Below, in pieces: positions 1-64,000 of a stretch of 64,000 nucleotides of DNA. Where the stretch lies: NCBI GenBank assembly GCA_023265135.1, contig JAHFUM010000002.1, positions 52,300 to 116,299 of the forward strand. The letters run 5' to 3'. The notes under the pieces were generated by a model, which did not search any database, had not been told where the DNA came from, and was given only the letters and a program-made list of their open reading frames with translations. Both the position numbers and the translations under genes were made by a program. Source of the stretch: Nitrosarchaeum sp. (GTDB taxonomy: Archaea; Thermoproteota; Nitrososphaeria; Nitrososphaerales; Nitrosopumilaceae). How positions within the stretch are numbered: the first letter of the stretch is position 1; the number at the start of each line of letters is the position of its first letter.

Positions 1-121
1 AAACTGGAACAAAAGATGAATCAAAAAAAAGTCTACTTATAATCAATATGAAACAACATAATATGCGATCTAATATTGTGAACTAAACTTAATATAATAT
101 GATATTCCAAAACCGATTATC

Positions 122-1396
122 TTGGTAAAACTAGATCCTTTTGCAAATGCTACAAAACAAGTTAATGACGCATGTGATGTTCTTGGAATTAAGGACAAAG
201 GAGTACGTGAATATTTATCTATACCAAATAAAGTTTTGAGAGTGAAAATTCCAGTAAAAATGGATAACGGACAAATCAGAATGTTTACCGGTTTTAGAAG
301 TCAACACAATAATGATAGAGGTCCATACAAAGGCGGAATCCGATACTTTAACCCTGAAGGCGGAGTTGAATACATGGAACGCGAAGTTATGGCTCTATCT
401 TCTTGGATGACATGGAAATGTGCAGTAGTTGACATTCCACTTGGTGGCGGCAAAGGAGGAATCTATGTCAATCCAAAAACAGAAAAGCTAAGTGATGCTG
501 AATTAGAAAGACTCACAAGAGGATTTGCATTTAAAATATTTGAAATTATTGGACCTGGTAAAGATATTCCCGCACCAGATGTTTACACCACTGGCAGAGA
601 AATGACTCAAATCATGGATACATTTAACAAACTAAACGGAAATGTTTCCTCACCCGGTGTGATTACTGGAAAACCTCTTTCAATGGGTGGCTCTCTTGCA
701 AGAGACGTTGCTACTGGATTAGGAGTGTCCTACTGTGTAAGAGAAGCTGCTAAATCTTTGAAACTTAATTTGAAAGGTGCCAAAGTTGTTTTGCAGGGAT
801 TTGGAAATGCATCTACATTTACTGGTGAATATTTAGAAAAAATGGGTGCCAAAGTTATTGCTGTAAGTGACTCTAAAGGTTCTATATCTATTCCAAACGG
901 AGCCAAAGTTAGCAAGTTACTTGAATTTAAAGCAAAAACAAAATCAGTAGTTGGATTTCCCGGAAGTAAGAAAATTTCCACAGAGGAATTGCTTACAACA
1001 AAATGTGAAGTTTTAGTTCCAGGAGCTTTGGAGAACCAAATTGATGCAAAGATTGCAAAGAATCTCAAATGTAGAATAATTGCTGAAGCTGCAAACGGTC
1101 CAACATTACCTGAAGCAGATCCTATAATTTTCCAAAAGAAAATCCTAGTAATTCCAGATATCTTGGCAAATTCTGGTGGTGTATGCATCTCTTATTTAGA
1201 ATGGGTACAAAACAACATGGGATATTATTGGACTTTTGACGAAGTTGCAAAAAAGATGGAACACAATATCACAAAAGGTTTCAAAGATACATATGCATTA
1301 GCCAATAAACACAAAATTGATATGAGAAGAGCTGCTATGGCTTTGGCTGTAGGTAGAGTTGTAGAAGCTTTTAACCAAAAAGGCATCTGGCCATAA
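122..1396 (+). CDS. gdhA: Glutamate dehydrogenase (Glu/Leu/Phe/Val dehydrogenase family)
   Basis: Cytoplasmic enzyme interconverting glutamate with 2-oxoglutarate plus ammonium, the usual ammonium entry point in these ammonia oxidisers. The 424 residues match the family length. The substrate signature VDIPLGGGKGG (about residues 103-113) carries the catalytic lysine at 111, and the Rossmann motif GFGNAS is at 226-231. The start is TTG at 122. No upstream in-frame start is better placed, and an AT-rich TATA-like box at 89-98 sits about 30 nt before it, which suggests a leaderless mRNA. It converges with the small Toprim gene after a 2-nt gap. Cofactor preference (NAD or NADP) cannot be read safely. 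Confidence 0.95.
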   Translation: MVKLDPFANATKQVNDACDVLGIKDKGVREYLSIPNKVLRVKIPVKMDNGQIRMFTGFRSQHNNDRGPYKGGIRYFNPEGGVEYMEREVMALSSWMTWKCAVVDIPLGGGKGGIYVNPKTEKLSDAELERLTRGFAFKIFEIIGPGKDIPAPDVYTTGREMTQIMDTFNKLNGNVSSPGVITGKPLSMGGSLARDVATGLGVSYCVREAAKSLKLNLKGAKVVLQGFGNASTFTGEYLEKMGAKVIAVSDSKGSISIPNGAKVSKLLEFKAKTKSVVGFPGSKKISTEELLTTKCEVLVPGALENQIDAKIAKNLKCRIIAEAANGPTLPEADPIIFQKKILVIPDILANSGGVCISYLEWVQNNMGYYWTFDEVAKKMEHNITKGFKDTYALANKHKIDMRRAAMALAVGRVVEAFNQKGIWP

Positions 1397-1398
1397 AC

Positions 1399-1776
1399 TC
1401 AGACTAGATACGATTCATAACAAACTAGTTGCTCGACAAATCTTATCTTTCCTTTAGTTATCACTGTGAGTTTTCTTTTAAAAGAAAGATCAATTTTTGT
1501 TCTTCGTTGTAACAATTGAATTGTTTTTTCTGTCAGGTATCTACCTTTTCTATCTCTGTCAAAAAGAATTATTAGTTTTTCATATCTTGCAACAGAATCT
1601 GCAAAATTAACAATCCCTCCAAATTTGTGAAATTCAATTATTTGACCTGCAAATCCTAATTTCTTTAATGCCGCTGCATCTCTTTTCCCTTCCACCACCA
1701 CCGCACTATCTTTCATTAAATTTAGTTGAAACACAAATTTTTTTATTTCATGAATCTCTTGCTCTGTTACAAGCAC
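1399..1776 (-). CDS. Small stand-alone Toprim domain protein
   Basis: A 125-residue protein that is essentially one Toprim fold. It has the glutamate motif VVEGKRD (E29) and the acidic motif ILFDRDRKG (D73, D75), which bind magnesium in primases, topoisomerases and related nucleases. It resembles the archaeal short Toprim family related to DnaG and RNase M5, whose role is not firmly known. The start is GTG at 1776. The promoter region is shared with the divergent amidotransferase at 1826. Function beyond a nucleic-acid-related phosphotransfer or nuclease role is inference. Confidence 0.8.
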   Translation of the reverse strand: MLVTEQEIHEIKKFVFQLNLMKDSAVVVEGKRDAAALKKLGFAGQIIEFHKFGGIVNFADSVARYEKLIILFDRDRKGRYLTEKTIQLLQRRTKIDLSFKRKLTVITKGKIRFVEQLVCYESYLV

Positions 1777-1825
1777 AATGTGATTATTGCTTTAACATAT
1801 TAATCACTTTTGCTAATGATTCACA

Positions 1826-2509
1826 ATGTCTGAAGTTTTAGTTGTACAAAATACACGAGTAGAAGGAACTGGATACCTAGGCGAACTTCTACGAAAGGAT
1901 GGATTTGTGACTCATTCAGTTAATGCAAAACATGAGAAACTTCCTGAAAAAAACTACTCTCTTGTGGTAATTTTAGGCGCTCCTGAAAGCGCTAATGATG
2001 ATTTATCTTATTTGCAGGCAGAGCAAAAACTGATTAAAAAAACCGTAGATGATAATGTTCCTTTGCTTGGAATTTGTTTAGGCTCACAATTGATTGCAAA
2101 AACATTTGGAGGCAAAGTATACTCTGGGCCAAAAAAAGAAATTGGATTTTATCATGATTTAAAAATTGACAATAATTCCAAATTATTTTCTGGATTTACA
2201 AACCCTTTTACTGTATTTCATTGGCACAGTGACACATTTGATTTGCCTGAAGGTGCAGTAAGATTGGCTCATTCTGAAAATTATTCAAATCAAGCATTTC
2301 AAATTAATAGTGCAGTTGGATTACAATTTCACCTAGAGGTAAACGCTGAAATGGTTAATCTTTGGCTTGATAAGACTCGTGAAAAACTAGAACAAATACA
2401 CTACATAGATCCTCAAAAAATTCGTTCTGATATCGATGAAAATATTTCAATTGTTAAAAACAATATGAATAATTTTTACAATAATTTTAAATTATTATTT
2501 CATCTTTGA
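1826..2509 (+). CDS. Class I glutamine amidotransferase domain protein (GuaA-like)
   Basis: A 227-residue single-domain glutaminase. The nucleophile elbow GICLGSQ gives Cys84, and the LQFHLEV motif gives His169 and Glu171, completing the Cys-His-Glu triad. No synthetase domain is attached, so it is not a full GMP synthase. It resembles the family of free-standing GMP-synthase-like amidotransferases, some of which act on glutamine or gamma-glutamyl compounds. A TATA-like stretch near 1793-1802 lies about 30 nt before the ATG. The last 30 residues are Asn-rich and lie outside the domain. The true substrate is unknown. Confidence 0.85.
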   Translation: MSEVLVVQNTRVEGTGYLGELLRKDGFVTHSVNAKHEKLPEKNYSLVVILGAPESANDDLSYLQAEQKLIKKTVDDNVPLLGICLGSQLIAKTFGGKVYSGPKKEIGFYHDLKIDNNSKLFSGFTNPFTVFHWHSDTFDLPEGAVRLAHSENYSNQAFQINSAVGLQFHLEVNAEMVNLWLDKTREKLEQIHYIDPQKIRSDIDENISIVKNNMNNFYNNFKLLFHL

Positions 2510-2551
2510 CCAAAGTTTAATATACAGAGTTTTTGATTCATCGATCGAACC

Positions 2552-4669
2552 ATGAACCCTGTAAAAAAAATTTTTGAGGAAACAATTCAAACCAAACATA
2601 AAGTTATCACGGAAGAATTATCAAAATTTATTCTCAAAACTTATGGCGTTAAGGTTCCCGGCTATGCACTTGTAAAGTCTGCAGAGGAAGCAGCTAAACA
2701 GGCAAAAAAATTAGGTTTTCCACTAGTAATGAAAGTAGTTTCACCCCAAATCTTACACAAAACTGATGTAGGTGGCGTCAAAGTTGGCATCAATAATCTG
2801 GATGAAGTAAAAAAGACCTTCAAAGACATGTATGGCAGACTTTCTAAAAAGAAAGGAGTTGAAGTAAAAGGAATCCTTCTTGAAAAGATGGTTCCAAAAG
2901 GTGTTGAACTGATTGTTGGTATTCAAAACGATCCACAATTTGGTCCAGTAATTATGGTTGGACTAGGTGGAATTATGACTGAAGTTATGAAAGATGTTGC
3001 ATTCAGAATGCTACCTATTACAACTTCAGATGCAAAATCTATGCTTAATGAACTAAAAGGTTCAGCACTTCTCAAAGGATTCAGAGGAAGTGAACCAATT
3101 GATACAAACATGGTTGCAAAGATGCTTGTACAAATTGGAAAACTAGGCGTAGAAAACGCAGATTACATCAACAGCATTGACTTTAACCCTGTAATTGTTT
3201 ATCCAAAATCACACTTTGTAGTAGATGCAAAAATTATTCTAGATAAAGAAATCAAAAAGAATTCTATCTCAAAAGCTAAACCAAACATTGAATCAATGGA
3301 GTCCTTCTTTACTCCAGAATCTGTTGCACTAGTAGGGGCATCTGCAACACCTGGAAAGATTGGTAATTCCGTATTAAATGCACTTGGAAAACAAGATTAC
3401 AAAGGTAAAGTATATCCAATTAATCCTAAACAAGAATCAATTCTTGGAATCAAATGTTATCCATCATTAGATGCAATTAACGAAAAGGTTGACTTGGTTG
3501 TTGTTTGTATTGATCTTGCAGAATGTGGACCAATTATGAAAACTTGTGCAAATAAAGGAATCCATAATGTTGTAATCGTTTCAGGTGGAGGAAAAGAGCT
3601 TGGTGGTGACAGAGCTGCAATGGAAGCTGAAGTAAAAGAATTATCTCTAAAACACAAAATTCGTGTAATTGGTCCCAACTGTATTGGAATGTTTAATGCT
3701 GCAAATCGTCTTGATTGTGCATTCCAAGGACAAGAAAGAATGATACGTTCAAAATTAGGAAACGTTGCATTTTTCTCACAAAGTGGAACCATGGGAATTA
3801 GTATGTTAGAAAGTGCTGATGTGTTTGGTTTATCCAAGATGATTAGTTTTGGTAACCGTTCTGATGTAGATGAAGCAGATATGATATGGTATGCTGCAAA
3901 TGATCCTCAAACTAAAGTAATTGGATTGTACGTTGAAGGATTTGGTGATGGTAGAAAATTTATCAATACTGCTAAACGTGTAATGAAAGAGAAAAATAAA
4001 CCAATCATAATTTGGAAGAGTGGAAGATCTGCAGCAGGTGCAAAACAAGCTGCATCCCATACAGGTTCTCTCGGTGGTTCAAATGCAATCATCATGGGAG
4101 CATTCAAACAAGCAGGAATTATTTCAGTTGATAGTTATCAAGAACTAGTTGGAGTCTTAAAGGCACTAGCATGGCAGCCTCCTGCAAAGGGAAATCGTGT
4201 TGCTATGACAAGTAATGGTGCTGGTCCAATGATTGGTGGAATTGATCAATTAGAAAGATCAGGTCTTACTATTGGAAAGCTGTCCCCAGAACTTCTCAAA
4301 AAAATGAAGGAACGTTTCCCACCAACTGTTCCAATTCATAATGGTAATCCAGCAGATGTAGGTGGTGGTGCAAATGCAGATGATTATCGATTTGTCATCC
4401 AGCAATTTCTTGACGAAAAGAATATTGACATTGCTATGCCCTGGTTTGTTTTCCAAGATGATCCACTTGAAGAAACAATAGTTGAATACCTAACTGAATT
4501 ATCAAATAAAAAACAGAAACCAATTCTTGCTGGAGGTAATGGCGGTCCATATACTGAAAAAATGATAAAATTGATTGAGGCAAATAATATCCCAGTTTAC
4601 AGTGACCTTCGAACTTGGGTTGCAGCTGCATCTGCATTATCTCAATGGGGAAAATTCTTACAAAAATAG
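2552..4669 (+). CDS. ADP-forming acyl-CoA synthetase, probable 3-hydroxypropionate-CoA ligase
   Basis: A fused NDP-forming acyl-CoA synthetase of 705 residues. The ATP-grasp beta part comes first (about 1-240, His69 in [11 protein letters not shown]), followed by the CoA-binding and ligase alpha parts (about 250-705). His503 in ASHTGSLGG is the expected phosphohistidine. In Nitrosopumilus, enzymes of this architecture activate 3-hydroxypropionate or 4-hydroxybutyrate with only one phosphoanhydride bond spent. Adjacency to the enoyl-CoA hydratase at 4705 argues for the 3-hydroxypropionate step of the carbon-fixation cycle. A TATA-like box near 2517-2525 is about 30 nt before the ATG. Family assignment is firm; substrate is inferred from gene context. 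Confidence 0.88.
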
Positions 4670-4674
4670 ATAAC

Positions 4675-5466
<792 letters not shown>

Positions 5467-5553
5467 GCTATCCCTAACTTCCTTATTTTCTTGAATTACT
5501 AGTATGTTCGGTGTGAAAAGCTTATTATAATTTAAAACATCATTTGTATTATT

Positions 5554-5904
5554 ATGGCATCTGAACAAACACAGAAAATGATCACTGTTTCGCCAAAAGC
5601 AGCTGAAAAAATCAAAGAATTCATGAAAGAAGAAGTCGACAGTCCTCAATACCTTAGAGTTTATGTTCAAGGTGGCGGTTGTTCTGGACTATCTTATGGA
5701 ATGGGCTTTGAAAAAGCACCAGAAGAAGATGACTTGGTCATGGAAGAAACTGGTATCAAGCTACTTGTGGATAGCTACAGTGTTGATCATCTAAAAGGTG
5801 CAAACGTGGACTATATTGAAAGCCTAATGGGCTCTGGATTTAAAATCAACAATCCAAATGTTACAAAATCCTGTTCATGCGGTCATTCATTTAGCACTGA
5901 ATAA
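5554..5904 (+). CDS. A-type iron-sulfur carrier (HesB/IscA/ErpA family)
   Basis: A 116-residue carrier that accepts and delivers Fe-S clusters to apoproteins. The three family cysteines are visible: one in GGGCSGLSYG and two in SCSCGHSF near the C terminus. The start is ATG at 5554, with a TATA-like TTATTATAAT about 30 nt upstream. It stands alone, without other Fe-S assembly genes beside it. Which target it serves is not shown by context; the Fe-S and radical-SAM enzymes of the window are possible clients. Confidence 0.93.
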   Translation: MASEQTQKMITVSPKAAEKIKEFMKEEVDSPQYLRVYVQGGGCSGLSYGMGFEKAPEEDDLVMEETGIKLLVDSYSVDHLKGANVDYIESLMGSGFKINNPNVTKSCSCGHSFSTE

Positions 5905-6055
5905 ACAAAATTATTTTTCATTTTTAGATTATCTAGTGTAAACTATGTTGAGCACAATTTTTACAAAATTTCTTTGTTCATTAAAAATTCTTGCGATACC
6001 CTCATATACCTAGAATCAAAACCAAAATTATGATCATTAAGGAGATGAAGAAAGT

Positions 6056-7201
6056 ATGTCCAATAAATCAGGAATTGTCAAATATCATGTTAAACTTTCC
6101 TTTGAAGTTGACGGACTTGTTGAACGAGCAGATATAATCGGGGCTATCTTCGGGCAAACCGAAGGATTGTTAGGCCCAGAGATGAATCTGAACGAGCTTC
6201 AACGAGTTTCTAAAGTAGGTCGTATAGAAGTAAATACAAAATCTACTTCAAACACAACAAACGGCGATGCTCTTATTCCAATGAGTACTGATATTGACAC
6301 TTGTGCCTTAATTGCAGCTGGAATCGAGAGTATTGATAAAGTCGGTCCATTTGATTGTGTATTCAAGTTAGAAGCAATTGATGATGTAAGAGCAGCAAAA
6401 AAAGATGATATTGTACGACGTGCCAAAGAAATCAAACAACGCTGGGCTACCAAAACAGTCAGCGAAGGAGAAAGTATGTTAAAAGACGTTCATGAAGGTG
6501 ATTCTAAAAGACTATCCTCATATGGTCCATCTAAACTCACATGTAGTTCTGGAGTATTTGATTCACCATGGATAATCTTAGTTGAAGGAAGAGCTGATGT
6601 CATTAATCTTCTCAGAGCTGGTTATGATAACGCAATTGCAATTGAAGGTGCTAAAATTGATGAATCTATCAAAGAGCTATGTGCTTCAAAAAATACTGTA
6701 GTTGCATTCATTGACGGAGACCGAGCTGGAGGATTCATTCTAAAAGAACTAAAATCTGTTGTAAACATTGATTATGAATTAAGAGCAGATACAGGAGTAG
6801 AAGTAGAGGAATTGTCTCCGCAAAGAATCGATGAAATTCTAAGACCGGTTGCAGATGAAATTAAAAGTGGAAAACCTGTAGCAACTCTCAAAAGTTCTGA
6901 CGATAAATCACTATCTGAAATAGCATCTAGGATTTTTCCAAATCTAAATGAAACACTTGAAGCTGTAGCATTAGATGAAAATGAAAAAGAAATTTTCAAA
7001 GTTCCAATCAGTGAAGTAGTTAGCAAGCTCTCAACCCAATCTGGAATCAAATACCTTCTATTGGATGGTATTATCACTCAGAGACTTTTAGAAGGTGCCA
7101 AAAACGCTGGAATTGACTGTGTTGTTGGGCATAGAGTTGCAAAGTTAACAAACTCTGAGGGACTAAATCTAAAAACATTCGGTGACCTAGGCGTAGCATA
7201 G
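6056..7201 (+). CDS. dnaG: Archaeal DnaG-type primase / exosome-associated DnaG
   Basis: A 381-residue archaeal DnaG. The central Toprim domain (about 170-260) carries E177 in VEGRAD and the DxD pair D220/D222 in FIDGDRAG. Archaeal DnaG is known both as an RNA-exosome subunit that binds Csl4 and as an oligonucleotide-synthesising protein, so a role in replication priming is less certain than its family. The ATG at 6056 follows a purine-rich GGAGATGAAGAAAGT stretch. It is followed closely by ribK (9 nt from the stop to ATG 7211), so the two are probably co-transcribed. Confidence 0.93.
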   Translation: MSNKSGIVKYHVKLSFEVDGLVERADIIGAIFGQTEGLLGPEMNLNELQRVSKVGRIEVNTKSTSNTTNGDALIPMSTDIDTCALIAAGIESIDKVGPFDCVFKLEAIDDVRAAKKDDIVRRAKEIKQRWATKTVSEGESMLKDVHEGDSKRLSSYGPSKLTCSSGVFDSPWIILVEGRADVINLLRAGYDNAIAIEGAKIDESIKELCASKNTVVAFIDGDRAGGFILKELKSVVNIDYELRADTGVEVEELSPQRIDEILRPVADEIKSGKPVATLKSSDDKSLSEIASRIFPNLNETLEAVALDENEKEIFKVPISEVVSKLSTQSGIKYLLLDGIITQRLLEGAKNAGIDCVVGHRVAKLTNSEGLNLKTFGDLGVA

Positions 7202-7210
7202 GGTTCATTG

Positions 7211-7894
7211 ATGACTGAACTAAAAATTCAGCACCTCTTAACTCTCGCTTATCTTCTTTCTAAAGGTGCGAAGCATAATTTTATCCCGATAACTACTGAT
7301 TCCTTAGGTAAGAGTATCAAAAAATCACAGCAAGCTGCATCCAAACATCTGCTTGAATTAGAAAACAATCAATTTATTGAGAGAGTAATTAGTGGGAGAA
7401 ACACATCTGTAAAAATTACTTCGAAGGGTTTTTCTGAAATGGTAAAACTATCTTCAATACTTCAAAAAAGTCTTGATTCATCGCCATCCCATGTTGAACT
7501 AAAAGGAACTTTGATCTCAGGTATGGGTGAAGGTGCATATTACATGTCCCTAAAAGGATACACAAAACAATTCAAATCAAAAATTGGATACATTCCATTT
7601 CCTGGAACTCTCAACGTGAGATTGGATAAAAAAGCTCACCAAGAGTCAATAAAACAATTTGAGAATTTAGAGGGAAATAGAATTCAGAGTTTTTCTGACG
7701 GAAAGAGAACATATGGATGGGTAAAATGTTTTCATGCAAAAATCAACAATTCTATTGACTGTGAATTGATCATTCTCGAGAGAACTCATCATGATAATTC
7801 TATAATGGAATTAATTTCAAAAGAATGTATTAGAAAATCAGAAAAGCTAAAAGATGGTTCTCAGGTAACCGTGACAATTCCAATCCCACTATAA
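7211..7894 (+). CDS. ribK: CTP-dependent riboflavin kinase with N-terminal winged-helix domain
   Basis: Archaeal riboflavin kinase that phosphorylates riboflavin to FMN using CTP. Residues about 1-88 form a MarR-like winged helix (KKSQQAASKHLLELE helix-turn-helix). The kinase part starts near 95 with GMGEGAYY and the signature FPGTLNVRL. The combined DNA-binding plus kinase form suggests a flavin-responsive regulator as well as an enzyme, as described for some archaeal RbkR proteins. ATG 7211 is preferred over TTG 7208. The FAD synthase gene lies next door in convergent orientation, so both steps from riboflavin to FAD are encoded together. Confidence 0.9.
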   Translation: MTELKIQHLLTLAYLLSKGAKHNFIPITTDSLGKSIKKSQQAASKHLLELENNQFIERVISGRNTSVKITSKGFSEMVKLSSILQKSLDSSPSHVELKGTLISGMGEGAYYMSLKGYTKQFKSKIGYIPFPGTLNVRLDKKAHQESIKQFENLEGNRIQSFSDGKRTYGWVKCFHAKINNSIDCELIILERTHHDNSIMELISKECIRKSEKLKDGSQVTVTIPIPL

Positions 7895-7916
7895 TTTTTT
7901 TATATTTTGTACATAA

Positions 7917-8534
7917 CTAAATGCCGTGGATGTCTTCACCGTACTCTTTTTCTATCTTAGAGCTAGAGCTTTCAGGTATGGGTGATTGTAATCTTGCAAC
8001 CTTTGCATCAAGTTCAATTTTTTTGCATCCATCAATGATGAATTTTTCTTGATGAACTTGATCATACCCCAGTGCAATTATTTGGGGTTTCACGAGATTG
8101 ACTGTCTTAAAAATATCATCTTCTTGTCCTATGAGGCATAGGTCTACCATTGCTAGTGAATTAACTAATTCCTGTCTCTGTTCTTTATTGTGCAGCGGTC
8201 TTCTTTTTTTCATTTTTACTGCAGTATTGTCAGTAGCTACAACTACTATCAAAACATCTCCGAGTGCTTTTGCAGCATTTAGTGTGTAAATGTGTCCTGG
8301 ATGAATTATATCAAAAACACCTCCTGCTAAAACTACTCGAAGTGAAGACCTGCCAAAATCAGTTAATGTGGCTCTGTCTTCTTTTACCAATTTATTTTTT
8401 ACAAGTTCGTTAATTTTTGGATTGATTATCTCTTCGGTAAGTCCTTTTTTTGCTTTAAGGCTGCTCATGAATGTTTTTCCGTTAATTTCAGATAGATACA
8501 TTTCAATCAAAATTGATTTTTCTAAGAATTCCAA
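7917..8534 (-). CDS. ribL: FAD synthase (archaeal RibL, cytidylyltransferase fold) with N-terminal winged helix
   Basis: A 205-residue nucleotidyltransferase that adenylates FMN to FAD. The catalytic HxGH motif (HPGH, residues 78-81) and a C-terminal SSSSKI segment, replacing the family ISSTxI, are visible. Residues 1-65 look like a small winged-helix domain not found in the minimal archaeal RibL. Glycerol-3-phosphate and other cytidylyltransferases share the fold, but convergence with ribK supports FAD synthesis. The gap to ribK is 22 nt. The start is ATG at 8534. Confidence 0.85.
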   Translation of the reverse strand: MEFLEKSILIEMYLSEINGKTFMSSLKAKKGLTEEIINPKINELVKNKLVKEDRATLTDFGRSSLRVVLAGGVFDIIHPGHIYTLNAAKALGDVLIVVVATDNTAVKMKKRRPLHNKEQRQELVNSLAMVDLCLIGQEDDIFKTVNLVKPQIIALGYDQVHQEKFIIDGCKKIELDAKVARLQSPIPESSSSKIEKEYGEDIHGI

Positions 8535-8579
8535 TATTATTTTCTGAAACTACTCTCACTTTAATTCATCGATGACATT

Positions 8580-9617
8580 TCACATTTTTGGTTCAAGACC
8601 CTTTGCCAATCTTAATGCGTCTATCAGACCATCTGCATACCCTATACTCAAAATTGCAACTTCGTCCTGACCACCGTCTAGAAATTTCTCTGCGTCCCGA
8701 ATGTATAATTCGGCATTATCGAGAATCACTTTGAATTCTTTTTGATCTTTATAATATGGAATTATTTCTTCTAACGCTTCTCTTATCATTGGAACATATT
8801 TTTTCATCATTTGTATTGAAATTTTTTCTGTTTTTTCTGAATTATCATGTGGTTCATCTAGACATCTTCCAAGTATTTTTAATGTATCTGATTCTGTAAA
8901 GTGAAACCTTCCTGTAATGATTATGGTATGTGGAGGTTTACCAAAATCTATTTTTTTTAGACTAGAAATTTTTCCTGATACTATTGATTGATCTTTGAAT
9001 CCAATCCTTGATGCCACTATTGCATATGTTGACAAATCAATTACATTTCTTTTTTGTTCTTTTTCAGTTTCTATTAATCCATTTAACGCATCTTTTGGAT
9101 TCATAAAAAAGTCCTTGTCTTGATTGTACTCTAATAGTAATACTGTGTGGTTTCCTTCTATGATATTTTTGTAAATCACATAGTATGGCGTGGTCAGTGA
9201 CTTCATTTCACTCATTATTGTTGCAATTCTTCCAATTTTGTAAAAATGAAGACCGCACTCTCCTATCATTGAAGTTAAAGATGATGATGCATGTATGGAA
9301 TGGGTCTTTATTTTTTCTTGTATGGCTCTGGTTCTTAATTCAATATGAGTAGTGGCAACGTAAGGATCCCCATAAGATAGCAAAACCACTTTCTTTGTTT
9401 TTGCATTTTTTAAAATCTCTTTTCCGTCTTCAACTAACCATCTTTTCCCCTGCTTGAATTCTCCCTTTGTCATCTTTTTGATTTTTAACATGTCTGATTT
9501 TCCAATAGGGCTGGTGAATTGTTCAAGATATACGATATCTGCATTTGATAAAACTTGTAAAGCTTCAACAGGAATTGATTTTGAACCCGAAATTCCTAAT
9601 CCTATAAACCAAAGCAT
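8580..9617 (-). CDS. dphB: Diphthine synthase fused to a C-terminal DUF357-like domain
   Basis: SAM-dependent methyltransferase that makes diphthine on elongation factor 2. The N-terminal tetrapyrrole-methylase-like fold (MLWFIGLGISG..., with LLSYGDPYVATTH in the SAM site) covers about 1-260. The protein is 345 residues, against roughly 250-270 for usual archaeal DphB. The extra C-terminal part (about 275-345, AELYIRDAEKFL and YADGLIDALRLAKGL) resembles the small archaeal DUF357 family, so this reads as a gene fusion. It overlaps the stop of lysK by 1 nt and is the last gene of the lysine/arginine run. DphB assignment is firm; the DUF357 call is by pattern recognition. Confidence 0.88.
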   Translation of the reverse strand: MLWFIGLGISGSKSIPVEALQVLSNADIVYLEQFTSPIGKSDMLKIKKMTKGEFKQGKRWLVEDGKEILKNAKTKKVVLLSYGDPYVATTHIELRTRAIQEKIKTHSIHASSSLTSMIGECGLHFYKIGRIATIMSEMKSLTTPYYVIYKNIIEGNHTVLLLEYNQDKDFFMNPKDALNGLIETEKEQKRNVIDLSTYAIVASRIGFKDQSIVSGKISSLKKIDFGKPPHTIIITGRFHFTESDTLKILGRCLDEPHDNSEKTEKISIQMMKKYVPMIREALEEIIPYYKDQKEFKVILDNAELYIRDAEKFLDGGQDEVAILSIGYADGLIDALRLAKGLEPKM

Positions 9618-10744
9618 TATTGAATACTTTTATCGTGCAGTCTTTTTAAATGATGTATCATTCTCTTCAAAATTTCAATCCCTCTTAGATATTCATCAAT
9701 TGACACTCTTTCATCTATTGTGTGTGCTTGATGAGGATCCCCTGGTCCATATGTGACTACGGGAATTTTCCATTGATTTCCTATCACATTCATGTCTCCA
9801 GTTCCAGTTTTTCTAATCAAAGTAGGTCTTGTGTGTTCTATGTCCATAATTCCTAAAGTGAATGCTCTTACTATTGCTGAATCATGTGGCGCCTCAAAAG
9901 GTTCGGTTTCATCTATGATTGAATAGTATGCCTCAACTTTTCTTCTTTGAGCTATTTCATTTACTAGTCCAGAAATTTTCTGTTCTACTATTTTACAATT
10001 CGTGTCTACCGGAATTCTAATGTCAAAAGTTGAAACACATTCTTTTGGTGTTACGTTATGACTTGTTCCCCCATCAATCTCAGTTAGAGTTGCAGTTAAC
10101 AGCATCCCTTTACTTTTTTTCTCTTGATCTGACTCTAAACCTTCTTTGAGTTCTTTTGCAAATATCATTGTCTCTTCAATGGCATTTTTTGAAAGCCATG
10201 GTGCACTTGCATGAGCACTGTCCTCTACACTAACTTTCAAATTAATTGCCAATCTCCCTTTGTACGCAATTGTTACTTGCTTTATTCCGCTTGGCTCCCC
10301 AAATACTGCATAATCTACATCGATGTGATTTTTTACTAGGTTTTTTACTCCTGTAGCATTTCCTTCTTCGTCTACTGTTCCTACAAAAATTACTGTGCCG
10401 TTATTATTTTGAATTGAAGCTGCTGCAAACAACATTGCCATTAATGGTGCTTTTGCATCTGACGCCCCACGACCGTAAAGTGAATCCCCCTCTTTTCTTA
10501 CTTTGACTTTTCCAGGAACGACGTCCATATGTCCACACAATAATATTTTTGGTGAACCTGTACCTTTTTTTGCAATGATGTTGCCTACTTCATCTATGTG
10601 GATATCTTCAAATCCCAAATCATCACATTTGTCTGCAAGAAATTCTGCCATTGTTTTTTCATTAAGCGAAGGCGTGTACAATCGAAGTGCTTTTTCAAGC
10701 ATCTTCACTGCAAATCTGGGTGTTACTGTAAATGTTGTTTCCAA
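9617..10744 (-). CDS. lysK: LysW-lysine/ornithine hydrolase (M20 deacetylase family)
   Basis: Zinc carboxypeptidase-fold enzyme of 375 residues. It releases lysine or ornithine from the LysW carrier, the last step of the carrier pathway. Metal-site motifs are LLCGHMDVVPG (His and Asp) and GTVDEEGNATG (the Glu pair), with the GRGASDAKAP motif between. It lies between lysX and dphB on the minus strand, with a short 3-nt gap to lysX. Only one such hydrolase is present for two carriers, so it probably serves both lysine and arginine arms. Other M20 deacylases look similar, but the operon decides. Confidence 0.9.
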   Translation of the reverse strand: METTFTVTPRFAVKMLEKALRLYTPSLNEKTMAEFLADKCDDLGFEDIHIDEVGNIIAKKGTGSPKILLCGHMDVVPGKVKVRKEGDSLYGRGASDAKAPLMAMLFAAASIQNNNGTVIFVGTVDEEGNATGVKNLVKNHIDVDYAVFGEPSGIKQVTIAYKGRLAINLKVSVEDSAHASAPWLSKNAIEETMIFAKELKEGLESDQEKKSKGMLLTATLTEIDGGTSHNVTPKECVSTFDIRIPVDTNCKIVEQKISGLVNEIAQRRKVEAYYSIIDETEPFEAPHDSAIVRAFTLGIMDIEHTRPTLIRKTGTGDMNVIGNQWKIPVVTYGPGDPHQAHTIDERVSIDEYLRGIEILKRMIHHLKRLHDKSIQ

Positions 10745-10747
10745 TTC

Positions 10748-11596
10748 TCACTTGTTCTTTTTTATTACGTAATCAATCATTAAGGAAGGGATATCTACTC
10801 CGCATACTCTAACAGTATTTTTGTATTCAGTTGTATTGTTAACCTCATGAACTACTAATCCTCTTTCATTACTCTCCATCAAATCCACTCCTACTATGTC
10901 TCCTTGAACTGCATTTTTTGCCTTAATACACATTTCTTCCATCTCTGGTGTTACTTTGCATTCTTCTGCAGTTCCGCCTAGAGCCATGTTTGTCTTCCAA
11001 TTTCCTTTTCCTGACGTCCTGTAAATTGCTGCAACTATCTTGTCTCCTACCATTATTGCTCTGATATCTCTTGGTGGTCTGTTTACAAATTCTTCTAAAT
11101 AATGAACTTGATATATGGGATACATGCTTTCTCTGCTTTCAATAATTCCCTCTGCTGAATCTTTATCATTTAATTTTGAAATCAATCTTCCCCAACTCCC
11201 TACCGTTGGTTTGATCACTTTTGGATATCCATGTGTTTCTAGATGTTCTATTGCAGCGTCTTTTGAAAATGCAACGGTTGCATATGGTGTCGGAACTCCA
11301 TGTTTTTTTAGTAACATATGTGTGAATAATTTATTTCCTGCAAGAATTCCTGTGTTCAAACAATTAACCACATTTACACCCATTCCTTCAAGAGCTGCTG
11401 TAGAATGTAAATTTCGATAATAACTTACACACCTTTGGATAACTGGTCCATAGTCTTCTGGCTTTTTTTCTAAGTTTAATGCTAAATTCTTACAGTCAAC
11501 CATCTGTATGTCTATGTTCTTTTTTTTACCTGCTTCTAGTAGAGCCTTTTCTTCCCAACGGATGGTATCATAAAGAATTGTAACGTCAGGACTCAC
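10748..11596 (-). CDS. lysX: LysW-aminoadipate ligase (LysX, ATP-grasp)
   Basis: RimK-like ATP-grasp ligase of 282 residues that attaches 2-aminoadipate to the C-terminal glutamate side chain of LysW. The ATP-grasp motifs PKVIKPTVGSWGR, PPRDIRAIM and VNNTTEYKN are visible. The EYKNTVRVCGVDIP tail resembles LysX more than ArgX, whose counterpart here reads EFKG. GTG at 11596 overlaps the lysW stop by 4 nt (GTGA), implying translational coupling; a TTG at 11605 is possible but would overlap further. Its position beside homocitrate synthase and lysW supports the lysine arm. Confidence 0.88.
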   Translation of the reverse strand: MSPDVTILYDTIRWEEKALLEAGKKKNIDIQMVDCKNLALNLEKKPEDYGPVIQRCVSYYRNLHSTAALEGMGVNVVNCLNTGILAGNKLFTHMLLKKHGVPTPYATVAFSKDAAIEHLETHGYPKVIKPTVGSWGRLISKLNDKDSAEGIIESRESMYPIYQVHYLEEFVNRPPRDIRAIMVGDKIVAAIYRTSGKGNWKTNMALGGTAEECKVTPEMEEMCIKAKNAVQGDIVGVDLMESNERGLVVHEVNNTTEYKNTVRVCGVDIPSLMIDYVIKKNK

Positions 11597-11760
11597 TGTC
11601 CCCAATCCTCGCCAACCGACTGGGCAGGCTTTAATTGGAAACCATTTTGGCCTTTTGCTAATTCAAAACTTGCGCCACATTCCGGACATGTTACAATTTC
11701 TCCTTCCACAGCATCTTTTGGAACGGAAATATCTGCATCACATTCTTCACATTTTGACAT
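11593..11760 (-). CDS. lysW: LysW amino-group carrier protein, copy 1 (ends in EDWGQ)
   Basis: A 55-residue carrier missed by a length-limited gene search. The zinc-binding pairs CEEC (residues 4-7) and CPEC (25-28) are present, and the protein ends GEDWGQ. LysW carries the growing amino acid on the gamma-carboxyl of its last residue, which is normally glutamate, giving the tail EDWGE. Here the last codon is CAG (Gln), while the second copy at 17383-17550 ends in the normal Glu. The gene lies 22 nt after the homocitrate synthase gene and overlaps lysX by 4 nt. Identity is clear; whether this copy can be charged is open. Confidence 0.88.
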   Translation of the reverse strand: MSKCEECDADISVPKDAVEGEIVTCPECGASFELAKGQNGFQLKPAQSVGEDWGQ

Positions 11761-11782
11761 GTTTTCTCCTTACGTTCCCTCT

Positions 11783-12949
11783 TTATTTATCATTAATTAT
11801 CTTTTTTTCAAGTCTATCTTCGAGTGGAATCTCGATTAAATCACCCATTCGGAGTTCTTTTAATCCTGTGGCTACTGCTTTAGCGCCCTCATCGTCTTTT
11901 TCAAGGCCTAAAATTGACATAAGATATGCGGCACCAGTTTTTCCTGCCAATTCTCCAAATACGATTCTTCTTGTATTTCCAACGGCTCTTGGTGGAATTG
12001 GCTCATAAGCTGCAGGATTTCGCAGAATTGCTGCAAGGTGTGTTCCAGCTTTGTGTTTGTATGCAGAAGAACCAACAATTGGTTTTGAATCGTATGGCTT
12101 AATCGAAGTATAATTCTCAATTAGTCTGGACAAATCTAACAGCATATCCAATCTGAAATCATTTGGAGATTTGTAAAGATATGTCAATGCTACTGCAACT
12201 TCTGCAAGAGGTGGAATGCCTGTTCTTTCTCCTATTCCGTCAATAGTAGTATGAATCTGATCTACTCCGGCGTCACATGCAGAAAATGCATTAGCTACCG
12301 CAAATCCAATGTCGTTATGAACATGTGCATCAAGTGGAACATCTATTACATTCCTTACTGTTTTAACAAAATTATACATGCCAATTGGACGCATAATTCC
12401 AACAGTGTCTGGCAAACTTATCCTGTCTACTCCTGCTTCTTCAATTGCCTTACAAATCTTTAACAAAAATTCTGGCTCTGCTCTACTTCCATCTTCAACT
12501 GTAAATCTAATTTTTAGTCCATGTGATTTTGCATATTCTACCGTCTCTACTGCCCTGTCCATAGCTTCCTCTCTTGTGATTCGAAGCTTGTCTTTTAGAT
12601 GAATATCTGAAATTCCAAGATATGCAGCACACCATTTTGCATCACAGCTCAATGATATGTCAATATCCTCTTTGAGAGCTCTTCCATGAGATACAATGTC
12701 TGCTTTGAGTCCTTGCTTGATGATTGTTTTAGTTGCTTCCTTATGATCTCTGGAAACAACTGGTGAAATTTCAATCTGATCTACTCCAAAATAATCTAGC
12801 ATCCATGCAATCTGTATTCTTTGTTTGTTTGTAAATGAAACTCCTGGATGTTGTTCTCCTTCTCTCAGAGTACTATCTAATACTTTGATCTTCTTTGGAT
12901 TTTTGTCATATGCATTGTAGATATTTGCATAGTGATTCGGATCTTTCAT
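11783..12949 (-). CDS. Homocitrate synthase-like enzyme (LeuA/NifV family)
   Basis: A 388-residue alpha-isopropylmalate/homocitrate synthase family enzyme. It would condense acetyl-CoA with 2-oxoglutarate, the entry step of the aminoadipate route to lysine. The family start motif LDSTLREGEQHPG (about 24-36) and the metal motif HVHND are visible. No C-terminal leucine-responsive LeuA domain is present, as expected for homocitrate synthase. It directly precedes lysW and lysX on the minus strand, which favours the lysine role over leucine synthesis or citramalate synthesis. Its promoter region contains a 16-bp palindrome. Confidence 0.85.
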   Translation of the reverse strand: MKDPNHYANIYNAYDKNPKKIKVLDSTLREGEQHPGVSFTNKQRIQIAWMLDYFGVDQIEISPVVSRDHKEATKTIIKQGLKADIVSHGRALKEDIDISLSCDAKWCAAYLGISDIHLKDKLRITREEAMDRAVETVEYAKSHGLKIRFTVEDGSRAEPEFLLKICKAIEEAGVDRISLPDTVGIMRPIGMYNFVKTVRNVIDVPLDAHVHNDIGFAVANAFSACDAGVDQIHTTIDGIGERTGIPPLAEVAVALTYLYKSPNDFRLDMLLDLSRLIENYTSIKPYDSKPIVGSSAYKHKAGTHLAAILRNPAAYEPIPPRAVGNTRRIVFGELAGKTGAAYLMSILGLEKDDEGAKAVATGLKELRMGDLIEIPLEDRLEKKIINDK

Positions 12950-12974
12950 TACAGAAAACGTTCAGATAAATTGA

Positions 12975-12990
12975 GAATATAAGTATATTC
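12975..12990. promoter_or_regulatory. Palindromic operator over the TATA region of the lysine operon
   Basis: GAATATA-AG-TATATTC is a perfect 7-bp inverted repeat with a 2-bp centre, 26-41 nt upstream of the homocitrate synthase ATG. It coincides with the expected TATA position. An Lrp-family regulator gene ends about 75 nt further upstream, so repression by that regulator is a reasonable inference. Confidence 0.5.
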
Positions 12991-13065
12991 GTACTACTTT
13001 CGCTGAAAATTGAATATTGTGATCCTAATTTAGGCAAGTATCAAAATTATAAACCGAAAGTCGTT

Positions 13066-13488
13066 TTATGCTACTTTTCTTAAAATAATTACTGTATTTG
13101 TGTCAATGACGCCTGGAATTTTTCTTAATGCATCTATACTACTGTTTATCTCAGAGATATTTGTCGCACTGATGATTGTTGTTATGTCATACTGACCTGT
13201 AATCTCATAAACTGTTTTTACCCCTTCTAATTTTGAAAGTTTTTCTGAAACTTTTGATGTGTCCGTTGCAGAATCCACCGATATCAACACAATGGCACTT
13301 GTTGCATTCTCCTCCCCTATCTCAACGGTGAACCTTTTGATGGTTCCACTGTCTACAAGATTTTTCACTCTTCTTCTAACTGCTGATTCTGATAATTTTA
13401 GTTTCTTTCCAATGTCTACAAATGATTCTCTAGAATCCTCTTTGAGAAAGTTTATTATTTTTTCGTCTATCTTGTCTTTATACAGTAT
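13066..13488 (-). CDS. Lrp/AsnC family regulator with a non-standard start
   Basis: Full Lrp-like protein of about 140 residues: an N-terminal helix-turn-helix (DIGKKLKLSESAVRRRV) and a C-terminal RAM ligand-binding domain (VKTVYEITGQYDITTII). An in-frame TAG limits the reading frame upstream, and no ATG, GTG or TTG exists before the GTG at 13368. A start there would delete the DNA-binding helix. The only plausible full-length starts are ATA 13488 or CTG 13485, preceded by a GAGGAG Shine-Dalgarno-like sequence. The gene overlaps the end of lysJ. It sits between the arginine and lysine arms and probably senses lysine or arginine, like LysM of Sulfolobus. Confidence 0.8.
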   Translation of the reverse strand: MLYKDKIDEKIINFLKEDSRESFVDIGKKLKLSESAVRRRVKNLVDSGTIKRFTVEIGEENATSAIVLISVDSATDTSKVSEKLSKLEGVKTVYEITGQYDITTIISATNISEINSSIDALRKIPGVIDTNTVIILRKVA

Positions 13489-14653
13489 TTTTCTGCTCCT
13501 CTATAGTCAGTACTGCATCTAGGGTTTGTAAAACTTTCGTTATGTCTTCTTTAGATATTACTAATGGTGGTAGGATTCTTAGAATATTTCTGCCTGAATA
13601 CAGCATTAGGACACCTTCTTTCATAAGGTTCATTAGAATGTCTTTCACCTCGAATTTCAATTCTACGCCTATCATCAACCCTTTTCCTCTTATCTCTCTG
13701 ATTATGGAGTGTTTTTCTTTCAGTTTTTCCAATCCTTCTCTGAATATTTTTCCCATCTTCTCAGAATTTTCAATCAGACCATCTTGAGTAAGTGCTTGTA
13801 ACGTTGCTATCCCTGCAGCACACGAAAGAGGGTTTCCTCCAAATGTTGAAGAATGTTCCCCCTTGCTCATTGAGGCAAGAATATCAGGTCTTACTAAAGT
13901 TGCACCCATTGGAACTCCTCCCGCAATTCCTTTTGCAAGACATAGAATGTCTGGTGCAGTATTCCAATGATCACATGCCCATAATCGTCCTGTTCTGCCT
14001 AATCCTGCTTGTATTTCGTCAAAAATTAGTATAATTCCTTTTTCATCACAAACCTTTCTCACGTCTTGTAAAAATCCGTCAGGTGCAACATTGATGCCAC
14101 TTTCTCCTTGAATAGGTTCTAAAATAACAAATGCAGTATCTTCATCAATTGTGGAACGAAGAGATTCAATATCTCCAAATGATGCAAAAGAAACTTTTTC
14201 AACTAATGGTTCAAATGCTTTTTTGTATTTTGGATTAAATGTTAGTGAAAGAGCTCCAAGTGATTTTCCATGATATGATCCTTTCATTGCCACCATTCCT
14301 TTTTTGCCAGTGAACTTTCTGGCAAATTTTATTGCTGCTTCTACTGCCTCTGCACCGCTGTTATTTAGATGAACTTGTGTCAGTCCCTTTGGTGCAAGAC
14401 CAATTAATGTTTTAAGAAATTCTTCTCTGGTTTTATTGTATAGCGAACTATGCACTGTGATTATCTTATCTACTTGTTCTTTGATTGCTTTTACAACTCT
14501 TTTATTTTGATGTCCTACAATTGCTACACCGTATCCTCCCATACAATCTATGTACTCTTTTCCGTCGATATCCCAAACGTGTGCACCAATTCCTTTTTCA
14601 ATTGTAACTGGAAATCTCTGATACAATCCCCCCATAAAGTCATCTTCAGTCAT
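13478..14653 (-). CDS. lysJ: Acetylornithine/LysW-aminoadipate semialdehyde aminotransferase
   Basis: Class III PLP aminotransferase of 391 residues. It aminates LysW-bound aminoadipate semialdehyde, or the glutamate semialdehyde equivalent. The PLP lysine is in CLAKGIAGGVPMGA, with the cofactor aspartate in ILIFDEIQAG. It overlaps lysZ by 8 nt at its start and the Lrp gene at its end. As the only such aminotransferase in the cluster, it must serve both lysine and arginine branches, an inference from gene content. Confidence 0.92.
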   Translation of the reverse strand: MTEDDFMGGLYQRFPVTIEKGIGAHVWDIDGKEYIDCMGGYGVAIVGHQNKRVVKAIKEQVDKIITVHSSLYNKTREEFLKTLIGLAPKGLTQVHLNNSGAEAVEAAIKFARKFTGKKGMVAMKGSYHGKSLGALSLTFNPKYKKAFEPLVEKVSFASFGDIESLRSTIDEDTAFVILEPIQGESGINVAPDGFLQDVRKVCDEKGIILIFDEIQAGLGRTGRLWACDHWNTAPDILCLAKGIAGGVPMGATLVRPDILASMSKGEHSSTFGGNPLSCAAGIATLQALTQDGLIENSEKMGKIFREGLEKLKEKHSIIREIRGKGLMIGVELKFEVKDILMNLMKEGVLMLYSGRNILRILPPLVISKEDITKVLQTLDAVLTIEEQKNTV

Positions 14654-15449
14654 GTCGAATCACCGTACAATTATCGTGTGCTATGGCCGATGATATAGGA
14701 TTTTCTCTTTGACCATTTGCAATGAGTGCTTCTTTCACTCCCATATCTAGCGCTTCAGTGGATGCAAGAATTTTCTTTTCCATACCTGGACCTATCTTTG
14801 GTCTGATCTCCTTTGCTTCTGCTAAAGTCAATTTAGTTACAAGTTTGTTATCCATCAAAAGTCCATCCACATTTGTAATGAACAATACTTTGTCACATCC
14901 TACACTTCCTGCTACATATGCCGCAGCTCTGTCTCCATCAACATTGAGAAACTCTGATTCTTCACTAATTGCAATAGGTGAAATCACAGGTGTCAAACCT
15001 TGGTCAAGAAGTGATTTGATGAAAACCGAATTTATTTTTGTAATTTTACCCGTATAACCTCCATCGATTGCCTGTTTTCGACCTTTTTCATTTACAATTA
15101 GCAGTGTTTTCTTTCTTTCTGCTTCAATTACTCTGGCATCAACACCTGAAAGACCAATTGCATTGATTCCATTTTTTTGAAGCATCTGGACAATTGTTTT
15201 GTTGATTCTTCCAGACATGACCATTGTGAAAATCTCTGCAGTCTCTTTGTCTGTGTATCTGCTTTTTATTCCGCTAGGTGATGTTACAAATTTTGGTTCT
15301 TTTCCAAGTTGCTCACAAACTTTTGTAACTTCTTTTCCTCCCCCATGAACTATGATTAACCCTTCTGTCTCTGCAACTTTTTTGATATCTGAAATAGTTG
15401 ATGGGTGTAAATTATCTACAACACTCCCACCGATTTTGATTGTGATCAT
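14646..15449 (-). CDS. lysZ: LysW-aminoadipate/glutamate kinase (ArgB-like)
   Basis: Amino acid kinase family protein of 267 residues that phosphorylates the carrier-bound substrate. The glycine-rich ATP motif IKIGGSV is at the N terminus and HGGGKEV follows near residue 36. The central NVDGDRAAAYVAG segment matches ArgB-type kinases. It overlaps lysJ by 8 nt and follows lysY with a 2-nt gap, so tight coupling within the operon is expected. One kinase for two carriers implies bifunctionality. Confidence 0.92.
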   Translation of the reverse strand: MITIKIGGSVVDNLHPSTISDIKKVAETEGLIIVHGGGKEVTKVCEQLGKEPKFVTSPSGIKSRYTDKETAEIFTMVMSGRINKTIVQMLQKNGINAIGLSGVDARVIEAERKKTLLIVNEKGRKQAIDGGYTGKITKINSVFIKSLLDQGLTPVISPIAISEESEFLNVDGDRAAAYVAGSVGCDKVLFITNVDGLLMDNKLVTKLTLAEAKEIRPKIGPGMEKKILASTEALDMGVKEALIANGQRENPISSAIAHDNCTVIRHD

Positions 15450-15451
15450 TT

Positions 15452-16498
15452 CTATACTGGAGTAAGCGGTGTGTATCTCAAGCCATCCATTTCATCAAAG
15501 CCACACATTACATTCATGTTTTGTATGGCAGAACCAGCTGCACCTTTCATTAGATTATCTGATGCTGACATGACAATCAGTCTGTGATTTTCTTCGTCTA
15601 TGTCAAAACCTATGTCACAAAAGTTTGAACCGACAACAAATTTTGGATCTGGGAATTTATACAATCCCTTTTTATCTCGAATTAATCGAATGAATCTTTC
15701 TTGACCATAAGTTTCACGAAATATTTTCCATAGTTCTTTTTCATCCATATCTTTTTTCATAAATGTGTGATTTGTACATAAAATTCCACGAACCACATCT
15801 ACTGCATGTGGACTCATTGACACATGAATCTTTTTTCCTGCAATTTCACTTAGCTCCTGCTCTATTTCTCCGGTGTGCCTGTGTTTTGCTGGCTTGTATG
15901 GTCTTATGACTCCTGCTCTCATTGCATGAGCAGTTCCTGAACCTGAACCTGCACCTGAGGAACCAATTTTGGAGTCTACAATGATGTGTTCTAAATCAAT
16001 TAGATCATTTCTGATAAGTGGAGCAAGTGCTAACATGGAAGTTACTGCCATACATCCAGGACAAGAAACCAACTGTGCTTTTTTGATTTGCTCTCTGTGT
16101 AACTCTGGAACACCAAATACTGATTTTGGTAAATAATCTGGATGTGGATGTTCCCAACCATACCATTTATCATAATCTGCAGCATTGTGTAATCTGTAAT
16201 CTGCACTCAAATCGATAACCTTCATACCTCTATCATACAATGCTTTTACAATTTCAGTTGCTGTTCCATGTGGAACTGCAGTAAATACTATATCACACTT
16301 ATCCGTCATTTTGTCATAATCTAATTCCGAAAAAATAAGATCTGTAAATCCTTTCAAACTTGGTTGAATTCTGTGAAGGTACTCGCCAACATGTTGTCGT
16401 GAGGTGACCATTGCGATCTCTATATCTGGATGATTTACTAAGAGGCGAATTGTTTCTCCACCGACATAACCTGATGCTCCTACGACACCAACTTTCAT
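15452..16498 (-). CDS. lysY: LysW-aminoadipyl/glutamyl phosphate reductase (ArgC-like)
   Basis: NADPH-dependent reductase of 348 residues. The N-terminal Rossmann motif GVVGASGYVGGE is clear, and the active-site cysteine lies in VSCPGCMAVTSML. It reduces the carrier-bound acyl phosphate to the semialdehyde. It lies between argX and lysZ. Its closeness to ArgC means arginine-only activity could not be excluded from sequence, but no second reductase is present in the cluster. Confidence 0.92.
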   Translation of the reverse strand: MKVGVVGASGYVGGETIRLLVNHPDIEIAMVTSRQHVGEYLHRIQPSLKGFTDLIFSELDYDKMTDKCDIVFTAVPHGTATEIVKALYDRGMKVIDLSADYRLHNAADYDKWYGWEHPHPDYLPKSVFGVPELHREQIKKAQLVSCPGCMAVTSMLALAPLIRNDLIDLEHIIVDSKIGSSGAGSGSGTAHAMRAGVIRPYKPAKHRHTGEIEQELSEIAGKKIHVSMSPHAVDVVRGILCTNHTFMKKDMDEKELWKIFRETYGQERFIRLIRDKKGLYKFPDPKFVVGSNFCDIGFDIDEENHRLIVMSASDNLMKGAAGSAIQNMNVMCGFDEMDGLRYTPLTPV

Positions 16499-16525
16499 GA
16501 TAATCCTCCCGCAAGGAAGTATAAT

Positions 16526-17383
16526 TTATTTCCTAACATAGTTTAAAGCAAATTCTACCATTTCTTTTGGAATATTTCGTTGTGAAACTCTTGAAAGCCC
16601 CTTGAACTCTACAGTATTGTTAACCTCATGTACTACTAATCCTCGTTTTTGATCCTCCATAATGTCGATCCCTAAAATTCCACCACCCATAGCTTTTGAT
16701 GCTTTTGTAGCAACATCTTCGATCTCTTTTGTGATCTCACATAACTCTGGATCTGCGCCCAATGCTATGTTTGTTTTAAAACCCCCTGATGATTTTCTAT
16801 ACATTGCAGCTATTGGTTCATCGCCAATTGTTATTACTCGAATGTCTCTTGGTGGTCTGTTTATCAATTCTTGAAGATAGAAAATTCTATCATGTGGACT
16901 ATCTGTGATATCTCTAATCTCAAATAAAGCATCAGCTGTATCTTTGTCTTTTAGTTGCATAACTCCTCTGCCCCAGCTTCCTATGACTGGTTTGATTACA
17001 AGGGGGTATCCAACTTTTTCTATATTTTCTGATGCACTTTCGCTTGAAAATGAAAAATATGTTTTTGGTGTAGGGACGTTGTGTTTTTTCAAAAGTAGAG
17101 TCATGAACATTTTATTTCCACACTGGTTTGCTACTTGAAATTTATTGAGTACTGGCACATCCATAAATTCAAGACTGGCAGTAAAGTGGAGTCCTCTAAA
17201 ATAACTGACGCATCTTTCTAAAACAACATCTCCAAAGTCAAAATCATTCCTTTTACTATCTGTATTGATTTGGGTGATTTTTGCGTCTAGCATTACTGCA
17301 TCGTGACCTAGATCTGATGCCTCTTTTTCAAGCATCTTTTCTTCCGTTCTTAGGCGGTCAAACACAATACAAATTTTTGACAT
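16526..17383 (-). CDS. argX: LysW-glutamate ligase (ArgX, ATP-grasp)
   Basis: Second RimK-like ATP-grasp ligase, 285 residues, paralogous to the lysX copy at 10748. Motifs PLVIKPVIGSWGRG and PPRDIRVIT are shared. The substrate-side segment reads VNNTVEFKG followed by LSRVSQRNIP, the EFKG form seen in ArgX enzymes that charge glutamate. It overlaps the lysW copy 2 stop by 1 nt and is two genes from argG, which supports the arginine arm. Assignment of ArgX versus LysX rests on this motif and on neighbours. Confidence 0.86.
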   Translation of the reverse strand: MSKICIVFDRLRTEEKMLEKEASDLGHDAVMLDAKITQINTDSKRNDFDFGDVVLERCVSYFRGLHFTASLEFMDVPVLNKFQVANQCGNKMFMTLLLKKHNVPTPKTYFSFSSESASENIEKVGYPLVIKPVIGSWGRGVMQLKDKDTADALFEIRDITDSPHDRIFYLQELINRPPRDIRVITIGDEPIAAMYRKSSGGFKTNIALGADPELCEITKEIEDVATKASKAMGGGILGIDIMEDQKRGLVVHEVNNTVEFKGLSRVSQRNIPKEMVEFALNYVRK

Positions 17384-17550
17384 TACTCTCCCCAGTCTTC
17401 GCCTACGGTTTCTGCTTGTTTTAGCTCAACAGTAGATCCAATTTTTTTTGCGATCTCAAAGTCGGCGCCACAATCAGGACAGGAGATAATCTCTCCAACA
17501 GAGGCATCGTCTGGGATGTTAAGAGTTGCATCACATTCTTTACAGTTCAT
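17383..17550 (-). CDS. lysW: LysW amino-group carrier protein, copy 2 (ends in EDWGE)
   Basis: A 55-residue zinc-ribbon carrier. CKEC (residues 3-6) and CPDC (24-27) bind zinc, and the C terminus GEDWGE supplies the canonical acceptor glutamate. ATG 17550 overlaps the argG stop by 4 nt (ATGA), and its TAA overlaps the argX ATG by 1 nt, so argG-lysW-argX read as a coupled unit. This carrier can be charged by ArgX and possibly also by LysX. Confidence 0.92.
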   Translation of the reverse strand: MNCKECDATLNIPDDASVGEIISCPDCGADFEIAKKIGSTVELKQAETVGEDWGE

Positions 17551-18746
17551 GTTTTTGTTGACCTTTTCTTTTGTAATTTATTAGCTTCTGTTGATTGAAT
17601 TCCCCACAATTCTACAAATCCTTTTGCCAATCTTTGATCAAAAGTTGATTCAGTACCATAAGTGGCGATCTTGTGACTATATAGTGAATACTCTGATTTT
17701 CTTCCCACAACACGGATACTTCCTTTGAAGAGCTTTAGTTTTACAGTTCCTGATACTGGTTTTTGCGATGTTTGGATAAATGCATCCAGATCTTGTTTTA
17801 GTGGGTCTTGCCATAATCCTGAATATGCAAGATATGCCCACTCATCATCGATAATTGATTTAAATTTATTTTCATGTTTTGTGTGAACCATTTTTTCTAA
17901 ATCCGAATGAGCTTCAATAAGACACAGGGCTCCTGGAGTTTCGTAAACTTCACGAGATTTTATTCCGACTACTCTGTCTTCTATATGATCAACAATTCCT
18001 ACTCCTGCATCTCCTGCTTTTTTATTTACATACTCGATTAATTTTATTGGCTCAAGAATTTTTCCATCAACTGCAACTGGTATTCCTTTTTCAAATTTTA
18101 TTTCCATGTATGTTGGCTTGTCTGGTAAATTCTTCGTTTTTACCCAAATGAATGCATCTTCAGGAGGTTCGTTGTATGGATCTTCTAATACTCCTCCCTC
18201 AATTGCACGTCCCCATAAATTTTGATCAATGCTGAATCTTTTTGCTACTGAATCAATCTCAATTCCATGTTTTTTAGCAAATTCTAACTCTGTTACTCTG
18301 TCTAAATTCTTGTCTCGAATTGGTGCAATAATTGGTAAATCAGAACCGGAACGTAATGTAATGTCAAATCTTACTTGATCATTTCCTTTGCCTGAACATC
18401 CATGTGCAAGTGCTGTTACTTTTTCTTTTTTTGCAATCTCTAAAACTTTTTCCGCAATTAATGGTCTTGCCAATGCTGTTGCCAGACAATATTTTTTTTG
18501 ATAGAGTGCATTTGCCTTAATTGACGGAAATATGAAATTTTCAACAAACTCCTTTCTTGCATCTACATTGTAATGTTTTATCACTCCAAGTTTTTTTGCT
18601 TTGGCCTCGATTTTTTTCTGATCATCACCTTGACCTACATCTACTGTGACTGTTATGACGTCCATATCATATTCTTCTTGAAGATATTTTACTACGACTG
18701 ATGTATCTAGTCCTCCAGAAAATGCAAGAATTCCTCTTTCAGTCAT
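17547..18746 (-). CDS. argG: Argininosuccinate synthase
   Basis: About 399 residues; condenses citrulline and aspartate with ATP in arginine synthesis. The N-terminal PP-loop ILAFSGGLDTSV and the ALAHGCSGKGNDQVRF block are diagnostic. ATG 18746 is chosen; an in-frame ATG at 18755 would add three residues. An AT-rich box near 18771-18781 is about 30 nt before 18746. It leads the minus-strand arginine/lysine run and is divergent from the ABC transporter at 18883. Confidence 0.93.
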   Translation of the reverse strand: MTERGILAFSGGLDTSVVVKYLQEEYDMDVITVTVDVGQGDDQKKIEAKAKKLGVIKHYNVDARKEFVENFIFPSIKANALYQKKYCLATALARPLIAEKVLEIAKKEKVTALAHGCSGKGNDQVRFDITLRSGSDLPIIAPIRDKNLDRVTELEFAKKHGIEIDSVAKRFSIDQNLWGRAIEGGVLEDPYNEPPEDAFIWVKTKNLPDKPTYMEIKFEKGIPVAVDGKILEPIKLIEYVNKKAGDAGVGIVDHIEDRVVGIKSREVYETPGALCLIEAHSDLEKMVHTKHENKFKSIIDDEWAYLAYSGLWQDPLKQDLDAFIQTSQKPVSGTVKLKLFKGSIRVVGRKSEYSLYSHKIATYGTESTFDQRLAKGFVELWGIQSTEANKLQKKRSTKT

Positions 18747-18882
18747 AAAACACATTTTCCGGTCGTATTTTGGAATTTATCTTTTGTGATACGCTGAAAA
18801 ACAAAAATCTCTTTCACATTTTTCTAACTAGCTTGAGCTAAAATTCGATGATTATTTAACAGTCAAAATATAACGCTGTTTT

Positions 18883-19923
18883 ATGAAAACTCGATCAGCG
18901 ATTCTTGCAGGAATTGTGGGTGCAACATTGATAATCATCGTTGGAACCATGGTAAATTCCGGTGAAACTACGCATGAAAATAAGATCAGAGTTGCATATT
19001 TTCCAAACATAAACCATGCAGTTCCAATTGTTGGAATGGAAAAAGGAATATTTCAAAATCAAATTGGGAACAATACTGTAATTGAGTCGATATTATTTGA
19101 TGCTGGACCTCAAGTGATAGAATCTCTTTTTGCAGGTTCAATTGATATCGCATATGTTGGACCTGGACCTGCAATTAACGGATTTTTAAAGTCTGAAAAT
19201 CACAATGTAAAAATTTTATCTGGTGCTGCAAGCGGCGGTGCTAGTTTTATTGTCAACCCCAATTCTGAAATTAACTCTGTTGCTGATTTTGCAGGAAAAA
19301 AAATTGCAGCACCTCAAATAGGAAACTCGCAAGATATTTCATTGAGAAGCTATCTTTCAGAGAACGGATTAAAACCAGCTGAGAAAGGCGGATCCGTCGT
19401 TGTCTTAAATCTGTCTAATTCTGATATTTACACATTGTTTGCAAAAGGTGACATTGATGCTGCATGGGTTCCTGAGCCAACTGCTACAATATTGGTGCAA
19501 CAATTAGATGGTAAGAGATTATTTAATGAAGAGGAACTTTGGCCTGACAACAGATTTGCTTCCGTACTGTTAATTGCTAGAGAGGATTATGTAAAACAAA
19601 ATCCTGAAGTAATAAACAAATGGCTTGATGCACATAAGCAAACGGTAGATTGGATAAATTCTAATCCGGAACAAACTAAGCAAATTTTTATTGATTTTAT
19701 GAAAAAGAAAACTGGCAAATCCCTATCTGATGGCTTGGTGAGTGAGGCATTATCTAATTTAGAAATTACATCTGATCCTATTGTTAGTTCTATTCACACA
19801 TTTGCTAAAAGGGCAGACTCCCTTGGATATTTAGGAAGACATGGTTATAGTTTGGACGGAATTTTCTTTGACATAAATTCAAATTCCCAATTACAGGAGG
19901 TTTTAGTAAATGACAAAACTTGA
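18883..19923 (+). CDS. NitT/TauT-type ABC transporter substrate-binding protein
   Basis: A 346-residue extracellular binding protein of the SsuA/TauA/NrtA family. It has an N-terminal hydrophobic signal or anchor (about residues 7-24), then VAYFPNINHAVPIVGMEKG, and GSIDIAYVGPGPAI in the ligand cleft. There is no lipobox cysteine, so the N-terminal helix probably tethers it. Such proteins bind sulfonates, nitrate, taurine or thiamine precursors; the ligand is not readable here. The gene is followed by its ATPase, overlapping 14 nt, and by its permease. Confidence 0.88.
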   Translation: MKTRSAILAGIVGATLIIIVGTMVNSGETTHENKIRVAYFPNINHAVPIVGMEKGIFQNQIGNNTVIESILFDAGPQVIESLFAGSIDIAYVGPGPAINGFLKSENHNVKILSGAASGGASFIVNPNSEINSVADFAGKKIAAPQIGNSQDISLRSYLSENGLKPAEKGGSVVVLNLSNSDIYTLFAKGDIDAAWVPEPTATILVQQLDGKRLFNEEELWPDNRFASVLLIAREDYVKQNPEVINKWLDAHKQTVDWINSNPEQTKQIFIDFMKKKTGKSLSDGLVSEALSNLEITSDPIVSSIHTFAKRADSLGYLGRHGYSLDGIFFDINSNSQLQEVLVNDKT

Positions 19924-20668
19924 GGCTAAAAACATTGTAAAGTATTTCAAACATGACAGTCATCGTCTCAAGGCTTTAGGCGGTGTGAATCTGCAGGTTG
20001 AAGATGGTGAGTTTGTCTGCTTAGTTGGACCATCCGGATGTGGTAAATCTACTTTCTTGCGAATTGTTGCAGGCTTGGAAACTCCTGATGAAGGTGAAAT
20101 TCTATTTGATGGAAAACCGGTCACAACTACTGGTCCTGAAAGAATCATAGTTTTTCAGGAAGGTGCATTATTTCCATGGTTGAAGGTACAAGACAATGTG
20201 GAATTTGGGCTAAAGATGGCAGGAATTCCAAAAGAAGAACGAGCACAGATATCTAAACGATATTTGGATATGATGCAATTAACAAAATTTGCTGATTCAT
20301 ACACTTACCAACTTTCAACTGGAATGAAGCAAAGAGTAGCGATAGCTAGAGCACTTGTAATGGATCCTGATGTGTTGTTAATGGATGAGCCATTTGCAGC
20401 ACTTGATGCACAAACAAGAGACTTGTTGCTAGTTGAAATGCAATTGATTTGGGAAAAAACAAAAAAGACAATTCTATTTGTAACTCACAATGTCACTGAA
20501 GCTACGGTACTTGGAACTAAAGTTGCTGTATTTAGTAATAGACCCTCTACAATTAAAAAAATAATAAACGTTGACTACAAACGACCGCGACTTGTAGAGG
20601 ATCAAAATCTCTTTCCACTTCAACAAGAAATTTTATCTGAATTGCGACCTGAGGTAAAGAAAAGCTAA
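19910..20668 (+). CDS. NitT/TauT-type ABC transporter ATP-binding protein
   Basis: A 252-residue ABC ATPase. The Walker A motif is GPSGCGKST (about 39-47). The signature region reads LSTGMKQRVAIARAL instead of the usual LSGGM, followed by the Walker B LLMDEPFAALD. The ATG is preceded by a clear AGGAGG Shine-Dalgarno sequence inside the binding-protein gene, in contrast with the leaderless first genes. It energises import with the permease downstream. Confidence 0.93.
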   Translation: MTKLEAKNIVKYFKHDSHRLKALGGVNLQVEDGEFVCLVGPSGCGKSTFLRIVAGLETPDEGEILFDGKPVTTTGPERIIVFQEGALFPWLKVQDNVEFGLKMAGIPKEERAQISKRYLDMMQLTKFADSYTYQLSTGMKQRVAIARALVMDPDVLLMDEPFAALDAQTRDLLLVEMQLIWEKTKKTILFVTHNVTEATVLGTKVAVFSNRPSTIKKIINVDYKRPRLVEDQNLFPLQQEILSELRPEVKKS

Positions 20669-20678
20669 GTGATATTTT

Positions 20679-21437
20679 ATGAAGAAAAATACTCTGGTAA
20701 AACAAATTATTTTCTATGTAGCACTTGTAGCCATTTGGCAGATTGTATCGATGACAAATATCTGGCCCAATAATCTCTTTCCTTCTCCTTACGAAGTAGC
20801 TGAAGATCTAGTATACACTGCATCTGATGGAACTCTGTTCTTTGGAATTGGAACTAGTCTTTTGAGATTGATAATTGGATTGACAATTGCAATAGGTGGT
20901 GGAATGCTACTTGGAATTTTTATGGCAAGAGTGGAGATTGTAAATCAAACCATAGGTTCTTTGGTTTTGGGATTACAATCAATCCCATCTGTTGCTTGGG
21001 TACCACTTGCAATACTTTGGTTTGGATTAACAGATGGAGGAATCATCTTTGTAACTGCAATTGGCTCAATGTTTTCAGTAACAATTGCTACCTATAACGG
21101 AGTCAAAAACATCAATCCACATTATATTGAGGCTGCAAGAAACATGGGTGCAAAGGGAACTCAATTAGCCACATACGTCCTAATTCCTGCGGCATTTCCA
21201 TATTTGATCTCTGGTTTCAAACAAGGTTGGGCTTTTGCATGGAGGGGAGTAATTGGGGCAGAATTATTGTTTTCATTTCTAGGGTTGGGATTTTTGCTCA
21301 ACGTAGGACGACAGCTAAATGATATCTCCCAAGTATTTGCAATAATGTTGGTGATTATGATGGTTGGTATTGCAATTGACGGAATAATTTTCAAGAGAAT
21401 TGAAAATAAAGTAATGTCTAGATGGGGGCTACGTTAA
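20679..21437 (+). CDS. NitT/TauT-type ABC transporter permease
   Basis: A 252-residue membrane protein with about six hydrophobic helices and the permease coupling motif EAARNMGAKG...LIPAAFPYLISG that contacts the ATPase. It follows the ATPase gene by 10 nt and completes the importer. A methionine synthase operon follows 46 nt later in the same direction. A link between sulfur-compound uptake and methionine synthesis is possible but is not shown. Confidence 0.92.
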   Translation: MKKNTLVKQIIFYVALVAIWQIVSMTNIWPNNLFPSPYEVAEDLVYTASDGTLFFGIGTSLLRLIIGLTIAIGGGMLLGIFMARVEIVNQTIGSLVLGLQSIPSVAWVPLAILWFGLTDGGIIFVTAIGSMFSVTIATYNGVKNINPHYIEAARNMGAKGTQLATYVLIPAAFPYLISGFKQGWAFAWRGVIGAELLFSFLGLGFLLNVGRQLNDISQVFAIMLVIMMVGIAIDGIIFKRIENKVMSRWGLR

Positions 21438-21483
21438 ATTTTCTCAAAAGAGTTAAACTGTATAGAAACATTCTAAAAATAAA

Positions 21484-22446
21484 TTGGCACAAAAAGAACC
21501 ATTCCTCACTGCATTACAAAACAGAATCTTGCTTTTTGATGGGGCTATGGGAACTGAGATTCAAAAATATAATCCTAAATCCGAGGATTTTCCAAACAAT
21601 CAAGATGGATTTAATGACGGGTTGATCATTACTCATCCCGAATGGATTAAGCAAATTCATAGAAATTATTTGGATGCTGGTGCTGACTGTATTGAGACTA
21701 ACTCGTTTGGTTCGAACAAAATAAAATTAGATGAATATGGTTTTGGAAATCAAACAATAGACTTTAACAAAAAAATTGCCCAACTGGCTGTTGAAGTTTG
21801 TTCTGTGTATACTAACAAGCCTCGATATGTAATTGGTTCAATGGGACCGTCAGGCTATCTTCCAAGCTCAAATGATCCTGATTTGGGACAAAAATCTCTT
21901 GATGAGATTAGAGAGGCATTTGAGTTACAAGCCGAAGGTCTGATTCTTGGCGGAGTGGATGCTCTTTTAATTGAAACAAGTCAAGATATTCTCGAAGTAA
22001 AACTTGCAATTGAAGCATGTCATGATGCAATGAAAAAAACTGGAAAAAAAATTCCGATTATTGCAAATACAACTTTGGATCAATATGGAAAAATGTTACT
22101 TGGAACAAACATCCAAGCTGCATACACAACTGTATCTGATATGGGAATTGATGTTTTTGGTTTGAATTGCTCTACAGGTCCAATTGAAATGACTCCAAGT
22201 ATTAGATGGCTTGATGAGCAAAACGAACATACTCTATTGGTAGTTCCTAATGCGGGTATGCCTGAAAATCAGGGCGGACAGGCAGTATACAAAATGACTC
22301 CTGAGAAGATGGGCGAAGTGCTAGGCAATTTTCTTAAACAGTACAAAAAAGTCCGAATAATTGGAGGCTGCTGTGGAACAAATCCTAAACATATCGCAGT
22401 GCTAAGAAAAGTAATTGACGAAAAAGCTTATTCTATCAAGGGTTAA
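21484..22446 (+). CDS. metH: Homocysteine S-methyltransferase domain of split methionine synthase
   Basis: A 320-residue homocysteine-binding module. The zinc cysteines are in FGLNCSTGP and GGCCGTNPKHI, and the N-terminal motif LFDGAMGTEIQ is clear. In bacterial MetH this is the first domain of one long chain; here it is a separate protein that must pair with the product at 22479. The start is TTG at 21484, with no earlier in-frame start of good context. The gap to the second gene is 32 nt. Confidence 0.9.
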   Translation: MAQKEPFLTALQNRILLFDGAMGTEIQKYNPKSEDFPNNQDGFNDGLIITHPEWIKQIHRNYLDAGADCIETNSFGSNKIKLDEYGFGNQTIDFNKKIAQLAVEVCSVYTNKPRYVIGSMGPSGYLPSSNDPDLGQKSLDEIREAFELQAEGLILGGVDALLIETSQDILEVKLAIEACHDAMKKTGKKIPIIANTTLDQYGKMLLGTNIQAAYTTVSDMGIDVFGLNCSTGPIEMTPSIRWLDEQNEHTLLVVPNAGMPENQGGQAVYKMTPEKMGEVLGNFLKQYKKVRIIGGCCGTNPKHIAVLRKVIDEKAYSIKG

Positions 22447-22478
22447 GTATTTAGAAAAACTGAGGAGAATTTATCACA

Positions 22479-24977
22479 TTGACTATTCCTAGAGTTAGCT
22501 CTGCACTAAAAGCAGTTGATCTGAAGCAGTTGCCACCACCATTGATAATTGGAGAGAGAATCAATACACAAGGTTCCAGAAAAGCAAAACAACTAGTACT
22601 CAATGATGACTATGATGGATTAGTTGATCTAGCAAGAATTCAGGTTGAAGATGGTGCACACTGTCTTGATGTTTGTGTTGCTACCACTGAACGATCTGAC
22701 GAGCGACAATTCATGTTGAATCTTGTGAAAAAACTAAGTATGGAAATTGATGCTCCACTTGTAATTGATTCTACAGATCCTGATGTGATAAAAGCAACCG
22801 TGGAGCAAATTCCTGGGAGACCTATAATCAATTCGATTAATCTTGAAGGCGATGGAAGTAGATTTGAAAAACTTGCACCAATAATGGCAAAGTATGGGTT
22901 ACCTGCAATTGCATTATGTATTGGACCAAAAGGTATGGCAAAAACTCCTAAAGAAAAAGTTGAAACTGCCGAATTACTTTATGTAACAGGAAAAAAATAT
23001 GGGTTAAAGATTGAACAATTTATTTTTGATGTTCTGACATTTACCCTTGCTACTGGAGAAGATGAGTTCTTAGATGCGGGGAAAAATACTCTGGAAGGTA
23101 TACGACTTGTAAAAGAAAAATTCCCAAGATCATTTACGACTTTGGGATTGAGCAACATTAGTTTTGGATTGGCTCCGTATGCAAGAAAAGTTCTCAACTC
23201 TGTATTTTTGTATCACGCAGTAAAGGCTGGACTGGATACAGCCATTGTAAATGCAAAGGAAATAATTCCTTATGGAGAAATAGATTCAAAAGAAAAGAAA
23301 CTAGCTGAAGATCTCATCTTTAATAATCATCCAAATGCCCTATCTGAATTAATTATTTATTTTGAAAATATAGGTGCGCAAGGCAGCGAGATTTCGAAAA
23401 AAACGGATGTGGATCCAACATGGCCGCCTGGAAAACGTGCAAACTTTAGAATTGTTAACAGGTTAAAAGATGGAATTCAAAACGATGTTGTTTCTGCCAT
23501 TGCAGAAAAGACAGGCAAAAATGAAATCATTGAAGAACACAATGGCATTCTTTCTCTAAATGCATCACCTTCAATTACTCACGACGGTGCAATTAGAACA
23601 CTAAATGAGGATTTACTTCCTGCAATGAAAGAAGTAGGCGATAAATTTGGCTCAGGGGAATTAATTCTGCCGTTTGTTTTAAAATCTGCAGAATGTATGA
23701 AGGCAGCAGTAGGAGAATTAGAAAAATATCTGATTAAAGAAGAGGGATCTTCTAAAGGCAAGCTTGTACTGGGAACCGTTTATGGTGATGTTCATGACAT
23801 TGGAAAGAATTTGGTAAAAACAATCTTTCAAAATAATGGTTATACGGTTTATGATTTGGGAAAACAGGTACCGCTGCAAAAATTCTTAGAAAAAATAGAT
23901 GAAGTAAAGCCTGATGCTTTAGGACTGTCTGCACTTTTGGTATCTACATCAAAACAAATGCAGTATTTTGTTGAGCATGCAAGACAAAACAACATCGATA
24001 TTCCGATTCTGTGTGGTGGTGCTGCCATCAACAGTAATTATATCAATAGAATTGCAAAAGAAGGGGGTATCTACGAATCAGGTGTGTTTTACTGTAATAC
24101 GATGTTTGAAGGCTTGAAAACAATGGATGCATTGGTTTCAAATGAAAAACTCGAATTTTTAGCACAATGGAAAGAGAAAATTGAAAATTGGAAAGAGAGA
24201 TCAACTGCTGTAATTGACACTTCGAATCTTCCAAAAAGCAACATCAAACCAGTAGTTCCACCCATTCCTCCAATAATTGGAGTGCCAATCAGATTGAAAC
24301 ATGATCAAATTAAAATGGTCGAAGTATGGGAACTTGTTGATAAAAAATCACTATTCAAGTTATCTTGGGGTCTTCGTGGAAAAGCAGGCTCTGAATCTGA
24401 GGCAGACCATGAAAGATTACTAAATGAATGGAAGATTAGAATAACCAGAGAAAAATTATTTGAACCTGAAATTGTATATGGTTTTTTCAAATGTCACAAT
24501 AAAGACGGAAAGCTAAAAGTCGATAACCCAAACGGTGAAAGCGTCGAGTTTGATTTTCCACGCTCTTCTAAATCTAGTCACCTTTGTCTTACTGATTATT
24601 TTGGAGAAGATGACATTGTTGCATTACAGGCAGTTACAGTTGGAAACAAAGTTTCAGACATTATAGATGAATGGAATAAAGAAGACAAGTATACCGATGC
24701 GTATTATTTGCATGGTTTGGCAGTTGAAGTGGCTGAAGCATTGGCAGAGTGGATAAACCGAAAAATAAAATCTGAATTAAAACTAGACAAAGGAGGACTA
24801 AGATACAGTTGGGGTTTTCCAAGCTGCCCTGACGTACTGCAACATAATCTAGTTTGGAAGCTACTGCAACCAGAAAAATCCGGGATGACACTAACTGAAT
24901 CGGGACAAATCATTCCGGAACAGTCCACTGCAGCAATTGTGGTTCATCACCCTGAATCGCAGTATTTTGTACTTTAG
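22479..24977 (+). CDS. metH: Cobalamin-dependent methionine synthase, folate/B12/reactivation part
   Basis: An 832-residue protein with three MetH modules: a pterin-binding domain (about 15-290), a B12 cap and binding domain with the cobalt-ligand motif GDVHDIGKN (His439), and an AdoMet-activation domain (about 600-832, LRYSWGFPSCPD). It takes the methyl group from methyl-tetrahydrofolate to B12 and reactivates oxidised cobalamin. The homocysteine domain is encoded separately upstream. The start is TTG at 22479. Its end overlaps the convergent metF gene by 4 nt. B12 dependence agrees with cobalamin production by marine thaumarchaea. Confidence 0.92.
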   Translation: MTIPRVSSALKAVDLKQLPPPLIIGERINTQGSRKAKQLVLNDDYDGLVDLARIQVEDGAHCLDVCVATTERSDERQFMLNLVKKLSMEIDAPLVIDSTDPDVIKATVEQIPGRPIINSINLEGDGSRFEKLAPIMAKYGLPAIALCIGPKGMAKTPKEKVETAELLYVTGKKYGLKIEQFIFDVLTFTLATGEDEFLDAGKNTLEGIRLVKEKFPRSFTTLGLSNISFGLAPYARKVLNSVFLYHAVKAGLDTAIVNAKEIIPYGEIDSKEKKLAEDLIFNNHPNALSELIIYFENIGAQGSEISKKTDVDPTWPPGKRANFRIVNRLKDGIQNDVVSAIAEKTGKNEIIEEHNGILSLNASPSITHDGAIRTLNEDLLPAMKEVGDKFGSGELILPFVLKSAECMKAAVGELEKYLIKEEGSSKGKLVLGTVYGDVHDIGKNLVKTIFQNNGYTVYDLGKQVPLQKFLEKIDEVKPDALGLSALLVSTSKQMQYFVEHARQNNIDIPILCGGAAINSNYINRIAKEGGIYESGVFYCNTMFEGLKTMDALVSNEKLEFLAQWKEKIENWKERSTAVIDTSNLPKSNIKPVVPPIPPIIGVPIRLKHDQIKMVEVWELVDKKSLFKLSWGLRGKAGSESEADHERLLNEWKIRITREKLFEPEIVYGFFKCHNKDGKLKVDNPNGESVEFDFPRSSKSSHLCLTDYFGEDDIVALQAVTVGNKVSDIIDEWNKEDKYTDAYYLHGLAVEVAEALAEWINRKIKSELKLDKGGLRYSWGFPSCPDVLQHNLVWKLLQPEKSGMTLTESGQIIPEQSTAAIVVHHPESQYFVL

Positions 24978-25726
24978 ATCTTCTTTAATGTCTCTTTTGC
25001 AAATGTAAAATCATTAGGCGAAGTGATTAACACATCTCCTGCAATGCTGTGAATTTGCTTGATAAATTTTGCAGGATTTTCTTTGTAGCCGGACCAATCT
25101 AGTTCCAAAAACTTTGCAGAATTTTCATTTTTTTCTGTAGGTAACAAAATACACGGAATAATTCTAAATCCCACTGGTCTTAATTTGTCAGAAATTCTTT
25201 GTACTTGTTGTGCTGAATGAATTACCTGTGTCATAAACCCTTTAGGTGCTGCAGTGATCTTTTTGTGAATTTTTTCAAAGTTGGGGTTACTGGGCAATGA
25301 TAGAAAAAAATTCATCTTCTTGCCATATCCTAGTTCGTTTAGTTGCTTAACAACTTGACTTGGAATTAAACCCGAATCCGTTTGATTCTCTTTTGAAGGA
25401 TCACCTTTTAGAACAAGAATTCCATCTAATTCAAGTTCTATTGATTCCTCGACTATTTGTTTGATAAACTCCATGTTTTTGTCTCTTATGCGCATACTAA
25501 TTGTAATTTGTAAATTAGGATGATTTGTCTTCAACAATCTTCCTGCATCTAAAGCTGAAACTCGTCTAGTTCCCAAAACAGAATCTGTAACATGAATACC
25601 GTCACACAGATTACTGATATCTGAAACTCTTTGTAGAAGTTTTGACAATAATGAATTCATTTCATCATCTGACACATTGATGTTTTCTGGAATCTTTGGG
25701 GGATTTACTTCGTAGATGATTGCCAT
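24974..25726 (-). CDS. metF: Methylenetetrahydrofolate reductase
   Basis: A 250-residue TIM-barrel flavoprotein family member that would supply methyl-tetrahydrofolate to the methionine synthase next door. It begins with the YEVNPPK motif and contains ILVLKGDPS and a C-terminal segment typical of MetF. ATG 25726 is preferred. An ORF start at 25774 would add 16 basic residues that do not fit the family. It converges with and overlaps metH by 4 nt. Slightly short for MetF, as is usual in archaea. Confidence 0.85.
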   Translation of the reverse strand: MAIIYEVNPPKIPENINVSDDEMNSLLSKLLQRVSDISNLCDGIHVTDSVLGTRRVSALDAGRLLKTNHPNLQITISMRIRDKNMEFIKQIVEESIELELDGILVLKGDPSKENQTDSGLIPSQVVKQLNELGYGKKMNFFLSLPSNPNFEKIHKKITAAPKGFMTQVIHSAQQVQRISDKLRPVGFRIIPCILLPTEKNENSAKFLELDWSGYKENPAKFIKQIHSIAGDVLITSPNDFTFAKETLKKI

Positions 25727-25800
25727 AAGGAATCTCAAATTTAACTTGGTTAAAACCTTTAAACGCAAACTCAATAAAATGGATAATTGCTATAATCATA

Positions 25801-26349
25801 GTGAACTTGGAAATATTACGTTCTTCACTTTCGAGTAAAATAGATCCTGTCCTAGAACATTATGGAACAAACAAGCTTGCATCTATACTAGTTGTGATTT
25901 ATGGGAGTGATCCAATTATTTTAATGACTGAAAAACCAAAACATCTAAAATTCCATGCCGGAGAAATTTCATTTCCCGGAGGAAAATTTGATTCAGATGA
26001 TTCTGATCTTTTGGAAACTGCATTGCGTGAGACTCGGGAAGAAATAGGATTGAGCATTTCAAAAAATCAAGTAATAGGACAGCTAGAACCTGTTGTAACT
26101 CTTAATTCAGGTTTCACTATTTTGCCGTTTGTTTCCATTATTGATGAAATTGAATCACTTTCAGCAAATTCTGAGGTGGAACATATACTTCACATTCCTC
26201 TAAAGTCTTTTTTAAAAACAATGACAGATGATCTAAATCCAGCACACAAAAGAATTCAAGAGATGTACACTTTTGAATATCAAAATAAAATTATCTGGGG
26301 TGCATCCGCAAGAATTCTAAAACAAATAGTGCATCGCCTGAATTCCTGA
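25801..26349 (+). CDS. Nudix hydrolase, CoA-pyrophosphatase-like (NudL family)
   Basis: A 182-residue Nudix protein. The segment HAGEISFPGGKFDSDDSD followed by LRETREEIGL is the NudL/UPF0035 form of the Nudix box, with one extra residue compared with the classical box. Such enzymes hydrolyse CoA or related nucleoside diphosphate derivatives. The start is GTG at 25801. It precedes the ribosomal protein pair but is separated from it by a new promoter-like TTTAAAAAG near 26357. Confidence 0.85.
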   Translation: MNLEILRSSLSSKIDPVLEHYGTNKLASILVVIYGSDPIILMTEKPKHLKFHAGEISFPGGKFDSDDSDLLETALRETREEIGLSISKNQVIGQLEPVVTLNSGFTILPFVSIIDEIESLSANSEVEHILHIPLKSFLKTMTDDLNPAHKRIQEMYTFEYQNKIIWGASARILKQIVHRLNS

Positions 26350-26385
26350 GATTCATTTAAAAAGAGCTCTTCGTGCCTGAAATTT

Positions 26386-26544
26386 ATGGCTGCACGCAAG
26401 TCATCTCCAAGAAAAATCCGTCTGTTAAAAAAGACTAGACAAGCTGAACCTGTACCAGCTTGGATTATTCTGAGAACAAAAAGAACCGTCAGATCAAATC
26501 CAAAACGTAGAGCTTGGAGATCAACAGATGTGGAGGTTGGATAG
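26386..26544 (+). CDS. rpl39e: Ribosomal protein eL39
   Basis: A 52-residue basic protein of the large subunit, found by reading the sequence directly because it is short. It begins MAARKSSPRKIRLLKKTR and contains the RRAWRST tail motif of eL39. A TATA-like TTTAAAAAG lies about 30 nt before the ATG. Its TAG is followed at once by the TTG start of eL31, so the two are co-translated. Confidence 0.95.
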   Translation: MAARKSSPRKIRLLKKTRQAEPVPAWIILRTKRTVRSNPKRRAWRSTDVEVG

Positions 26545-27099
26545 TTGTCTCAAGAATTAGAAAGAGTCTATACTGTCAATTTAGGAAAAGCGTTACTTTC
26601 CGTAGATACACATCGTGCACCACGAGCTATTAACATGATTAAGGAATTTGCTCGCCATCATATGAAAACAGAAGATGTCAGAATCGAAGAGGATCTTGCT
26701 CATCAAATTTGGTCAAAAGGAGTTCGAAGTCCTCCAAGAAAAATCAGAATTAGAATGAATAAAACTGATGAAGGCTATGTCTTAATTTCTCCATATACTG
26801 AAGAAAAAGAATCTAAGGACACATCTAAAGAAAAGAAAGGCAAATCATCTAAAGAAAAGAAAGGCAAATCATCTAAAGAAAAGAAAGGCAAATCATCTAA
26901 AGAAAAGAAAGACACACCAGCTAAAGAAGTAAAGAATGACACACCAGCTAAAGAAAAGATAGATACACCAGCTAAAGAAAAGATAGATACACCAGCTAAA
27001 GAAGTAAAGAAAGACACCACAGCTAAGGAAAAGAAAAACACACTAGCTAAGGACAAGAAAGATACATCATCTAAAGTAGCAAAGAAAAAATCCAAATAG
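26545..27099 (+). CDS. rpl31e: Ribosomal protein eL31 with long Lys-rich repetitive C-terminal extension
   Basis: Residues 1-88 are a normal eL31 (ERVYTVNLGKALLS, RAPRAINMIKEFARHHM). The remaining 96 residues are a low-complexity tail made of SKEKKGKS units, then TPAKEK/TPAKEVK units, ending in KKKSK. Usual archaeal eL31 stops after the core. The start is TTG at 26545, directly after the eL39 stop. The tail is likely disordered and RNA-binding, an inference from its composition. Confidence 0.93.
   Translation: MSQELERVYTVNLGKALLSVDTHRAPRAINMIKEFARHHMKTEDVRIEEDLAHQIWSKGVRSPPRKIRIRMNKTDEGYVLISPYTEEKESKDTSKEKKGKSSKEKKGKSSKEKKGKSSKEKKDTPAKEVKNDTPAKEKIDTPAKEKIDTPAKEVKKDTTAKEKKNTLAKDKKDTSSKVAKKKSK
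26824..26911 (+). repeat. 24-bp tandem repeats in the eL31 tail
   Basis: Three identical 24-bp units (26824-26847, 26848-26871, 26872-26895) followed by a partial fourth. Each encodes SKEKKGKS. The near-perfect DNA identity indicates recent expansion by slippage rather than codon-level selection alone. Confidence 0.85.
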
Positions 27100-27137
27100 A
27101 AATTCCATTCTTGTTAAAAAATTGTTATAAAATTATT

Positions 27138-28088
27138 TTATTCTAATTGGTATAGATCAAGTTTATAGTCTACACTGCAGTCTGGATGAGACCAATCCAA
27201 TGTGTTCTCTTGTGGAATCACTCCCAGCGGATCATACTTTTCAAATTTTGTCATTCCTTGAATTGAAGATAACATTACCACTCTGGATTCTTTAGAAGAT
27301 GATGTCAAATCTACTTGAGAGATACTTTCACTTAGTATTCCGCTGGTTAGGTTTGTAATTGAATTGATAACTCCAACTGGAATGTTATTTCCTCCAACCA
27401 CATAAATCATTGAGCGTTTTACTGCATTTGGTGGTGCATTTTCGTAGAGCATTTTGAGTGAATCTCTTAATGATTCTTCCAGATTTTGTCCATCCTTGCT
27501 GGTAGTCAGAATGTTTGTTTGATTTGGTATTTCTGAACAATGTAGAGATCTAACGACGTGCATTATGGCATTATTGGCAATGTTGTAACATGAATTTGGG
27601 CTCAAGTCAGGATTACTTTCTAAAAGTGAGTCATTATCCAAAACAACAGTGCATCCTGAATTCGCTTTTACTCTTTTTAGTGAAATACCTGAATTAAAAA
27701 TTCTATCTTTTTCATATTTGAATGGCATTATTGCAAAAGAAATTAATCCTTTGTCTGATTCTTTGCAAATTTCTGAAACTACTGGTGATATTGCAGAGCC
27801 TGTTTTTCCTGCCAGGTTGGTCATAAGAACAATTGTAGCATAATTTGAAATCTTTGATTTTATTTGGTCTGCAACTTTGTAAGCTGAACCTCGGATTAAT
27901 TGCACTGATGGATTGATAACTGAATCAGTTGATACCTTGATTGTACTGCAACCTGAATGAAGGTCTTTTTGATCATTACTGATTATTAGGCAATCGGAAT
28001 TTAGGGCATCTTTGGCTTGTATTGCTAATTTTGAGCCTGCTCCACCTAAGCCAATAACTAAGATTGGTTCTTTAACTTGAAAACTCAC
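27138..28088 (-). CDS. Divergent FtsZ/tubulin-superfamily protein lacking a normal GTPase signature
   Basis: A 316-residue FtsZ-like protein. The first nucleotide loop GLGGAGSK (13-20) is kept. The tubulin signature GGGTGTG is replaced by NLAGKTGSA (91-99), and no NxDxxD T7 catalytic loop is recognisable. The middle still resembles FtsZ (ATIVLMTNLAG, then SPVVSEICKE). Thaumarchaea divide with Cdv/ESCRT proteins and are known to carry a divergent FtsZ homologue of uncertain role. It converges with the eL31 gene. GTP binding may remain; polymer-coupled hydrolysis is doubtful. Confidence 0.82.
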   Translation of the reverse strand: MSFQVKEPILVIGLGGAGSKLAIQAKDALNSDCLIISNDQKDLHSGCSTIKVSTDSVINPSVQLIRGSAYKVADQIKSKISNYATIVLMTNLAGKTGSAISPVVSEICKESDKGLISFAIMPFKYEKDRIFNSGISLKRVKANSGCTVVLDNDSLLESNPDLSPNSCYNIANNAIMHVVRSLHCSEIPNQTNILTTSKDGQNLEESLRDSLKMLYENAPPNAVKRSMIYVVGGNNIPVGVINSITNLTSGILSESISQVDLTSSSKESRVVMLSSIQGMTKFEKYDPLGVIPQENTLDWSHPDCSVDYKLDLYQLE

Positions 28089-28161
28089 TTCAAGTTTTAT
28101 TCTCTAATTTGGATAAAAAACCTTCTTACGTTATTTTAATCAAATCACCGATCTAAAAAAT

Positions 28162-29430
28162 TTAGCTTGCGATCTTTCCAAGAATGCTGTGCGTAGACGC
28201 ATCTACAATTTCGATTGTGTGTATTTGACCGATCTTGATTTTGTCTTTTACAAATACTGATTTGTATGCAAAATTTCTTCCTTTGATGCCCTCATTTGTT
28301 TCCTCGTCAAACAAAACTTTGCCCTTCCATCCAATCCATTTTTGATTATTCTCCAATGATATTTCATTTATCATATCAAAGATGACTTTGCTTCTCTTTT
28401 TCACTTCCGATGCTTCTATTTGGTCCCACTCTGCAGCTTCTGTTCCTGGTCTTGCACTGTATTTTGAAAGATTTACTATGTCTGGGCGTATTTCATTTAT
28501 GAGGCTAACAGTTTTCTCAAAATCTTCCCTAGTCTCTGATGGGAAGCCTACTATGACATCTGTTGAAATTGTAAAGTCCGTAAATCTTTCTTTGGCCTTT
28601 TTTATGATTTCTTTGACTGTCTTTACAGTATGCCCTCTTTTCATATCGTTTAGTACTTTGTCACTGCCGCTCTGTACTGGTATGTGTAGAAATTTGTACA
28701 CTTTGTCACTGTCATAGGATTTTATCAACTCATCTTTGATTCTTGGCATGTACATTGGGTTCATCATGCCGACACGTATCATGAAATCTTGTGGAATTTT
28801 TGATACTGCTTTTACTAAAGTTGGTAAATCTGTATTGATGTCAAAACCGTAACACCCGTTATCAGTAGATGTCAGCCAAATCTCTTTACATCCTTCACTG
28901 ATTTCAGTTTCAACTTGTCTTACAATGTCTCCTATTCTGTAACTCTTGAGATCACCTTTTGATAATTTAGTCTGACAAAAAGTGCACTCACTAATACATC
29001 CACTAGCAATCTCTACAATTCCTACAACTGGATTTAGTCTTACTTTTGGTAATCCTACTTTTGATAAATCTGAATCCTCCAGTGCCACATATCTTATTCC
29101 TTTCAATGTGGAATCTATTACCTGCAATGTTTTTCCCAATGAGTTAGGTCCTAACAAACTAGCCTTTTCTGAAATTTTTTCTACTGTTCTTATCTCAGCT
29201 TTTGGAAGACAACCTGCAACAACAAGAGGTTTTGATCTTAATGACTTGATTCGGTGAATCATTTTGTTTGCAGTTGAATCTTTAACAGAACATGTAACAA
29301 CAATATTCAAATCAGATTCTGAAGAATCTTTAACAAGAGTATGTCCTCCGTTTACAATTAATCCTGAGATCATCTCAGAGTCTGCAAAATTAGCAGAGCA
29401 TCCGTATGCTTCTACGAAAATCTTTGCCAT
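28162..29430 (-). CDS. mtaB: tRNA threonylcarbamoyladenosine methylthiotransferase (MtaB/CDKAL1 type)
   Basis: Radical-SAM enzyme of 422 residues that adds a methylthio group to t6A37 in tRNA. The order is an N-terminal UPF0004 domain (VEAYGCSANFADSEM), the radical-SAM cluster SGCISECTFC near residue 145, and a C-terminal TRAM-like domain. Archaeal and eukaryotic members of this clade form the e-MtaB group. It is 3 nt from the upstream fumarase-family gene and probably in its operon. Confidence 0.9.
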   Translation of the reverse strand: MAKIFVEAYGCSANFADSEMISGLIVNGGHTLVKDSSESDLNIVVTCSVKDSTANKMIHRIKSLRSKPLVVAGCLPKAEIRTVEKISEKASLLGPNSLGKTLQVIDSTLKGIRYVALEDSDLSKVGLPKVRLNPVVGIVEIASGCISECTFCQTKLSKGDLKSYRIGDIVRQVETEISEGCKEIWLTSTDNGCYGFDINTDLPTLVKAVSKIPQDFMIRVGMMNPMYMPRIKDELIKSYDSDKVYKFLHIPVQSGSDKVLNDMKRGHTVKTVKEIIKKAKERFTDFTISTDVIVGFPSETREDFEKTVSLINEIRPDIVNLSKYSARPGTEAAEWDQIEASEVKKRSKVIFDMINEISLENNQKWIGWKGKVLFDEETNEGIKGRNFAYKSVFVKDKIKIGQIHTIEIVDASTHSILGKIAS

Positions 29431-29433
29431 GAT

Positions 29434-30813
29434 TTATCCAAACAACGCATCAATTTCTTTATTGTTCATCAATTTCTTTGATGTCACTAATTCTCTGATG
29501 GTTTTTCCAGTCTTTAGAGATTCTTTGAATAGCTCTGCAGATTTTTGATATCCGATTTTTGGTGTAAGGAGCGTTACAATCACTGGACTATTTTCTATGT
29601 TCTTTCGAAGTTTTTCCTTGTTTGCAGTTAATCCGTCAATTAGATTTGCAGAAAATATCGGCAGGAAGTTTTTTAGCATATCTGTAGATTCTAGCATACA
29701 CTTTAGCATACCTGGCAACATTACATTTAGTTCAAACTGTCCGCTCTGAGCTGCATAAGATACAGCTGTATCATTTCCAATTATGTTAAAACAAATCATG
29801 TTCATGCACTCTGCTAGTGATGGGTTTACTTTACCTGGCATGATAGACGAACCTGCATGAACAGCGGGTATTCCAAGTTCTGACAATCCTGCAATTGGAC
29901 CTGATGCCATTAATCTGATATCGTTTGCAAGTTTGCTGATCTCTAGTGCTAAATTACGTAATGCCCCTGAAAGATTTGCAACTGCAAATTTACTTTGCAA
30001 AGAATGTTGCATGTCTTTTTCTGGCATGAGTGATAATTTTGAAATCTTTGCAAGTTCTGCTATTGCAATTTTTCTAAATCCTTTCGGTGTATTTGCACCA
30101 GTGCCTACAGCTGTTCCGCCTAATGCTACATTTAGTAATTCCTTTTGAGATATGACAATGACGTTTCGTGCTTTTGAAATAGATGTTGCATAAGCTGCAA
30201 ATTCACTTCCAAGAGTCACAGGCAGTGCATCCATCAAATGAGTTCTTCCAATTTTTTTAAATGAAGAAAATTCTTTTGCCTTTTTTGTTAATGATTTTAT
30301 TAACATGTCGATTGCTGGAATTACGTCTTTAAGATTTATCAGAATTGCAACATGCATTGCAGTTGGGTATGTGTCGTTACTTGATTGTGACATGTTTACA
30401 TGATCATTTGGATGCAGATGCTGGTACTGTCCCTTTTTTTTGTGCAGTATCTCTAGCGCCACATTTGCAATAACTTCATTAGAATTCATGTTGAATGCTG
30501 TTCCAGCACCAGAGTTGATCATATCTATTACAAACTGATCCACATGCTTTCCTGACAATATTTTGTCGCAAGCTGTGACAATTGCTTTTCCACGTTTTGC
30601 ATCTATTGCCTTTGTCTTCATATTTGCTATTGCTGCAGATCGCTTTATCATTACAAATGACATTATCAAATTAGTATGTGCTTTGATACCTGTCACATGA
30701 TATTGTTTGATGGCTCTTCCAGTAAATGCCCCATAATATGCATCAGATGGAATTTTGACTTTTCCCAAAGAATCCTCATCTAGTCGGAACTTCAAATCTA
30801 TCTTGTCTTTCAT
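29434..30813 (-). CDS. fumC: Class II fumarase / aspartase family lyase
   Basis: A 459-residue member of the fumarase-aspartase superfamily. The signature GSSIMPGKVNP is present, as are GRTHLMDALPVTLG and the substrate-site STNDxxPT-like block SSNDTYPTAM. Fumarate hydratase (TCA cycle and carbon-fixation links) is the likely role. Segments after the signature (AAQSGQFELNVM, KTGKTIRELV) lean toward aspartate ammonia-lyase, so that alternative stays open. It is divergent from nirK, separated by 90 nt. Confidence 0.85.
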   Translation of the reverse strand: MKDKIDLKFRLDEDSLGKVKIPSDAYYGAFTGRAIKQYHVTGIKAHTNLIMSFVMIKRSAAIANMKTKAIDAKRGKAIVTACDKILSGKHVDQFVIDMINSGAGTAFNMNSNEVIANVALEILHKKKGQYQHLHPNDHVNMSQSSNDTYPTAMHVAILINLKDVIPAIDMLIKSLTKKAKEFSSFKKIGRTHLMDALPVTLGSEFAAYATSISKARNVIVISQKELLNVALGGTAVGTGANTPKGFRKIAIAELAKISKLSLMPEKDMQHSLQSKFAVANLSGALRNLALEISKLANDIRLMASGPIAGLSELGIPAVHAGSSIMPGKVNPSLAECMNMICFNIIGNDTAVSYAAQSGQFELNVMLPGMLKCMLESTDMLKNFLPIFSANLIDGLTANKEKLRKNIENSPVIVTLLTPKIGYQKSAELFKESLKTGKTIRELVTSKKLMNNKEIDALFG

Positions 30814-30903
30814 TCACCATTATTCATTCTTTTTCAGGCTTTTTCCGATTATGATTGGGAATAATGGGAATTATTATATAGGAATCGCTTGTCACGTTGC
30901 TTA

Positions 30904-32316
30904 ATGAATAAGCGTATCAGTATGCTATTTACAGTTGCAGCAGTAGCTGTAATTTCAGCAACGCTATTCGGAAGCACATACACACAAACCCAAATGCGTG
31001 GACAATCACTTGACGTCTCAAAAATGGATGCCAATGTAATTGAACAAATCCACCAAATGGGAGGTTTACAGCTTGTAATGCCAGAGGCATTCGCAGAAAC
31101 TGATTGTGGCGCATTAGCAGATTCTGGACGAAAAGTCGTCGAGTTTAATGTTACTGGTGAAAGTGTCACTCTTCCAATTATGGGAGGCAAGACATACAAT
31201 GCAATGACATTTAGTGGACAAGTCCCAGGACCAACACTAAGAGTCACTCAAGGTGATGTCGTAAAAATGACACTGACAATTCCAGCAGGTGAAGTTACCG
31301 GTCACGGTAACGACATGCATGCATCACAAATGTCTGCAGGAAGCTTTGATTCCATCAATCCAGGGCAATCAAAGACTTATTGTTACATTGCTCAATCAGC
31401 TGGTACTTTCAAATACCATTGTTCTGGTGTCCATCTATTAGGTATGGATCAACACGTTCTTTCCGGCATGTACGGAATTGCAATTGTTGACCCACTCAAT
31501 GGATACAACAAATTAATGGTAGAGAAAACAGCAGTTAATAACGGCAAAGTAACTTTAGACAGAATGTTTTACGATCCTGAAGCATTAGAGTTCTCACTCC
31601 AGTACAACCAATTGTATCTTACACCTGAAGGCAATTATGATGCAGGAGCAATGTTCCAACATCACAACACTGCAACAGTTGTTAACGGAATGCAATTCGG
31701 TTATGTACCAAACATGGTTCACAACTTGCTCATTAAAAATGATACAAACAAGAACATCTTTGTTGCACAACCATGGAATGGACTTGAACTCAAGCAGTAC
31801 CAATCACAACTTTTGTACGTTGAGAACGGACAACATGTGAGACTCTTTGTTGAAAACCAAGGTAACGAACCAGTATTCTTCCACATTGTTGGAGAAATAT
31901 TAGACAGAGTTACACAAGGTAACAGAGTACAATCCGGAGCAACCGAAACATGGTTACTAGGTGGCTCACAAGGAATGATTGTTGATTTGGTATTTGATGA
32001 ACCAGGCGTATATGCAGCAGTTAATCACGACTATGCAGCAATTTACACTGGCGCCGCTTCAATATTTGTAGCAGGTGATCCATTTGGATTGAACCCAAGA
32101 TTGGTTGACGCAGGAGTTATCAAAGCACCTGTTCCATCCTATGCATATGTATTGGGTAATCCAAGCAACGCTGTCCCACCAATGGGAATGAACAGTATTG
32201 CACACCCAGCACTAAATGTTCATGGTCTGTACACTGATGAAGTTGCTTCTGAGAAAATAGCAAGTGGTGCAATAGCCTTATGGGAAGTTGTACCAACACT
32301 ACCACCAATACCATAG
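30904..32316 (+). CDS. nirK: Copper-containing nitrite reductase
   Basis: Exported two-cupredoxin-domain oxidase of 470 residues with an N-terminal hydrophobic signal. Type 1 copper ligands: H134, C173, H184, M189. Type 2 ligands: H139, H172, H375. The catalytic pair AspCAT and HisCAT correspond to D137 and H327. It reduces nitrite to nitric oxide, central to ammonia-oxidising archaea. A TATA-like box at 30871-30880 lies about 27-30 nt before ATG 30904, so the in-frame TTG at 30889 is rejected as start. A C-terminal extension of about 70 residues follows the second domain. Confidence 0.92.
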   Translation: MNKRISMLFTVAAVAVISATLFGSTYTQTQMRGQSLDVSKMDANVIEQIHQMGGLQLVMPEAFAETDCGALADSGRKVVEFNVTGESVTLPIMGGKTYNAMTFSGQVPGPTLRVTQGDVVKMTLTIPAGEVTGHGNDMHASQMSAGSFDSINPGQSKTYCYIAQSAGTFKYHCSGVHLLGMDQHVLSGMYGIAIVDPLNGYNKLMVEKTAVNNGKVTLDRMFYDPEALEFSLQYNQLYLTPEGNYDAGAMFQHHNTATVVNGMQFGYVPNMVHNLLIKNDTNKNIFVAQPWNGLELKQYQSQLLYVENGQHVRLFVENQGNEPVFFHIVGEILDRVTQGNRVQSGATETWLLGGSQGMIVDLVFDEPGVYAAVNHDYAAIYTGAASIFVAGDPFGLNPRLVDAGVIKAPVPSYAYVLGNPSNAVPPMGMNSIAHPALNVHGLYTDEVASEKIASGAIALWEVVPTLPPIP

Positions 32317-32388
32317 GTAGTAACACTCTTTATTTTTCTATTTTTCAGTTTTTAATGAGTTATATTCTGTAGATTTTTTCTTGATTAT

Positions 32389-33321
32389 GTGGAATTTGAC
32401 GATTCTGTTTTGATATGTGATGAGGTGGATCCTGTCTTAAATAAAATACTGCAAGACAATGGTCTGAAAGTTTCGTACGAGCCAAAAATTACTCCTGAAC
32501 AAATCAAAGAAAAAATTTCTAATTTCAATATTGTAATTGTTAGAAGCAGGACCACTCTTACAAAAGAGATGATTCAAAATGCTGACAAATGTAAAATCAT
32601 TGCGCGTGTTGGTGTTGGACTAGATAATGTTGATCAAGTGGCAGCCAAAGAAAAAAACATCCGTGTAATCAATGCAGCAGAGGGTGCAATGAATGCCGTA
32701 GCTGAACTAGTTTTAGGATTTATGCTATCATTGGCAAGACAGACTGCAAGGGGTGACAGGGCAATTAGAAACGGGCAATGGTTAAAAAATGAACTGAAGG
32801 GAACAGAACTCAGAGGAAAATATCTTGGAATAATTGGATTGGGAAATATAGGAAAAAGATTGGGACGACTTGCAAGAGCACTCAACATGAATATTATTGG
32901 CTATGATGTGATTCCAATTGATGAAGAGTTTGCAAAGGAAGTGGGACTGATGAAAGCTGATTTGGATACTTTGCTGCAAAGCTCCGATTATGTTTCAATT
33001 CATGTTCCGTTGTTGGACTCTACTTATCATCTGATTAATGCTCAAAAAATATCTATCATGAAAAAGACTGCAAAAATTATCAACACATCAAGGGGTGGAG
33101 TAGTAGACGAAGATGCTCTGTATGAGGCAATAAAAAGTGGTAATTTGGGCGGTGCTGCATTAGATGTATTTGAGAAAGAGCCTGCTGTGGGAAACAAATT
33201 AGCAGAATTAGACAATGTGATTCTTACTCCACACATTGGATCTCAAACAAAGGAGGCTCAATCTCTGGCAGCCAATATAATTGGGGAAAAGATTATCCAA
33301 ATACTTAGAGGCGTAATCTAA
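32389..33321 (+). CDS. serA: D-3-phosphoglycerate dehydrogenase-like 2-hydroxyacid dehydrogenase
   Basis: A 310-residue NAD-dependent 2-hydroxyacid dehydrogenase, the short form without a C-terminal ACT regulatory domain. The NAD motif LGIIGLGNIGKRLG is near residue 145, and the catalytic Arg, Glu and His lie in INTSRGG, DVFEKEP and LTPHIGSQT. It would start serine synthesis. GTG 32389 is the start. Glyoxylate or hydroxypyruvate reductase activity cannot be excluded. Confidence 0.85.
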   Translation: MEFDDSVLICDEVDPVLNKILQDNGLKVSYEPKITPEQIKEKISNFNIVIVRSRTTLTKEMIQNADKCKIIARVGVGLDNVDQVAAKEKNIRVINAAEGAMNAVAELVLGFMLSLARQTARGDRAIRNGQWLKNELKGTELRGKYLGIIGLGNIGKRLGRLARALNMNIIGYDVIPIDEEFAKEVGLMKADLDTLLQSSDYVSIHVPLLDSTYHLINAQKISIMKKTAKIINTSRGGVVDEDALYEAIKSGNLGGAALDVFEKEPAVGNKLAELDNVILTPHIGSQTKEAQSLAANIIGEKIIQILRGVI

Positions 33322-33415
33322 TTTCTTATGCGCGAACTATAAAAATAACTAAAAAAGCTTGACTGATACGTGATTAAATCTCGTCTCATTCTTTTTAAGA
33401 CGGATTTGGAGGCTA

Positions 33416-34327
33416 ATGTTTGTGCAGAAAAATATGGATGTGCAATCTCAAAGACTGTGGAAAAATATGCCTAGTAGTGACTCCCTAATCAAAATCTCAA
33501 TTGGATTGATAATTGTTGCAATAATTTCTTCTGCCTTTGTTTATGCAGATACTGGATCTGTAAATGTAAAGGATGTTTCTTATATTGTTGAATATACTGG
33601 CACTGGCGTGACTGTCTCTGGAATTGATTCAGACACTGACTTTGTTTCTTTGATTCTCAGTGTTAATGCTACTGGCTCACCAGGAATTTTGCAAATTACC
33701 CTTGAAAGAGGCTTGATTGATTCCAAGTTTAATGGAACTGATGATAACTTTATTGTATTAGCAGATGGTGACGAACCGAAATTTTCTGAAATTAGCACAA
33801 CTCTTCAAAACAGAACCCTAAGTATAGAATTACCTTCTGGCACTCAGGAAGTTGAAATTATTGGAACTACATTAGGTCAATCTACATCTGAACCAGTTAA
33901 AGAACCGGCACCAGTTGAAACACCAGAGCCAACTACTGACAAGCCTGTTGCATGTACACTAGAGTATGCCCCTGTGTGTGGTGTTGATGGGAAAACTTAT
34001 GGAAACAAATGTCAATTAAATGCCGTTAAAGTCAATCTGGATTATTTTGGTGAATGCAAAGTTAAAACACCTGTTTCTGAAAAACCAAAAGTTGAATGTG
34101 GTGTTGGAACAATTCTCAAAGACGACGTCTGTGTTTTAGATGAAAGATGTGGACCTGGCACAGTTCTAAAAGATGGAACATGTGTTGCTGAACCAGTTAC
34201 TGTGTCTGAACCAACTAGGGGAATTGGAACTCAGTTAGTCATTTCACTAATTGCAGCATTTATCGTTGCAGGAATTATTGGACTTGTACTGGCTATAATG
34301 TCAAAAGCAGGCAAGAGCAAAAATTAA
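33416..34327 (+). CDS. Membrane-anchored Kazal-domain surface protein
   Basis: A 303-residue secreted protein with hydrophobic helices near the N terminus (about 26-43) and C terminus (about 273-295). The middle holds a beta-rich region, then a Kazal-type module ([20 protein letters not shown], ending FGEC) and two short Cys repeats ([12 protein letters not shown] and [12 protein letters not shown]). Kazal modules usually inhibit serine proteases, but the archaeal role is unknown. A second Kazal protein is encoded at 44040. The C-terminal anchor and short cytoplasmic Lys tail suggest cell-surface display. Confidence 0.75.
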
Positions 34328-34332
34328 TTTTT

Positions 34333-34845
34333 TTAACAATTAAAATTTTTGCCATTCATAATATTGTAAAAATCAAATCCTGAATACTGTTTCACTGTAG
34401 AATGTGGAATCACACCAATAATGGGCGTATCTATGCCCATAACTACATACATCTTGTTTGGGTCTAATCTGATCTCTCCGCCATTGAATTCGTAATCTAG
34501 TTGCATGAAATAATATTGTGCCTCACTAATATCATCAGAATGAAAAGTTCCTTTCTGTGTGGCATTTGATAGTGGGTTTATTACAAGTGGCTGTACTGTA
34601 AATGTCCCTTTGTTTCCCATATCGTAAAATGCAGTTATCTCATATTTTTCAAAATTTGTCCACAATGGCAGTTTGTTGCAAAATTCAACATCTCCGCCAT
34701 TTGATAATGAAAAATAATTGAATTTGTTTTGATCACTCCATCTGAATTGTAATTGCTCAGCAGCAAAGATGTTCAAAATGGAATATGCAAATGGGATAAT
34801 TATGACAATTATTGCAACTAGTGTTATCTTTGAATATTTGTCCAT
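34333..34845 (-). CDS. Membrane-anchored hypothetical protein
   Basis: A 170-residue protein of unknown function with one N-terminal hydrophobic helix (about residues 7-28) followed by an extracellular beta-rich region. It has two cysteines that could pair, one near residue 57 (EFCNKLP) and one at the very C terminus. Its ATG directly follows the stop of the gene at 34846-35481, so the two form an operon. No family is recognised. Confidence 0.65.
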   Translation of the reverse strand: MDKYSKITLVAIIVIIIPFAYSILNIFAAEQLQFRWSDQNKFNYFSLSNGGDVEFCNKLPLWTNFEKYEITAFYDMGNKGTFTVQPLVINPLSNATQKGTFHSDDISEAQYYFMQLDYEFNGGEIRLDPNKMYVVMGIDTPIIGVIPHSTVKQYSGFDFYNIMNGKNFNC

Positions 34846-35481
34846 TTAAATTGCAATGATTCCTTTATCCATTAAATATTGAATTGCTTTTGCAAATTCC
34901 CCATCTGAGATTTTCTCTTCAAGCCACCATCCAGCTGTATTTTTTACCCATTTTGGTATGTGAACGTCTTGAAGATTTTTTTCGTTTATTTTATCTGGTA
35001 CTTTGATCAAACCCTTGTCTACAAATTTGTTTATTGCATCTATGAAAAATCCGTCTGATATTTGGTCATTAATCCAGCTGTATGCAATCTGCTTCATCCC
35101 TACAGTAATGCAGATATTTCCTGAATCTTTTAAATCAAATTCTGCGGTGTCTTTTGCACCAGAATATTCCACATCGATGAAATATTTGCCTACTGGAAAA
35201 ATCTCTGCCTCAAAGGGAGCAACTGAAGGAATCGGATTTTGCAAATTGGATATTGGAATTGGAATTGCATTGCTTGATTTGCCTGCCTGGTCTCTGATGT
35301 GTATAATTGCGGGATCTCCTGTGACCTCTGAAACTTGGATGGTGTAAAATAATTTCTCACAGTATCCAAATGTGGTCTTGTCCATTACAATTTTTACGGT
35401 TGGTGATGCATAGGCACTGGACAATAGTATAGTACCCAAAATCACTAGTATCATAATTGGCAGATACTGTCTTGTTTTCAT
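34846..35481 (-). CDS. Secreted thaumarchaeal protein with WVKNTAGWW repeat
   Basis: A 211-residue exported protein with an N-terminal signal (about 7-25). The C-terminal half has two helical repeats, one around INDQISDGFFIDAINKFVDKG and one around WVKNTAGWWLEEKISDGEF. The AGWW repeat type recurs in thaumarchaeal surface proteins, often attached to cupredoxins, with no known function. The N-terminal part looks like a beta-sandwich (DKTTFGYCEKLFYTIQVS). It is co-directional with the next membrane protein. Confidence 0.7.
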   Translation of the reverse strand: MKTRQYLPIMILVILGTILLSSAYASPTVKIVMDKTTFGYCEKLFYTIQVSEVTGDPAIIHIRDQAGKSSNAIPIPISNLQNPIPSVAPFEAEIFPVGKYFIDVEYSGAKDTAEFDLKDSGNICITVGMKQIAYSWINDQISDGFFIDAINKFVDKGLIKVPDKINEKNLQDVHIPKWVKNTAGWWLEEKISDGEFAKAIQYLMDKGIIAI

Positions 35482-35584
35482 CTTTTGATGGTTTTATGTT
35501 GCTTAATAAAAATCTCATATCTATGCTCAGAAATGCTTTTTAATCTCAGAAAGTGAATTTATTTATCGAGTTTTCTGCGGGTAC

Positions 35585-35645
35585 AAACTCTTGAGTGTTC
35601 GGCATACGATGCAGCACTCAAGGGAATTTTAATTCCAGTATTTTA
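35585..35645 (+). ncRNA. Candidate structured small RNA
   Basis: Two hairpins lie in a gap with no gene. CTTGAGTG (35590-35597) pairs perfectly with CACTCAAG (35615-35622) and encloses a smaller GCAT/ATGC stem. GGAATT and AATTCC (35623-35636) then form a second hairpin followed by a T-rich stretch. A TATA-like TTTATTTATC at 35558-35567 would start transcription near 35586-35590. It could instead be a 3' structure of the minus-strand gene at 35736. Confidence 0.4.
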
Positions 35646-35735
35646 GACAATCTTCATAATCTTGTATTTTTGTTATGTGGGTAAGAAAATTTAATTATAA
35701 AAAATGAAAAATTAATGGATTTTTTGTCTATGCTG

Positions 35736-35876
35736 TTAAATTACTTCTTTTAGTGTTTCACTGATTATTTCAGACATGCTGACAGATCTGTTCTCTTTTT
35801 GGATTTTTTTTCCTTGATTGACTCTTAATTTTTTTAGCACAGCATCATCAATCATTACTGTAATTCTTTGTTTCAT
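35736..35876 (-). CDS. Ribbon-helix-helix DNA-binding microprotein
   Basis: A 46-residue protein read directly from the sequence. The N-terminal strand KQRITVMIDDAVLKKLR, followed by a short linker and SVSMSEIISETLKEVI, is the CopG-like ribbon-helix-helix pattern. It probably dimerises and binds DNA. The neighbouring genes at 35946 and 36371 also involve a possible ribbon-helix-helix strand, so these small genes may form one regulatory locus. No toxin partner is recognised. Confidence 0.72.
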   Translation of the reverse strand: MKQRITVMIDDAVLKKLRVNQGKKIQKENRSVSMSEIISETLKEVI

Positions 35877-35945
35877 GATGTTATCAGTCAATTAATACAG
35901 TAATACTATATGATATAAATATCATGTATACAATTGAATACGCGA

Positions 35946-36374
35946 TTATTTCTCAGAAATTACAAAACTATAGTTCTTGGGTTCTACTATTGAATTTGTA
36001 AAAAAGAAACCCAATTCTTTAATGAATTCCTTTGTTACTTCAGATGCCAATATTGACCAGTTTTTCCCAATGTCATGAGTAATTATAAATTTGTACTGAT
36101 CATTTTTAGTGAGTCTGTATGACATATTGGCTGACTTGCACCATGTTTCAATAAAATCGACCGTATTTTCTATGGTTGAATGTCCATAAATGAATCTAAT
36201 ATTGGCAATAACCCCGTCTTTGGTCTTTTTGGCTATTTGTATACATTGGTCTTCAGTCAGGTAAGATACCATCTCTTTAACAAAAGATGGATCAAATGAT
36301 AGCCATCTCATTTCTGAAATGAAATCATCCCATTTTACCTCTTTTGAAAGAATTTTGTTTATTGTGAGATTCAA
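35946..36374 (-). CDS. Hypothetical thaumarchaeal protein
   Basis: A 142-residue protein of unknown function, mixed alpha and beta, without membrane segments. Middle segments (IRFIYGHSTIENTVDFIETW, then ITHDIGKNWSILASEV) suggest a ligand- or protein-binding domain seen near small transcription factors, but no family name is justified. A TTG start at 36374 overlaps the stop of a 30-residue ribbon-helix-helix-like ORF by 4 nt. The same frame extends further upstream without an ordinary start codon. Confidence 0.6.
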   Translation of the reverse strand: MNLTINKILSKEVKWDDFISEMRWLSFDPSFVKEMVSYLTEDQCIQIAKKTKDGVIANIRFIYGHSTIENTVDFIETWCKSANMSYRLTKNDQYKFIITHDIGKNWSILASEVTKEFIKELGFFFTNSIVEPKNYSFVISEK

Positions 36375-36463
36375 TGCCTGTTCTTGTTTTTTACTTTTTT
36401 TTCCAAGATATCTTTCAAATATTTCGGTACTCTAATTGTGATAACTTCTGTCTCTTCTACCAC
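36371..36463 (-). CDS. Possible truncated ribbon-helix-helix peptide
   Basis: A 30-residue reading frame from GTG 36463. It encodes VEETEVITIRVPKYLKDILE, matching the strand and first helix of a ribbon-helix-helix protein, and stops before the second helix. Its TGA overlaps the TTG of the next gene. It may be a frameshifted N terminus of the protein at 35946, a domain fusion broken by one base, or a coincidence. Confidence 0.35.
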   Translation of the reverse strand: MVEETEVITIRVPKYLKDILEKKVKNKNRH

Positions 36464-36674
36464 GGGAGAATAATGACGTGTTATTGAATATATTGTTTGT
36501 TAGCCATAAATTTACTTGAATTCCATTTTGTTAATACTGGAAAATTTATTTTTTGCTAGGTACGGGTAAAAATCTACTCAATTTTTAGCGATAAACTGAT
36601 AATTTGACATCTGTCTACATATTAAATTCCAACCAGCACTAATCATTATTAAAGGGGATTTTCTTAAAATCGAT

Positions 36675-37133
36675 ATGCCCAGTATACAGGACAAAACTTG
36701 GATCAAACTATGGAAGGAGAATACTCCTGAAATTAGAGATAGAATAGTAGGCTGGCGAAAAGAAAATGCCATTACTAGAATCGAAAGACCTAGTCGTTTG
36801 CAGAGAGCAAGAAGATTAGGCTACAAGGCAAAACAGGGCATTGTTGTTGTTAGGATGAGAGTCGGCACAGGAGGTATGCGAAAACAAAGACCGGTTGCTG
36901 GTAGAAGACCAAAACATTTGGGTGTTACCAGAATCAAGGCAGATGATGACATGAAAACAGTTGCAGTAAGAAGAGTTCTTCAAAGATATCCTAATTTGAA
37001 ACTTTTGGGTTCATACTTTGTCTACAAAGATGGTATGCATTACTGGTTTGAAGTTATTCTGGCAGACCCAATGCATCCAAGAATTGCTCAGGACAGAGAA
37101 CTACGACAAAGAATGCCACAGATAACTGCATAA
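36675..37133 (+). CDS. rpl15e: Ribosomal protein eL15
   Basis: A 152-residue large-subunit protein, clear by its core RLQRARRLGYKAKQG and VAGRRPKHLGV segments. Length is normal for archaea. ATG 36675 is the start, with an AT-rich ATTATTAAAG box about 30 nt upstream. The next gene (CFI-box protein) follows after one base. Confidence 0.96.
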   Translation: MPSIQDKTWIKLWKENTPEIRDRIVGWRKENAITRIERPSRLQRARRLGYKAKQGIVVVRMRVGTGGMRKQRPVAGRRPKHLGVTRIKADDDMKTVAVRRVLQRYPNLKLLGSYFVYKDGMHYWFEVILADPMHPRIAQDRELRQRMPQITA

Positions 37134-37134
37134 A

Positions 37135-37968
37135 TTGAAATCAAAATTATTAATTTCACTTCTTTTACTATTGGTAGTTACACCTGCATTCGGTGTGCCG
37201 CTCTCTGATAAGACGGGACTAGTAAACAGATTGGATGTAAAGGCTGAAGGATACTCGTTTGAAGTTCAAACCGTTGCAAACTTTGACGTCAAGGATTTCA
37301 AATTCGATGAAGCTCAAAAACGTCTGACACTTTTTGTCTCAAGTAGTCTTGAAAATAATTTTGGCGAAGTGTATCTTCCACAAAATCTTTTGAGTGGAAA
37401 TCTTACTTTTTACATTAACGGGCAGAAATATTCTCCAATAGTAAAATACAATGAAAGTATTTCATTTATCACATTAAATTTTACTGGCTCTGGTGACAAC
37501 AAAATAGAAATAATTGGGACAAATTCTCTACAGGGAGTAAATCAAACTATGCCTGTTGAAAATAAAACCTCATCTGAAAATAAATCGCAAGTAAAGGGAG
37601 GTGGCTGTCTTATTGCTACTGCAGCATATGGCTCAGAGTTGGCACCACAAGTGCAACAATTGCGAGAACTGCGAGATAACCAATTACTACATACGGAATT
37701 TGGAAAATCATTTATGAGTTCGTTTAATGATTTCTATTATTCATTTAGTCCCATTATAGCAGACTGGGAAAGGGAGAATCCCGCATTCAAAGATACCGTA
37801 AAGATTGCAATAACTCCAATGCTTTCCACCCTTTCAATTATGTCACTTGCTGAAGATGGCTCTGAAGCTCAAGTATTGGGATTTGGATTGTCTGTGATTG
37901 CGCTGAATTTAGGAATGTATTTTGTAGTCCCTGCAGTTGTCATTTTAAAAGTTAGAAAGAAACTCTAA
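37135..37968 (+). CDS. CFI-box-CTERM-type membrane protein
   Basis: A 277-residue exported protein with an N-terminal signal (about 4-18) and a beta-sandwich-like N half. The C half starts with GGGCLIATAAYGSELAPQV, a variant of the CFIATAAYGS box found in archaeal and bacterial surface proteins. A hydrophobic stretch near 240-272 anchors the C terminus. The function of the box is unknown. The TTG start lies 1 nt after the eL15 stop, so the two are probably co-transcribed. Confidence 0.75.
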   Translation: MKSKLLISLLLLLVVTPAFGVPLSDKTGLVNRLDVKAEGYSFEVQTVANFDVKDFKFDEAQKRLTLFVSSSLENNFGEVYLPQNLLSGNLTFYINGQKYSPIVKYNESISFITLNFTGSGDNKIEIIGTNSLQGVNQTMPVENKTSSENKSQVKGGGCLIATAAYGSELAPQVQQLRELRDNQLLHTEFGKSFMSSFNDFYYSFSPIIADWERENPAFKDTVKIAITPMLSTLSIMSLAEDGSEAQVLGFGLSVIALNLGMYFVVPAVVILKVRKKL

Positions 37969-37977
37969 ATCCTTAAG

Positions 37978-38370
37978 TTGAAACGATATCAGGGAAAATT
38001 ATTGTTAGACAATGATACAGAAATTAACTTCTTGGCAGACAAAGTGCATGCTCATCATTGGCCACATGACACGCCAAAATGGGATGAACTGACAAACAGA
38101 GATATCGATCAGCATCTAAATAAAAACAAAGAAAAAATGCAGATAACATTAAAAAGCAATGTAATTCTAATTGACAATTACAAATTTACAGAAATTAAAA
38201 AAGTAGGACTGACCATCCCTTTGTTTAAAAATGAAAGCATTCTGGTCTTTGAGGGTCGCTTTGAAAGATTTTATGCCCATGTGCATATTACAACAAAAGC
38301 CAAAGACTATCTTGAGATTTTCAACAAACTCTTTCACTGGAGATCAAGATATTTTCCAGATAGTGTCTAG
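37978..38370 (+). CDS. Hypothetical protein
   Basis: A 130-residue soluble protein of unknown function, with a His-rich stretch (VHAHHWPHDTP) and a beta-rich C half (YAHVHITTKAKDYL). The longest frame starts at TTG 37978. A CCTTAAG box at 37971-37977 overlaps that codon and would, with the 30-nt spacing seen elsewhere, point to TTG 38002, giving 122 residues. Both are possible, and readthrough from the upstream gene would favour the longer form. Confidence 0.6.
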   Translation: MKRYQGKLLLDNDTEINFLADKVHAHHWPHDTPKWDELTNRDIDQHLNKNKEKMQITLKSNVILIDNYKFTEIKKVGLTIPLFKNESILVFEGRFERFYAHVHITTKAKDYLEIFNKLFHWRSRYFPDSV

Positions 38371-38395
38371 ATTGTGTTTTAGAAAATTTGTATGT

Positions 38396-38542
38396 TTATT
38401 TATTCCATAAAATATCATATGCTATTATCGTATTTTGTTTTGGTTTTTTCTTTTGAGCCATCCCCCATTCGTTAGGAGTATGACCTGAATTAAGCTCAGA
38501 GATTTCACTCCATCTAAATTTGGGCACTTTGGCAGTTTCCAT
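38396..38542 (-). CDS. Small conserved-looking protein (48 residues)
   Basis: The frame reads METAKVPKFRWSEISELNSG, continuing to TIIAYDILWNK. No family is recognised. Support comes from its promoter: CTTTAAG on the minus strand begins at 38572, exactly 30 nt before the ATG at 38542, the spacing found at four other starts in the window. It is likely leaderless and soluble. Confidence 0.62.
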   Translation of the reverse strand: METAKVPKFRWSEISELNSGHTPNEWGMAQKKKPKQNTIIAYDILWNK

Positions 38543-38565
38543 AATTACTGATAGTATCATTTGAT

Positions 38566-38572
38566 CTTAAAG
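38566..38572 (-). promoter_or_regulatory. TATA-like CTTTAAG for the 48-residue gene
   Basis: First base 30 nt before ATG 38542 on the minus strand, matching the pattern [A/C][C/T]TTAAG with 30-nt spacing. Confidence 0.6.
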
Positions 38573-38645
38573 AGTAGGAATGCACTGCAATCATGACTGG
38601 TTTTACTTTCTAAACGTTTAATTCAGCAGGCAATTCAATATTAAC

Positions 38646-38741
38646 ATGGGAATAATGAATACTCTACGCAAGCTTTGCGTAATGAAAAGCGTTAGAGAAA
38701 AGGCACAAACTGAAGATCTGAAAAAAGAAAAAAAGGATTAA
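38646..38741 (+). CDS. Basic microprotein (31 residues)
   Basis: The frame MGIMNTLRKLCVMKSVREKA ends in a run of Lys and Glu. An AT-rich CGTTTAA at 38615-38621 lies about 30 nt upstream, in keeping with a leaderless gene. An amphipathic helix is likely. No homology can be claimed. Confidence 0.42.
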   Translation: MGIMNTLRKLCVMKSVREKAQTEDLKKEKKD

Positions 38742-38763
38742 TTTCTAGGCTCTATTTCTGAAT

Positions 38764-38770
38764 CCTTAAG
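38764..38770 (+). promoter_or_regulatory. TATA-like CCTTAAG for the zinc-finger gene
   Basis: Begins exactly 30 nt before ATG 38794; preceded by AAT as at the other copies. Confidence 0.6.
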
Positions 38771-38793
38771 TTCATACAATGTTTAGAATAATC

Positions 38794-38898
38794 ATGACAC
38801 AAGAAAGTAAATGTGCTTACTGTAACTCTGTATTCAAAAATAACGAGGAACTTTCCAAGCATATAGACAAACTGCATAATGCTGCAGAGCCATTGTAA
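38794..38898 (+). CDS. Single C2H2 zinc-finger microprotein
   Basis: A 34-residue protein made of almost nothing but one zinc finger: C7-x2-C10, twelve residues, then H23-x4-H28, with the hydrophobic positions F14 and L20 expected between them. Such one-finger proteins occur in archaea and may bind nucleic acid or protein. It has its own promoter with 30-nt spacing. It is flanked by other short genes. Confidence 0.72.
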   Translation: MTQESKCAYCNSVFKNNEELSKHIDKLHNAAEPL

Positions 38899-38951
38899 GC
38901 ATTATTCTAATGACTCATTTTTTATTTTCTAAACTCTTTTTGTGAGTAAAT

Positions 38952-38958
38952 CCTTAAG
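38952..38958 (+). promoter_or_regulatory. TATA-like CCTTAAG for the nuclease gene
   Basis: Begins exactly 30 nt before TTG 38982, supporting that non-ATG start. Confidence 0.6.
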
Positions 38959-38981
38959 TTTTTAGAAAAATTAAAGAATTA

Positions 38982-39677
38982 TTGAAACCTATTTTGGTAA
39001 TCATGATAGTAGTAGGATGTTCTATTGTTGCTATCTTGGGAGTTTTAATTGGATTGCAACAAGTTGTAACTTACCAAGCTCAGATTGCTCTTGAAAAATA
39101 TTATGACGAATACCAAAAACGCCAAACTGCAGATTCTGCAACAAAACCCAACCCAATTACAACACAACCAACCCCAACACCAGAACCTAAACCAACACAA
39201 CTAACACCACCAACACCAGCACCTAAGCCGACCATAACACCAGTCCCGGTTCCATCATCACCAACACCTGTTGTACCTCCAATCTCTAAATCAACTTCAA
39301 AGTCATCACCAAATTGTTTAGGAAATGCCAGATGCATTAATGGAATTGTAACTAAAATAATTGATGGCGACACGATAAAGGTTGATGGACAATCCATAAG
39401 GTTTGCACTGGCATCTGCTCCGGAATTGAATAAGTCTGGAGGAACTAAAGCCAGAGATTTCATTGATAGTATATGTCCAGTTGGTTCTACTGCACTAGTT
39501 GATGAAGATGATGGCCAAACAGAAGGAAGCTATGGAAGAATAATTGGTGTGATTTATTGCAATGGAAAAAATCTAAATGAAGAATTGATAGGATCAGGCA
39601 ACGGATATCTAGCTTTAATGTTTTGTTCAAAAAGTGAGTTCTCTAATGACACATGGGCTCAAAAATATGGATGCTAA
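38982..39677 (+). CDS. Membrane-tethered staphylococcal-nuclease-like protein
   Basis: A 231-residue protein with an N-terminal transmembrane helix (about 4-26) and a long Pro/Thr-rich linker (about 52-105). A C-terminal thermonuclease fold follows (NGIVTKIIDGDTIKVDGQSIRFALASAPE). The family Asp of DGDT is present, and the usual Arg of RLxGID is replaced within RFALASAPE. Cysteine pairs near CLGNARC and at the C terminus suggest disulfides outside the cell. It may degrade external DNA. TTG 38982 is supported by promoter spacing. Confidence 0.8.
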   Translation: MKPILVIMIVVGCSIVAILGVLIGLQQVVTYQAQIALEKYYDEYQKRQTADSATKPNPITTQPTPTPEPKPTQLTPPTPAPKPTITPVPVPSSPTPVVPPISKSTSKSSPNCLGNARCINGIVTKIIDGDTIKVDGQSIRFALASAPELNKSGGTKARDFIDSICPVGSTALVDEDDGQTEGSYGRIIGVIYCNGKNLNEELIGSGNGYLALMFCSKSEFSNDTWAQKYGC

Positions 39678-39768
39678 ATTATAGACTTTTTTTGCAAGTG
39701 TTACCAAGCTATTACTTTCATCTATGTGTACGAGAATATTTTATTTACAAGAACATGATATACAAAAC

Positions 39769-39909
39769 ATGGGATTCTTAAAGAAACTAAAAGATACTGC
39801 TGAGAAAGGTATCGAAAAAGGAGCCGAATTAGGTACTAAAGGATATGACAGTGCCAAAGATGCTGCCAAAAAAGGATACGATAAAGCAAAGAAAGACCGG
39901 AAAGATTAA
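39769..39909 (+). CDS. Small basic KGYD-repeat protein
   Basis: A 46-residue hydrophilic protein starting MGFLKKLKDTAEKGIEKG, with repeated KGYD units (TKGYDSAKDAA, KKGYDKAKKD). It is probably one amphipathic helix, reminiscent of LEA- or stress-related repeats. ATG 39769 is preferred over an upstream frame extension because a TATA-like TTTTATTTAC lies about 30 nt before it. No function is known. Confidence 0.55.
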   Translation: MGFLKKLKDTAEKGIEKGAELGTKGYDSAKDAAKKGYDKAKKDRKD

Positions 39910-39996
39910 TTTCTATTTTTGTCTGTGTCACAAAATAATGTTATTTTATTTTTTAATTTAGAAAAATCAGTTGATTAATACCACTTGCTAATCTCT

Positions 39997-40629
39997 CTAC
40001 TTGGTTTTAATAATTTGTAGTATGGAGCTTTGGGACAAGAAATTCTTTTTTAATTGAATTTTAACTACAATTACATTTTTTTCAATGTCGATTTTTACGT
40101 CATCAAACATGGTTTCATATTTTTTAATTTTTTTACCGTCAGTAGCCAATTCATATTCGTTTGAAATCAGTAGTCCAGAATCAATCATCTGATTTATTTT
40201 TCTATATCCTGATGTCTGAGGTAATTTGCAACACTCTAAAATATCTGCAATGATCAGGGATTCATCTGTAACAGAGTCAATTATTGCCCTTTTATCCTCA
40301 TCTGCAAATGATTCTAGAAATATTTTTGTCAAACCTTGATCTTGAATGATAATCCAATTGTCATTTACTTTCTTTTGTTGTTTTAATTCAATGATGTTTT
40401 GCAGGAATTTTGTCTCCAATCCGTCTGCCTCTGCTCCAAAAAATTCTCTCAATACACTGTCAAATTTATAAAAGTTCTTTATGGCCTGAATAATTCCCAT
40501 GCTGTGGCGTTCCATTAGTCGTTGTTCTATCTTGTTTAAGGTGGATTTGCCAAGATTTTCCTCAATGGACTTTCGCAGAGACGGTGCCAGTAAATTGTCC
40601 AAACTGTTTTCCATTGAAACTTGGTACAA
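39997..40629 (-). CDS. Probable winged-helix transcription regulator
   Basis: A 210-residue protein. The first half is helical (IEENLGKSTLNKIEQRLMER). The second half has a winged-helix-like pattern (DILECCKLPQTSGYRKINQM, then LLISNEYELATDGKKI) similar to archaeal ArsR-like regulators. A thaumarchaeal regulator family is likely, but no ligand site is identifiable. An alternative start at the ATG five codons downstream (MENSL) is possible. The region upstream is a 340-nt gap with inverted repeats. Confidence 0.65.
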   Translation of the reverse strand: MYQVSMENSLDNLLAPSLRKSIEENLGKSTLNKIEQRLMERHSMGIIQAIKNFYKFDSVLREFFGAEADGLETKFLQNIIELKQQKKVNDNWIIIQDQGLTKIFLESFADEDKRAIIDSVTDESLIIADILECCKLPQTSGYRKINQMIDSGLLISNEYELATDGKKIKKYETMFDDVKIDIEKNVIVVKIQLKKNFLSQSSILQIIKTK

Positions 40630-40970
40630 ACATCCCGTATTAAAGTATCAAAATATCATGTCATAAAACAATATTACACCTCTTTCAAGCTTTTTTCTAA
40701 AACATAAAAAAAATGTTCGCTACTCATCAATCTTGTCTTGCAGTAATACATCTAAGACACTAGCTACTATTATGGCGCAACAACCACGGCGGAATTATGC
40801 TTGACATGTAACAACCAAATATCTGCCATAACCTATACATGTTCAGCACCGTGAGAATTGATTTTCATATTAAAATCTAATTTTTATTTATTTTTCTAAA
40901 CTTCAAATGTCACAAAATAATGTTACACTGATAATGGATTTATAATAATATGGAACATAAAATTTAGAAT
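40630..40970. other. Gap with inverted repeats, no gene seen
   Basis: No convincing reading frame. TTATGGC (40770-40776) pairs with GCCATAA (40825-40831), the 8-mer AACAACCA occurs twice between them, and CACGG (40785-40789) could pair with CCGTG (40849-40853). A small RNA or operator is possible. A TATA-like TATAATAATA near 40941 serves the next gene. Confidence 0.35.
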
Positions 40971-41192
40971 TTGTCGATTCGTAAAAACCAAGGCACAATG
41001 ATCAAGGAAGCAATCAATTTTTATCTTGAAAAAGGGATAACTGACAAGCACGATATCTATACCAAAGTTGTAGATGATCTCGGTGTTCCAAGACCTACCG
41101 TTAGAAGGGTTGCAAGAGACTTGAGAAATGAATTATTGCAAAAAATCACCTTGCTAAATATGAAGAATCAAAATGAAACTATAGATGATTAA
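40971..41192 (+). CDS. Small helix-turn-helix protein
   Basis: A 73-residue, all-helical protein. The segment DIYTKVVDDLGVPRPTVRRVARDLR is a clear helix-turn-helix. It probably binds DNA and may act with a partner because no effector domain is present. TTG 40971 is preceded by a TATA-like box 30 nt upstream. It converges with the CBS gene. Confidence 0.7.
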   Translation: MSIRKNQGTMIKEAINFYLEKGITDKHDIYTKVVDDLGVPRPTVRRVARDLRNELLQKITLLNMKNQNETIDD

Positions 41193-41199
41193 TTCTAAT

Positions 41200-41733
41200 T
41201 TATTTTACAGTCGATAATCTGTTTATCAGATCAGTCGAGGTGATTATTCCAATTACTTTTGAATCTTTGACTACTACAAGCTTGCGAATTTTCTTTGAGG
41301 ACATTTTCTTTGCTGCATCAAGTATTGACTCGTTTGGGCCGATTGTCTGCAAAGGCATTGATGCTATTCTGCCTACTGGCGTATCCAGAGGGCATCCATA
41401 TGCAGCGATTTTAGTTGCAAAGTCTCTATCAGTAATGATTCCAATGGGGGAAGAATCATTTTTTATCAAAATGGCACCAATCCCCTGCTCCATCATTTTA
41501 GCTATCTGATATACGGTTGTTGTATAACTAGCCACTATCAGTTCTTTTGACATTACATCTTTAACCAAAATCTCTGAAAGTGATTTTTCTAAATCCTCAT
41601 TCTCTGAACTCTGTTTTTCATCTGTCTCATCAAAGATATCCACCCAACCGCCACATGAACTACAAATTATCATGCCGTCGCTATTCTCATAATTTTCTGA
41701 ATCCGGAGGACATTCGCATTTGAGAATTTGCAC
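41200..41733 (-). CDS. Zinc-ribbon plus paired CBS-domain protein
   Basis: A 177-residue protein. An N-terminal metal-binding element has cysteines 6, 8, 24 and 27. Two CBS domains follow (about 55-115 and 118-177), containing GIITDRDFATKIA and GIITSTDLINRL. CBS pairs bind adenosyl nucleotides and sense energy state. The zinc element suggests interaction with nucleic acid or protein. No enzyme domain is attached. Confidence 0.82.
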   Translation of the reverse strand: MQILKCECPPDSENYENSDGMIICSSCGGWVDIFDETDEKQSSENEDLEKSLSEILVKDVMSKELIVASYTTTVYQIAKMMEQGIGAILIKNDSSPIGIITDRDFATKIAAYGCPLDTPVGRIASMPLQTIGPNESILDAAKKMSSKKIRKLVVVKDSKVIGIITSTDLINRLSTVK

Positions 41734-41868
41734 GGTAGTATCACGAAATAGTGATATTATAATTTGATTTTAAAAATCTAAAAATCTGTTCAATATTTTA
41801 ATGATTTTTACATGTTTGTTCATATTTTAGCCAATTAACCATAAATTCAATTGTCACGATATTGATCC

Positions 41869-41943
41869 ATGCAAGACAAAGAAAAAGACAGAGAAAAATT
41901 TAGAAAAAAAGCAGCCAAAGATGAAGTCCTGGCATTTACTTAA
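41869..41943 (+). CDS. Possible charged micropeptide (24 residues)
   Basis: The frame reads MQDKEKDREKFRKKAAKDEV and ends AFT. It overlaps the start of the next small frame at 41921. Weak support: only composition and position in a run of short genes. Confidence 0.25.
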   Translation: MQDKEKDREKFRKKAAKDEVLAFT

Positions 41944-42109
41944 GAAAATGTCTGGGACTGCTGTCTCCAATTCTTGGTACGTTGCAATGCATCTGGATAG
42001 ACTAAATGATGAATTACTTGCCGAGACTTATGGAAAACGTGAGGAACAAAAGAAATCAAAATTCCGTATTGAAATTATAAACTCTGAAGACAAGAAAACA
42101 AAATTGTAA
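41921..42109 (+). CDS. Small hypothetical protein
   Basis: A 62-residue frame with an aromatic and aliphatic first half (SNSWYVAMHLDRLNDELLAE) and a charged tail. No family is recognised. It lies just before the membrane micropeptide at 42164. Confidence 0.45.
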   Translation: MKSWHLLKKMSGTAVSNSWYVAMHLDRLNDELLAETYGKREEQKKSKFRIEIINSEDKKTKL

Positions 42110-42133
42110 CCTAGACTCTTTTTGCAACTAAAT

Positions 42134-42140
42134 CTTTAAG
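42134..42140 (+). promoter_or_regulatory. TATA-like CTTTAAG for the membrane micropeptide
   Basis: Begins exactly 30 nt before ATG 42164; the flanking sequence CTTTTTG...TAAATC is close to that before 38982. Confidence 0.6.
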
Positions 42141-42163
42141 TTTGTTTAACCATTACATCAAAC

Positions 42164-42265
42164 ATGAACAAATCCGTCAAGGGCGTCATTATCATACTTG
42201 TGGGGCTTGCGGCATTTTATGGAATAATGATGGCACTATTTAGCACGCCATTTTGGGGATTCTAA
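42164..42265 (+). CDS. Single-helix membrane micropeptide (33 residues)
   Basis: MNKSVKG precedes one hydrophobic helix (VIIILVGLAAFYGIMMALF), and the peptide ends FWGF. It could be a small subunit of a membrane complex; thaumarchaeal respiratory and ammonia-oxidation complexes do contain such subunits. A well-placed promoter supports expression. Confidence 0.55.
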   Translation: MNKSVKGVIIILVGLAAFYGIMMALFSTPFWGF

Positions 42266-42275
42266 AGTCAGAATC

Positions 42276-42386
42276 ATGGTATCTTATACCATGGAGCATA
42301 CTGAGGAATGTAAAAACAGAATTGACAACAGTCTAAAGCACGTCAAGTGTTTTTGCACATGCCACAAAATTATTGTAAACAAATGA
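42276..42386 (+). CDS. Cys/His-rich micropeptide (36 residues)
   Basis: The frame carries C12 and a cluster CFCTCH (C25, C27, C29, H30) that could bind zinc or copper. No close promoter is seen, so it may be read with the preceding membrane peptide, 10 nt away. Confidence 0.42.
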   Translation: MVSYTMEHTEECKNRIDNSLKHVKCFCTCHKIIVNK

Positions 42387-42420
42387 ATTTGTTTTTATTT
42401 TGTAATCGTATGGAAGATTT

Positions 42421-42501
42421 ATGGATAATGGCAAAGTTGCGCTGATTGGCGGATTTTGCATTGTTGCAATATTGTCTGTGATTCTTGTCTTTTTCCGCTA
42501 A
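42421..42501 (+). CDS. Single-helix membrane micropeptide (26 residues)
   Basis: MDNGK is followed by one hydrophobic helix of about 19 residues ending FFR. Similar in design to the peptide at 42164. Position in the cluster is its main support. Confidence 0.4.
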   Translation: MDNGKVALIGGFCIVAILSVILVFFR

Positions 42502-42541
42502 GATATTTCCTAAAATACTAGTGCTTTAAAATTATATTTCG

Positions 42542-42790
42542 TTGGGAGAAAAAGAGGCGCTAGCATTTCTTAAGCAAAGCAACAAATCCATTGTTCTTGC
42601 TTGGGAGTCTTACCGAAAACAGATTGGAAATTCAAAGAACAAGCAGCTAAATGATGTGTTTAGGCAGATGTTTAAGGCATGGACACTATCGAATCAAAGA
42701 GCAATAGAACTATTGGAAAATAAAACTGTGAAAACTGTCAAGAAATCACCAATACAAAAAGAGAAAAAATCCATCAAAGATAAAAACTGA
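42542..42790 (+). CDS. Small helical hypothetical protein
   Basis: An 82-residue soluble, mostly helical protein (EKEALAFLKQSNKSIVLAW) with a Lys-rich tail. TTG start. It ends where the convergent redoxin gene ends (adjacent bases). No function is recognised. Confidence 0.55.
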   Translation: MGEKEALAFLKQSNKSIVLAWESYRKQIGNSKNKQLNDVFRQMFKAWTLSNQRAIELLENKTVKTVKKSPIQKEKKSIKDKN

Positions 42791-43453
42791 TTATTCTTTA
42801 AGCAATCTCTGAATCATTGCCTCTACGTTTCCAGACTGTCCAAATGATACATCCCTCAGTATTCCCTTTCTGTCGACCAGAATCATTGATGGGGTTCCTT
42901 GTAATGTAAATTTCTCAAATGTCTCTGCAGAGTACTCTTTAGTTTTCATATAGTCTTTGACTCGCTGAATGATTTGCTTTCTATATTCTTCTGGTTGCGA
43001 ATCAAATTCAGGAATCTGTCCGTAAATAAACTGCATTACTTTTTCATCACTTATTTTTCCATCCGTTTTAGTTAGTTTGTCCATTGCAAGTGGAAATGGA
43101 ATTTTGTATGATAACTTGTTGTCTTTTTGCAGCTGTCCGTACATTGATAGTGCACTTTTTGTCTCGCCAACTACTTCGCCAGTCTCTGCCAGCATCTTTA
43201 GATTCTCCAAAGTGTTCTTGTCATAATCCTCAAATGCAGTTGCAATTCCTATAACTCGCACACCGTCATCTTTGTATTTGTTGTAGATGCTGATTGCCTC
43301 TGGAAGTGCATGCATAAAGCAGCCAGGACAATTCACCTGAAATACCTCAACTAGTACGATGTGATCTTTTTCCTGATCAAAGTTTGTTGGTGCCCCTTGA
43401 ACCCAATCAGATACTGCAAAATTTGGTGCCTTTTGTCCTATTATTGCACTCAT
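42791..43453 (-). CDS. Thioredoxin-fold redoxin (TlpA/AhpC-like)
   Basis: A 220-residue thioredoxin-fold protein with the active-site motif NCPGC (C42, C45) and the cis-proline segment LQGTPSMILVDRKG. An insertion of about 80 residues between the two halves is longer than in simple thioredoxins. No signal peptide is visible, so it is probably cytoplasmic and acts as a thiol-disulfide reductase or peroxidase. Confidence 0.83.
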   Translation of the reverse strand: MSAIIGQKAPNFAVSDWVQGAPTNFDQEKDHIVLVEVFQVNCPGCFMHALPEAISIYNKYKDDGVRVIGIATAFEDYDKNTLENLKMLAETGEVVGETKSALSMYGQLQKDNKLSYKIPFPLAMDKLTKTDGKISDEKVMQFIYGQIPEFDSQPEEYRKQIIQRVKDYMKTKEYSAETFEKFTLQGTPSMILVDRKGILRDVSFGQSGNVEAMIQRLLKE

Positions 43454-43558
43454 TATATCGTGTTGATTTATTTTCCATTAAATACATAACGGCTCTTCAA
43501 ATTTTTGGCAAAATATTCAGGGTAACCTAATATAGGATATAAGAAACTTGAAAATAAA

Positions 43559-44047
43559 ATGCATGCAGTAACTCAGGACAGATTAGAACTTTTCTCAGAG
43601 ATGGAGGAAAAATATGAAAAAAAAGACACTGCATATTTTGTAAATCTTTTGACTCATCCGGATTATGTGATAAGGACCAGAGCTACATGCATACTGGTTG
43701 ATTTTGGCGGCGAGGACAAAGTTATACATGTCGCCCGAGTTTTGAAAAATGATTCAAACGAACTTGTAAGACATGAGGCGGCATTCTCTTTGGGTCAGAT
43801 GTGCTATTCTAGTTGCATACCTGCTCTTTCTGATGCTACTTTACATGACCCTAGCATGTTTGTGAGACATGAAGCAGCAATTGCACTTGGAGTGATTGGC
43901 TCAAAGGAGGCAAAATCCGTTTTGGAAAAAGCATTAAAAGATCCTGACTTACCAGTAGTAGAGTCTGCAGTGGTCGCATTATCTAATATTGAATTTATGG
44001 AAAAATTAAGCAAGAACGTAAAGTTTGCAAAACTGACAGGTGGATGA
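43559..44047 (+). CDS. HEAT-repeat protein
   Basis: A 162-residue helical-repeat protein. Three to four HEAT/PBS-lyase-like repeats are visible (LVRHEAAFSLGQM, FVRHEAAIALGVIG, PVVESAVVALSNI). It resembles the repeat part of deoxyhypusine hydroxylase-like and phycobilisome-lyase-like proteins, without a metal site of its own, and is likely a protein-binding scaffold. It overlaps or abuts the cupredoxin gene that follows. Confidence 0.82.
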   Translation: MHAVTQDRLELFSEMEEKYEKKDTAYFVNLLTHPDYVIRTRATCILVDFGGEDKVIHVARVLKNDSNELVRHEAAFSLGQMCYSSCIPALSDATLHDPSMFVRHEAAIALGVIGSKEAKSVLEKALKDPDLPVVESAVVALSNIEFMEKLSKNVKFAKLTGG

Positions 44048-45764
44048 GATGAACTTTACATTAGGAATTATTGTTGCAGTCGGGATTTTAGTTGCAATCA
44101 GTTTGAGTTTTATCGCAATGAATCCTAGTCAAGTTTTAGAACCCAGAGTAGCACCTGTTGCATGCACGTTAGATTACACTCCGGTCTGTGGAACTGATGG
44201 TGTGACTTATGGAAATATGTGCAATCTTAATGCTACAAAAATCAAACTAGCTTATGAAGGCGAATGTGTCGGAACTTTGCAAGCAGGTTGGAACCGACTT
44301 ACATCAGCTACTGACCCAGGAATGGGACACGAATCACACCAGCTTGCATTGGTCTTGCCAATTTCAGAGAAAGTTTATTCTGGAACTTTGCACTATAATG
44401 CAACAGAGCCAGTTCAGCTGGTTACATTGCACGGACCAATTTTAGATAGTGATGCCAAAGGACAGACCATCTGGACTTCGGATGGCAAAACAAAATATGC
44501 CCTAACTCTAGTAAATCCTGATAACAAGTCAGGCGACTGGGTATTTGCAGGAAATGCACTTGCAGTTCACACAAAAAAGACTAGTCCATTTATTGTTGAT
44601 TACAAGGTGGATTACGAAGAAAAAGATATTTCAGATACTGTAAAGACTGGCACCATACAATCTGTGCAAGACCCTGGAATGGGACACGAGTCACACCAGC
44701 TTGCAGTTATTTTGGGACCCTCTTCTGATACTTATTCTGGAATACTTTCGTATTCTGCATCTGAGAATATTCAGCTGGTATCACTACGAGGTCCAATAGG
44801 TCCTGATGAGCATCCTGCAAAAATATGGACTGCAGATAACAAGACCATTTACGAGATGACTTTTGTAGACCCTGCAAATAAGGCGGGCTCTTGGGAGTTT
44901 TCTGGAAATGCCATTGCAATTCACACAAAAAACACCACTGCATTTACTGTGAGCTACTCTGTTAGTGCTGTATCATCTGGCGAGTCTGCTCCAATATCTG
45001 CAATGCCGACAGCTCCTGTAACTCAGACTGTCTCAATTGCCAAAGGTGCATCGTCTCAGGGTTGTGAGACTACCAATCAGTGCTATCTTCCTTCCTCACT
45101 GGAGATTCGAGTCCATGATACTATATCTTGGAGCAACGATGACACTGCAGCTCACACCGTAACCAGTGGAACACCTAACGGTCCTGATGGAATATTTGAT
45201 TCTAGCTTGTTTATGTCGGGATCTAACTATGAATTTACATTTGATGATGCAGGAACATATCCGTACTTTTGTATGGTTCATCCTTGGATGAAAGGAGAGA
45301 TTGTTGTTAAGGAAATCAATGATAGGATGGTAAATGAGATTGCAGTTGGAGAGCCCTCCCCTGTTGCACCTGAAAATTCTACTACAATTTCAGAACCGGT
45401 TATGGAACCACCAGTTGTCAAACCAACTGTACCAGAACCACCAGTTGCACCAACTGAAAAGCGTGCAGCTCCGGTACAAGTTACAATTGCCAAAGGTGCA
45501 TCATCAGCAGGATGTGAGAAAACAAAGGAGTGCTTTGTGCCTTTTCAAGCAGAGATTTACTCTGGAGAGCCAATAGTTTGGAGCAATGAAGACACTGCGG
45601 TACATACAGTAACTAGCGGACTGCCTGCAGCACCAAATACTACATTTGATTCTGGAATGATCAATCCTGGTGATAAATTTCAGTTTGTATTTACGGAACC
45701 AGGCGATTATGATTATTACTGCATGCTGCATCCATGGATGACAGGCAAAGTAGTTGTTAGTTAG
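44040..45764 (+). CDS. Surface protein: Kazal domain, two beta repeats, two cupredoxin domains
   Basis: A 574-residue exported protein with an N-terminal membrane helix (about 7-27) and a Kazal module (42-76). Two copies of a repeat beginning DPGMGHESHQLA (about 82-190 and 204-308) come next. Two plastocyanin-like domains follow, with complete type 1 copper sites (H372, C411, H414, M417 and H522, C561, H564, M567), separated by a Pro-rich linker. It probably carries electrons at the cell surface, as cupredoxins replace cytochromes c in these archaea. GTG 44040 gives this numbering; ATG 44049 is an equally good start. Confidence 0.85.
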   Translation: MDEMNFTLGIIVAVGILVAISLSFIAMNPSQVLEPRVAPVACTLDYTPVCGTDGVTYGNMCNLNATKIKLAYEGECVGTLQAGWNRLTSATDPGMGHESHQLALVLPISEKVYSGTLHYNATEPVQLVTLHGPILDSDAKGQTIWTSDGKTKYALTLVNPDNKSGDWVFAGNALAVHTKKTSPFIVDYKVDYEEKDISDTVKTGTIQSVQDPGMGHESHQLAVILGPSSDTYSGILSYSASENIQLVSLRGPIGPDEHPAKIWTADNKTIYEMTFVDPANKAGSWEFSGNAIAIHTKNTTAFTVSYSVSAVSSGESAPISAMPTAPVTQTVSIAKGASSQGCETTNQCYLPSSLEIRVHDTISWSNDDTAAHTVTSGTPNGPDGIFDSSLFMSGSNYEFTFDDAGTYPYFCMVHPWMKGEIVVKEINDRMVNEIAVGEPSPVAPENSTTISEPVMEPPVVKPTVPEPPVAPTEKRAAPVQVTIAKGASSAGCEKTKECFVPFQAEIYSGEPIVWSNEDTAVHTVTSGLPAAPNTTFDSGMINPGDKFQFVFTEPGDYDYYCMLHPWMTGKVVVS

Positions 45765-45781
45765 AATCTAAATTTTATTTT

Positions 45782-46129
45782 GTGCATATTTCTATTTTGA
45801 CATTTTTAGATTCTGCAATTTCTATTTTTGATAAATATCCTGTTACTGAACATCATTGTTTGATTATCCCAAAACGTCACAAGGCTTCATTTTTTACTTT
45901 AGATCCTAAAGAGCAACAAGACTGCATTGATTTGATAAATCAAGTTAAATTACAATTATGTGACATGGATGAAACTATCACTGGATTTAATTTGGGAATT
46001 AATGATGGAGTAGATGCAGGACAAACTATTCCTCACTGTCATATTCATTTAATTCCACGCAGAAAAAACGATGTTGTTGAACCTAGAGGTGGAATCCGAA
46101 ATATTATTCCTGGAAAAGGAAAATACTGA
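45782..46129 (+). CDS. HIT-family nucleotide hydrolase, short N terminus
   Basis: A 115-residue histidine-triad protein. The triad HCHIHL (H85, H87, H89) and the PVTEHHCLIIPKRH strand are clear. The usual zinc CxxC start (CIFCxI) is missing. No in-frame ATG lies upstream, and GTG 45782 is the best start. It hydrolyses or transfers nucleotidyl groups; substrate unknown. Confidence 0.82.
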   Translation: MHISILTFLDSAISIFDKYPVTEHHCLIIPKRHKASFFTLDPKEQQDCIDLINQVKLQLCDMDETITGFNLGINDGVDAGQTIPHCHIHLIPRRKNDVVEPRGGIRNIIPGKGKY

Positions 46130-46171
46130 AACTATACTTTTTCATGTGTGAACTAAGTTTTGAATTATACT

Positions 46172-47656
46172 CTACAAACTCATAGATTCGTGCTGATTAA
46201 CTGATTGTACATTCTTGTGCCATTTTTTGTGATATTCTTCATGTTGTGTGTGAATTGGGATTAGTTTTTTGGAATCTGTCTCATCAATTACTCGTTTAAT
46301 TTGCAGCCCATCGCCATGTCCAGATACATGAATTTGATGCCAGTCACGCTCCTTAGTTAGTAACCCAAAGTGCTCAAACCAGTTTTTTATCTGCTCTTCT
46401 TTTAGTTCCATTTCATCATCAAATGGTTCAGTTAGTGAGCGAATGTAAGATGAACCTTCCTTTGGTTTTACATCAATTAGTTCTTGTAGTTTGTAATCAC
46501 TGCAATAAAACACAAAATCTTTTTGATTCTTCAAAACATCTCTATAATCAATAGCATTTGGATAATCCAAAAATTCTCTTTGCCAGGAATCATAATCCAT
46601 TGTTAATTGACGCTCAGAGAATTTTGTGAGATCCTTGTCAATTAACCCCCATGAGCCACGTGGAATGTATATTTTCAAATTAGGATCTGTTGGTGATGGA
46701 TATTTTCCTCTAAGCACGGATGATAAATCAAATAGTTTTAGCAGATATGCTTGTTTTAAATCCACTACAAGATATCGTCCAGTACTTTTTGCAGCATTGT
46801 AAAATGACAATAATCTATCCAAATCCCTGACTGGATATCCACAAATTACCAAATTCTTTGTATTTTTGATAATTTCTTCAGTCTGTGTCTCTACATCATA
46901 TTCAGTCATTGATGATGTTTTATTGATTCTAGTTCCTTCACACAATAAAACATCAATATCAGAAATAGCACATTTTTCTACAAACTTTTCTGTATCTGCA
47001 GCTCGTCTTCCATGAAATCGTAAATCAGCAGTGTTTGCAATGGTACCGGAACTGGTACTGAGAATAAAAGCATGAACTCCTGGAATGGAATGATCAACAG
47101 GTAGTGGCTCTACACCAATGGAATCAATTGAAAATTTCTTGCCACTCTCAAATACTTTGATCTCTCGTGGTACTGCAATTTTATCCCCACTAGCACGACT
47201 AATCTCGCCTTTAGTATTTGTATAAACTTGAAATCTCTCTTTGAGGGTAAGATACTGATTGATATCTGATGTATCATCAAAATTTTGCATAATTAATTTT
47301 GATTCTTCTGAACAGTAAATCGGAATGTCTTCTCGCAAATATGGAATGTATGCGCAGTGGTCAACATGTGCATGAGTCAACAACACTGCACTAATTTCGG
47401 TATCCTCATCTCCTCCAAAATCCATATGTTTGGCATTATCTCGTCTGTAAAGTCCCTTGATTCTTGGTAACAATCCCATCTCAAACATGTCATTGAGACT
47501 GTTTGATGTCCTTGGTTGCACAAATTGGGAAAAGTACTTGTTTGCAGCGCTAAAACTCATACCAAAATCCATAAAAATTTTAGTTCCTTTATCATCAACT
47601 AGAAATTTGTTACCCCCGATATCTTTGACACCTCCATGAAAAGTAATGTCAGTCAT
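46172..47656 (-). CDS. RNase J-like metallo-beta-lactamase-fold hydrolase
   Basis: A 494-residue protein. The metal-binding motif THAHVDH (94-100) and later histidines (PVDHSIPG, VSGHGDG and a C-terminal IPIHTQH) match the RNase J/beta-CASP pattern, with the inserted domain between about 225 and 400. It is likely an exo- or endoribonuclease, although DNA repair nucleases share the fold. It is divergent from the Cas4-like gene. Confidence 0.8.
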   Translation of the reverse strand: MTDITFHGGVKDIGGNKFLVDDKGTKIFMDFGMSFSAANKYFSQFVQPRTSNSLNDMFEMGLLPRIKGLYRRDNAKHMDFGGDEDTEISAVLLTHAHVDHCAYIPYLREDIPIYCSEESKLIMQNFDDTSDINQYLTLKERFQVYTNTKGEISRASGDKIAVPREIKVFESGKKFSIDSIGVEPLPVDHSIPGVHAFILSTSSGTIANTADLRFHGRRAADTEKFVEKCAISDIDVLLCEGTRINKTSSMTEYDVETQTEEIIKNTKNLVICGYPVRDLDRLLSFYNAAKSTGRYLVVDLKQAYLLKLFDLSSVLRGKYPSPTDPNLKIYIPRGSWGLIDKDLTKFSERQLTMDYDSWQREFLDYPNAIDYRDVLKNQKDFVFYCSDYKLQELIDVKPKEGSSYIRSLTEPFDDEMELKEEQIKNWFEHFGLLTKERDWHQIHVSGHGDGLQIKRVIDETDSKKLIPIHTQHEEYHKKWHKNVQSVNQHESMSL

Positions 47657-47733
47657 AATAGATTCATCATAACTTGATATTAAAAGAAGTTATGCTAATT
47701 TCTATTAAATTGAATGTGTAATACAATTGGTAA

Positions 47734-48507
47734 ATGATATTACTCTTACCCTATTATGATAATTTAATCTTGATTAAGATAAACAGAGAATCTGACATTA
47801 CATTTCTAAGTGCGTCAGTTACAGATTTTGCAGATTCACTAGGATATTGTGAATACAAAATTCCATTATCCATTCAAGGAATAAAGCCAAAACCGTCACA
47901 ATCTCTATTTTTAGGCACAAAAGCCCATCATGAAGAGGAAAAATATGAGCAAGACCATGTGGAATTAGAACCCGTATCTTTTGAGGAAATCAAAGACGAG
48001 CAAAAAGACATTGAATTTGCAAGAGAAAATATTCATTCTATTCTAAATGTTCCATTTGAATTTCCTTCAGAAAATGTTCTAGTCACTCTATCAGGAAGAA
48101 TTGATAAAATTCTAAGAATAGATGGAACTTTGATTGTTCAAGATGACAAATTTACAGGAAAGCCACAGACTTATGATCTAAAGACACAACCATACCCTAG
48201 TCAGCTATTACAAGTTTTAGCATATTTGAATTCAAACTATTCTGCAAAGAGAAGTGTAAATCCTGAGGATTGGTTTGAAATGCCTCACACTCAAAAGAAA
48301 TGGCAGATAAGAATCTGTAATAGAAAGACAAGGGAGCCATACAAGATATTTTCAGATTACCAGGATGCATTCTCGCTTTACTATTTGCATTCATCTCTGG
48401 AAAAGTTTGCAACCATATCACTTGGAATTACAAATCCTGAACACCATAACAGCGTACACAAATGCAACGCATGTAATTTGAAATCATTTTGCGATTACAG
48501 AATTTAG
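47734..48507 (+). CDS. Cas4/RecB-like PD-(D/E)XK nuclease with Fe-S cysteines
   Basis: A 257-residue protein. The nuclease core shows His65 (GTKAHHEEE), Asp124 (GRIDK), the DDK catalytic triplet at 137-139 and the QLLQVLAY motif (157-164). Four cysteines, C39 and the C-terminal C244, C247 and C253, are placed to hold a 4Fe-4S cluster, as in Cas4 and AddB/Dna2. No cas gene or CRISPR array is in the window, so a DNA repair role is equally likely. The neighbour at 48904 looks CARF-like. Confidence 0.8.
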   Translation: MILLLPYYDNLILIKINRESDITFLSASVTDFADSLGYCEYKIPLSIQGIKPKPSQSLFLGTKAHHEEEKYEQDHVELEPVSFEEIKDEQKDIEFARENIHSILNVPFEFPSENVLVTLSGRIDKILRIDGTLIVQDDKFTGKPQTYDLKTQPYPSQLLQVLAYLNSNYSAKRSVNPEDWFEMPHTQKKWQIRICNRKTREPYKIFSDYQDAFSLYYLHSSLEKFATISLGITNPEHHNSVHKCNACNLKSFCDYRI

Positions 48508-48524
48508 AAAAAACATAATAGACA

Positions 48525-48716
48525 TTAATCATACACCTCATTAAGATTAAATCCTTGTTCATAATCAAAAGAGTCAATGTTATTTGTATCGTCTTGATTG
48601 AAACGGAAAGAACAATCATCACATTGCCAATACGGTTTATTTTCTGAATCTGTGTCTCCTTGAGGAATTAATGTAAACTCTTTACCTCCACATTTTGGAC
48701 AAATTCTTGTTTTCAA
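48525..48716 (-). CDS. Zinc-ribbon protein
   Basis: A 63-residue protein with C6, C9, C32 and C35 forming a zinc ribbon (CPKCGG and CDDCSF), then an acidic tail. The TTG start overlaps the stop of the 42-residue gene by 4 nt, so it is translated from the same operon. It is divergent from the CARF-like regulator. Confidence 0.7.
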   Translation of the reverse strand: MKTRICPKCGGKEFTLIPQGDTDSENKPYWQCDDCSFRFNQDDTNNIDSFDYEQGFNLNEVYD

Positions 48717-48841
48717 TACTTTTCACCGTACATCATGGGTTCATCATTATCTTCAAACTCTCTAATTATTTTTGGAAAAAAAGTAGGGGGAGTGGGCTTT
48801 TCACCCACTTGATGGCTTTTGTGCAATAGTGTAATTTTCAT
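48713..48841 (-). CDS. Small protein upstream of the zinc ribbon (42 residues)
   Basis: The frame MKITLLHKSHQVGEKPTPPT runs to a C-terminal MMYGEKY. No family is recognised. Its stop overlaps the zinc-ribbon TTG, and its ATG is about 30 nt from a TATA-like TTATATAATAAT read on the minus strand, so a leaderless two-gene operon is likely. Confidence 0.6.
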   Translation of the reverse strand: MKITLLHKSHQVGEKPTPPTFFPKIIREFEDNDEPMMYGEKY

Positions 48842-48861
48842 GAATTTACTATGCAACCAGA

Positions 48862-48903
48862 ATTATTATATAACATATCAATAGTATGCATACTGTACAT
48901 ACT
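48862..48903. promoter_or_regulatory. Divergent promoter with palindromic operator
   Basis: One AT-rich core (48862-48873) reads as a TATA box in both directions. Just downstream, on the CARF-like gene side, AGTATGCATACT (48883-48894) is a perfect palindrome, and a further CATACT half-site follows at 48898-48903. The site would cover the transcription start of the CARF-like gene, a layout typical of autorepression. Confidence 0.5.
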
Positions 48904-49650
48904 ATGGCAAAAATAGCGAAATTACGCATACATATCGCCCCGGTAGGATATGAAATAGACCGAATTGTCTTACCTGCAATCCAGGAAAAAGCAGACAAGG
49001 TCTGGTTGTTACTTCATGAAAATAAAAGTGAAGATAAAGCTGGTCCGTTTATTTCTAAAATTACAAAACAACTAGAAAAACAACGAATCGAAGTTGTTAC
49101 TCAATATCATGACAGACGTGATTTGTTTAAGATTATTCGAGCAGTAAAAAATATCATTGAAAAAGAAAAACATAATGATCTTTATGTAAATTTAGCATCT
49201 GGTTCTAAAATCCAGGCAATTGGAACAATGATGGCATGCATGATGTTTAATGAACATCAAAACGTTCATCCATTTTATGTAGAGGCAAAAAATTATCCTG
49301 GGTTTGAAGGAAAAGAACCAATATCTTCTGGAATCAAAGATATCCAAGATGTTCCACCATACTCCATTAAAACTCCTGACCCAAAATTAGTTCAGGCACT
49401 TGACATAATTACAAAACACAAAGGAAAACTCACCAAAAAAGAGATGGCAGAGTTAGCAGTAACTCATAATCTAATTACAGTAAACGCACATGAAGAAAAT
49501 CAATCCCAGGCAAGATTTGCAAGTTTGGATAAAAATATCATACAACCACTAGAGGAGCAATGGAAGTTTATTGAAGTAGAAAAAATTGGACGCAATCGCT
49601 GGATAAAGATCACCGAAGAAGGAAGACACGCTGCAGAATTTCTAATCTGA
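48904..49650 (+). CDS. CARF-like / winged-helix regulator (DUF6293, HFX_2341-like)
   Basis: A 248-residue protein in two parts. The N-terminal Rossmann-like domain (LRIHIAPVGYEIDRIVLPA, VNLASGSKIQAIGTMMAC) recalls CARF ligand-binding domains. The C-terminal part (about 165-248) is a winged helix (LTKKEMAELAVTHNLITV, RWIKITEEGRHAAEF). It matches the archaeal DUF6293/HFX_2341 regulators and is built like Csa3. ATG 48904 is chosen because ATG 48886 is only about 20 nt from the TATA core. The permease follows 4 nt later. Confidence 0.8.
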   Translation: MAKIAKLRIHIAPVGYEIDRIVLPAIQEKADKVWLLLHENKSEDKAGPFISKITKQLEKQRIEVVTQYHDRRDLFKIIRAVKNIIEKEKHNDLYVNLASGSKIQAIGTMMACMMFNEHQNVHPFYVEAKNYPGFEGKEPISSGIKDIQDVPPYSIKTPDPKLVQALDIITKHKGKLTKKEMAELAVTHNLITVNAHEENQSQARFASLDKNIIQPLEEQWKFIEVEKIGRNRWIKITEEGRHAAEFLI

Positions 49651-49654
49651 TATC

Positions 49655-50941
49655 ATGGAATTTGGATTTAGTTTTTTTGCATCACTAGCAATTTTTATTC
49701 TAGTTTATGGACTGATAATTTTTAGAAACATTAAAGGAAAAAATATTCCAATATGGACAAGCATGGTAATTGGTGCTATTGCAGTTTTAGTTTTACAAAT
49801 AATATCAATCAAAGATGCATTTTCTGCAATTAACTTTGATGTGATATTTTTCCTGCTCGGCATGTTTATTCTAGTTTCAGGATTAGAGTCATCTGGAATG
49901 CTCAACTGTATGGTAAGTAGAATTCTCTCCCTTGCAAAGACACCAAATCAGGTCTTGTTTTTTATCTTGTTTGTTATGGGTATTTTATCGGCATTTTTGA
50001 TAAATGACACGATTGCCTTGGTGGCAACACCTATTGTAATTGGTCTGGCAAAGCCGATGAATATCAGGCCAGTTCCACTGCTAATCACGCTTGCATTTGG
50101 GGTTACAATAGGCAGCATGATGACGCCAATTGGAAATCCCCAGAATCTGCTAGTCTCTTTGCATAGCGGGATGGAATTTCCGTTATTTACATTTCTAAGG
50201 TACCTGATTCTTCCAACTATTGCGTGTCTACTTTGCACGTATTTTATAATAAAAAAATTCTACAAAAAAGAGTTCTCAAATGGTATAATATCTCATACTG
50301 TATCATCTACAGTTCTTGATACAAATCTTGCAAAAAAATCATCCGTCTTGCTAATTATCACTGTAATAGGATTTTTTGCAATAGGAATAGTAAAGATGGT
50401 CGGAATCTCTACAGAATTGAATTTTAGTCATGTTGCAATATTTGGCGGAATTGCATTACTTGCAATTAGTAATAAAAAAACTCAGATAGTAAGGGGAATC
50501 AATTGGCAGATTCTAGTATTTTTTGCAGCAATGTTTGTCTTTATGCAAGGAGTGTGGAATGGTGGAATTGTGGAATTGCTTCAGACTATCTTGCCATTTG
50601 AGGCCCTTGGCTCACCTAATTCAACTGTCAACATTATTGGAACAAGCATTCTATCTAGCCAATTTGTAAGTAATGTACCATTTGTTGCAATATCAATTCC
50701 TGTTTTGCAGCATGTAGGATTTTCATCATCAAATACTCTATCTTGGATTGCACTTGCAGCAGGTTCCACAATTGCAGGAAATCTTACAATTTTAGGTGCT
50801 GCAAGCAATGTCATAATTTTAGAAGCAGCGGAGAGAAAACACGTTGTCGCATTTACATTCAAAGAATTTTTCAAAATCGGCTCAATTGTGACTCTGGCAA
50901 ATGCGTTGATCCTAGTATTGTTTTTGTCATTTCCGATCTGA
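49655..50941 (+). CDS. ArsB/NhaD/CitM-type anion or sodium-coupled permease
   Basis: A 428-residue membrane protein with about eleven to twelve hydrophobic helices. Two inverted-repeat half motifs are seen (INDTIALVATPI and SNVPFVAISIPV), plus TPIGNPQNLL, typical of the ion-transporter superfamily. The substrate may be arsenite, sodium/proton or a carboxylate and is not readable. It is very close to the CARF-like regulator, so the two are probably co-transcribed. Confidence 0.82.
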   Translation: MEFGFSFFASLAIFILVYGLIIFRNIKGKNIPIWTSMVIGAIAVLVLQIISIKDAFSAINFDVIFFLLGMFILVSGLESSGMLNCMVSRILSLAKTPNQVLFFILFVMGILSAFLINDTIALVATPIVIGLAKPMNIRPVPLLITLAFGVTIGSMMTPIGNPQNLLVSLHSGMEFPLFTFLRYLILPTIACLLCTYFIIKKFYKKEFSNGIISHTVSSTVLDTNLAKKSSVLLIITVIGFFAIGIVKMVGISTELNFSHVAIFGGIALLAISNKKTQIVRGINWQILVFFAAMFVFMQGVWNGGIVELLQTILPFEALGSPNSTVNIIGTSILSSQFVSNVPFVAISIPVLQHVGFSSSNTLSWIALAAGSTIAGNLTILGAASNVIILEAAERKHVVAFTFKEFFKIGSIVTLANALILVLFLSFPI

Positions 50942-50980
50942 TTATTGAAATGAGTTAACTTTCAAAATTTAGATTGAATA

Positions 50981-51138
50981 TTAACTAGTTTTTTGATTAT
51001 GGTAAGAAGAAAAGATTTCAATAGTTTCAGAAAATTGTGATTTAATCTTAGTGTCTAAAACACGCATATCTTGAAAGCAGTGTCCTGCGATATGGAATTC
51101 CCGAGAGATCTCAGTAAAATATCCAAAGAAATGTTCTT
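50981..51138 (-). pseudogene. Possible decayed gene fragment
   Basis: An open frame of about 52 codons (HFFGYFTEISREFHIAGHCF, then QFSETIEIFSSYH) without a normal start near its 5' end. The only internal ATG (51067) leaves 28 residues. It has protein-like composition but no recognisable family. It may be a remnant or chance. Confidence 0.22.
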
Positions 51139-51194
51139 TTCATAATTACAGACAACCTAAAAAATTAGTGCTTCCTCAAATAATTTGAATAATA

Positions 51195-52166
51195 ATGCGA
51201 TTTATTATTATAATATTATTGAGTGCTGTCATATCTGTAACATTAGTTGCATTTTTTCTTATTAATCAAACTGAAGCTGTAACTATTGGAATTGCAGTAT
51301 GGGGTGACAATGATGGATACTATCGTAATGTTGATGGCTTTAAGGCTGGACTAGAGAAATTCGGATTTATTGAAAACAAAAATATCAAATTTATCATAAA
51401 AAATGCTCACACTGATCGCCAGGCTCAAATATCTATCATCCAAGATTTCATAAATGATAAAGTCGATTTGATCTATACCATCACCACTCCTGCTACCTTA
51501 ATTGCCAAAGAGATGACTTCGGAGATTCCTATAGTATTTTCTATAGTTACTTTTCCAGTAGAATCTGGAATTATTGAAAGACTGGATCATTCTGGAAACA
51601 ATCTAGTTGGTACATCTAACCATATTCCAATCAATAAACAACTCGATTTATTTTCGGATATTACCCCCTTAACCAAGATAGGTTTTGTACATAGATATGG
51701 AGAGCCAAACTCTGATATTCAATTTTCAGAACTAAAGGATTATGCGGATAAACATGGTATTGAAATAATTGAAATTGCCCCAAGAGATATGACTGAGGTA
51801 GAGGGGGCAGTTTTACATGTAATTAATAATGTTGACATATTTTATAATGCGTGTGATACCCTGATACAAACAGGTGCAAATAAGATTATAATCAAAATAG
51901 CACTAGAAAATAAAAAACCTATAGTTGCCTGTAATGAAGATGATGTTGTAGAGGGTGCATTATTTGGTGATGTAGCAAATTTTAATGAATTAGGAACAAG
52001 GTCCGCCCAAAAAGCAGCTTTAATCTTACAGGGAATTAAACCCGGTTCTCTTATCACAGAGACTCAAGAACATGCTAATATAATCATAAATCTCAATACT
52101 GCAAAACTACTTGGAATCAAAATACCTGAAGAAATAATCGTGATTGCAGATAGGATAATTCCTTGA
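51195..52166 (+). CDS. ABC-type substrate-binding protein of a sensory cassette
   Basis: A 323-residue exported protein with an N-terminal hydrophobic segment (about 2-22). The two-lobed PF04392-like fold is seen (ITIGIAVWGDNDGYYRNVDG-like start, TTPATLIAKEMT, IPIVFSIVTFPVESG). No permease or ATPase follows. Its stop overlaps the start of a histidine kinase by 4 nt, so it more likely presents a ligand to that sensor. Ligand unknown. Confidence 0.82.
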   Translation: MRFIIIILLSAVISVTLVAFFLINQTEAVTIGIAVWGDNDGYYRNVDGFKAGLEKFGFIENKNIKFIIKNAHTDRQAQISIIQDFINDKVDLIYTITTPATLIAKEMTSEIPIVFSIVTFPVESGIIERLDHSGNNLVGTSNHIPINKQLDLFSDITPLTKIGFVHRYGEPNSDIQFSELKDYADKHGIEIIEIAPRDMTEVEGAVLHVINNVDIFYNACDTLIQTGANKIIIKIALENKKPIVACNEDDVVEGALFGDVANFNELGTRSAQKAALILQGIKPGSLITETQEHANIIINLNTAKLLGIKIPEEIIVIADRIIP

Positions 52167-53782
52167 ACAGGTACATTTTTTTAGTTATTTGTGGTCTCGT
52201 GCCAATCATACTTGCACCGATATGGATATTCGGTATTGCGCCAGAGCTTGAAAAATTACCAATGGATTATCACTATTATGAAGAACAAATAGGAATCAAC
52301 AGTCTTGTCTCTAAATATGGAGATAAATTACCACCACCCTTTAAGCATCACGACATTCACGAAATCAAAGTTGTAGGTATCAATGGCAATATTCTAAAGA
52401 TACAAAGCACTCTACAAGCAACAAACGTCGATAACGGGTTTAAATTTTTGGATGAAACAAGAGATTTCTTTGTCACTCGAGATACTAGGGCACATGAAAC
52501 AGTAGAAAAAGGATATTTTTTATTTCCCCCAAATACACAACAACACGATTATTTCCTTACATTCCCATTAGCGTTTACTCATGCAACATTTACCTTTGAA
52601 GGAAAAGATATAGTTCAAGGCCTCGAAGTTTACAAATTCAGCTGTCTCTCTCAGCCTTATGATATAACAAAGGCAATACCCCAATTCAAAGGATACAAAG
52701 TGCTTAGTTTCTACAAATGCGTAATTTGGATAGAACCAATTACAGGTAAACATGTTGATTTTCTATTAGAATGGGAGAGCTTCTATGAGGAGAATGGAGA
52801 ACTTACATTATTAGCTGAAAAAGGTCATAAAAGAACCAGTCCTGATTATGTAACAAAACTTGTAATTGATGTACAAAAAGAAAAATTAATCTTCCAAATA
52901 TACAATACGGTTGTTCCAGTAGTACTGCTAGTTGGTGGTTCTTTGATTTTGATATCTAGTCGTTTTGTTATTATAAGAAAAACACAAGAACTGGAAATTG
53001 TCAAATCAAAGCTAACTGATGATGTTTCTGAATTAGAAAAGATTGTTAAACAAAGAACTGCAGAATTGATAAAAGCTGAAAGACTCAGTGTGATTGGCCA
53101 ACTATCATCGAGAATCTCTCATGATATTAGAAACCCATTATCTGTACTTGTGTCATCTTTAGAGATAATCAAAAAACTAAACACAAGCAATGATGTACGT
53201 ATGCTGAACTCAATTGATCGATCTTTTGTGTCCATTGAAAGGATAAGACACCAAATAGATGACGTATTGAACTTTCTTCGAACTATTCCATTACATCTTG
53301 AAAATAACTCTTTAACCAAAATCATTGAATCTATATTAGAAACGATAGAAAAACCAAGTAACATTGAGGTGATATTGCCTACGCATGATTTTATAATCGA
53401 ATGCGACAAGCAAAAATTAGAAACTGTCTTTACCAATATTTTACACAATGCATTTCAAGCTATAGATGAACAAAATGGTTCAGTCTACATACGTTTTTTC
53501 AACGAATTAAATAACTCAATTAAAATAGAATTTGAAAATACTGGACCGCCAATTTCAAAAGAAAACGCCTCAAAAATATTTGAACCTCTTTTTACTACCA
53601 AGCAAAAAGGAACTGGATTAGGTCTAGCCAGCTGTAAACACCTAATTGAACAACACAAAGGAACAATCACAGTTAATCTAGATCCAGTCATATTTACAAT
53701 TGTATTACCTATAAAACAAGATAATCAAGCAGGAGATCCTAACAATGTCCTCAAACTTGAAAAAAACTCTTCTATTAATTGA
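52163..53782 (+). CDS. Sensor histidine kinase with DUF3068 (PorA-like) extracellular domain
   Basis: A 539-residue membrane kinase. It has a first helix (about 5-25) and an extracellular region (about 30-245) resembling DUF3068, known from actinobacterial PorA-family proteins (KGYFLFPPNTQQHDY, GLEVYKF). A second helix (248-270) and a coiled linker follow, then the kinase core with H320 in SRISHDIRNPL, the N box NILHNAFQAID and the G box GTGLGLASC. It overlaps the binding-protein gene by 4 nt and the response regulator by 38 nt. The three genes form one signalling cassette. Confidence 0.87.
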   Translation: MNRYIFLVICGLVPIILAPIWIFGIAPELEKLPMDYHYYEEQIGINSLVSKYGDKLPPPFKHHDIHEIKVVGINGNILKIQSTLQATNVDNGFKFLDETRDFFVTRDTRAHETVEKGYFLFPPNTQQHDYFLTFPLAFTHATFTFEGKDIVQGLEVYKFSCLSQPYDITKAIPQFKGYKVLSFYKCVIWIEPITGKHVDFLLEWESFYEENGELTLLAEKGHKRTSPDYVTKLVIDVQKEKLIFQIYNTVVPVVLLVGGSLILISSRFVIIRKTQELEIVKSKLTDDVSELEKIVKQRTAELIKAERLSVIGQLSSRISHDIRNPLSVLVSSLEIIKKLNTSNDVRMLNSIDRSFVSIERIRHQIDDVLNFLRTIPLHLENNSLTKIIESILETIEKPSNIEVILPTHDFIIECDKQKLETVFTNILHNAFQAIDEQNGSVYIRFFNELNNSIKIEFENTGPPISKENASKIFEPLFTTKQKGTGLGLASCKHLIEQHKGTITVNLDPVIFTIVLPIKQDNQAGDPNNVLKLEKNSSIN

Positions 53783-54116
53783 TGATGAAAATGATGTTTT
53801 GGAATCCATGCAGATAATTCTTGAATTGGATGGCAAAAAGACAATCACAGCATCAAGTGGTGAAATAGGAATTCAAATGTATACAGAACACAACCCATCA
53901 TTAGTATTTTTAGATTTAAACATGCCAAGAATGAATGGATTTGAAGTTTTTTCTAAATTAATTGCTTATGACAAAGATGCCAAAGTTATTTTCTTTACTG
54001 GCTCACAAATTGATGAAGCTAAACTAAAACAAGCAAAACAGAATGGTTTGTTGGATCTAGTCATTAAGCCTTTATCATTAAATGAATTGAATAAAGTCAT
54101 TGATAAATACATTTGA
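53745..54116 (+). CDS. CheY-like single-domain response regulator
   Basis: A 123-residue receiver domain with no output domain. D57 (LVFLDLNMP) is the phosphoacceptor, with the acidic pocket DDEND near 13-17 and K108 in VIKPL. It is encoded inside the 3' end of the kinase gene in another frame (38-nt overlap), so it is the cognate partner. Output must go through protein contacts. Confidence 0.92.
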   Translation: MSSNLKKTLLLIDDENDVLESMQIILELDGKKTITASSGEIGIQMYTEHNPSLVFLDLNMPRMNGFEVFSKLIAYDKDAKVIFFTGSQIDEAKLKQAKQNGLLDLVIKPLSLNELNKVIDKYI

Positions 54117-54144
54117 ATTAATTGTGACTCAAATTGGTTCAGAA

Positions 54145-54210
54145 GTTAGATTTGCTAAATTCTAGAATTGGATTAAAATTTAATATTCATTCCTAACTGC
54201 ATCCAAATTA
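54145..54210 (+). repeat. Intergenic repeat copy A
   Basis: Its first 25 bases (54145-54169) are identical to 55819-55843 (copy B). The later part TTCATTCCTAACTGCATCC is a diverged form of the segment shared by copies B and C. Confidence 0.65.
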
Positions 54211-54280
54211 TTATCTACAGTGTACCGAGTTTCTTTGAAGTATGTGAATATAATTTTTTATCCAAATAACAAATGTGATT

Positions 54281-54312
54281 TGATGAATTTAACTAAATTT
54301 CCAAATTCATCA
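54281..54312. promoter_or_regulatory. 10-bp inverted repeat before the Met-rich secreted protein gene
   Basis: TGATGAATTT (54281-54290) pairs perfectly with AAATTCATCA (54303-54312) across a 12-nt loop. It lies about 67 nt upstream of ATG 54379, just before the AT-rich promoter region. Operator or RNA hairpin. Confidence 0.45.
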
Positions 54313-54378
54313 TAATGAAATTAAAAAATACTCAGATTTGGAAAAATGCTTTTAACGATTAATTTACGATCTTTTCCA

Positions 54379-55791
54379 ATGAATACAACACTGAAAATCA
54401 TAGCCTTATTGGCTATCTTGCCACTCCTTACTATGGCCTTTACTCAGAGCTACTTTACTGAAGCAGCTGCTGAAAAAGGAAAAGGAGTTCCATCACATTC
54501 CTATGGTTCTAGAAACGCTGGTATAGTTTGTGGGGATAGATTATGTTCTGTTCCTGCAACTCAACTAGTCAAAGAACAAAAGGTAGAACAAAAACAGATG
54601 ATGAAAGATAACACCATGATGAAAAATAACACCATGATGAAAGATAACACCATGATGAAAAATAACACCATGATGAAAGATAACACCATGATGAAAAATA
54701 ACACCATGATGAAAAATAACACCATGATGAAAAATAACACCATGATGAAAGATAACACCATGATGAAAAATAACACCATGATGGAACAAACAATGACAGA
54801 TAAAATGACTCAAGCTGTTGATGCAGGTTCTGTTCTAAAACTATCTAGAACAAATGTTCCAACCAAGATTCCATTACATCAAGGATTCTACAATGGCAAA
54901 GAAGTATACTACATCATTACAGACTCTAGTGATCAAGCACATGCAGATGCAATATCAAAAAATCAGAAATGGAAAGTAGAACTAGCTCCGCTACTAAAGA
55001 ATGCTCCTGCCAAGGCACTATCAAAAACATACATGTTTACAAATGGAGTAAACGGTGATGGGGTACACAAATACCAAGGAGAAGTTTTTACCAGCACTCC
55101 AGCCCAATCAGATGTATACAGTGCACTCACATCTCATGTTCATGTAACATGGAAAGATGGTACAGCACCAAGAATATTGGATTCAGAAAATGCAATACTT
55201 GATGCAGAGAAAAAAGGCGAAGTAATGCTGAATACAGTAGAGGTTGTCTTAAACATGCCACAAATAGTTTGGCCGGATGGACAAATGATGGTTAAAGAAG
55301 ACAAAAACTTGGCTGATGATACACCATATGCTGGAGGACAGGTTCTAGATATTAACATCAAGGAAAAATCTGTGACATTTATTGCACACAGAGGTTGGGG
55401 TCCAGACGGTAGATCTATCTACTATATTGTAACTGATGCAACACCTTCAGGTCCAGCCAAAATGATGGGAGTAACAAGTGCACCAAATGATGCAAGTCTT
55501 ATTGCAAATTCAGCGGCAGTTGATCTGTATCAATTCAAAAATGGAATCAAAGGCTCAGGCCCATTAGGATTCCAAGCAGGAATTGCATCAGGTGCACAAG
55601 GTGATGCTAACTATTCTCCAATGTGGAGAATCAACGTCATCGAATGGAAAGATGCTACTAAAGCATCATTGCTTGAAAACATTTCTGACATAATGGCATA
55701 CAAAAATGCAGGTAAAATCGACATAGGTCTAGCAAGACCAATGGATAGTGATCACATAGTAAACTGTCCTTTCATTGATCCCTTCCAATAG
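54379..55791 (+). CDS. Secreted protein with Met-rich repeats and duplicated DUF7482-like domain
   Basis: About 470 residues. The signal peptide starts at MNTTLKIIALLAILPLLTMA, and a short mature N terminus follows. Ten tandem MMK(D/N)NT hexapeptides come next, then two related beta domains (PLHQGFYNGKEVYYIITDSS... and VTFIAHRGWGPDGRSIYYIVTDA...). ATG 54379 starts the signal peptide directly; ATG 54346 would put 11 residues before it. The 20 paired methionines could bind copper(I), by analogy with Met-motif copper proteins, which is inference. The gene is flanked by repeats A and B. Confidence 0.75.
   Translation: MNTTLKIIALLAILPLLTMAFTQSYFTEAAAEKGKGVPSHSYGSRNAGIVCGDRLCSVPATQLVKEQKVEQKQMMKDNTMMKNNTMMKDNTMMKNNTMMKDNTMMKNNTMMKNNTMMKNNTMMKDNTMMKNNTMMEQTMTDKMTQAVDAGSVLKLSRTNVPTKIPLHQGFYNGKEVYYIITDSSDQAHADAISKNQKWKVELAPLLKNAPAKALSKTYMFTNGVNGDGVHKYQGEVFTSTPAQSDVYSALTSHVHVTWKDGTAPRILDSENAILDAEKKGEVMLNTVEVVLNMPQIVWPDGQMMVKEDKNLADDTPYAGGQVLDINIKEKSVTFIAHRGWGPDGRSIYYIVTDATPSGPAKMMGVTSAPNDASLIANSAAVDLYQFKNGIKGSGPLGFQAGIASGAQGDANYSPMWRINVIEWKDATKASLLENISDIMAYKNAGKIDIGLARPMDSDHIVNCPFIDPFQ
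54598..54777 (+). repeat. Ten 18-bp tandem repeats encoding MMK(D/N)NT
   Basis: Units differ at one base that switches Asp and Asn codons (GAT or AAT). The open frames seen on the reverse strand here are products of the repeat, not genes. Copy number probably varies between strains. Confidence 0.9.
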
Positions 55792-55818
55792 GGATATTTT
55801 TTTATTTTTTCTATCTTT

Positions 55819-55912
55819 GTTAGATTTGCTAAATTCTAGAATTAAATTTTAATTTAATTTTCATACCTATCTGCGCCCAAAATATTGCCCATAATGGGAG
55901 TAGAGTCCCTGT
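55819..55912 (+). repeat. Intergenic repeat copy B
   Basis: The first 25 bases match copy A exactly. The second part (55858-55912) matches copy C (TTTTCATACCTATCTGCG, then CCCATAATGG and TAGAGTCCCTGT). It contains the short palindrome CCCATAATGGG. It lies between the 3' ends of two convergent genes. Confidence 0.7.
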
Positions 55913-55927
55913 AATGTAGAATCTAAA

Positions 55928-56692
55928 CTATATTTGCAATGTGAAGATCATACTGTCTTCAACAAATGATTTCTTTTTCGAATCAAATTGAAATTGACTT
56001 TTGGCTTCAGGCGAATTAGTAAATTCATCTATAATTTTTTCCATATCTGCATTACTTGTTTTTGCTCGAGAGAACCAACTATCTAAATCATGAGTAAGAG
56101 GGTTGCTCTGTTTGTTTAAAACGTTAAATTTTTGTTCACTAAACATTGATTCCCACTCTGCTATGTTAAATTGTTTAACATGGGAATGATCTCTTAATTT
56201 GTTAATATGATTCACAAAATCATTCATTGATTTTGTTTCTGGTGCGATTATGTCTACAAGAATTAGTTTTCCATTATGTTTCAAAACTCTTTTAATTTCA
56301 GATAGGAATTTTTTAACATCGCTAAAATGATGAGTAGCAAACCTACAAGTGATTATGTCAAAAGTATCTTCTTTAAATTTTAAATTATCTGCAGGCATTA
56401 TTTCTGCAACAATATTTTTAATATTTTTGTGATTAATATTTTGTTTAAGAATTTCAATCATTTTAGGAGTAATATCTATGGCATTTACTGATTTGACGAA
56501 AGGAGCAATTTTCATAGCAACATGACCAGCACCTGTTGCTACATCCAATACAGTCATTGTGAAATTTGGATTTATCTTGTCTAGTATTATCTCTAGATCT
56601 ATTCCTCTAGAAAAAATAGTATCTTTAGAATAATTCTCAGCAGTTTTATCAAATTGTTCTACAGTTTTTGTATCAATCTCAAAATCTGTCAT
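55928..56692 (-). CDS. Class I SAM-dependent methyltransferase
   Basis: A 254-residue Rossmann methyltransferase. SAM motif I is VLDVATGAGHVAMKIAP (about 46-62), followed by AIDITPKMIEI and a FDIITCRFATHHFSD acidic/post-motif block, as in the UbiE-like small-molecule group. The substrate is unknown. The gene is bracketed by direct repeats B and C and stands between convergent and divergent neighbours, which may reflect insertion as a unit. Confidence 0.83.
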   Translation of the reverse strand: MTDFEIDTKTVEQFDKTAENYSKDTIFSRGIDLEIILDKINPNFTMTVLDVATGAGHVAMKIAPFVKSVNAIDITPKMIEILKQNINHKNIKNIVAEIMPADNLKFKEDTFDIITCRFATHHFSDVKKFLSEIKRVLKHNGKLILVDIIAPETKSMNDFVNHINKLRDHSHVKQFNIAEWESMFSEQKFNVLNKQSNPLTHDLDSWFSRAKTSNADMEKIIDEFTNSPEAKSQFQFDSKKKSFVEDSMIFTLQI

Positions 56693-56733
56693 ATCGAAAT
56701 TAATAATTATTTAGTTAAATCTCTTTAAGTGAC

Positions 56734-56787
56734 TTTTCATACCTATCTGCGTCCAAATTTGTCCCATAATGGTGATAGAGTCCCTGT
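56734..56787 (+). repeat. Intergenic repeat copy C
   Basis: About 54 bases closely matching 55858-55912 of copy B. It is followed by GGGCCCATA and, further on, a GTTCAAGTCC segment that resembles tRNA pieces. Confidence 0.65.
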
Positions 56788-56871
56788 GGGCCCATACTAT
56801 CTGTTAGTTCAAGTCCTGTCATTTTAGATCTTAAAGGTTTAAAATTAAAGCCATCAAATGTAATTTTTGAA

Positions 56872-58317
56872 GTGAGGAAAATTTTAGAAACTAAAAAATT
56901 ATTGCAAAGTATTATCTCAGGAGATGTATTATCTGATAAAGAAATTCTAAACTATTATTCTGTAGATGCAAGTTCATATCAAATTATTCCAAAGTTGATA
57001 GTAATTCCAAAAAATAAAAAAGATGTGATAAATGTAGTTAAAATTGCAAAAAAATACAAAATATCAGTTACTGCAAGAGGTGCAGGAACAAGTCTAGTAG
57101 GAAACTCGTTAAATAACGGAATAATATTGGATTTAAAAAAATTCGATTTTATAAAAATTAAAAATAATCATCTCAAAGTAGGTGCGGGTTTTATCAAAGG
57201 CAAATTAGATGAAATATTACAAAAAAGTGGAATGTTTTTTCCGCCTAATCCCTCCATTGGTCCATATTGTTCAATTGGGGGAATGATTGGCACTAATGCT
57301 TCTGGCAGTAGAAGTTTGAAATATGGTAGTATGATTGATAATATTGAAAAAATAACTTTTGTTGATGGCAATGGCAAGAAAATAATGTTGCCAAAAAATA
57401 AAAAAATAGGCGCAAAAATTCTTAAATTTACAAAAAAATTAGAGCATGAAAAATTTCCCAAAGTCACAAAAAATTCTTCAGGATATAGGCTAGATTCAAT
57501 CAAATCAATTCAAGATACACACAAAGTTATTGCCGGTTCTGAAGGAACCCTTGGAATAATACTCTCAGCTGAGTTAAAAATTAAATCCATCCCAAAAAAT
57601 AGAGTTCTTTTTGTAATATCTTACAACTCTGAAAATGATGCTGCTCATGATTGTGCCTCAATTCTAACTACATTGCCAGCAGCAGTAGAATTTATGGATA
57701 AGACAATAATGAAAAACATTAGTCACAAATTTCACAGAGATTCCACCTGCTTGCTTTTTGTGGAATATGATTCTAAACAAAGAAACATCCAAAAAAGATT
57801 GAAAACAATAACTAGAGGCAATATTGTAAAAACTCTCAAAAAAGATTCTGAGATTCAACGTTGGTGGAAATTTCGAGATTCTTCATTGTATTACAGCTCA
57901 AAATCAATTAAAGATAAAACTCTGCATGTAATTGAAGATGCCACAGTCCCTGTTGCATATCTTCCAGAATTATTTTCATTAATTAATAAAATTAATCAGA
58001 AATATCACACAAAATCAATCACGTATGGACACGCAGGTAATGGAAATATTCACGTTCGATTAATCTCAAATGGGAAAATTCAGAGTATCAAAAAAATTGC
58101 AGATGAGTATTTTGATAACGTCATTAAACTTGGTGGAACTATTACTGGTGAACATGGAGATGGCTTGGCAAGATCCGAATATGTTAGAAAGCAATATGGT
58201 TCAGTCAATTATGATATCTTTAAAGAATTAAAAAATCAGTTTGATCCTGGGCATATATTAAATCCTGGAAAAATAATCTCTCATAAAAGTAGTATAATTA
58301 GTCACTTAAAATTTTAA
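56872..58317 (+). CDS. FAD-linked oxidase (GlcD / D-lactate dehydrogenase family)
   Basis: A 481-residue flavoenzyme. The FAD-binding PCMH domain shows VTARGAGTSLVGNSL and NPSIGPYCSIGGMIGTNASG. The C-terminal oxidase domain ends with YGHAGNGNIHVR and GTITGEHGDGLARSEYV. It oxidises 2-hydroxyacids such as glycolate or D-lactate. The partner Fe-S subunit GlcF is not adjacent. The start is GTG at 56872. Confidence 0.88.
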   Translation: MRKILETKKLLQSIISGDVLSDKEILNYYSVDASSYQIIPKLIVIPKNKKDVINVVKIAKKYKISVTARGAGTSLVGNSLNNGIILDLKKFDFIKIKNNHLKVGAGFIKGKLDEILQKSGMFFPPNPSIGPYCSIGGMIGTNASGSRSLKYGSMIDNIEKITFVDGNGKKIMLPKNKKIGAKILKFTKKLEHEKFPKVTKNSSGYRLDSIKSIQDTHKVIAGSEGTLGIILSAELKIKSIPKNRVLFVISYNSENDAAHDCASILTTLPAAVEFMDKTIMKNISHKFHRDSTCLLFVEYDSKQRNIQKRLKTITRGNIVKTLKKDSEIQRWWKFRDSSLYYSSKSIKDKTLHVIEDATVPVAYLPELFSLINKINQKYHTKSITYGHAGNGNIHVRLISNGKIQSIKKIADEYFDNVIKLGGTITGEHGDGLARSEYVRKQYGSVNYDIFKELKNQFDPGHILNPGKIISHKSSIISHLKF

Positions 58318-58414
58318 ATATGTTTTATTTTGTTTAAAAATTTGCATTATTTTCAACAAATTTAAAGAAACTATGTCAACAAGATTATTTTTCAATACAT
58401 GAAATACTCTAACA

Positions 58415-58666
58415 TTGAGAAATGTTCATGAGGACATTACAAGTCTAGAAAAAGAGATTTTACAAACAGAAGATAAAATCATAGAATATCTGAGTGCAGG
58501 ATATCAAAGAGGAATTGAAACATCACTTCATCGCCTAGATTCAGATTTAAAATATCTTAGTATACTTGCAAATGGAGCACCACTTGACAAAACTGAAGAT
58601 AGAAAAATCATGGATTTTCTGAGAATCCATTATGACTATATGCGTAAGTTATCTGTTCCAGTCTAG
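58415..58666 (+). CDS. Small helical hypothetical protein
   Basis: An 83-residue soluble protein with a heptad-like first part (DITSLEKEILQTEDKIIEYL), probably a helical hairpin. TTG 58415 or an ATG-like start slightly later are possible. No family is recognised. Confidence 0.55.
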   Translation: MRNVHEDITSLEKEILQTEDKIIEYLSAGYQRGIETSLHRLDSDLKYLSILANGAPLDKTEDRKIMDFLRIHYDYMRKLSVPV

Positions 58667-58764
58667 TTTTTCAAACTCGTCATAATTTCACAATAATTAT
58701 TTGGAATTTATCTGGCTTTGATTTGTCCCAAATAACTAAATATCATCATCACGTATAGTTTATA

Positions 58765-58962
58765 GTGTCTTTATACAATCCTGAAGACCCAAAAAGTTCA
58801 GTAGATCTCTTAACCGAAGTAGTACTAAATTCCAATAGAACTATTTATTGTCATTACTTTATGGAATGTGGCAAAAAGGCAAATAAACAAATTGATTTGG
58901 ATGGTAAAACAATTAATGTTTGCAATTATCACTACGATGAAATTCACTCAAAGAAAAAATAA
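58765..58962 (+). CDS. Small Cys/His-rich protein
   Basis: A 65-residue protein with C29, H30, C35, C53, H56 and H61, which could hold zinc. The GTG start has no strong alternative. No family is recognised. It converges with the phasin-like gene. Confidence 0.6.
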   Translation: MSLYNPEDPKSSVDLLTEVVLNSNRTIYCHYFMECGKKANKQIDLDGKTINVCNYHYDEIHSKKK

Positions 58963-58980
58963 AAAAGAAAAACAATCACA

Positions 58981-59400
58981 CTAGTTTTTTACTTGTGTGA
59001 ATGGGTTTATCCAAGACTGGACAATATTTTTATTCAAGTCAGCAAATGCGCTTACATTATCGTTAAATGTTTTAATGTTTTGTACGGTTGCATCAATTGT
59101 GGTTTTAACAATTTGATTTTGGACAGTATTTGCTTGAACAACTTGCTTGTTGATATCTACAAATGTAGTTTTTGTTGCATCTGGGATTTCAGTTGAAAAT
59201 CCATTCTTTTTTGCAAATTCTTGCTGCATTGAGATTGAAGCATCGATTGTTTTTTCACAAGTTTTGGCACATTCTTCTTGTAGGTGTGTCAAAGACTGGA
59301 AATACTGTGGTACATTTTTTGTAACATTTTCAAAATATTTTTGAACATTTTGCTTGTACAATGAATAAACGTTTTCTGATTGATTTGTTTGTGTATTCAT
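58981..59400 (-). CDS. Phasin-like protein
   Basis: A 139-residue all-helical amphipathic protein (YKQNVQKYFENVTKNVPQYF, QQEFAKKNG, TIDATVQNIKTFNDNVSAFA), the pattern of phasins that coat polyhydroxyalkanoate granules. Thaumarchaea are known to encode PHA synthase genes, so granule association is plausible but unproven. ATG 59400 has a TATA-like GTATATATAA about 30 nt upstream on the minus strand. It faces a winged-helix gene across a repeat operator, like a PhaP/PhaR pair. Confidence 0.68.
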   Translation of the reverse strand: MNTQTNQSENVYSLYKQNVQKYFENVTKNVPQYFQSLTHLQEECAKTCEKTIDASISMQQEFAKKNGFSTEIPDATKTTFVDINKQVVQANTVQNQIVKTTIDATVQNIKTFNDNVSAFADLNKNIVQSWINPFTQVKN

Positions 59401-59432
59401 GGCTCTGATTATGGCTATGGTTATATATACTA

Positions 59433-59472
59433 TTGGTAATAATTGGTAATAGTTGGTTACAACTGGTAATAA
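59433..59472. promoter_or_regulatory. Four phased 10-bp direct repeats (TTGGTAATAA) between divergent promoters
   Basis: Units start at 59433, 59443, 59453 (TTGGTTACAA) and 59463 (CTGGTAATAA), exactly 10 bp apart, so they face the same side of the helix. The array fills the space between the minus TATA box of the phasin-like gene (59421-59430) and the plus TATA box of the winged-helix gene (59472-59479). Confidence 0.72.
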
Positions 59473-59500
59473 TTATAAGTAAGAGAAAATACGACGACAC

Positions 59501-59782
59501 ATGACAGCCTACAGAACAAGTATGCAAATAATATCTGACCTTCTTAGCACTACCAATGAATCCGGACAAGAAGGAATTAAGATAACGCGATTATTGACAA
59601 AGGTAAACTTATCACATTCCAGATTATCGAAAATTTTGGATACACTAACTGGTTCTGGTCTATTAAACAAAATAGACTTTGATGGCAAAAATACAATTGT
59701 AATAACTGAAAAAGGAAGACAGTATCTAGAATCTTATTTAAAATTCTCTAGTATTGCCGAATCCTTTGGACTGGAACTCTAG
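59501..59782 (+). CDS. Small winged-helix transcription regulator
   Basis: A 93-residue winged-helix protein (ITRLLTKVNLSHSRLSKILDTL recognition region, IDFDGKNTIVITEKGRQYLE wing). This is the compact archaeal DUF4364/PadR-like layout with no ligand domain. ATG 59501 lies 28 nt after a TATA-like TTATAAG. It likely binds the phased repeats and controls itself and the phasin-like gene; this is inference from position. Confidence 0.78.
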   Translation: MTAYRTSMQIISDLLSTTNESGQEGIKITRLLTKVNLSHSRLSKILDTLTGSGLLNKIDFDGKNTIVITEKGRQYLESYLKFSSIAESFGLEL

Positions 59783-59787
59783 TAGTC

Positions 59788-59970
59788 ATGTTAATTAAAA
59801 AACTAAAGGGGTTAGATAGAATTCATCCCTCATTTTTTTATCTGAAAATAAAAAGCATGTTTTTGAAGGAAGGACAATTCAAAATGTCACATAGAAAAAA
59901 CATACTTTATCACTTGAATATCTTAGATCCTGCATTAGATGATTCAACACCCAAAGAAGACTTTGACTAA
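59788..59970 (+). CDS. Small basic hypothetical protein
   Basis: A 60-residue protein with basic first half and acidic tail. It starts 5 nt after the winged-helix gene, so it is likely translated from the same mRNA. No family is recognised. Confidence 0.45.
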   Translation: MLIKKLKGLDRIHPSFFYLKIKSMFLKEGQFKMSHRKNILYHLNILDPALDDSTPKEDFD

Positions 59971-60058
59971 AATTTCTAATGGATGTTTATCAAAATAATC
60001 ATAAAACAAAAAATAGATTCATCTCTCTTTTTGTTTTCATTTGTATTTTATGTAAATA

Positions 60059-60439
60059 TTAACCGTATTTCTTTTGAGCCATTCTAGAAGCTTCACCACT
60101 CTTAATTTTGCTAAAATCATCGAGAACTTCATCATCTGTTTTGTCATCCATTTCTACCAGGATTAACTTTAGCTTTTCATTAACTATCCTAGCTTTGTCT
60201 TCTAACTCTAAAGCAATCACTTTTACACCAGCTGATCTCAGCCTTGAAACAAATGGCTTGTCTACCGTAATCACAACTGAATTAGTTTCTTGAGAATACC
60301 TGAGAATGTTTTCATCAGATCTTGCTTCCTTTGTGGATCCAAGTTTTTCGGTAACTGTACTGACATCCCATCCCTTATCTAACAAAACATCTCTCAAATC
60401 CTCCAGTGGAACATCTAGGATAATTTTTGGTTTAGACAG
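60059..60439 (-). CDS. DUF5615/PIN-like protein with non-standard start
   Basis: Read from CTG 60439 it is 126 residues and begins MSKPKIILDVPLEDLRDVLL, continuing to SVVITVDKPFVSRLRSAGVK, the PIN-like pattern of DUF5615 toxin or nuclease relatives. Starting at TTG 60397 would remove the first strand and its Asp. No standard start exists between the upstream TAA and that TTG. No antitoxin gene is adjacent. It is divergent from the RAM-domain gene. Confidence 0.65.
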   Translation of the reverse strand: MSKPKIILDVPLEDLRDVLLDKGWDVSTVTEKLGSTKEARSDENILRYSQETNSVVITVDKPFVSRLRSAGVKVIALELEDKARIVNEKLKLILVEMDDKTDDEVLDDFSKIKSGEASRMAQKKYG

Positions 60440-60633
60440 ACAATGTATTAGTATCTGAACTTAATATTTTTTCATCAAATAAGCAGTTATGCAAATCATG
60501 TAATTACTAGTATTAAATAATGATAAGGAATTTATTAAATATGTATAAAAGTATTTAGATATATGATATTTAATTAAACAAATATCCATCTGTTTACCTT
60601 TAATCTTAAATAATTATTTACAGTAATATCATA

Positions 60634-60873
60634 ATGGATACTGCATATGTTTTGATAAATTGTGAGCTGGGAAAAGAAGAAGAAATAATTGAAAATCTAA
60701 AGCACATAGATGCTGTCAAAGAAATACATGGTACATTTGGCGCATATGATATTATAGCAAAAGTTGAACATGATCAAAAAAATAAACTACGAGAAACCAT
60801 TATTTGGAATATTAGAAGAATAGAATATGTTAGGTCTACCCTTACTCTTATGGGAATAGAAGGACAAAACTAG
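60634..60873 (+). CDS. Stand-alone Lrp/AsnC RAM ligand-binding domain
   Basis: A 79-residue protein that is only the effector domain of an Lrp regulator (AYVLINCELGKEEEIIENL, HGTFGAYDIIAKVE). There is no DNA-binding part. Such small RAM proteins form rings and may sense amino acids or modulate full-length Lrp proteins. A TATA-like box lies about 30 nt before the ATG. Confidence 0.85.
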   Translation: MDTAYVLINCELGKEEEIIENLKHIDAVKEIHGTFGAYDIIAKVEHDQKNKLRETIIWNIRRIEYVRSTLTLMGIEGQN

Positions 60874-60917
60874 TATCAAACCAATTTGACAGAACTCATC
60901 CCCGGCATTACATTAGT

Positions 60918-63341
60918 CTAGGTAGATCTTGCAATCTTTGAAATTCCATCCTGCTTTGAAATCTGAAAGATATTATCCACATACGTCTCCAATTCTTTCT
61001 CATGGGATACCAAAATAATCTGCTCAGATTTTAACTCATCAAGCACCTCTCGAATCTTTCCTAGTTGATTTTTAGAAAATCCGTCAGTTGGCTCATCTAG
61101 AATCAACAAATTTGATTTCATAGAATCTGTCTCTTTTCTCATCAAAGAGTTCAGAGTCAATCTGTATGCTAATGCAATACTAGTTTTCTCACCGCCTGAC
61201 AAAAATCCAATCTCCTGGTCATATCCGTCTTGATTTACAATTGGTGTAAAGTTTTCATCAATTCTAGACTCTTTGGTAGAATCCTCAACTAGAATGGAAT
61301 ACCATCTACGATAAGTCTCATTGAAATTCTGCAAGATAGATAGCAACACCTGTTTTTCAACTTGGGCAATTGCTGGAACAAAGAATGCTTCTAACCACTC
61401 CTGGTACTGGAAAACTAGATTGAATTTTTGCTGCCATCTTTTAGACTCTGAAATCTTTTTCTGATTTTGAGCAATCTTTTCTTCTTCATTACCTAATTTC
61501 TCTTGGGATGCTGCAAGAATACTCGATGCCTGGATGTTTTCTCTTCTTACTGAATTTAATTCGGATTCTTTTCTAGATATGACATCTGTCAAATCCTCAA
61601 ATGTTTCTAAATGTGTTCTTAACTGTTTTAATTCAATTTCCTTTTCTGCAATCTCTGATGATAACCTCTCTACTTCACTTTGATATTTTTGAACTAGATT
61701 TTCCACTCTTTGTTTTGCTACTACAATTTGCTTTATCTGGCTCATTACACCCTCATATTGAACAAGTTTGTCTTTTAGTTCACTCAGATACTCTACTGGG
61801 TTTTTGCCATAGTTATCTGATCTCTGAGATTTTGCCAATCCCTGAATTTTAGCCTCAATTTCGGCTAATTTTGATGATTTTGCCCCATACTCTTCAATTC
61901 CTGGCAGAACTTTCTGAATCTGCAAGGTCTCTATATCGTATGATTCTATTTTTGATTGAATCTCTTTTAATTTTGATTTTGATTCAAAAAACGAGTCTGT
62001 AATTGTCTTTAACTCCAAAGAAATTCCTTCAACCTCTTTCTTTTTTGTATCCACCAAACTATGATGATGATTAATTGTAATCTCTTGCTTGCAAGTAGGG
62101 CATGCATTTCCCAACTGTGAAAACTTGGTAATCTCTTTTTGCAGAGATTCCACCAGTGTCTGCTTTTGTATCTTCTGGTCATTAACTTTCTCTAATTTGT
62201 CATTTAACTCTTCAGAAAATCTTTGAAGCGATTTTTTCTCTAGTTCCAAATCTCTTAAAATATTTTCCATGGATTCCTTATCCAAGTTTACCTTCTCACC
62301 TAATCTTTCTTTGATCTTTGAGATGTCCTTTGCAATGTTTTCCTTCTCTGATTGATATCTGATTAATTCATTATTGATCTCCTGATATTTTTTTATCTCT
62401 AATGTCAGGGCGATAACACTTTTTGTAGTATCTGGTTTTTTTATTTCCAACAATTTCTCTAATTTGTCATTGTTTTCTGTTAATTCTATTTCTAATTCAG
62501 AAAACTCTATCTCGATTCTTTCTATCTGGGCTTTTCCATGCTTTATCTTTTCTTCAATATTTTCTTTTCTTGATTCCAGTTTTATTTTTTCATTGTTTCT
62601 TGTCTGCAACTCTTTTAATTGCAAACTTTTGATATTCTCTTTATCTTCCAACTCTTTTTTCTGCATCTGAAATTTTGCAATGTTTGAATTTACCTCTACA
62701 ATTATTTTCTGAGATTCTGTAATTTGCAATTCTAATTCTGAAATGTTGCTAAATCTCTGCTGCAATACTGCCAGGTATGTGCGAATCTGACTGACAATCT
62801 CTTTTGCATTTATCTGTGCAATGCTGTAATCCTCAATTCCAAATGCCTTTCTTATTGTCTCAAGGCGTTTTCTGGAATCTGCCAGGACCTCCTTCATAGC
62901 TTCCTGGGGCGTAAATATGGCATATCGGAATATTCTGCTCTCAGCCATAGGCTCGGCAGGCTCGTTGAATTTTAAAATCTGTAATACCCGCTGCTTTAAC
63001 TCTGAAGGTGACAACGGCTCTGCAACATCTCCTGTCTTTATCCAAGAATTTTTTGAGTCCTGGCTGACGCCGCCACTCTTTCTTTTCAGTGTACGTTTAA
63101 TTTCATATTTTGCACCATCTACTGAAAATTCTAAAATGACATACCCTGATTCAGATTTTTTTGCCAACAATGATTCTGCTTTCTGAGATCCAAGTCCAAA
63201 GAGTGCAAATTCAATTGCCATCAGTATGGTTGATTTTCCAGAACCAATATCTCCTTCAAACAAAGAAATTCCTCGAGGAAATTCAATCTCCTCATGCAAA
63301 TAACTGCGAATATTTTCAACTACTAGAGAATTAAGAAGCAT
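60918..63341 (-). CDS. rad50: Rad50 DNA repair ATPase
   Basis: An 807-residue SMC-like ATPase. Walker A is GDIGSGKST (about 30-38). Long coiled coils (about 170-400 and 430-640) flank the zinc hook CPTC (C414, C417). The C-terminal lobe carries LSGGEKTSIALAYR and Walker B LLILDEPTDG. It holds and processes DNA ends with Mre11. Its start overlaps the mre11 end by 11 nt. Coiled coils are somewhat shorter than in eukaryotic Rad50. Confidence 0.95.
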   Translation of the reverse strand: MLLNSLVVENIRSYLHEEIEFPRGISLFEGDIGSGKSTILMAIEFALFGLGSQKAESLLAKKSESGYVILEFSVDGAKYEIKRTLKRKSGGVSQDSKNSWIKTGDVAEPLSPSELKQRVLQILKFNEPAEPMAESRIFRYAIFTPQEAMKEVLADSRKRLETIRKAFGIEDYSIAQINAKEIVSQIRTYLAVLQQRFSNISELELQITESQKIIVEVNSNIAKFQMQKKELEDKENIKSLQLKELQTRNNEKIKLESRKENIEEKIKHGKAQIERIEIEFSELEIELTENNDKLEKLLEIKKPDTTKSVIALTLEIKKYQEINNELIRYQSEKENIAKDISKIKERLGEKVNLDKESMENILRDLELEKKSLQRFSEELNDKLEKVNDQKIQKQTLVESLQKEITKFSQLGNACPTCKQEITINHHHSLVDTKKKEVEGISLELKTITDSFFESKSKLKEIQSKIESYDIETLQIQKVLPGIEEYGAKSSKLAEIEAKIQGLAKSQRSDNYGKNPVEYLSELKDKLVQYEGVMSQIKQIVVAKQRVENLVQKYQSEVERLSSEIAEKEIELKQLRTHLETFEDLTDVISRKESELNSVRRENIQASSILAASQEKLGNEEEKIAQNQKKISESKRWQQKFNLVFQYQEWLEAFFVPAIAQVEKQVLLSILQNFNETYRRWYSILVEDSTKESRIDENFTPIVNQDGYDQEIGFLSGGEKTSIALAYRLTLNSLMRKETDSMKSNLLILDEPTDGFSKNQLGKIREVLDELKSEQIILVSHEKELETYVDNIFQISKQDGISKIARST

Positions 63342-64000
63342 CTGTATCTAGTCCCAATATGCCAAACGCATTTTCTTTAATCCTTGAATTATAGTCTGCA
63401 TTCTTTTCATTTTCTAATTTTTGCTGTGCCAGTCCTGCAAGCAACTTTTTTGCCAATTGCACTCCAGACTCTCCAAGCAAATTTTTCTGCTCAAATCTTA
63501 ACTGTCCGATATTTTCAAAAAATACATTTGTTTCAATCTCTTCTTTATTTGCACCCTTTGCTTCTGTAATGGAATACTCTTTTGACGTCAGTTGGTTCTT
63601 GTTGATGTTCACTACTAGTGCACCTTTTTGATTCAATTCATCTCTGATTGCAGAAATGTCCACATCCGCAGTCTTTCCGCTAGTCATCTCTCCTTGAACT
63701 TTGATGATTACAACTTGCTGTGCAGGGTCGATCTCTCTTATCTTCTCTAGCAGTTCTTTATTGACAGACTCTGCTATTCTGTTTTCTGCATTTATCTGAA
63801 TCATCTTGTATTGTACATTTTGAATCTCTACAAATTCTACATTTTTTATCTTATCTTCAAATTCAACTAAAACAAAACCGCGCTTTTGCCCCTTTGCATT
63901 ATCTTCCAAATCACTGTGATATCCTGCAAACAATGCTCCTGGATATACCACTCTGGAATAATCATCAAATTTCTGAGAGTTGAATTTGTGCATGTGTCCT
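63331..64000 (-). CDS. mre11: Mre11 nuclease, C-terminal part (runs off the window)
   Basis: Partial: the 5' end is beyond position 64000. The visible part begins with GHMHKF, the last metal-binding GHxH motif of the Mre11 phosphoesterase, then VVYPGALFAGYHSD, the capping domain, and the C-terminal Rad50-binding helices (KKLLAGLAQQKLENEK). An internal ATG at 63993 is within the motif and is not the start. Confidence 0.9.
   Translation of the reverse strand, partial: GHMHKFNSQKFDDYSRVVYPGALFAGYHSDLEDNAKGQKRGFVLVEFEDKIKNVEFVEIQNVQYKMIQINAENRIAESVNKELLEKIREIDPAQQVVIIKVQGEMTSGKTADVDISAIRDELNQKGALVVNINKNQLTSKEYSITEAKGANKEEIETNVFFENIGQLRFEQKNLLGESGVQLAKKLLAGLAQQKLENEKNADYNSRIKENAFGILGLDTDAS

What the first reader, a model, noticed from the sequence alone, without database searches (positions are those of the whole stretch)
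59421..59501. Helically phased operator between phasin-like and winged-helix genes
Four 10-bp repeats at exact helical period lie between two opposed TATA boxes, each about 30 nt from its leaderless start. The arrangement suggests cooperative binding by the small regulator, controlling both genes like PhaR and PhaP.
Basis: partly seen in the sequence, partly recalled or inferred. Interest (0 to 1): 0.6.

Follow-up and report, generated by a model that had tools for sequence, protein, structure and literature searches.

The report
Phased operator for archaeal storage-granule genes
Between two divergent genes of an ammonia-oxidising archaeon lies a row of short DNA sites, one per helix turn, that recurs next to the genes for coating and controlling carbon-storage granules in related archaea, and it is probably read by the granule regulator PhaR encoded elsewhere in the genome rather than by the small neighbouring regulator.

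Summary
The repeats are real: TGGTA/TGGTA/TGGTT/TGGTA at exactly 10 bp between two opposed TATA boxes. In the window alone they are weak evidence (a relaxed four-site chain arises in 3 of 200 simulations). Comparison makes them strong: 57 of 67 related phasin promoters, with or without an adjacent winged-helix gene, carry 2-5 TNCCA/TGGNA sites in perfect 10-bp register just upstream of TATA. Spacings of 8, 9, 11 or 12 bp give none.

The same phased sites run through the promoter of a PhaR-like gene (AbrB-type DNA-binding domain) at this genome's PHA-synthase locus. TGGNA-N5-TGGNA is the published AbrB consensus, and the haloarchaeal phaRP promoter, controlled by AbrB-type PhaR, has four tandem repeats. 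PhaR and phasin occur in the same 36 of 61 genomes. The winged-helix protein occurs in 57, including PhaR-free genomes, and its stand-alone homologues lack the array.

Best explanation: a PhaR operator, probably repressive, controlling both divergent genes. The neighbour is an Sso10a-like winged-helix protein recruited beside phasin genes at least twice. No binding was tested. New variant of a known kind.

The parts
58981..59400 (-). Phasin-family gene, 139 aa
   Evidence: Homologues in 36 of 61 genomes. A 47% identical homologue lies in a phaR-like/phasin operon convergent with phaE-phaC. Only weak direct phasin-model hits (TIGR01841, E 0.009, below cut-off).
59421..59429 (-). TATA box of the phasin gene, 29 nt before its ATG (leaderless)
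   Evidence: the spacing is 27-30 nt in nearly all relatives.
59434..59438 (-). Operator site 1 (TACCA on minus, TGGTA on plus), proximal to the phasin TATA
   Evidence: the most conserved site.
59444..59448 (-). Operator site 2 (TACCA on minus)
   Evidence: the -10 site in 26 of 28 non-redundant orphan and 7 of 10 paired promoters.
59454..59458 (-). Operator site 3, imperfect (AACCA on minus, TGGTT on plus)
   Evidence: degenerate in several paired relatives too.
59464..59468 (-). Operator site 4 (TACCA on minus), next to the winged-helix TATA; flipped to TGGNA in most relatives with this gene pair
59473..59478 (+). TATA-like box of the winged-helix gene (TTATAA), starting 28 nt before its ATG (leaderless)
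   Evidence: TATA-like boxes at the same place in paired relatives.
59501..59782 (+). Sso10a-like winged-helix gene (HTH_45), 93 aa
   Evidence: Pfam HTH_45 E 2.3e-13, above cut-off; NCBIfam Sso10a family 51.3 bits against a cut-off of 60; best structural match Sso10a-2.

Best explanation
The repeats at 59434-59468 are an operator for a PhaR-like protein (AbrB-type DNA-binding domain at the C-terminus, helical N-terminus) encoded in trans at the PHA-synthase locus (G000 contig 20, 6400-6822). Several PhaR dimers bind TGGNA/TNCCA sites one helical turn apart on one face of the DNA, next to the BRE/TATA region of the phasin promoter and, in this gene pair, of the winged-helix promoter too. At phaR itself the same sites run from the TATA box into the start codon, where bound protein should block initiation (autorepression). 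By analogy with the haloarchaeal PhaR (repressor of phaRP) and with bacterial PhaR, which is titrated by granules, PhaR would hold phasin transcription low until PHA granules form and draw PhaR off the DNA. Shown here by sequence: the sites, their 10-bp phasing, their restriction almost entirely to phasin and phaR promoters, and the co-occurrence of PhaR with phasin. Inferred: that PhaR is the binder, that the effect is repression, titration by granules, and co-regulation of the winged-helix gene.
For: (1) Sites at exact 10-bp multiples: 85 pairs at 10 bp in 67 phasin promoters outside phaR operons against a shuffled mean of 0.26 per distance, and 48 in 55 phaR promoters against 0.19. 57 of 57 promoters with a proximal site have 2-5 sites at step 10 and a single site at steps 8, 9, 11 and 12. 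(2) phaR promoters read TACCA-N5-TTCCT-N5-TACCA-ATGAG-TGGTA-N5-AACCA, in register with each other; in some genera the phaR operon has the phasin-type array upstream of its own TATA (L051, L057, L058). (3) TGGNA-N5-TGGNA is the AbrB pseudo-consensus (PMC11497800; [quoted passage not shown] The PhaR-like protein carries an AbrB domain (TIGR01439, 32.4 bits against a cut-off of 28.3; profile match to PDB 2glw, E 1.5e-8). (4) The haloarchaeal phaRP promoter has four tandem repeats and PhaR, with a C-terminal AbrB-like domain, represses it (PMC9049629). (5) phaR and phasin occur in the identical 36 of 61 genomes. (6) Most phasin promoters with the array have no winged-helix gene beside them. (7) In genome G024 the divergent partner of an arrayed phasin promoter is an aldehyde dehydrogenase gene instead.
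Against: No binding, footprint or expression data. The B. subtilis AbrB consensus is loose and AbrB proteins of other species do not always follow it. Co-occurrence of arrays and PhaR partly reflects joint loss of phasin and PhaR. Paired winged-helix genes arose beside phasin genes at least twice, which suggests they have a role there. PhaR homologues of other families of the order (G037, G038, G043, G053, G057) lack the sites at their promoters, so the link holds only within Nitrosopumilaceae. The PhaR model has low confidence (mean pLDDT 50). Sites directly upstream of TATA could equally mean activation.
Confidence: 0.68

Rival explanations
1. One reading: the adjacent 93-residue winged-helix protein (or, where it is missing, its stand-alone homologue) binds the repeats cooperatively and controls both genes.
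For: Divergent arrangement in 15 loci. The paired gene arose beside phasin genes at least twice from the stand-alone homologue. It is a true winged-helix protein with a long C-terminal helix and its best structural match is Sso10a-2. Stand-alone homologues exist in all Nitrosopumilaceae sampled, so a trans-acting version could serve orphan phasin promoters.
Against: The array is absent from 32 stand-alone winged-helix promoters (one 10-bp pair) but present at phaR promoters. Winged-helix homologues persist in six Nitrosopumilaceae genomes without PhaR or phasin, where the tandem pattern search finds one match against two in the control. Most arrays have no such gene nearby. The sites match the AbrB consensus.
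Confidence: 0.15
2. Both act: PhaR binds the phased sites, and the winged-helix protein, itself a target of the operator, feeds back on the shared promoter region as an accessory architectural or regulatory protein. This is a sub-case that adds to the best explanation rather than excluding it.
For: Repeated recruitment beside phasin genes, and in most pairs the last site is turned toward the winged-helix TATA box, giving each promoter its own site. Sso10a proteins are reported to bend DNA and to be architectural (PMC4941522 abstract).
Against: No site specific to the paired promoters beyond the shared array was identified.
Confidence: 0.3
3. The array is not a regulator site but an extended core-promoter or BRE-like element, or an intrinsically bent A/T-rich spacer, that raises basal strength of highly expressed phasin genes.
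For: The proximal site abuts TATA with a nearly fixed 3-5 nt gap, and the DNA is A/T rich.
Against: In phaR the same sites run downstream of TATA into the coding start, where a BRE cannot act. In 18 Nitrosarchaeum genomes a site-plus-TATA pattern is nearly restricted to phasin promoters.
Confidence: 0.08

Closest known systems
Haloferax mediterranei PhaR/phaRP regulation (AbrB-type PhaR)
   Same: A PhaR with a C-terminal AbrB-like domain, co-operonic with a phasin, near phaEC; promoter with four tandem repeats; negative autoregulation reported (PMC9049629).
   Different: In this family the array also sits at dispersed extra phasin genes away from phaR and at divergent partner genes (winged-helix, in one genome an aldehyde dehydrogenase). 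Here phaEC is convergent with phaRP. The haloarchaeal repeat sequence could not be compared because the primary paper is not held.
Bacillus subtilis AbrB operators
   Same: TGGNA-N5-TGGNA consensus and an AbrB-fold DNA-binding domain.
   Different: AbrB sites are usually loose, A/T rich and used genome-wide. Here the sites are crisp, form arrays of 2-5 and are nearly restricted to PHA genes.
Bacterial PhaR-PhaP circuit (Ralstonia/Cupriavidus type)
   Same: A repressor of a phasin gene that is titrated by PHA granules (own knowledge; titration only inferred here).
   Different: The bacterial PhaR belongs to another protein family (own knowledge); the similarity would be convergent.
Sso10a / HTH_45 winged-helix proteins
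   Same: The 93-residue neighbour has this fold.
   Different: Its NCBIfam score is below the family cut-off (51.3 against 60), and it sits divergent to a phasin gene.

Membership tests
Archaeal PhaR/phaRP-type (AbrB) phasin control | An AbrB-domain regulator encoded with a phasin, close to phaE/phaC | tested here: met
   L129: phaR-like 2901-3326, phasin 3323-3748, phaC 3768-4832 (-), phaE 4822-5418 (-); TIGR01439 and PF09712 above cut-off; TIGR01836 above cut-off.
Archaeal PhaR/phaRP-type (AbrB) phasin control | Tandem repeats in the promoter of the phaR-phasin operon | tested here: met
   Sites in 10-bp register in phaR promoters: 48 pairs at 10 bp in 55 promoters against 0.19 expected.
Archaeal PhaR/phaRP-type (AbrB) phasin control | PhaR binds the repeats and represses | not testable with these tools
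   Needs gel shift, footprinting or expression assays.
AbrB-type operator | TGGNA motifs separated by 4-5 bp | tested here: met
   TGGTA-ATAAT-TGGTA-ATAGT-TGGTT-ACAAC-TGGTA at 59434-59468; consensus from PMC11497800 and PMC8552724.
Operator of the adjacent winged-helix regulator | Array also at the promoters of the regulator's stand-alone homologues (autoregulation, as assumed for the pair) | tested here: not met
   32 stand-alone homologue promoters show one 10-bp pair.
Operator of the adjacent winged-helix regulator | Array present only where the regulator gene is adjacent | tested here: not met
   42 phasin promoters without the adjacent gene carry it.
Operator of the adjacent winged-helix regulator | The 93-residue protein binds the repeats | not testable with these tools
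   Needs gel shift or footprinting.
Sso10a chromatin protein family (neighbour gene) | NCBIfam NF053610 score above the curated cut-off | tested here: not met
   51.3 bits against 60; the fold itself matches Sso10a-2, E 9.9e-5, TM-scores 0.63-0.68.
Phasin (58981-59400) | Match to a curated phasin model above cut-off | tested here: not met
   TIGR01841 E 0.009, 16.5 bits against 30.2; the assignment 'phasin-like' rests on the phaRP/phaEC context of homologues.

The most novel reading that the evidence does not exclude
Ammonia-oxidising archaea have a PHA-granule regulon run by an AbrB-type PhaR through helically phased TGGNA arrays. It spread to new phasin copies and recruited partner genes (an Sso10a-like winged-helix protein at least twice, an aldehyde dehydrogenase in some genera), so that a nucleoid-type protein is co-expressed with the granule coat and links storage granules to DNA.
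Probability: 0.25. Interest if true: 0.7.

Novelty: new variant of a known kind. Interest (0 to 1): 0.52.

Why it matters
PHA granules have been reported in the ammonia-oxidising archaeon Nitrosopumilus maritimus (PMC11082331), and my literature searches found no account of their control. A defined operator with a named candidate binder makes this directly testable, and suggests that an AbrB-type PhaR circuit is shared by haloarchaea and Nitrososphaeria. It also gives a simple sequence signature for finding PHA genes in uncultured archaea.

Tried and rejected
Regulon beyond PHA genes in the own genome: TTACC-N5-TTACC has nine matches, about what the reversed control gives (9 against 7), and only those of the two phasin loci have the conserved form next to TATA. 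A non-phasin hit of the site-plus-TATA pattern (G005 C84) lies inside an open reading frame and is taken as chance. The conserved GTAATACCCTTATA element of stand-alone winged-helix promoters was considered as the same operator and rejected: it lacks 10-bp partners and persists in a PhaR-free genome (L022/G028). The phaR promoters of other families of the order were checked for the sites and lack them. The PhaR structure model was too poor to use. No solved structure matched the winged-helix protein by sequence. The primary paper on haloarchaeal PhaR is not held.

Full report
What is there. The window lies in a Nitrosopumilaceae genome; the genus is Nitrosarchaeum by the record titles of the matching contigs. 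Between a leaderless 139-residue gene on the minus strand (58981-59400) and a leaderless 93-residue winged-helix gene on the plus strand (59501-59782) lie four 5-mers, TGGTA, TGGTA, TGGTT, TGGTA, at 59434, 59444, 59454 and 59464. Two TATA boxes face outward, starting 29 and 28 nt before their ATGs. Within the window alone a relaxed four-site chain arises in 3 of 200 simulations, so comparison was needed.

Conservation. The phasin-family gene has homologues in 36 of 61 genomes sampled. I collected 121 distinct family promoters: 54 lie inside a phaR operon, 52 are orphan and 15 are paired with a winged-helix gene. Of the 67 orphan or paired promoters, 57 have a TNCCA-like site 3-5 nt before TATA. 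All 57 have 2-5 sites in 10-bp register upstream (one mismatch allowed per site), and none has a second site at 8, 9, 11 or 12 bp. Sites may be in either orientation. In 18 Nitrosarchaeum genomes the exact triple array occurs only upstream of phasin-family genes. These loci are related by descent; with promoters under 80% alike, the -10 site is still present in 26 of 28 orphan and 7 of 10 paired promoters, and no off-register position within 35 bp shows a site.

Phasin identity. Curated phasin models match only weakly. A 47% identical homologue in the same genome lies directly downstream of an AbrB-domain gene, convergent with phaC and phaE. This is the phaR-phaP-phaE-phaC set described for haloarchaea, although the gene orientation differs.

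Who binds. The promoter of that AbrB-domain gene, here called PhaR-like, carries the same sites in register from the TATA box to the start codon: TACCA-N5-TTCCT-N5-TACCA-ATGAG-TGGTA-N5-AACCA, with 48 site pairs at 10 bp in 55 promoters against 0.19 expected. The site inside codons 2-4 may also be held by the protein sequence; those upstream of the ATG are not coding. In some genera the phaR operon instead has the phasin-type array upstream of TATA. TGGNA-N5-TGGNA is the published AbrB pseudo-consensus. Haloarchaeal PhaR, with a C-terminal AbrB-like domain, represses phaRP, whose promoter has four tandem repeats. PhaR and phasin occur in exactly the same 36 genomes, while the winged-helix family occurs in 57. 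Stand-alone winged-helix promoters lack the array (one pair in 32). I therefore judge PhaR the most likely binder. The presence-absence match is weakened by the fact that phasin and PhaR are lost together.

The winged-helix neighbour. It is an HTH_45 protein, just below the NCBIfam Sso10a cut-off, and its model's best PDB match is Sso10a-2. The tree needs four changes, and starred branches force at least two, for its placement beside phasin genes. In most pairs the last site is flipped so that the winged-helix TATA also has a site facing it; the window itself is an exception with all four sites in one direction. This fits the winged-helix gene being a second target of the operator. Whether it feeds back is open. 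In G024 the divergent partner is an aldehyde dehydrogenase gene instead, and in G029 a homologous aldehyde dehydrogenase gene has its own three-site chain.

Mechanism and limits. At phaR the sites overlap the start region, which suggests autorepression. At phasin promoters they abut the BRE/TATA region, which fits either exclusion of TFB/TBP or activation. Repression relieved when granules titrate PhaR is inferred by analogy only. Sites are absent from phaR promoters in other families of the order. Nothing here measures binding or expression.

Noticed in passing
L328 541-570 (G029 contig 3); L330 (G024 contig 146): A phased chain (TGGTA-N5-TGGTA-N5-TACCA) precedes an aldehyde dehydrogenase gene in G029; in G024 an 80% identical homologue is divergent from an arrayed phasin gene. 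Possible further regulon member.
   Followed up: partly
L096, L009, L022 and other stand-alone winged-helix loci, about 25-45 nt before the ATG: A strongly conserved GTAATACCCTTATATC element in the promoter of the stand-alone winged-helix gene, present also in a PhaR-free genome; its reader is unknown.
   Followed up: partly
L129 2901-3326: The PhaR-like protein has a conserved, probably helical N-terminal region (residues 10-90) before the AbrB domain, which could be the granule-binding part; not compared with phasins.
   Followed up: no
54346-55791: Putative secreted protein with a tract of imperfect MMKNNT/MMKDNT repeats near its N-terminus.
   Followed up: no
60634-60873: Stand-alone Lrp/AsnC ligand-binding domain (PF01037) without a DNA-binding domain.
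   Followed up: no
60059-60397: Small PIN-like protein (DUF5615).
   Followed up: no
G000 contig 16, 155055-155465 (L130): A second phasin-family copy in the same genome, 90% identical, with a three-site array and no winged-helix neighbour.
   Followed up: yes
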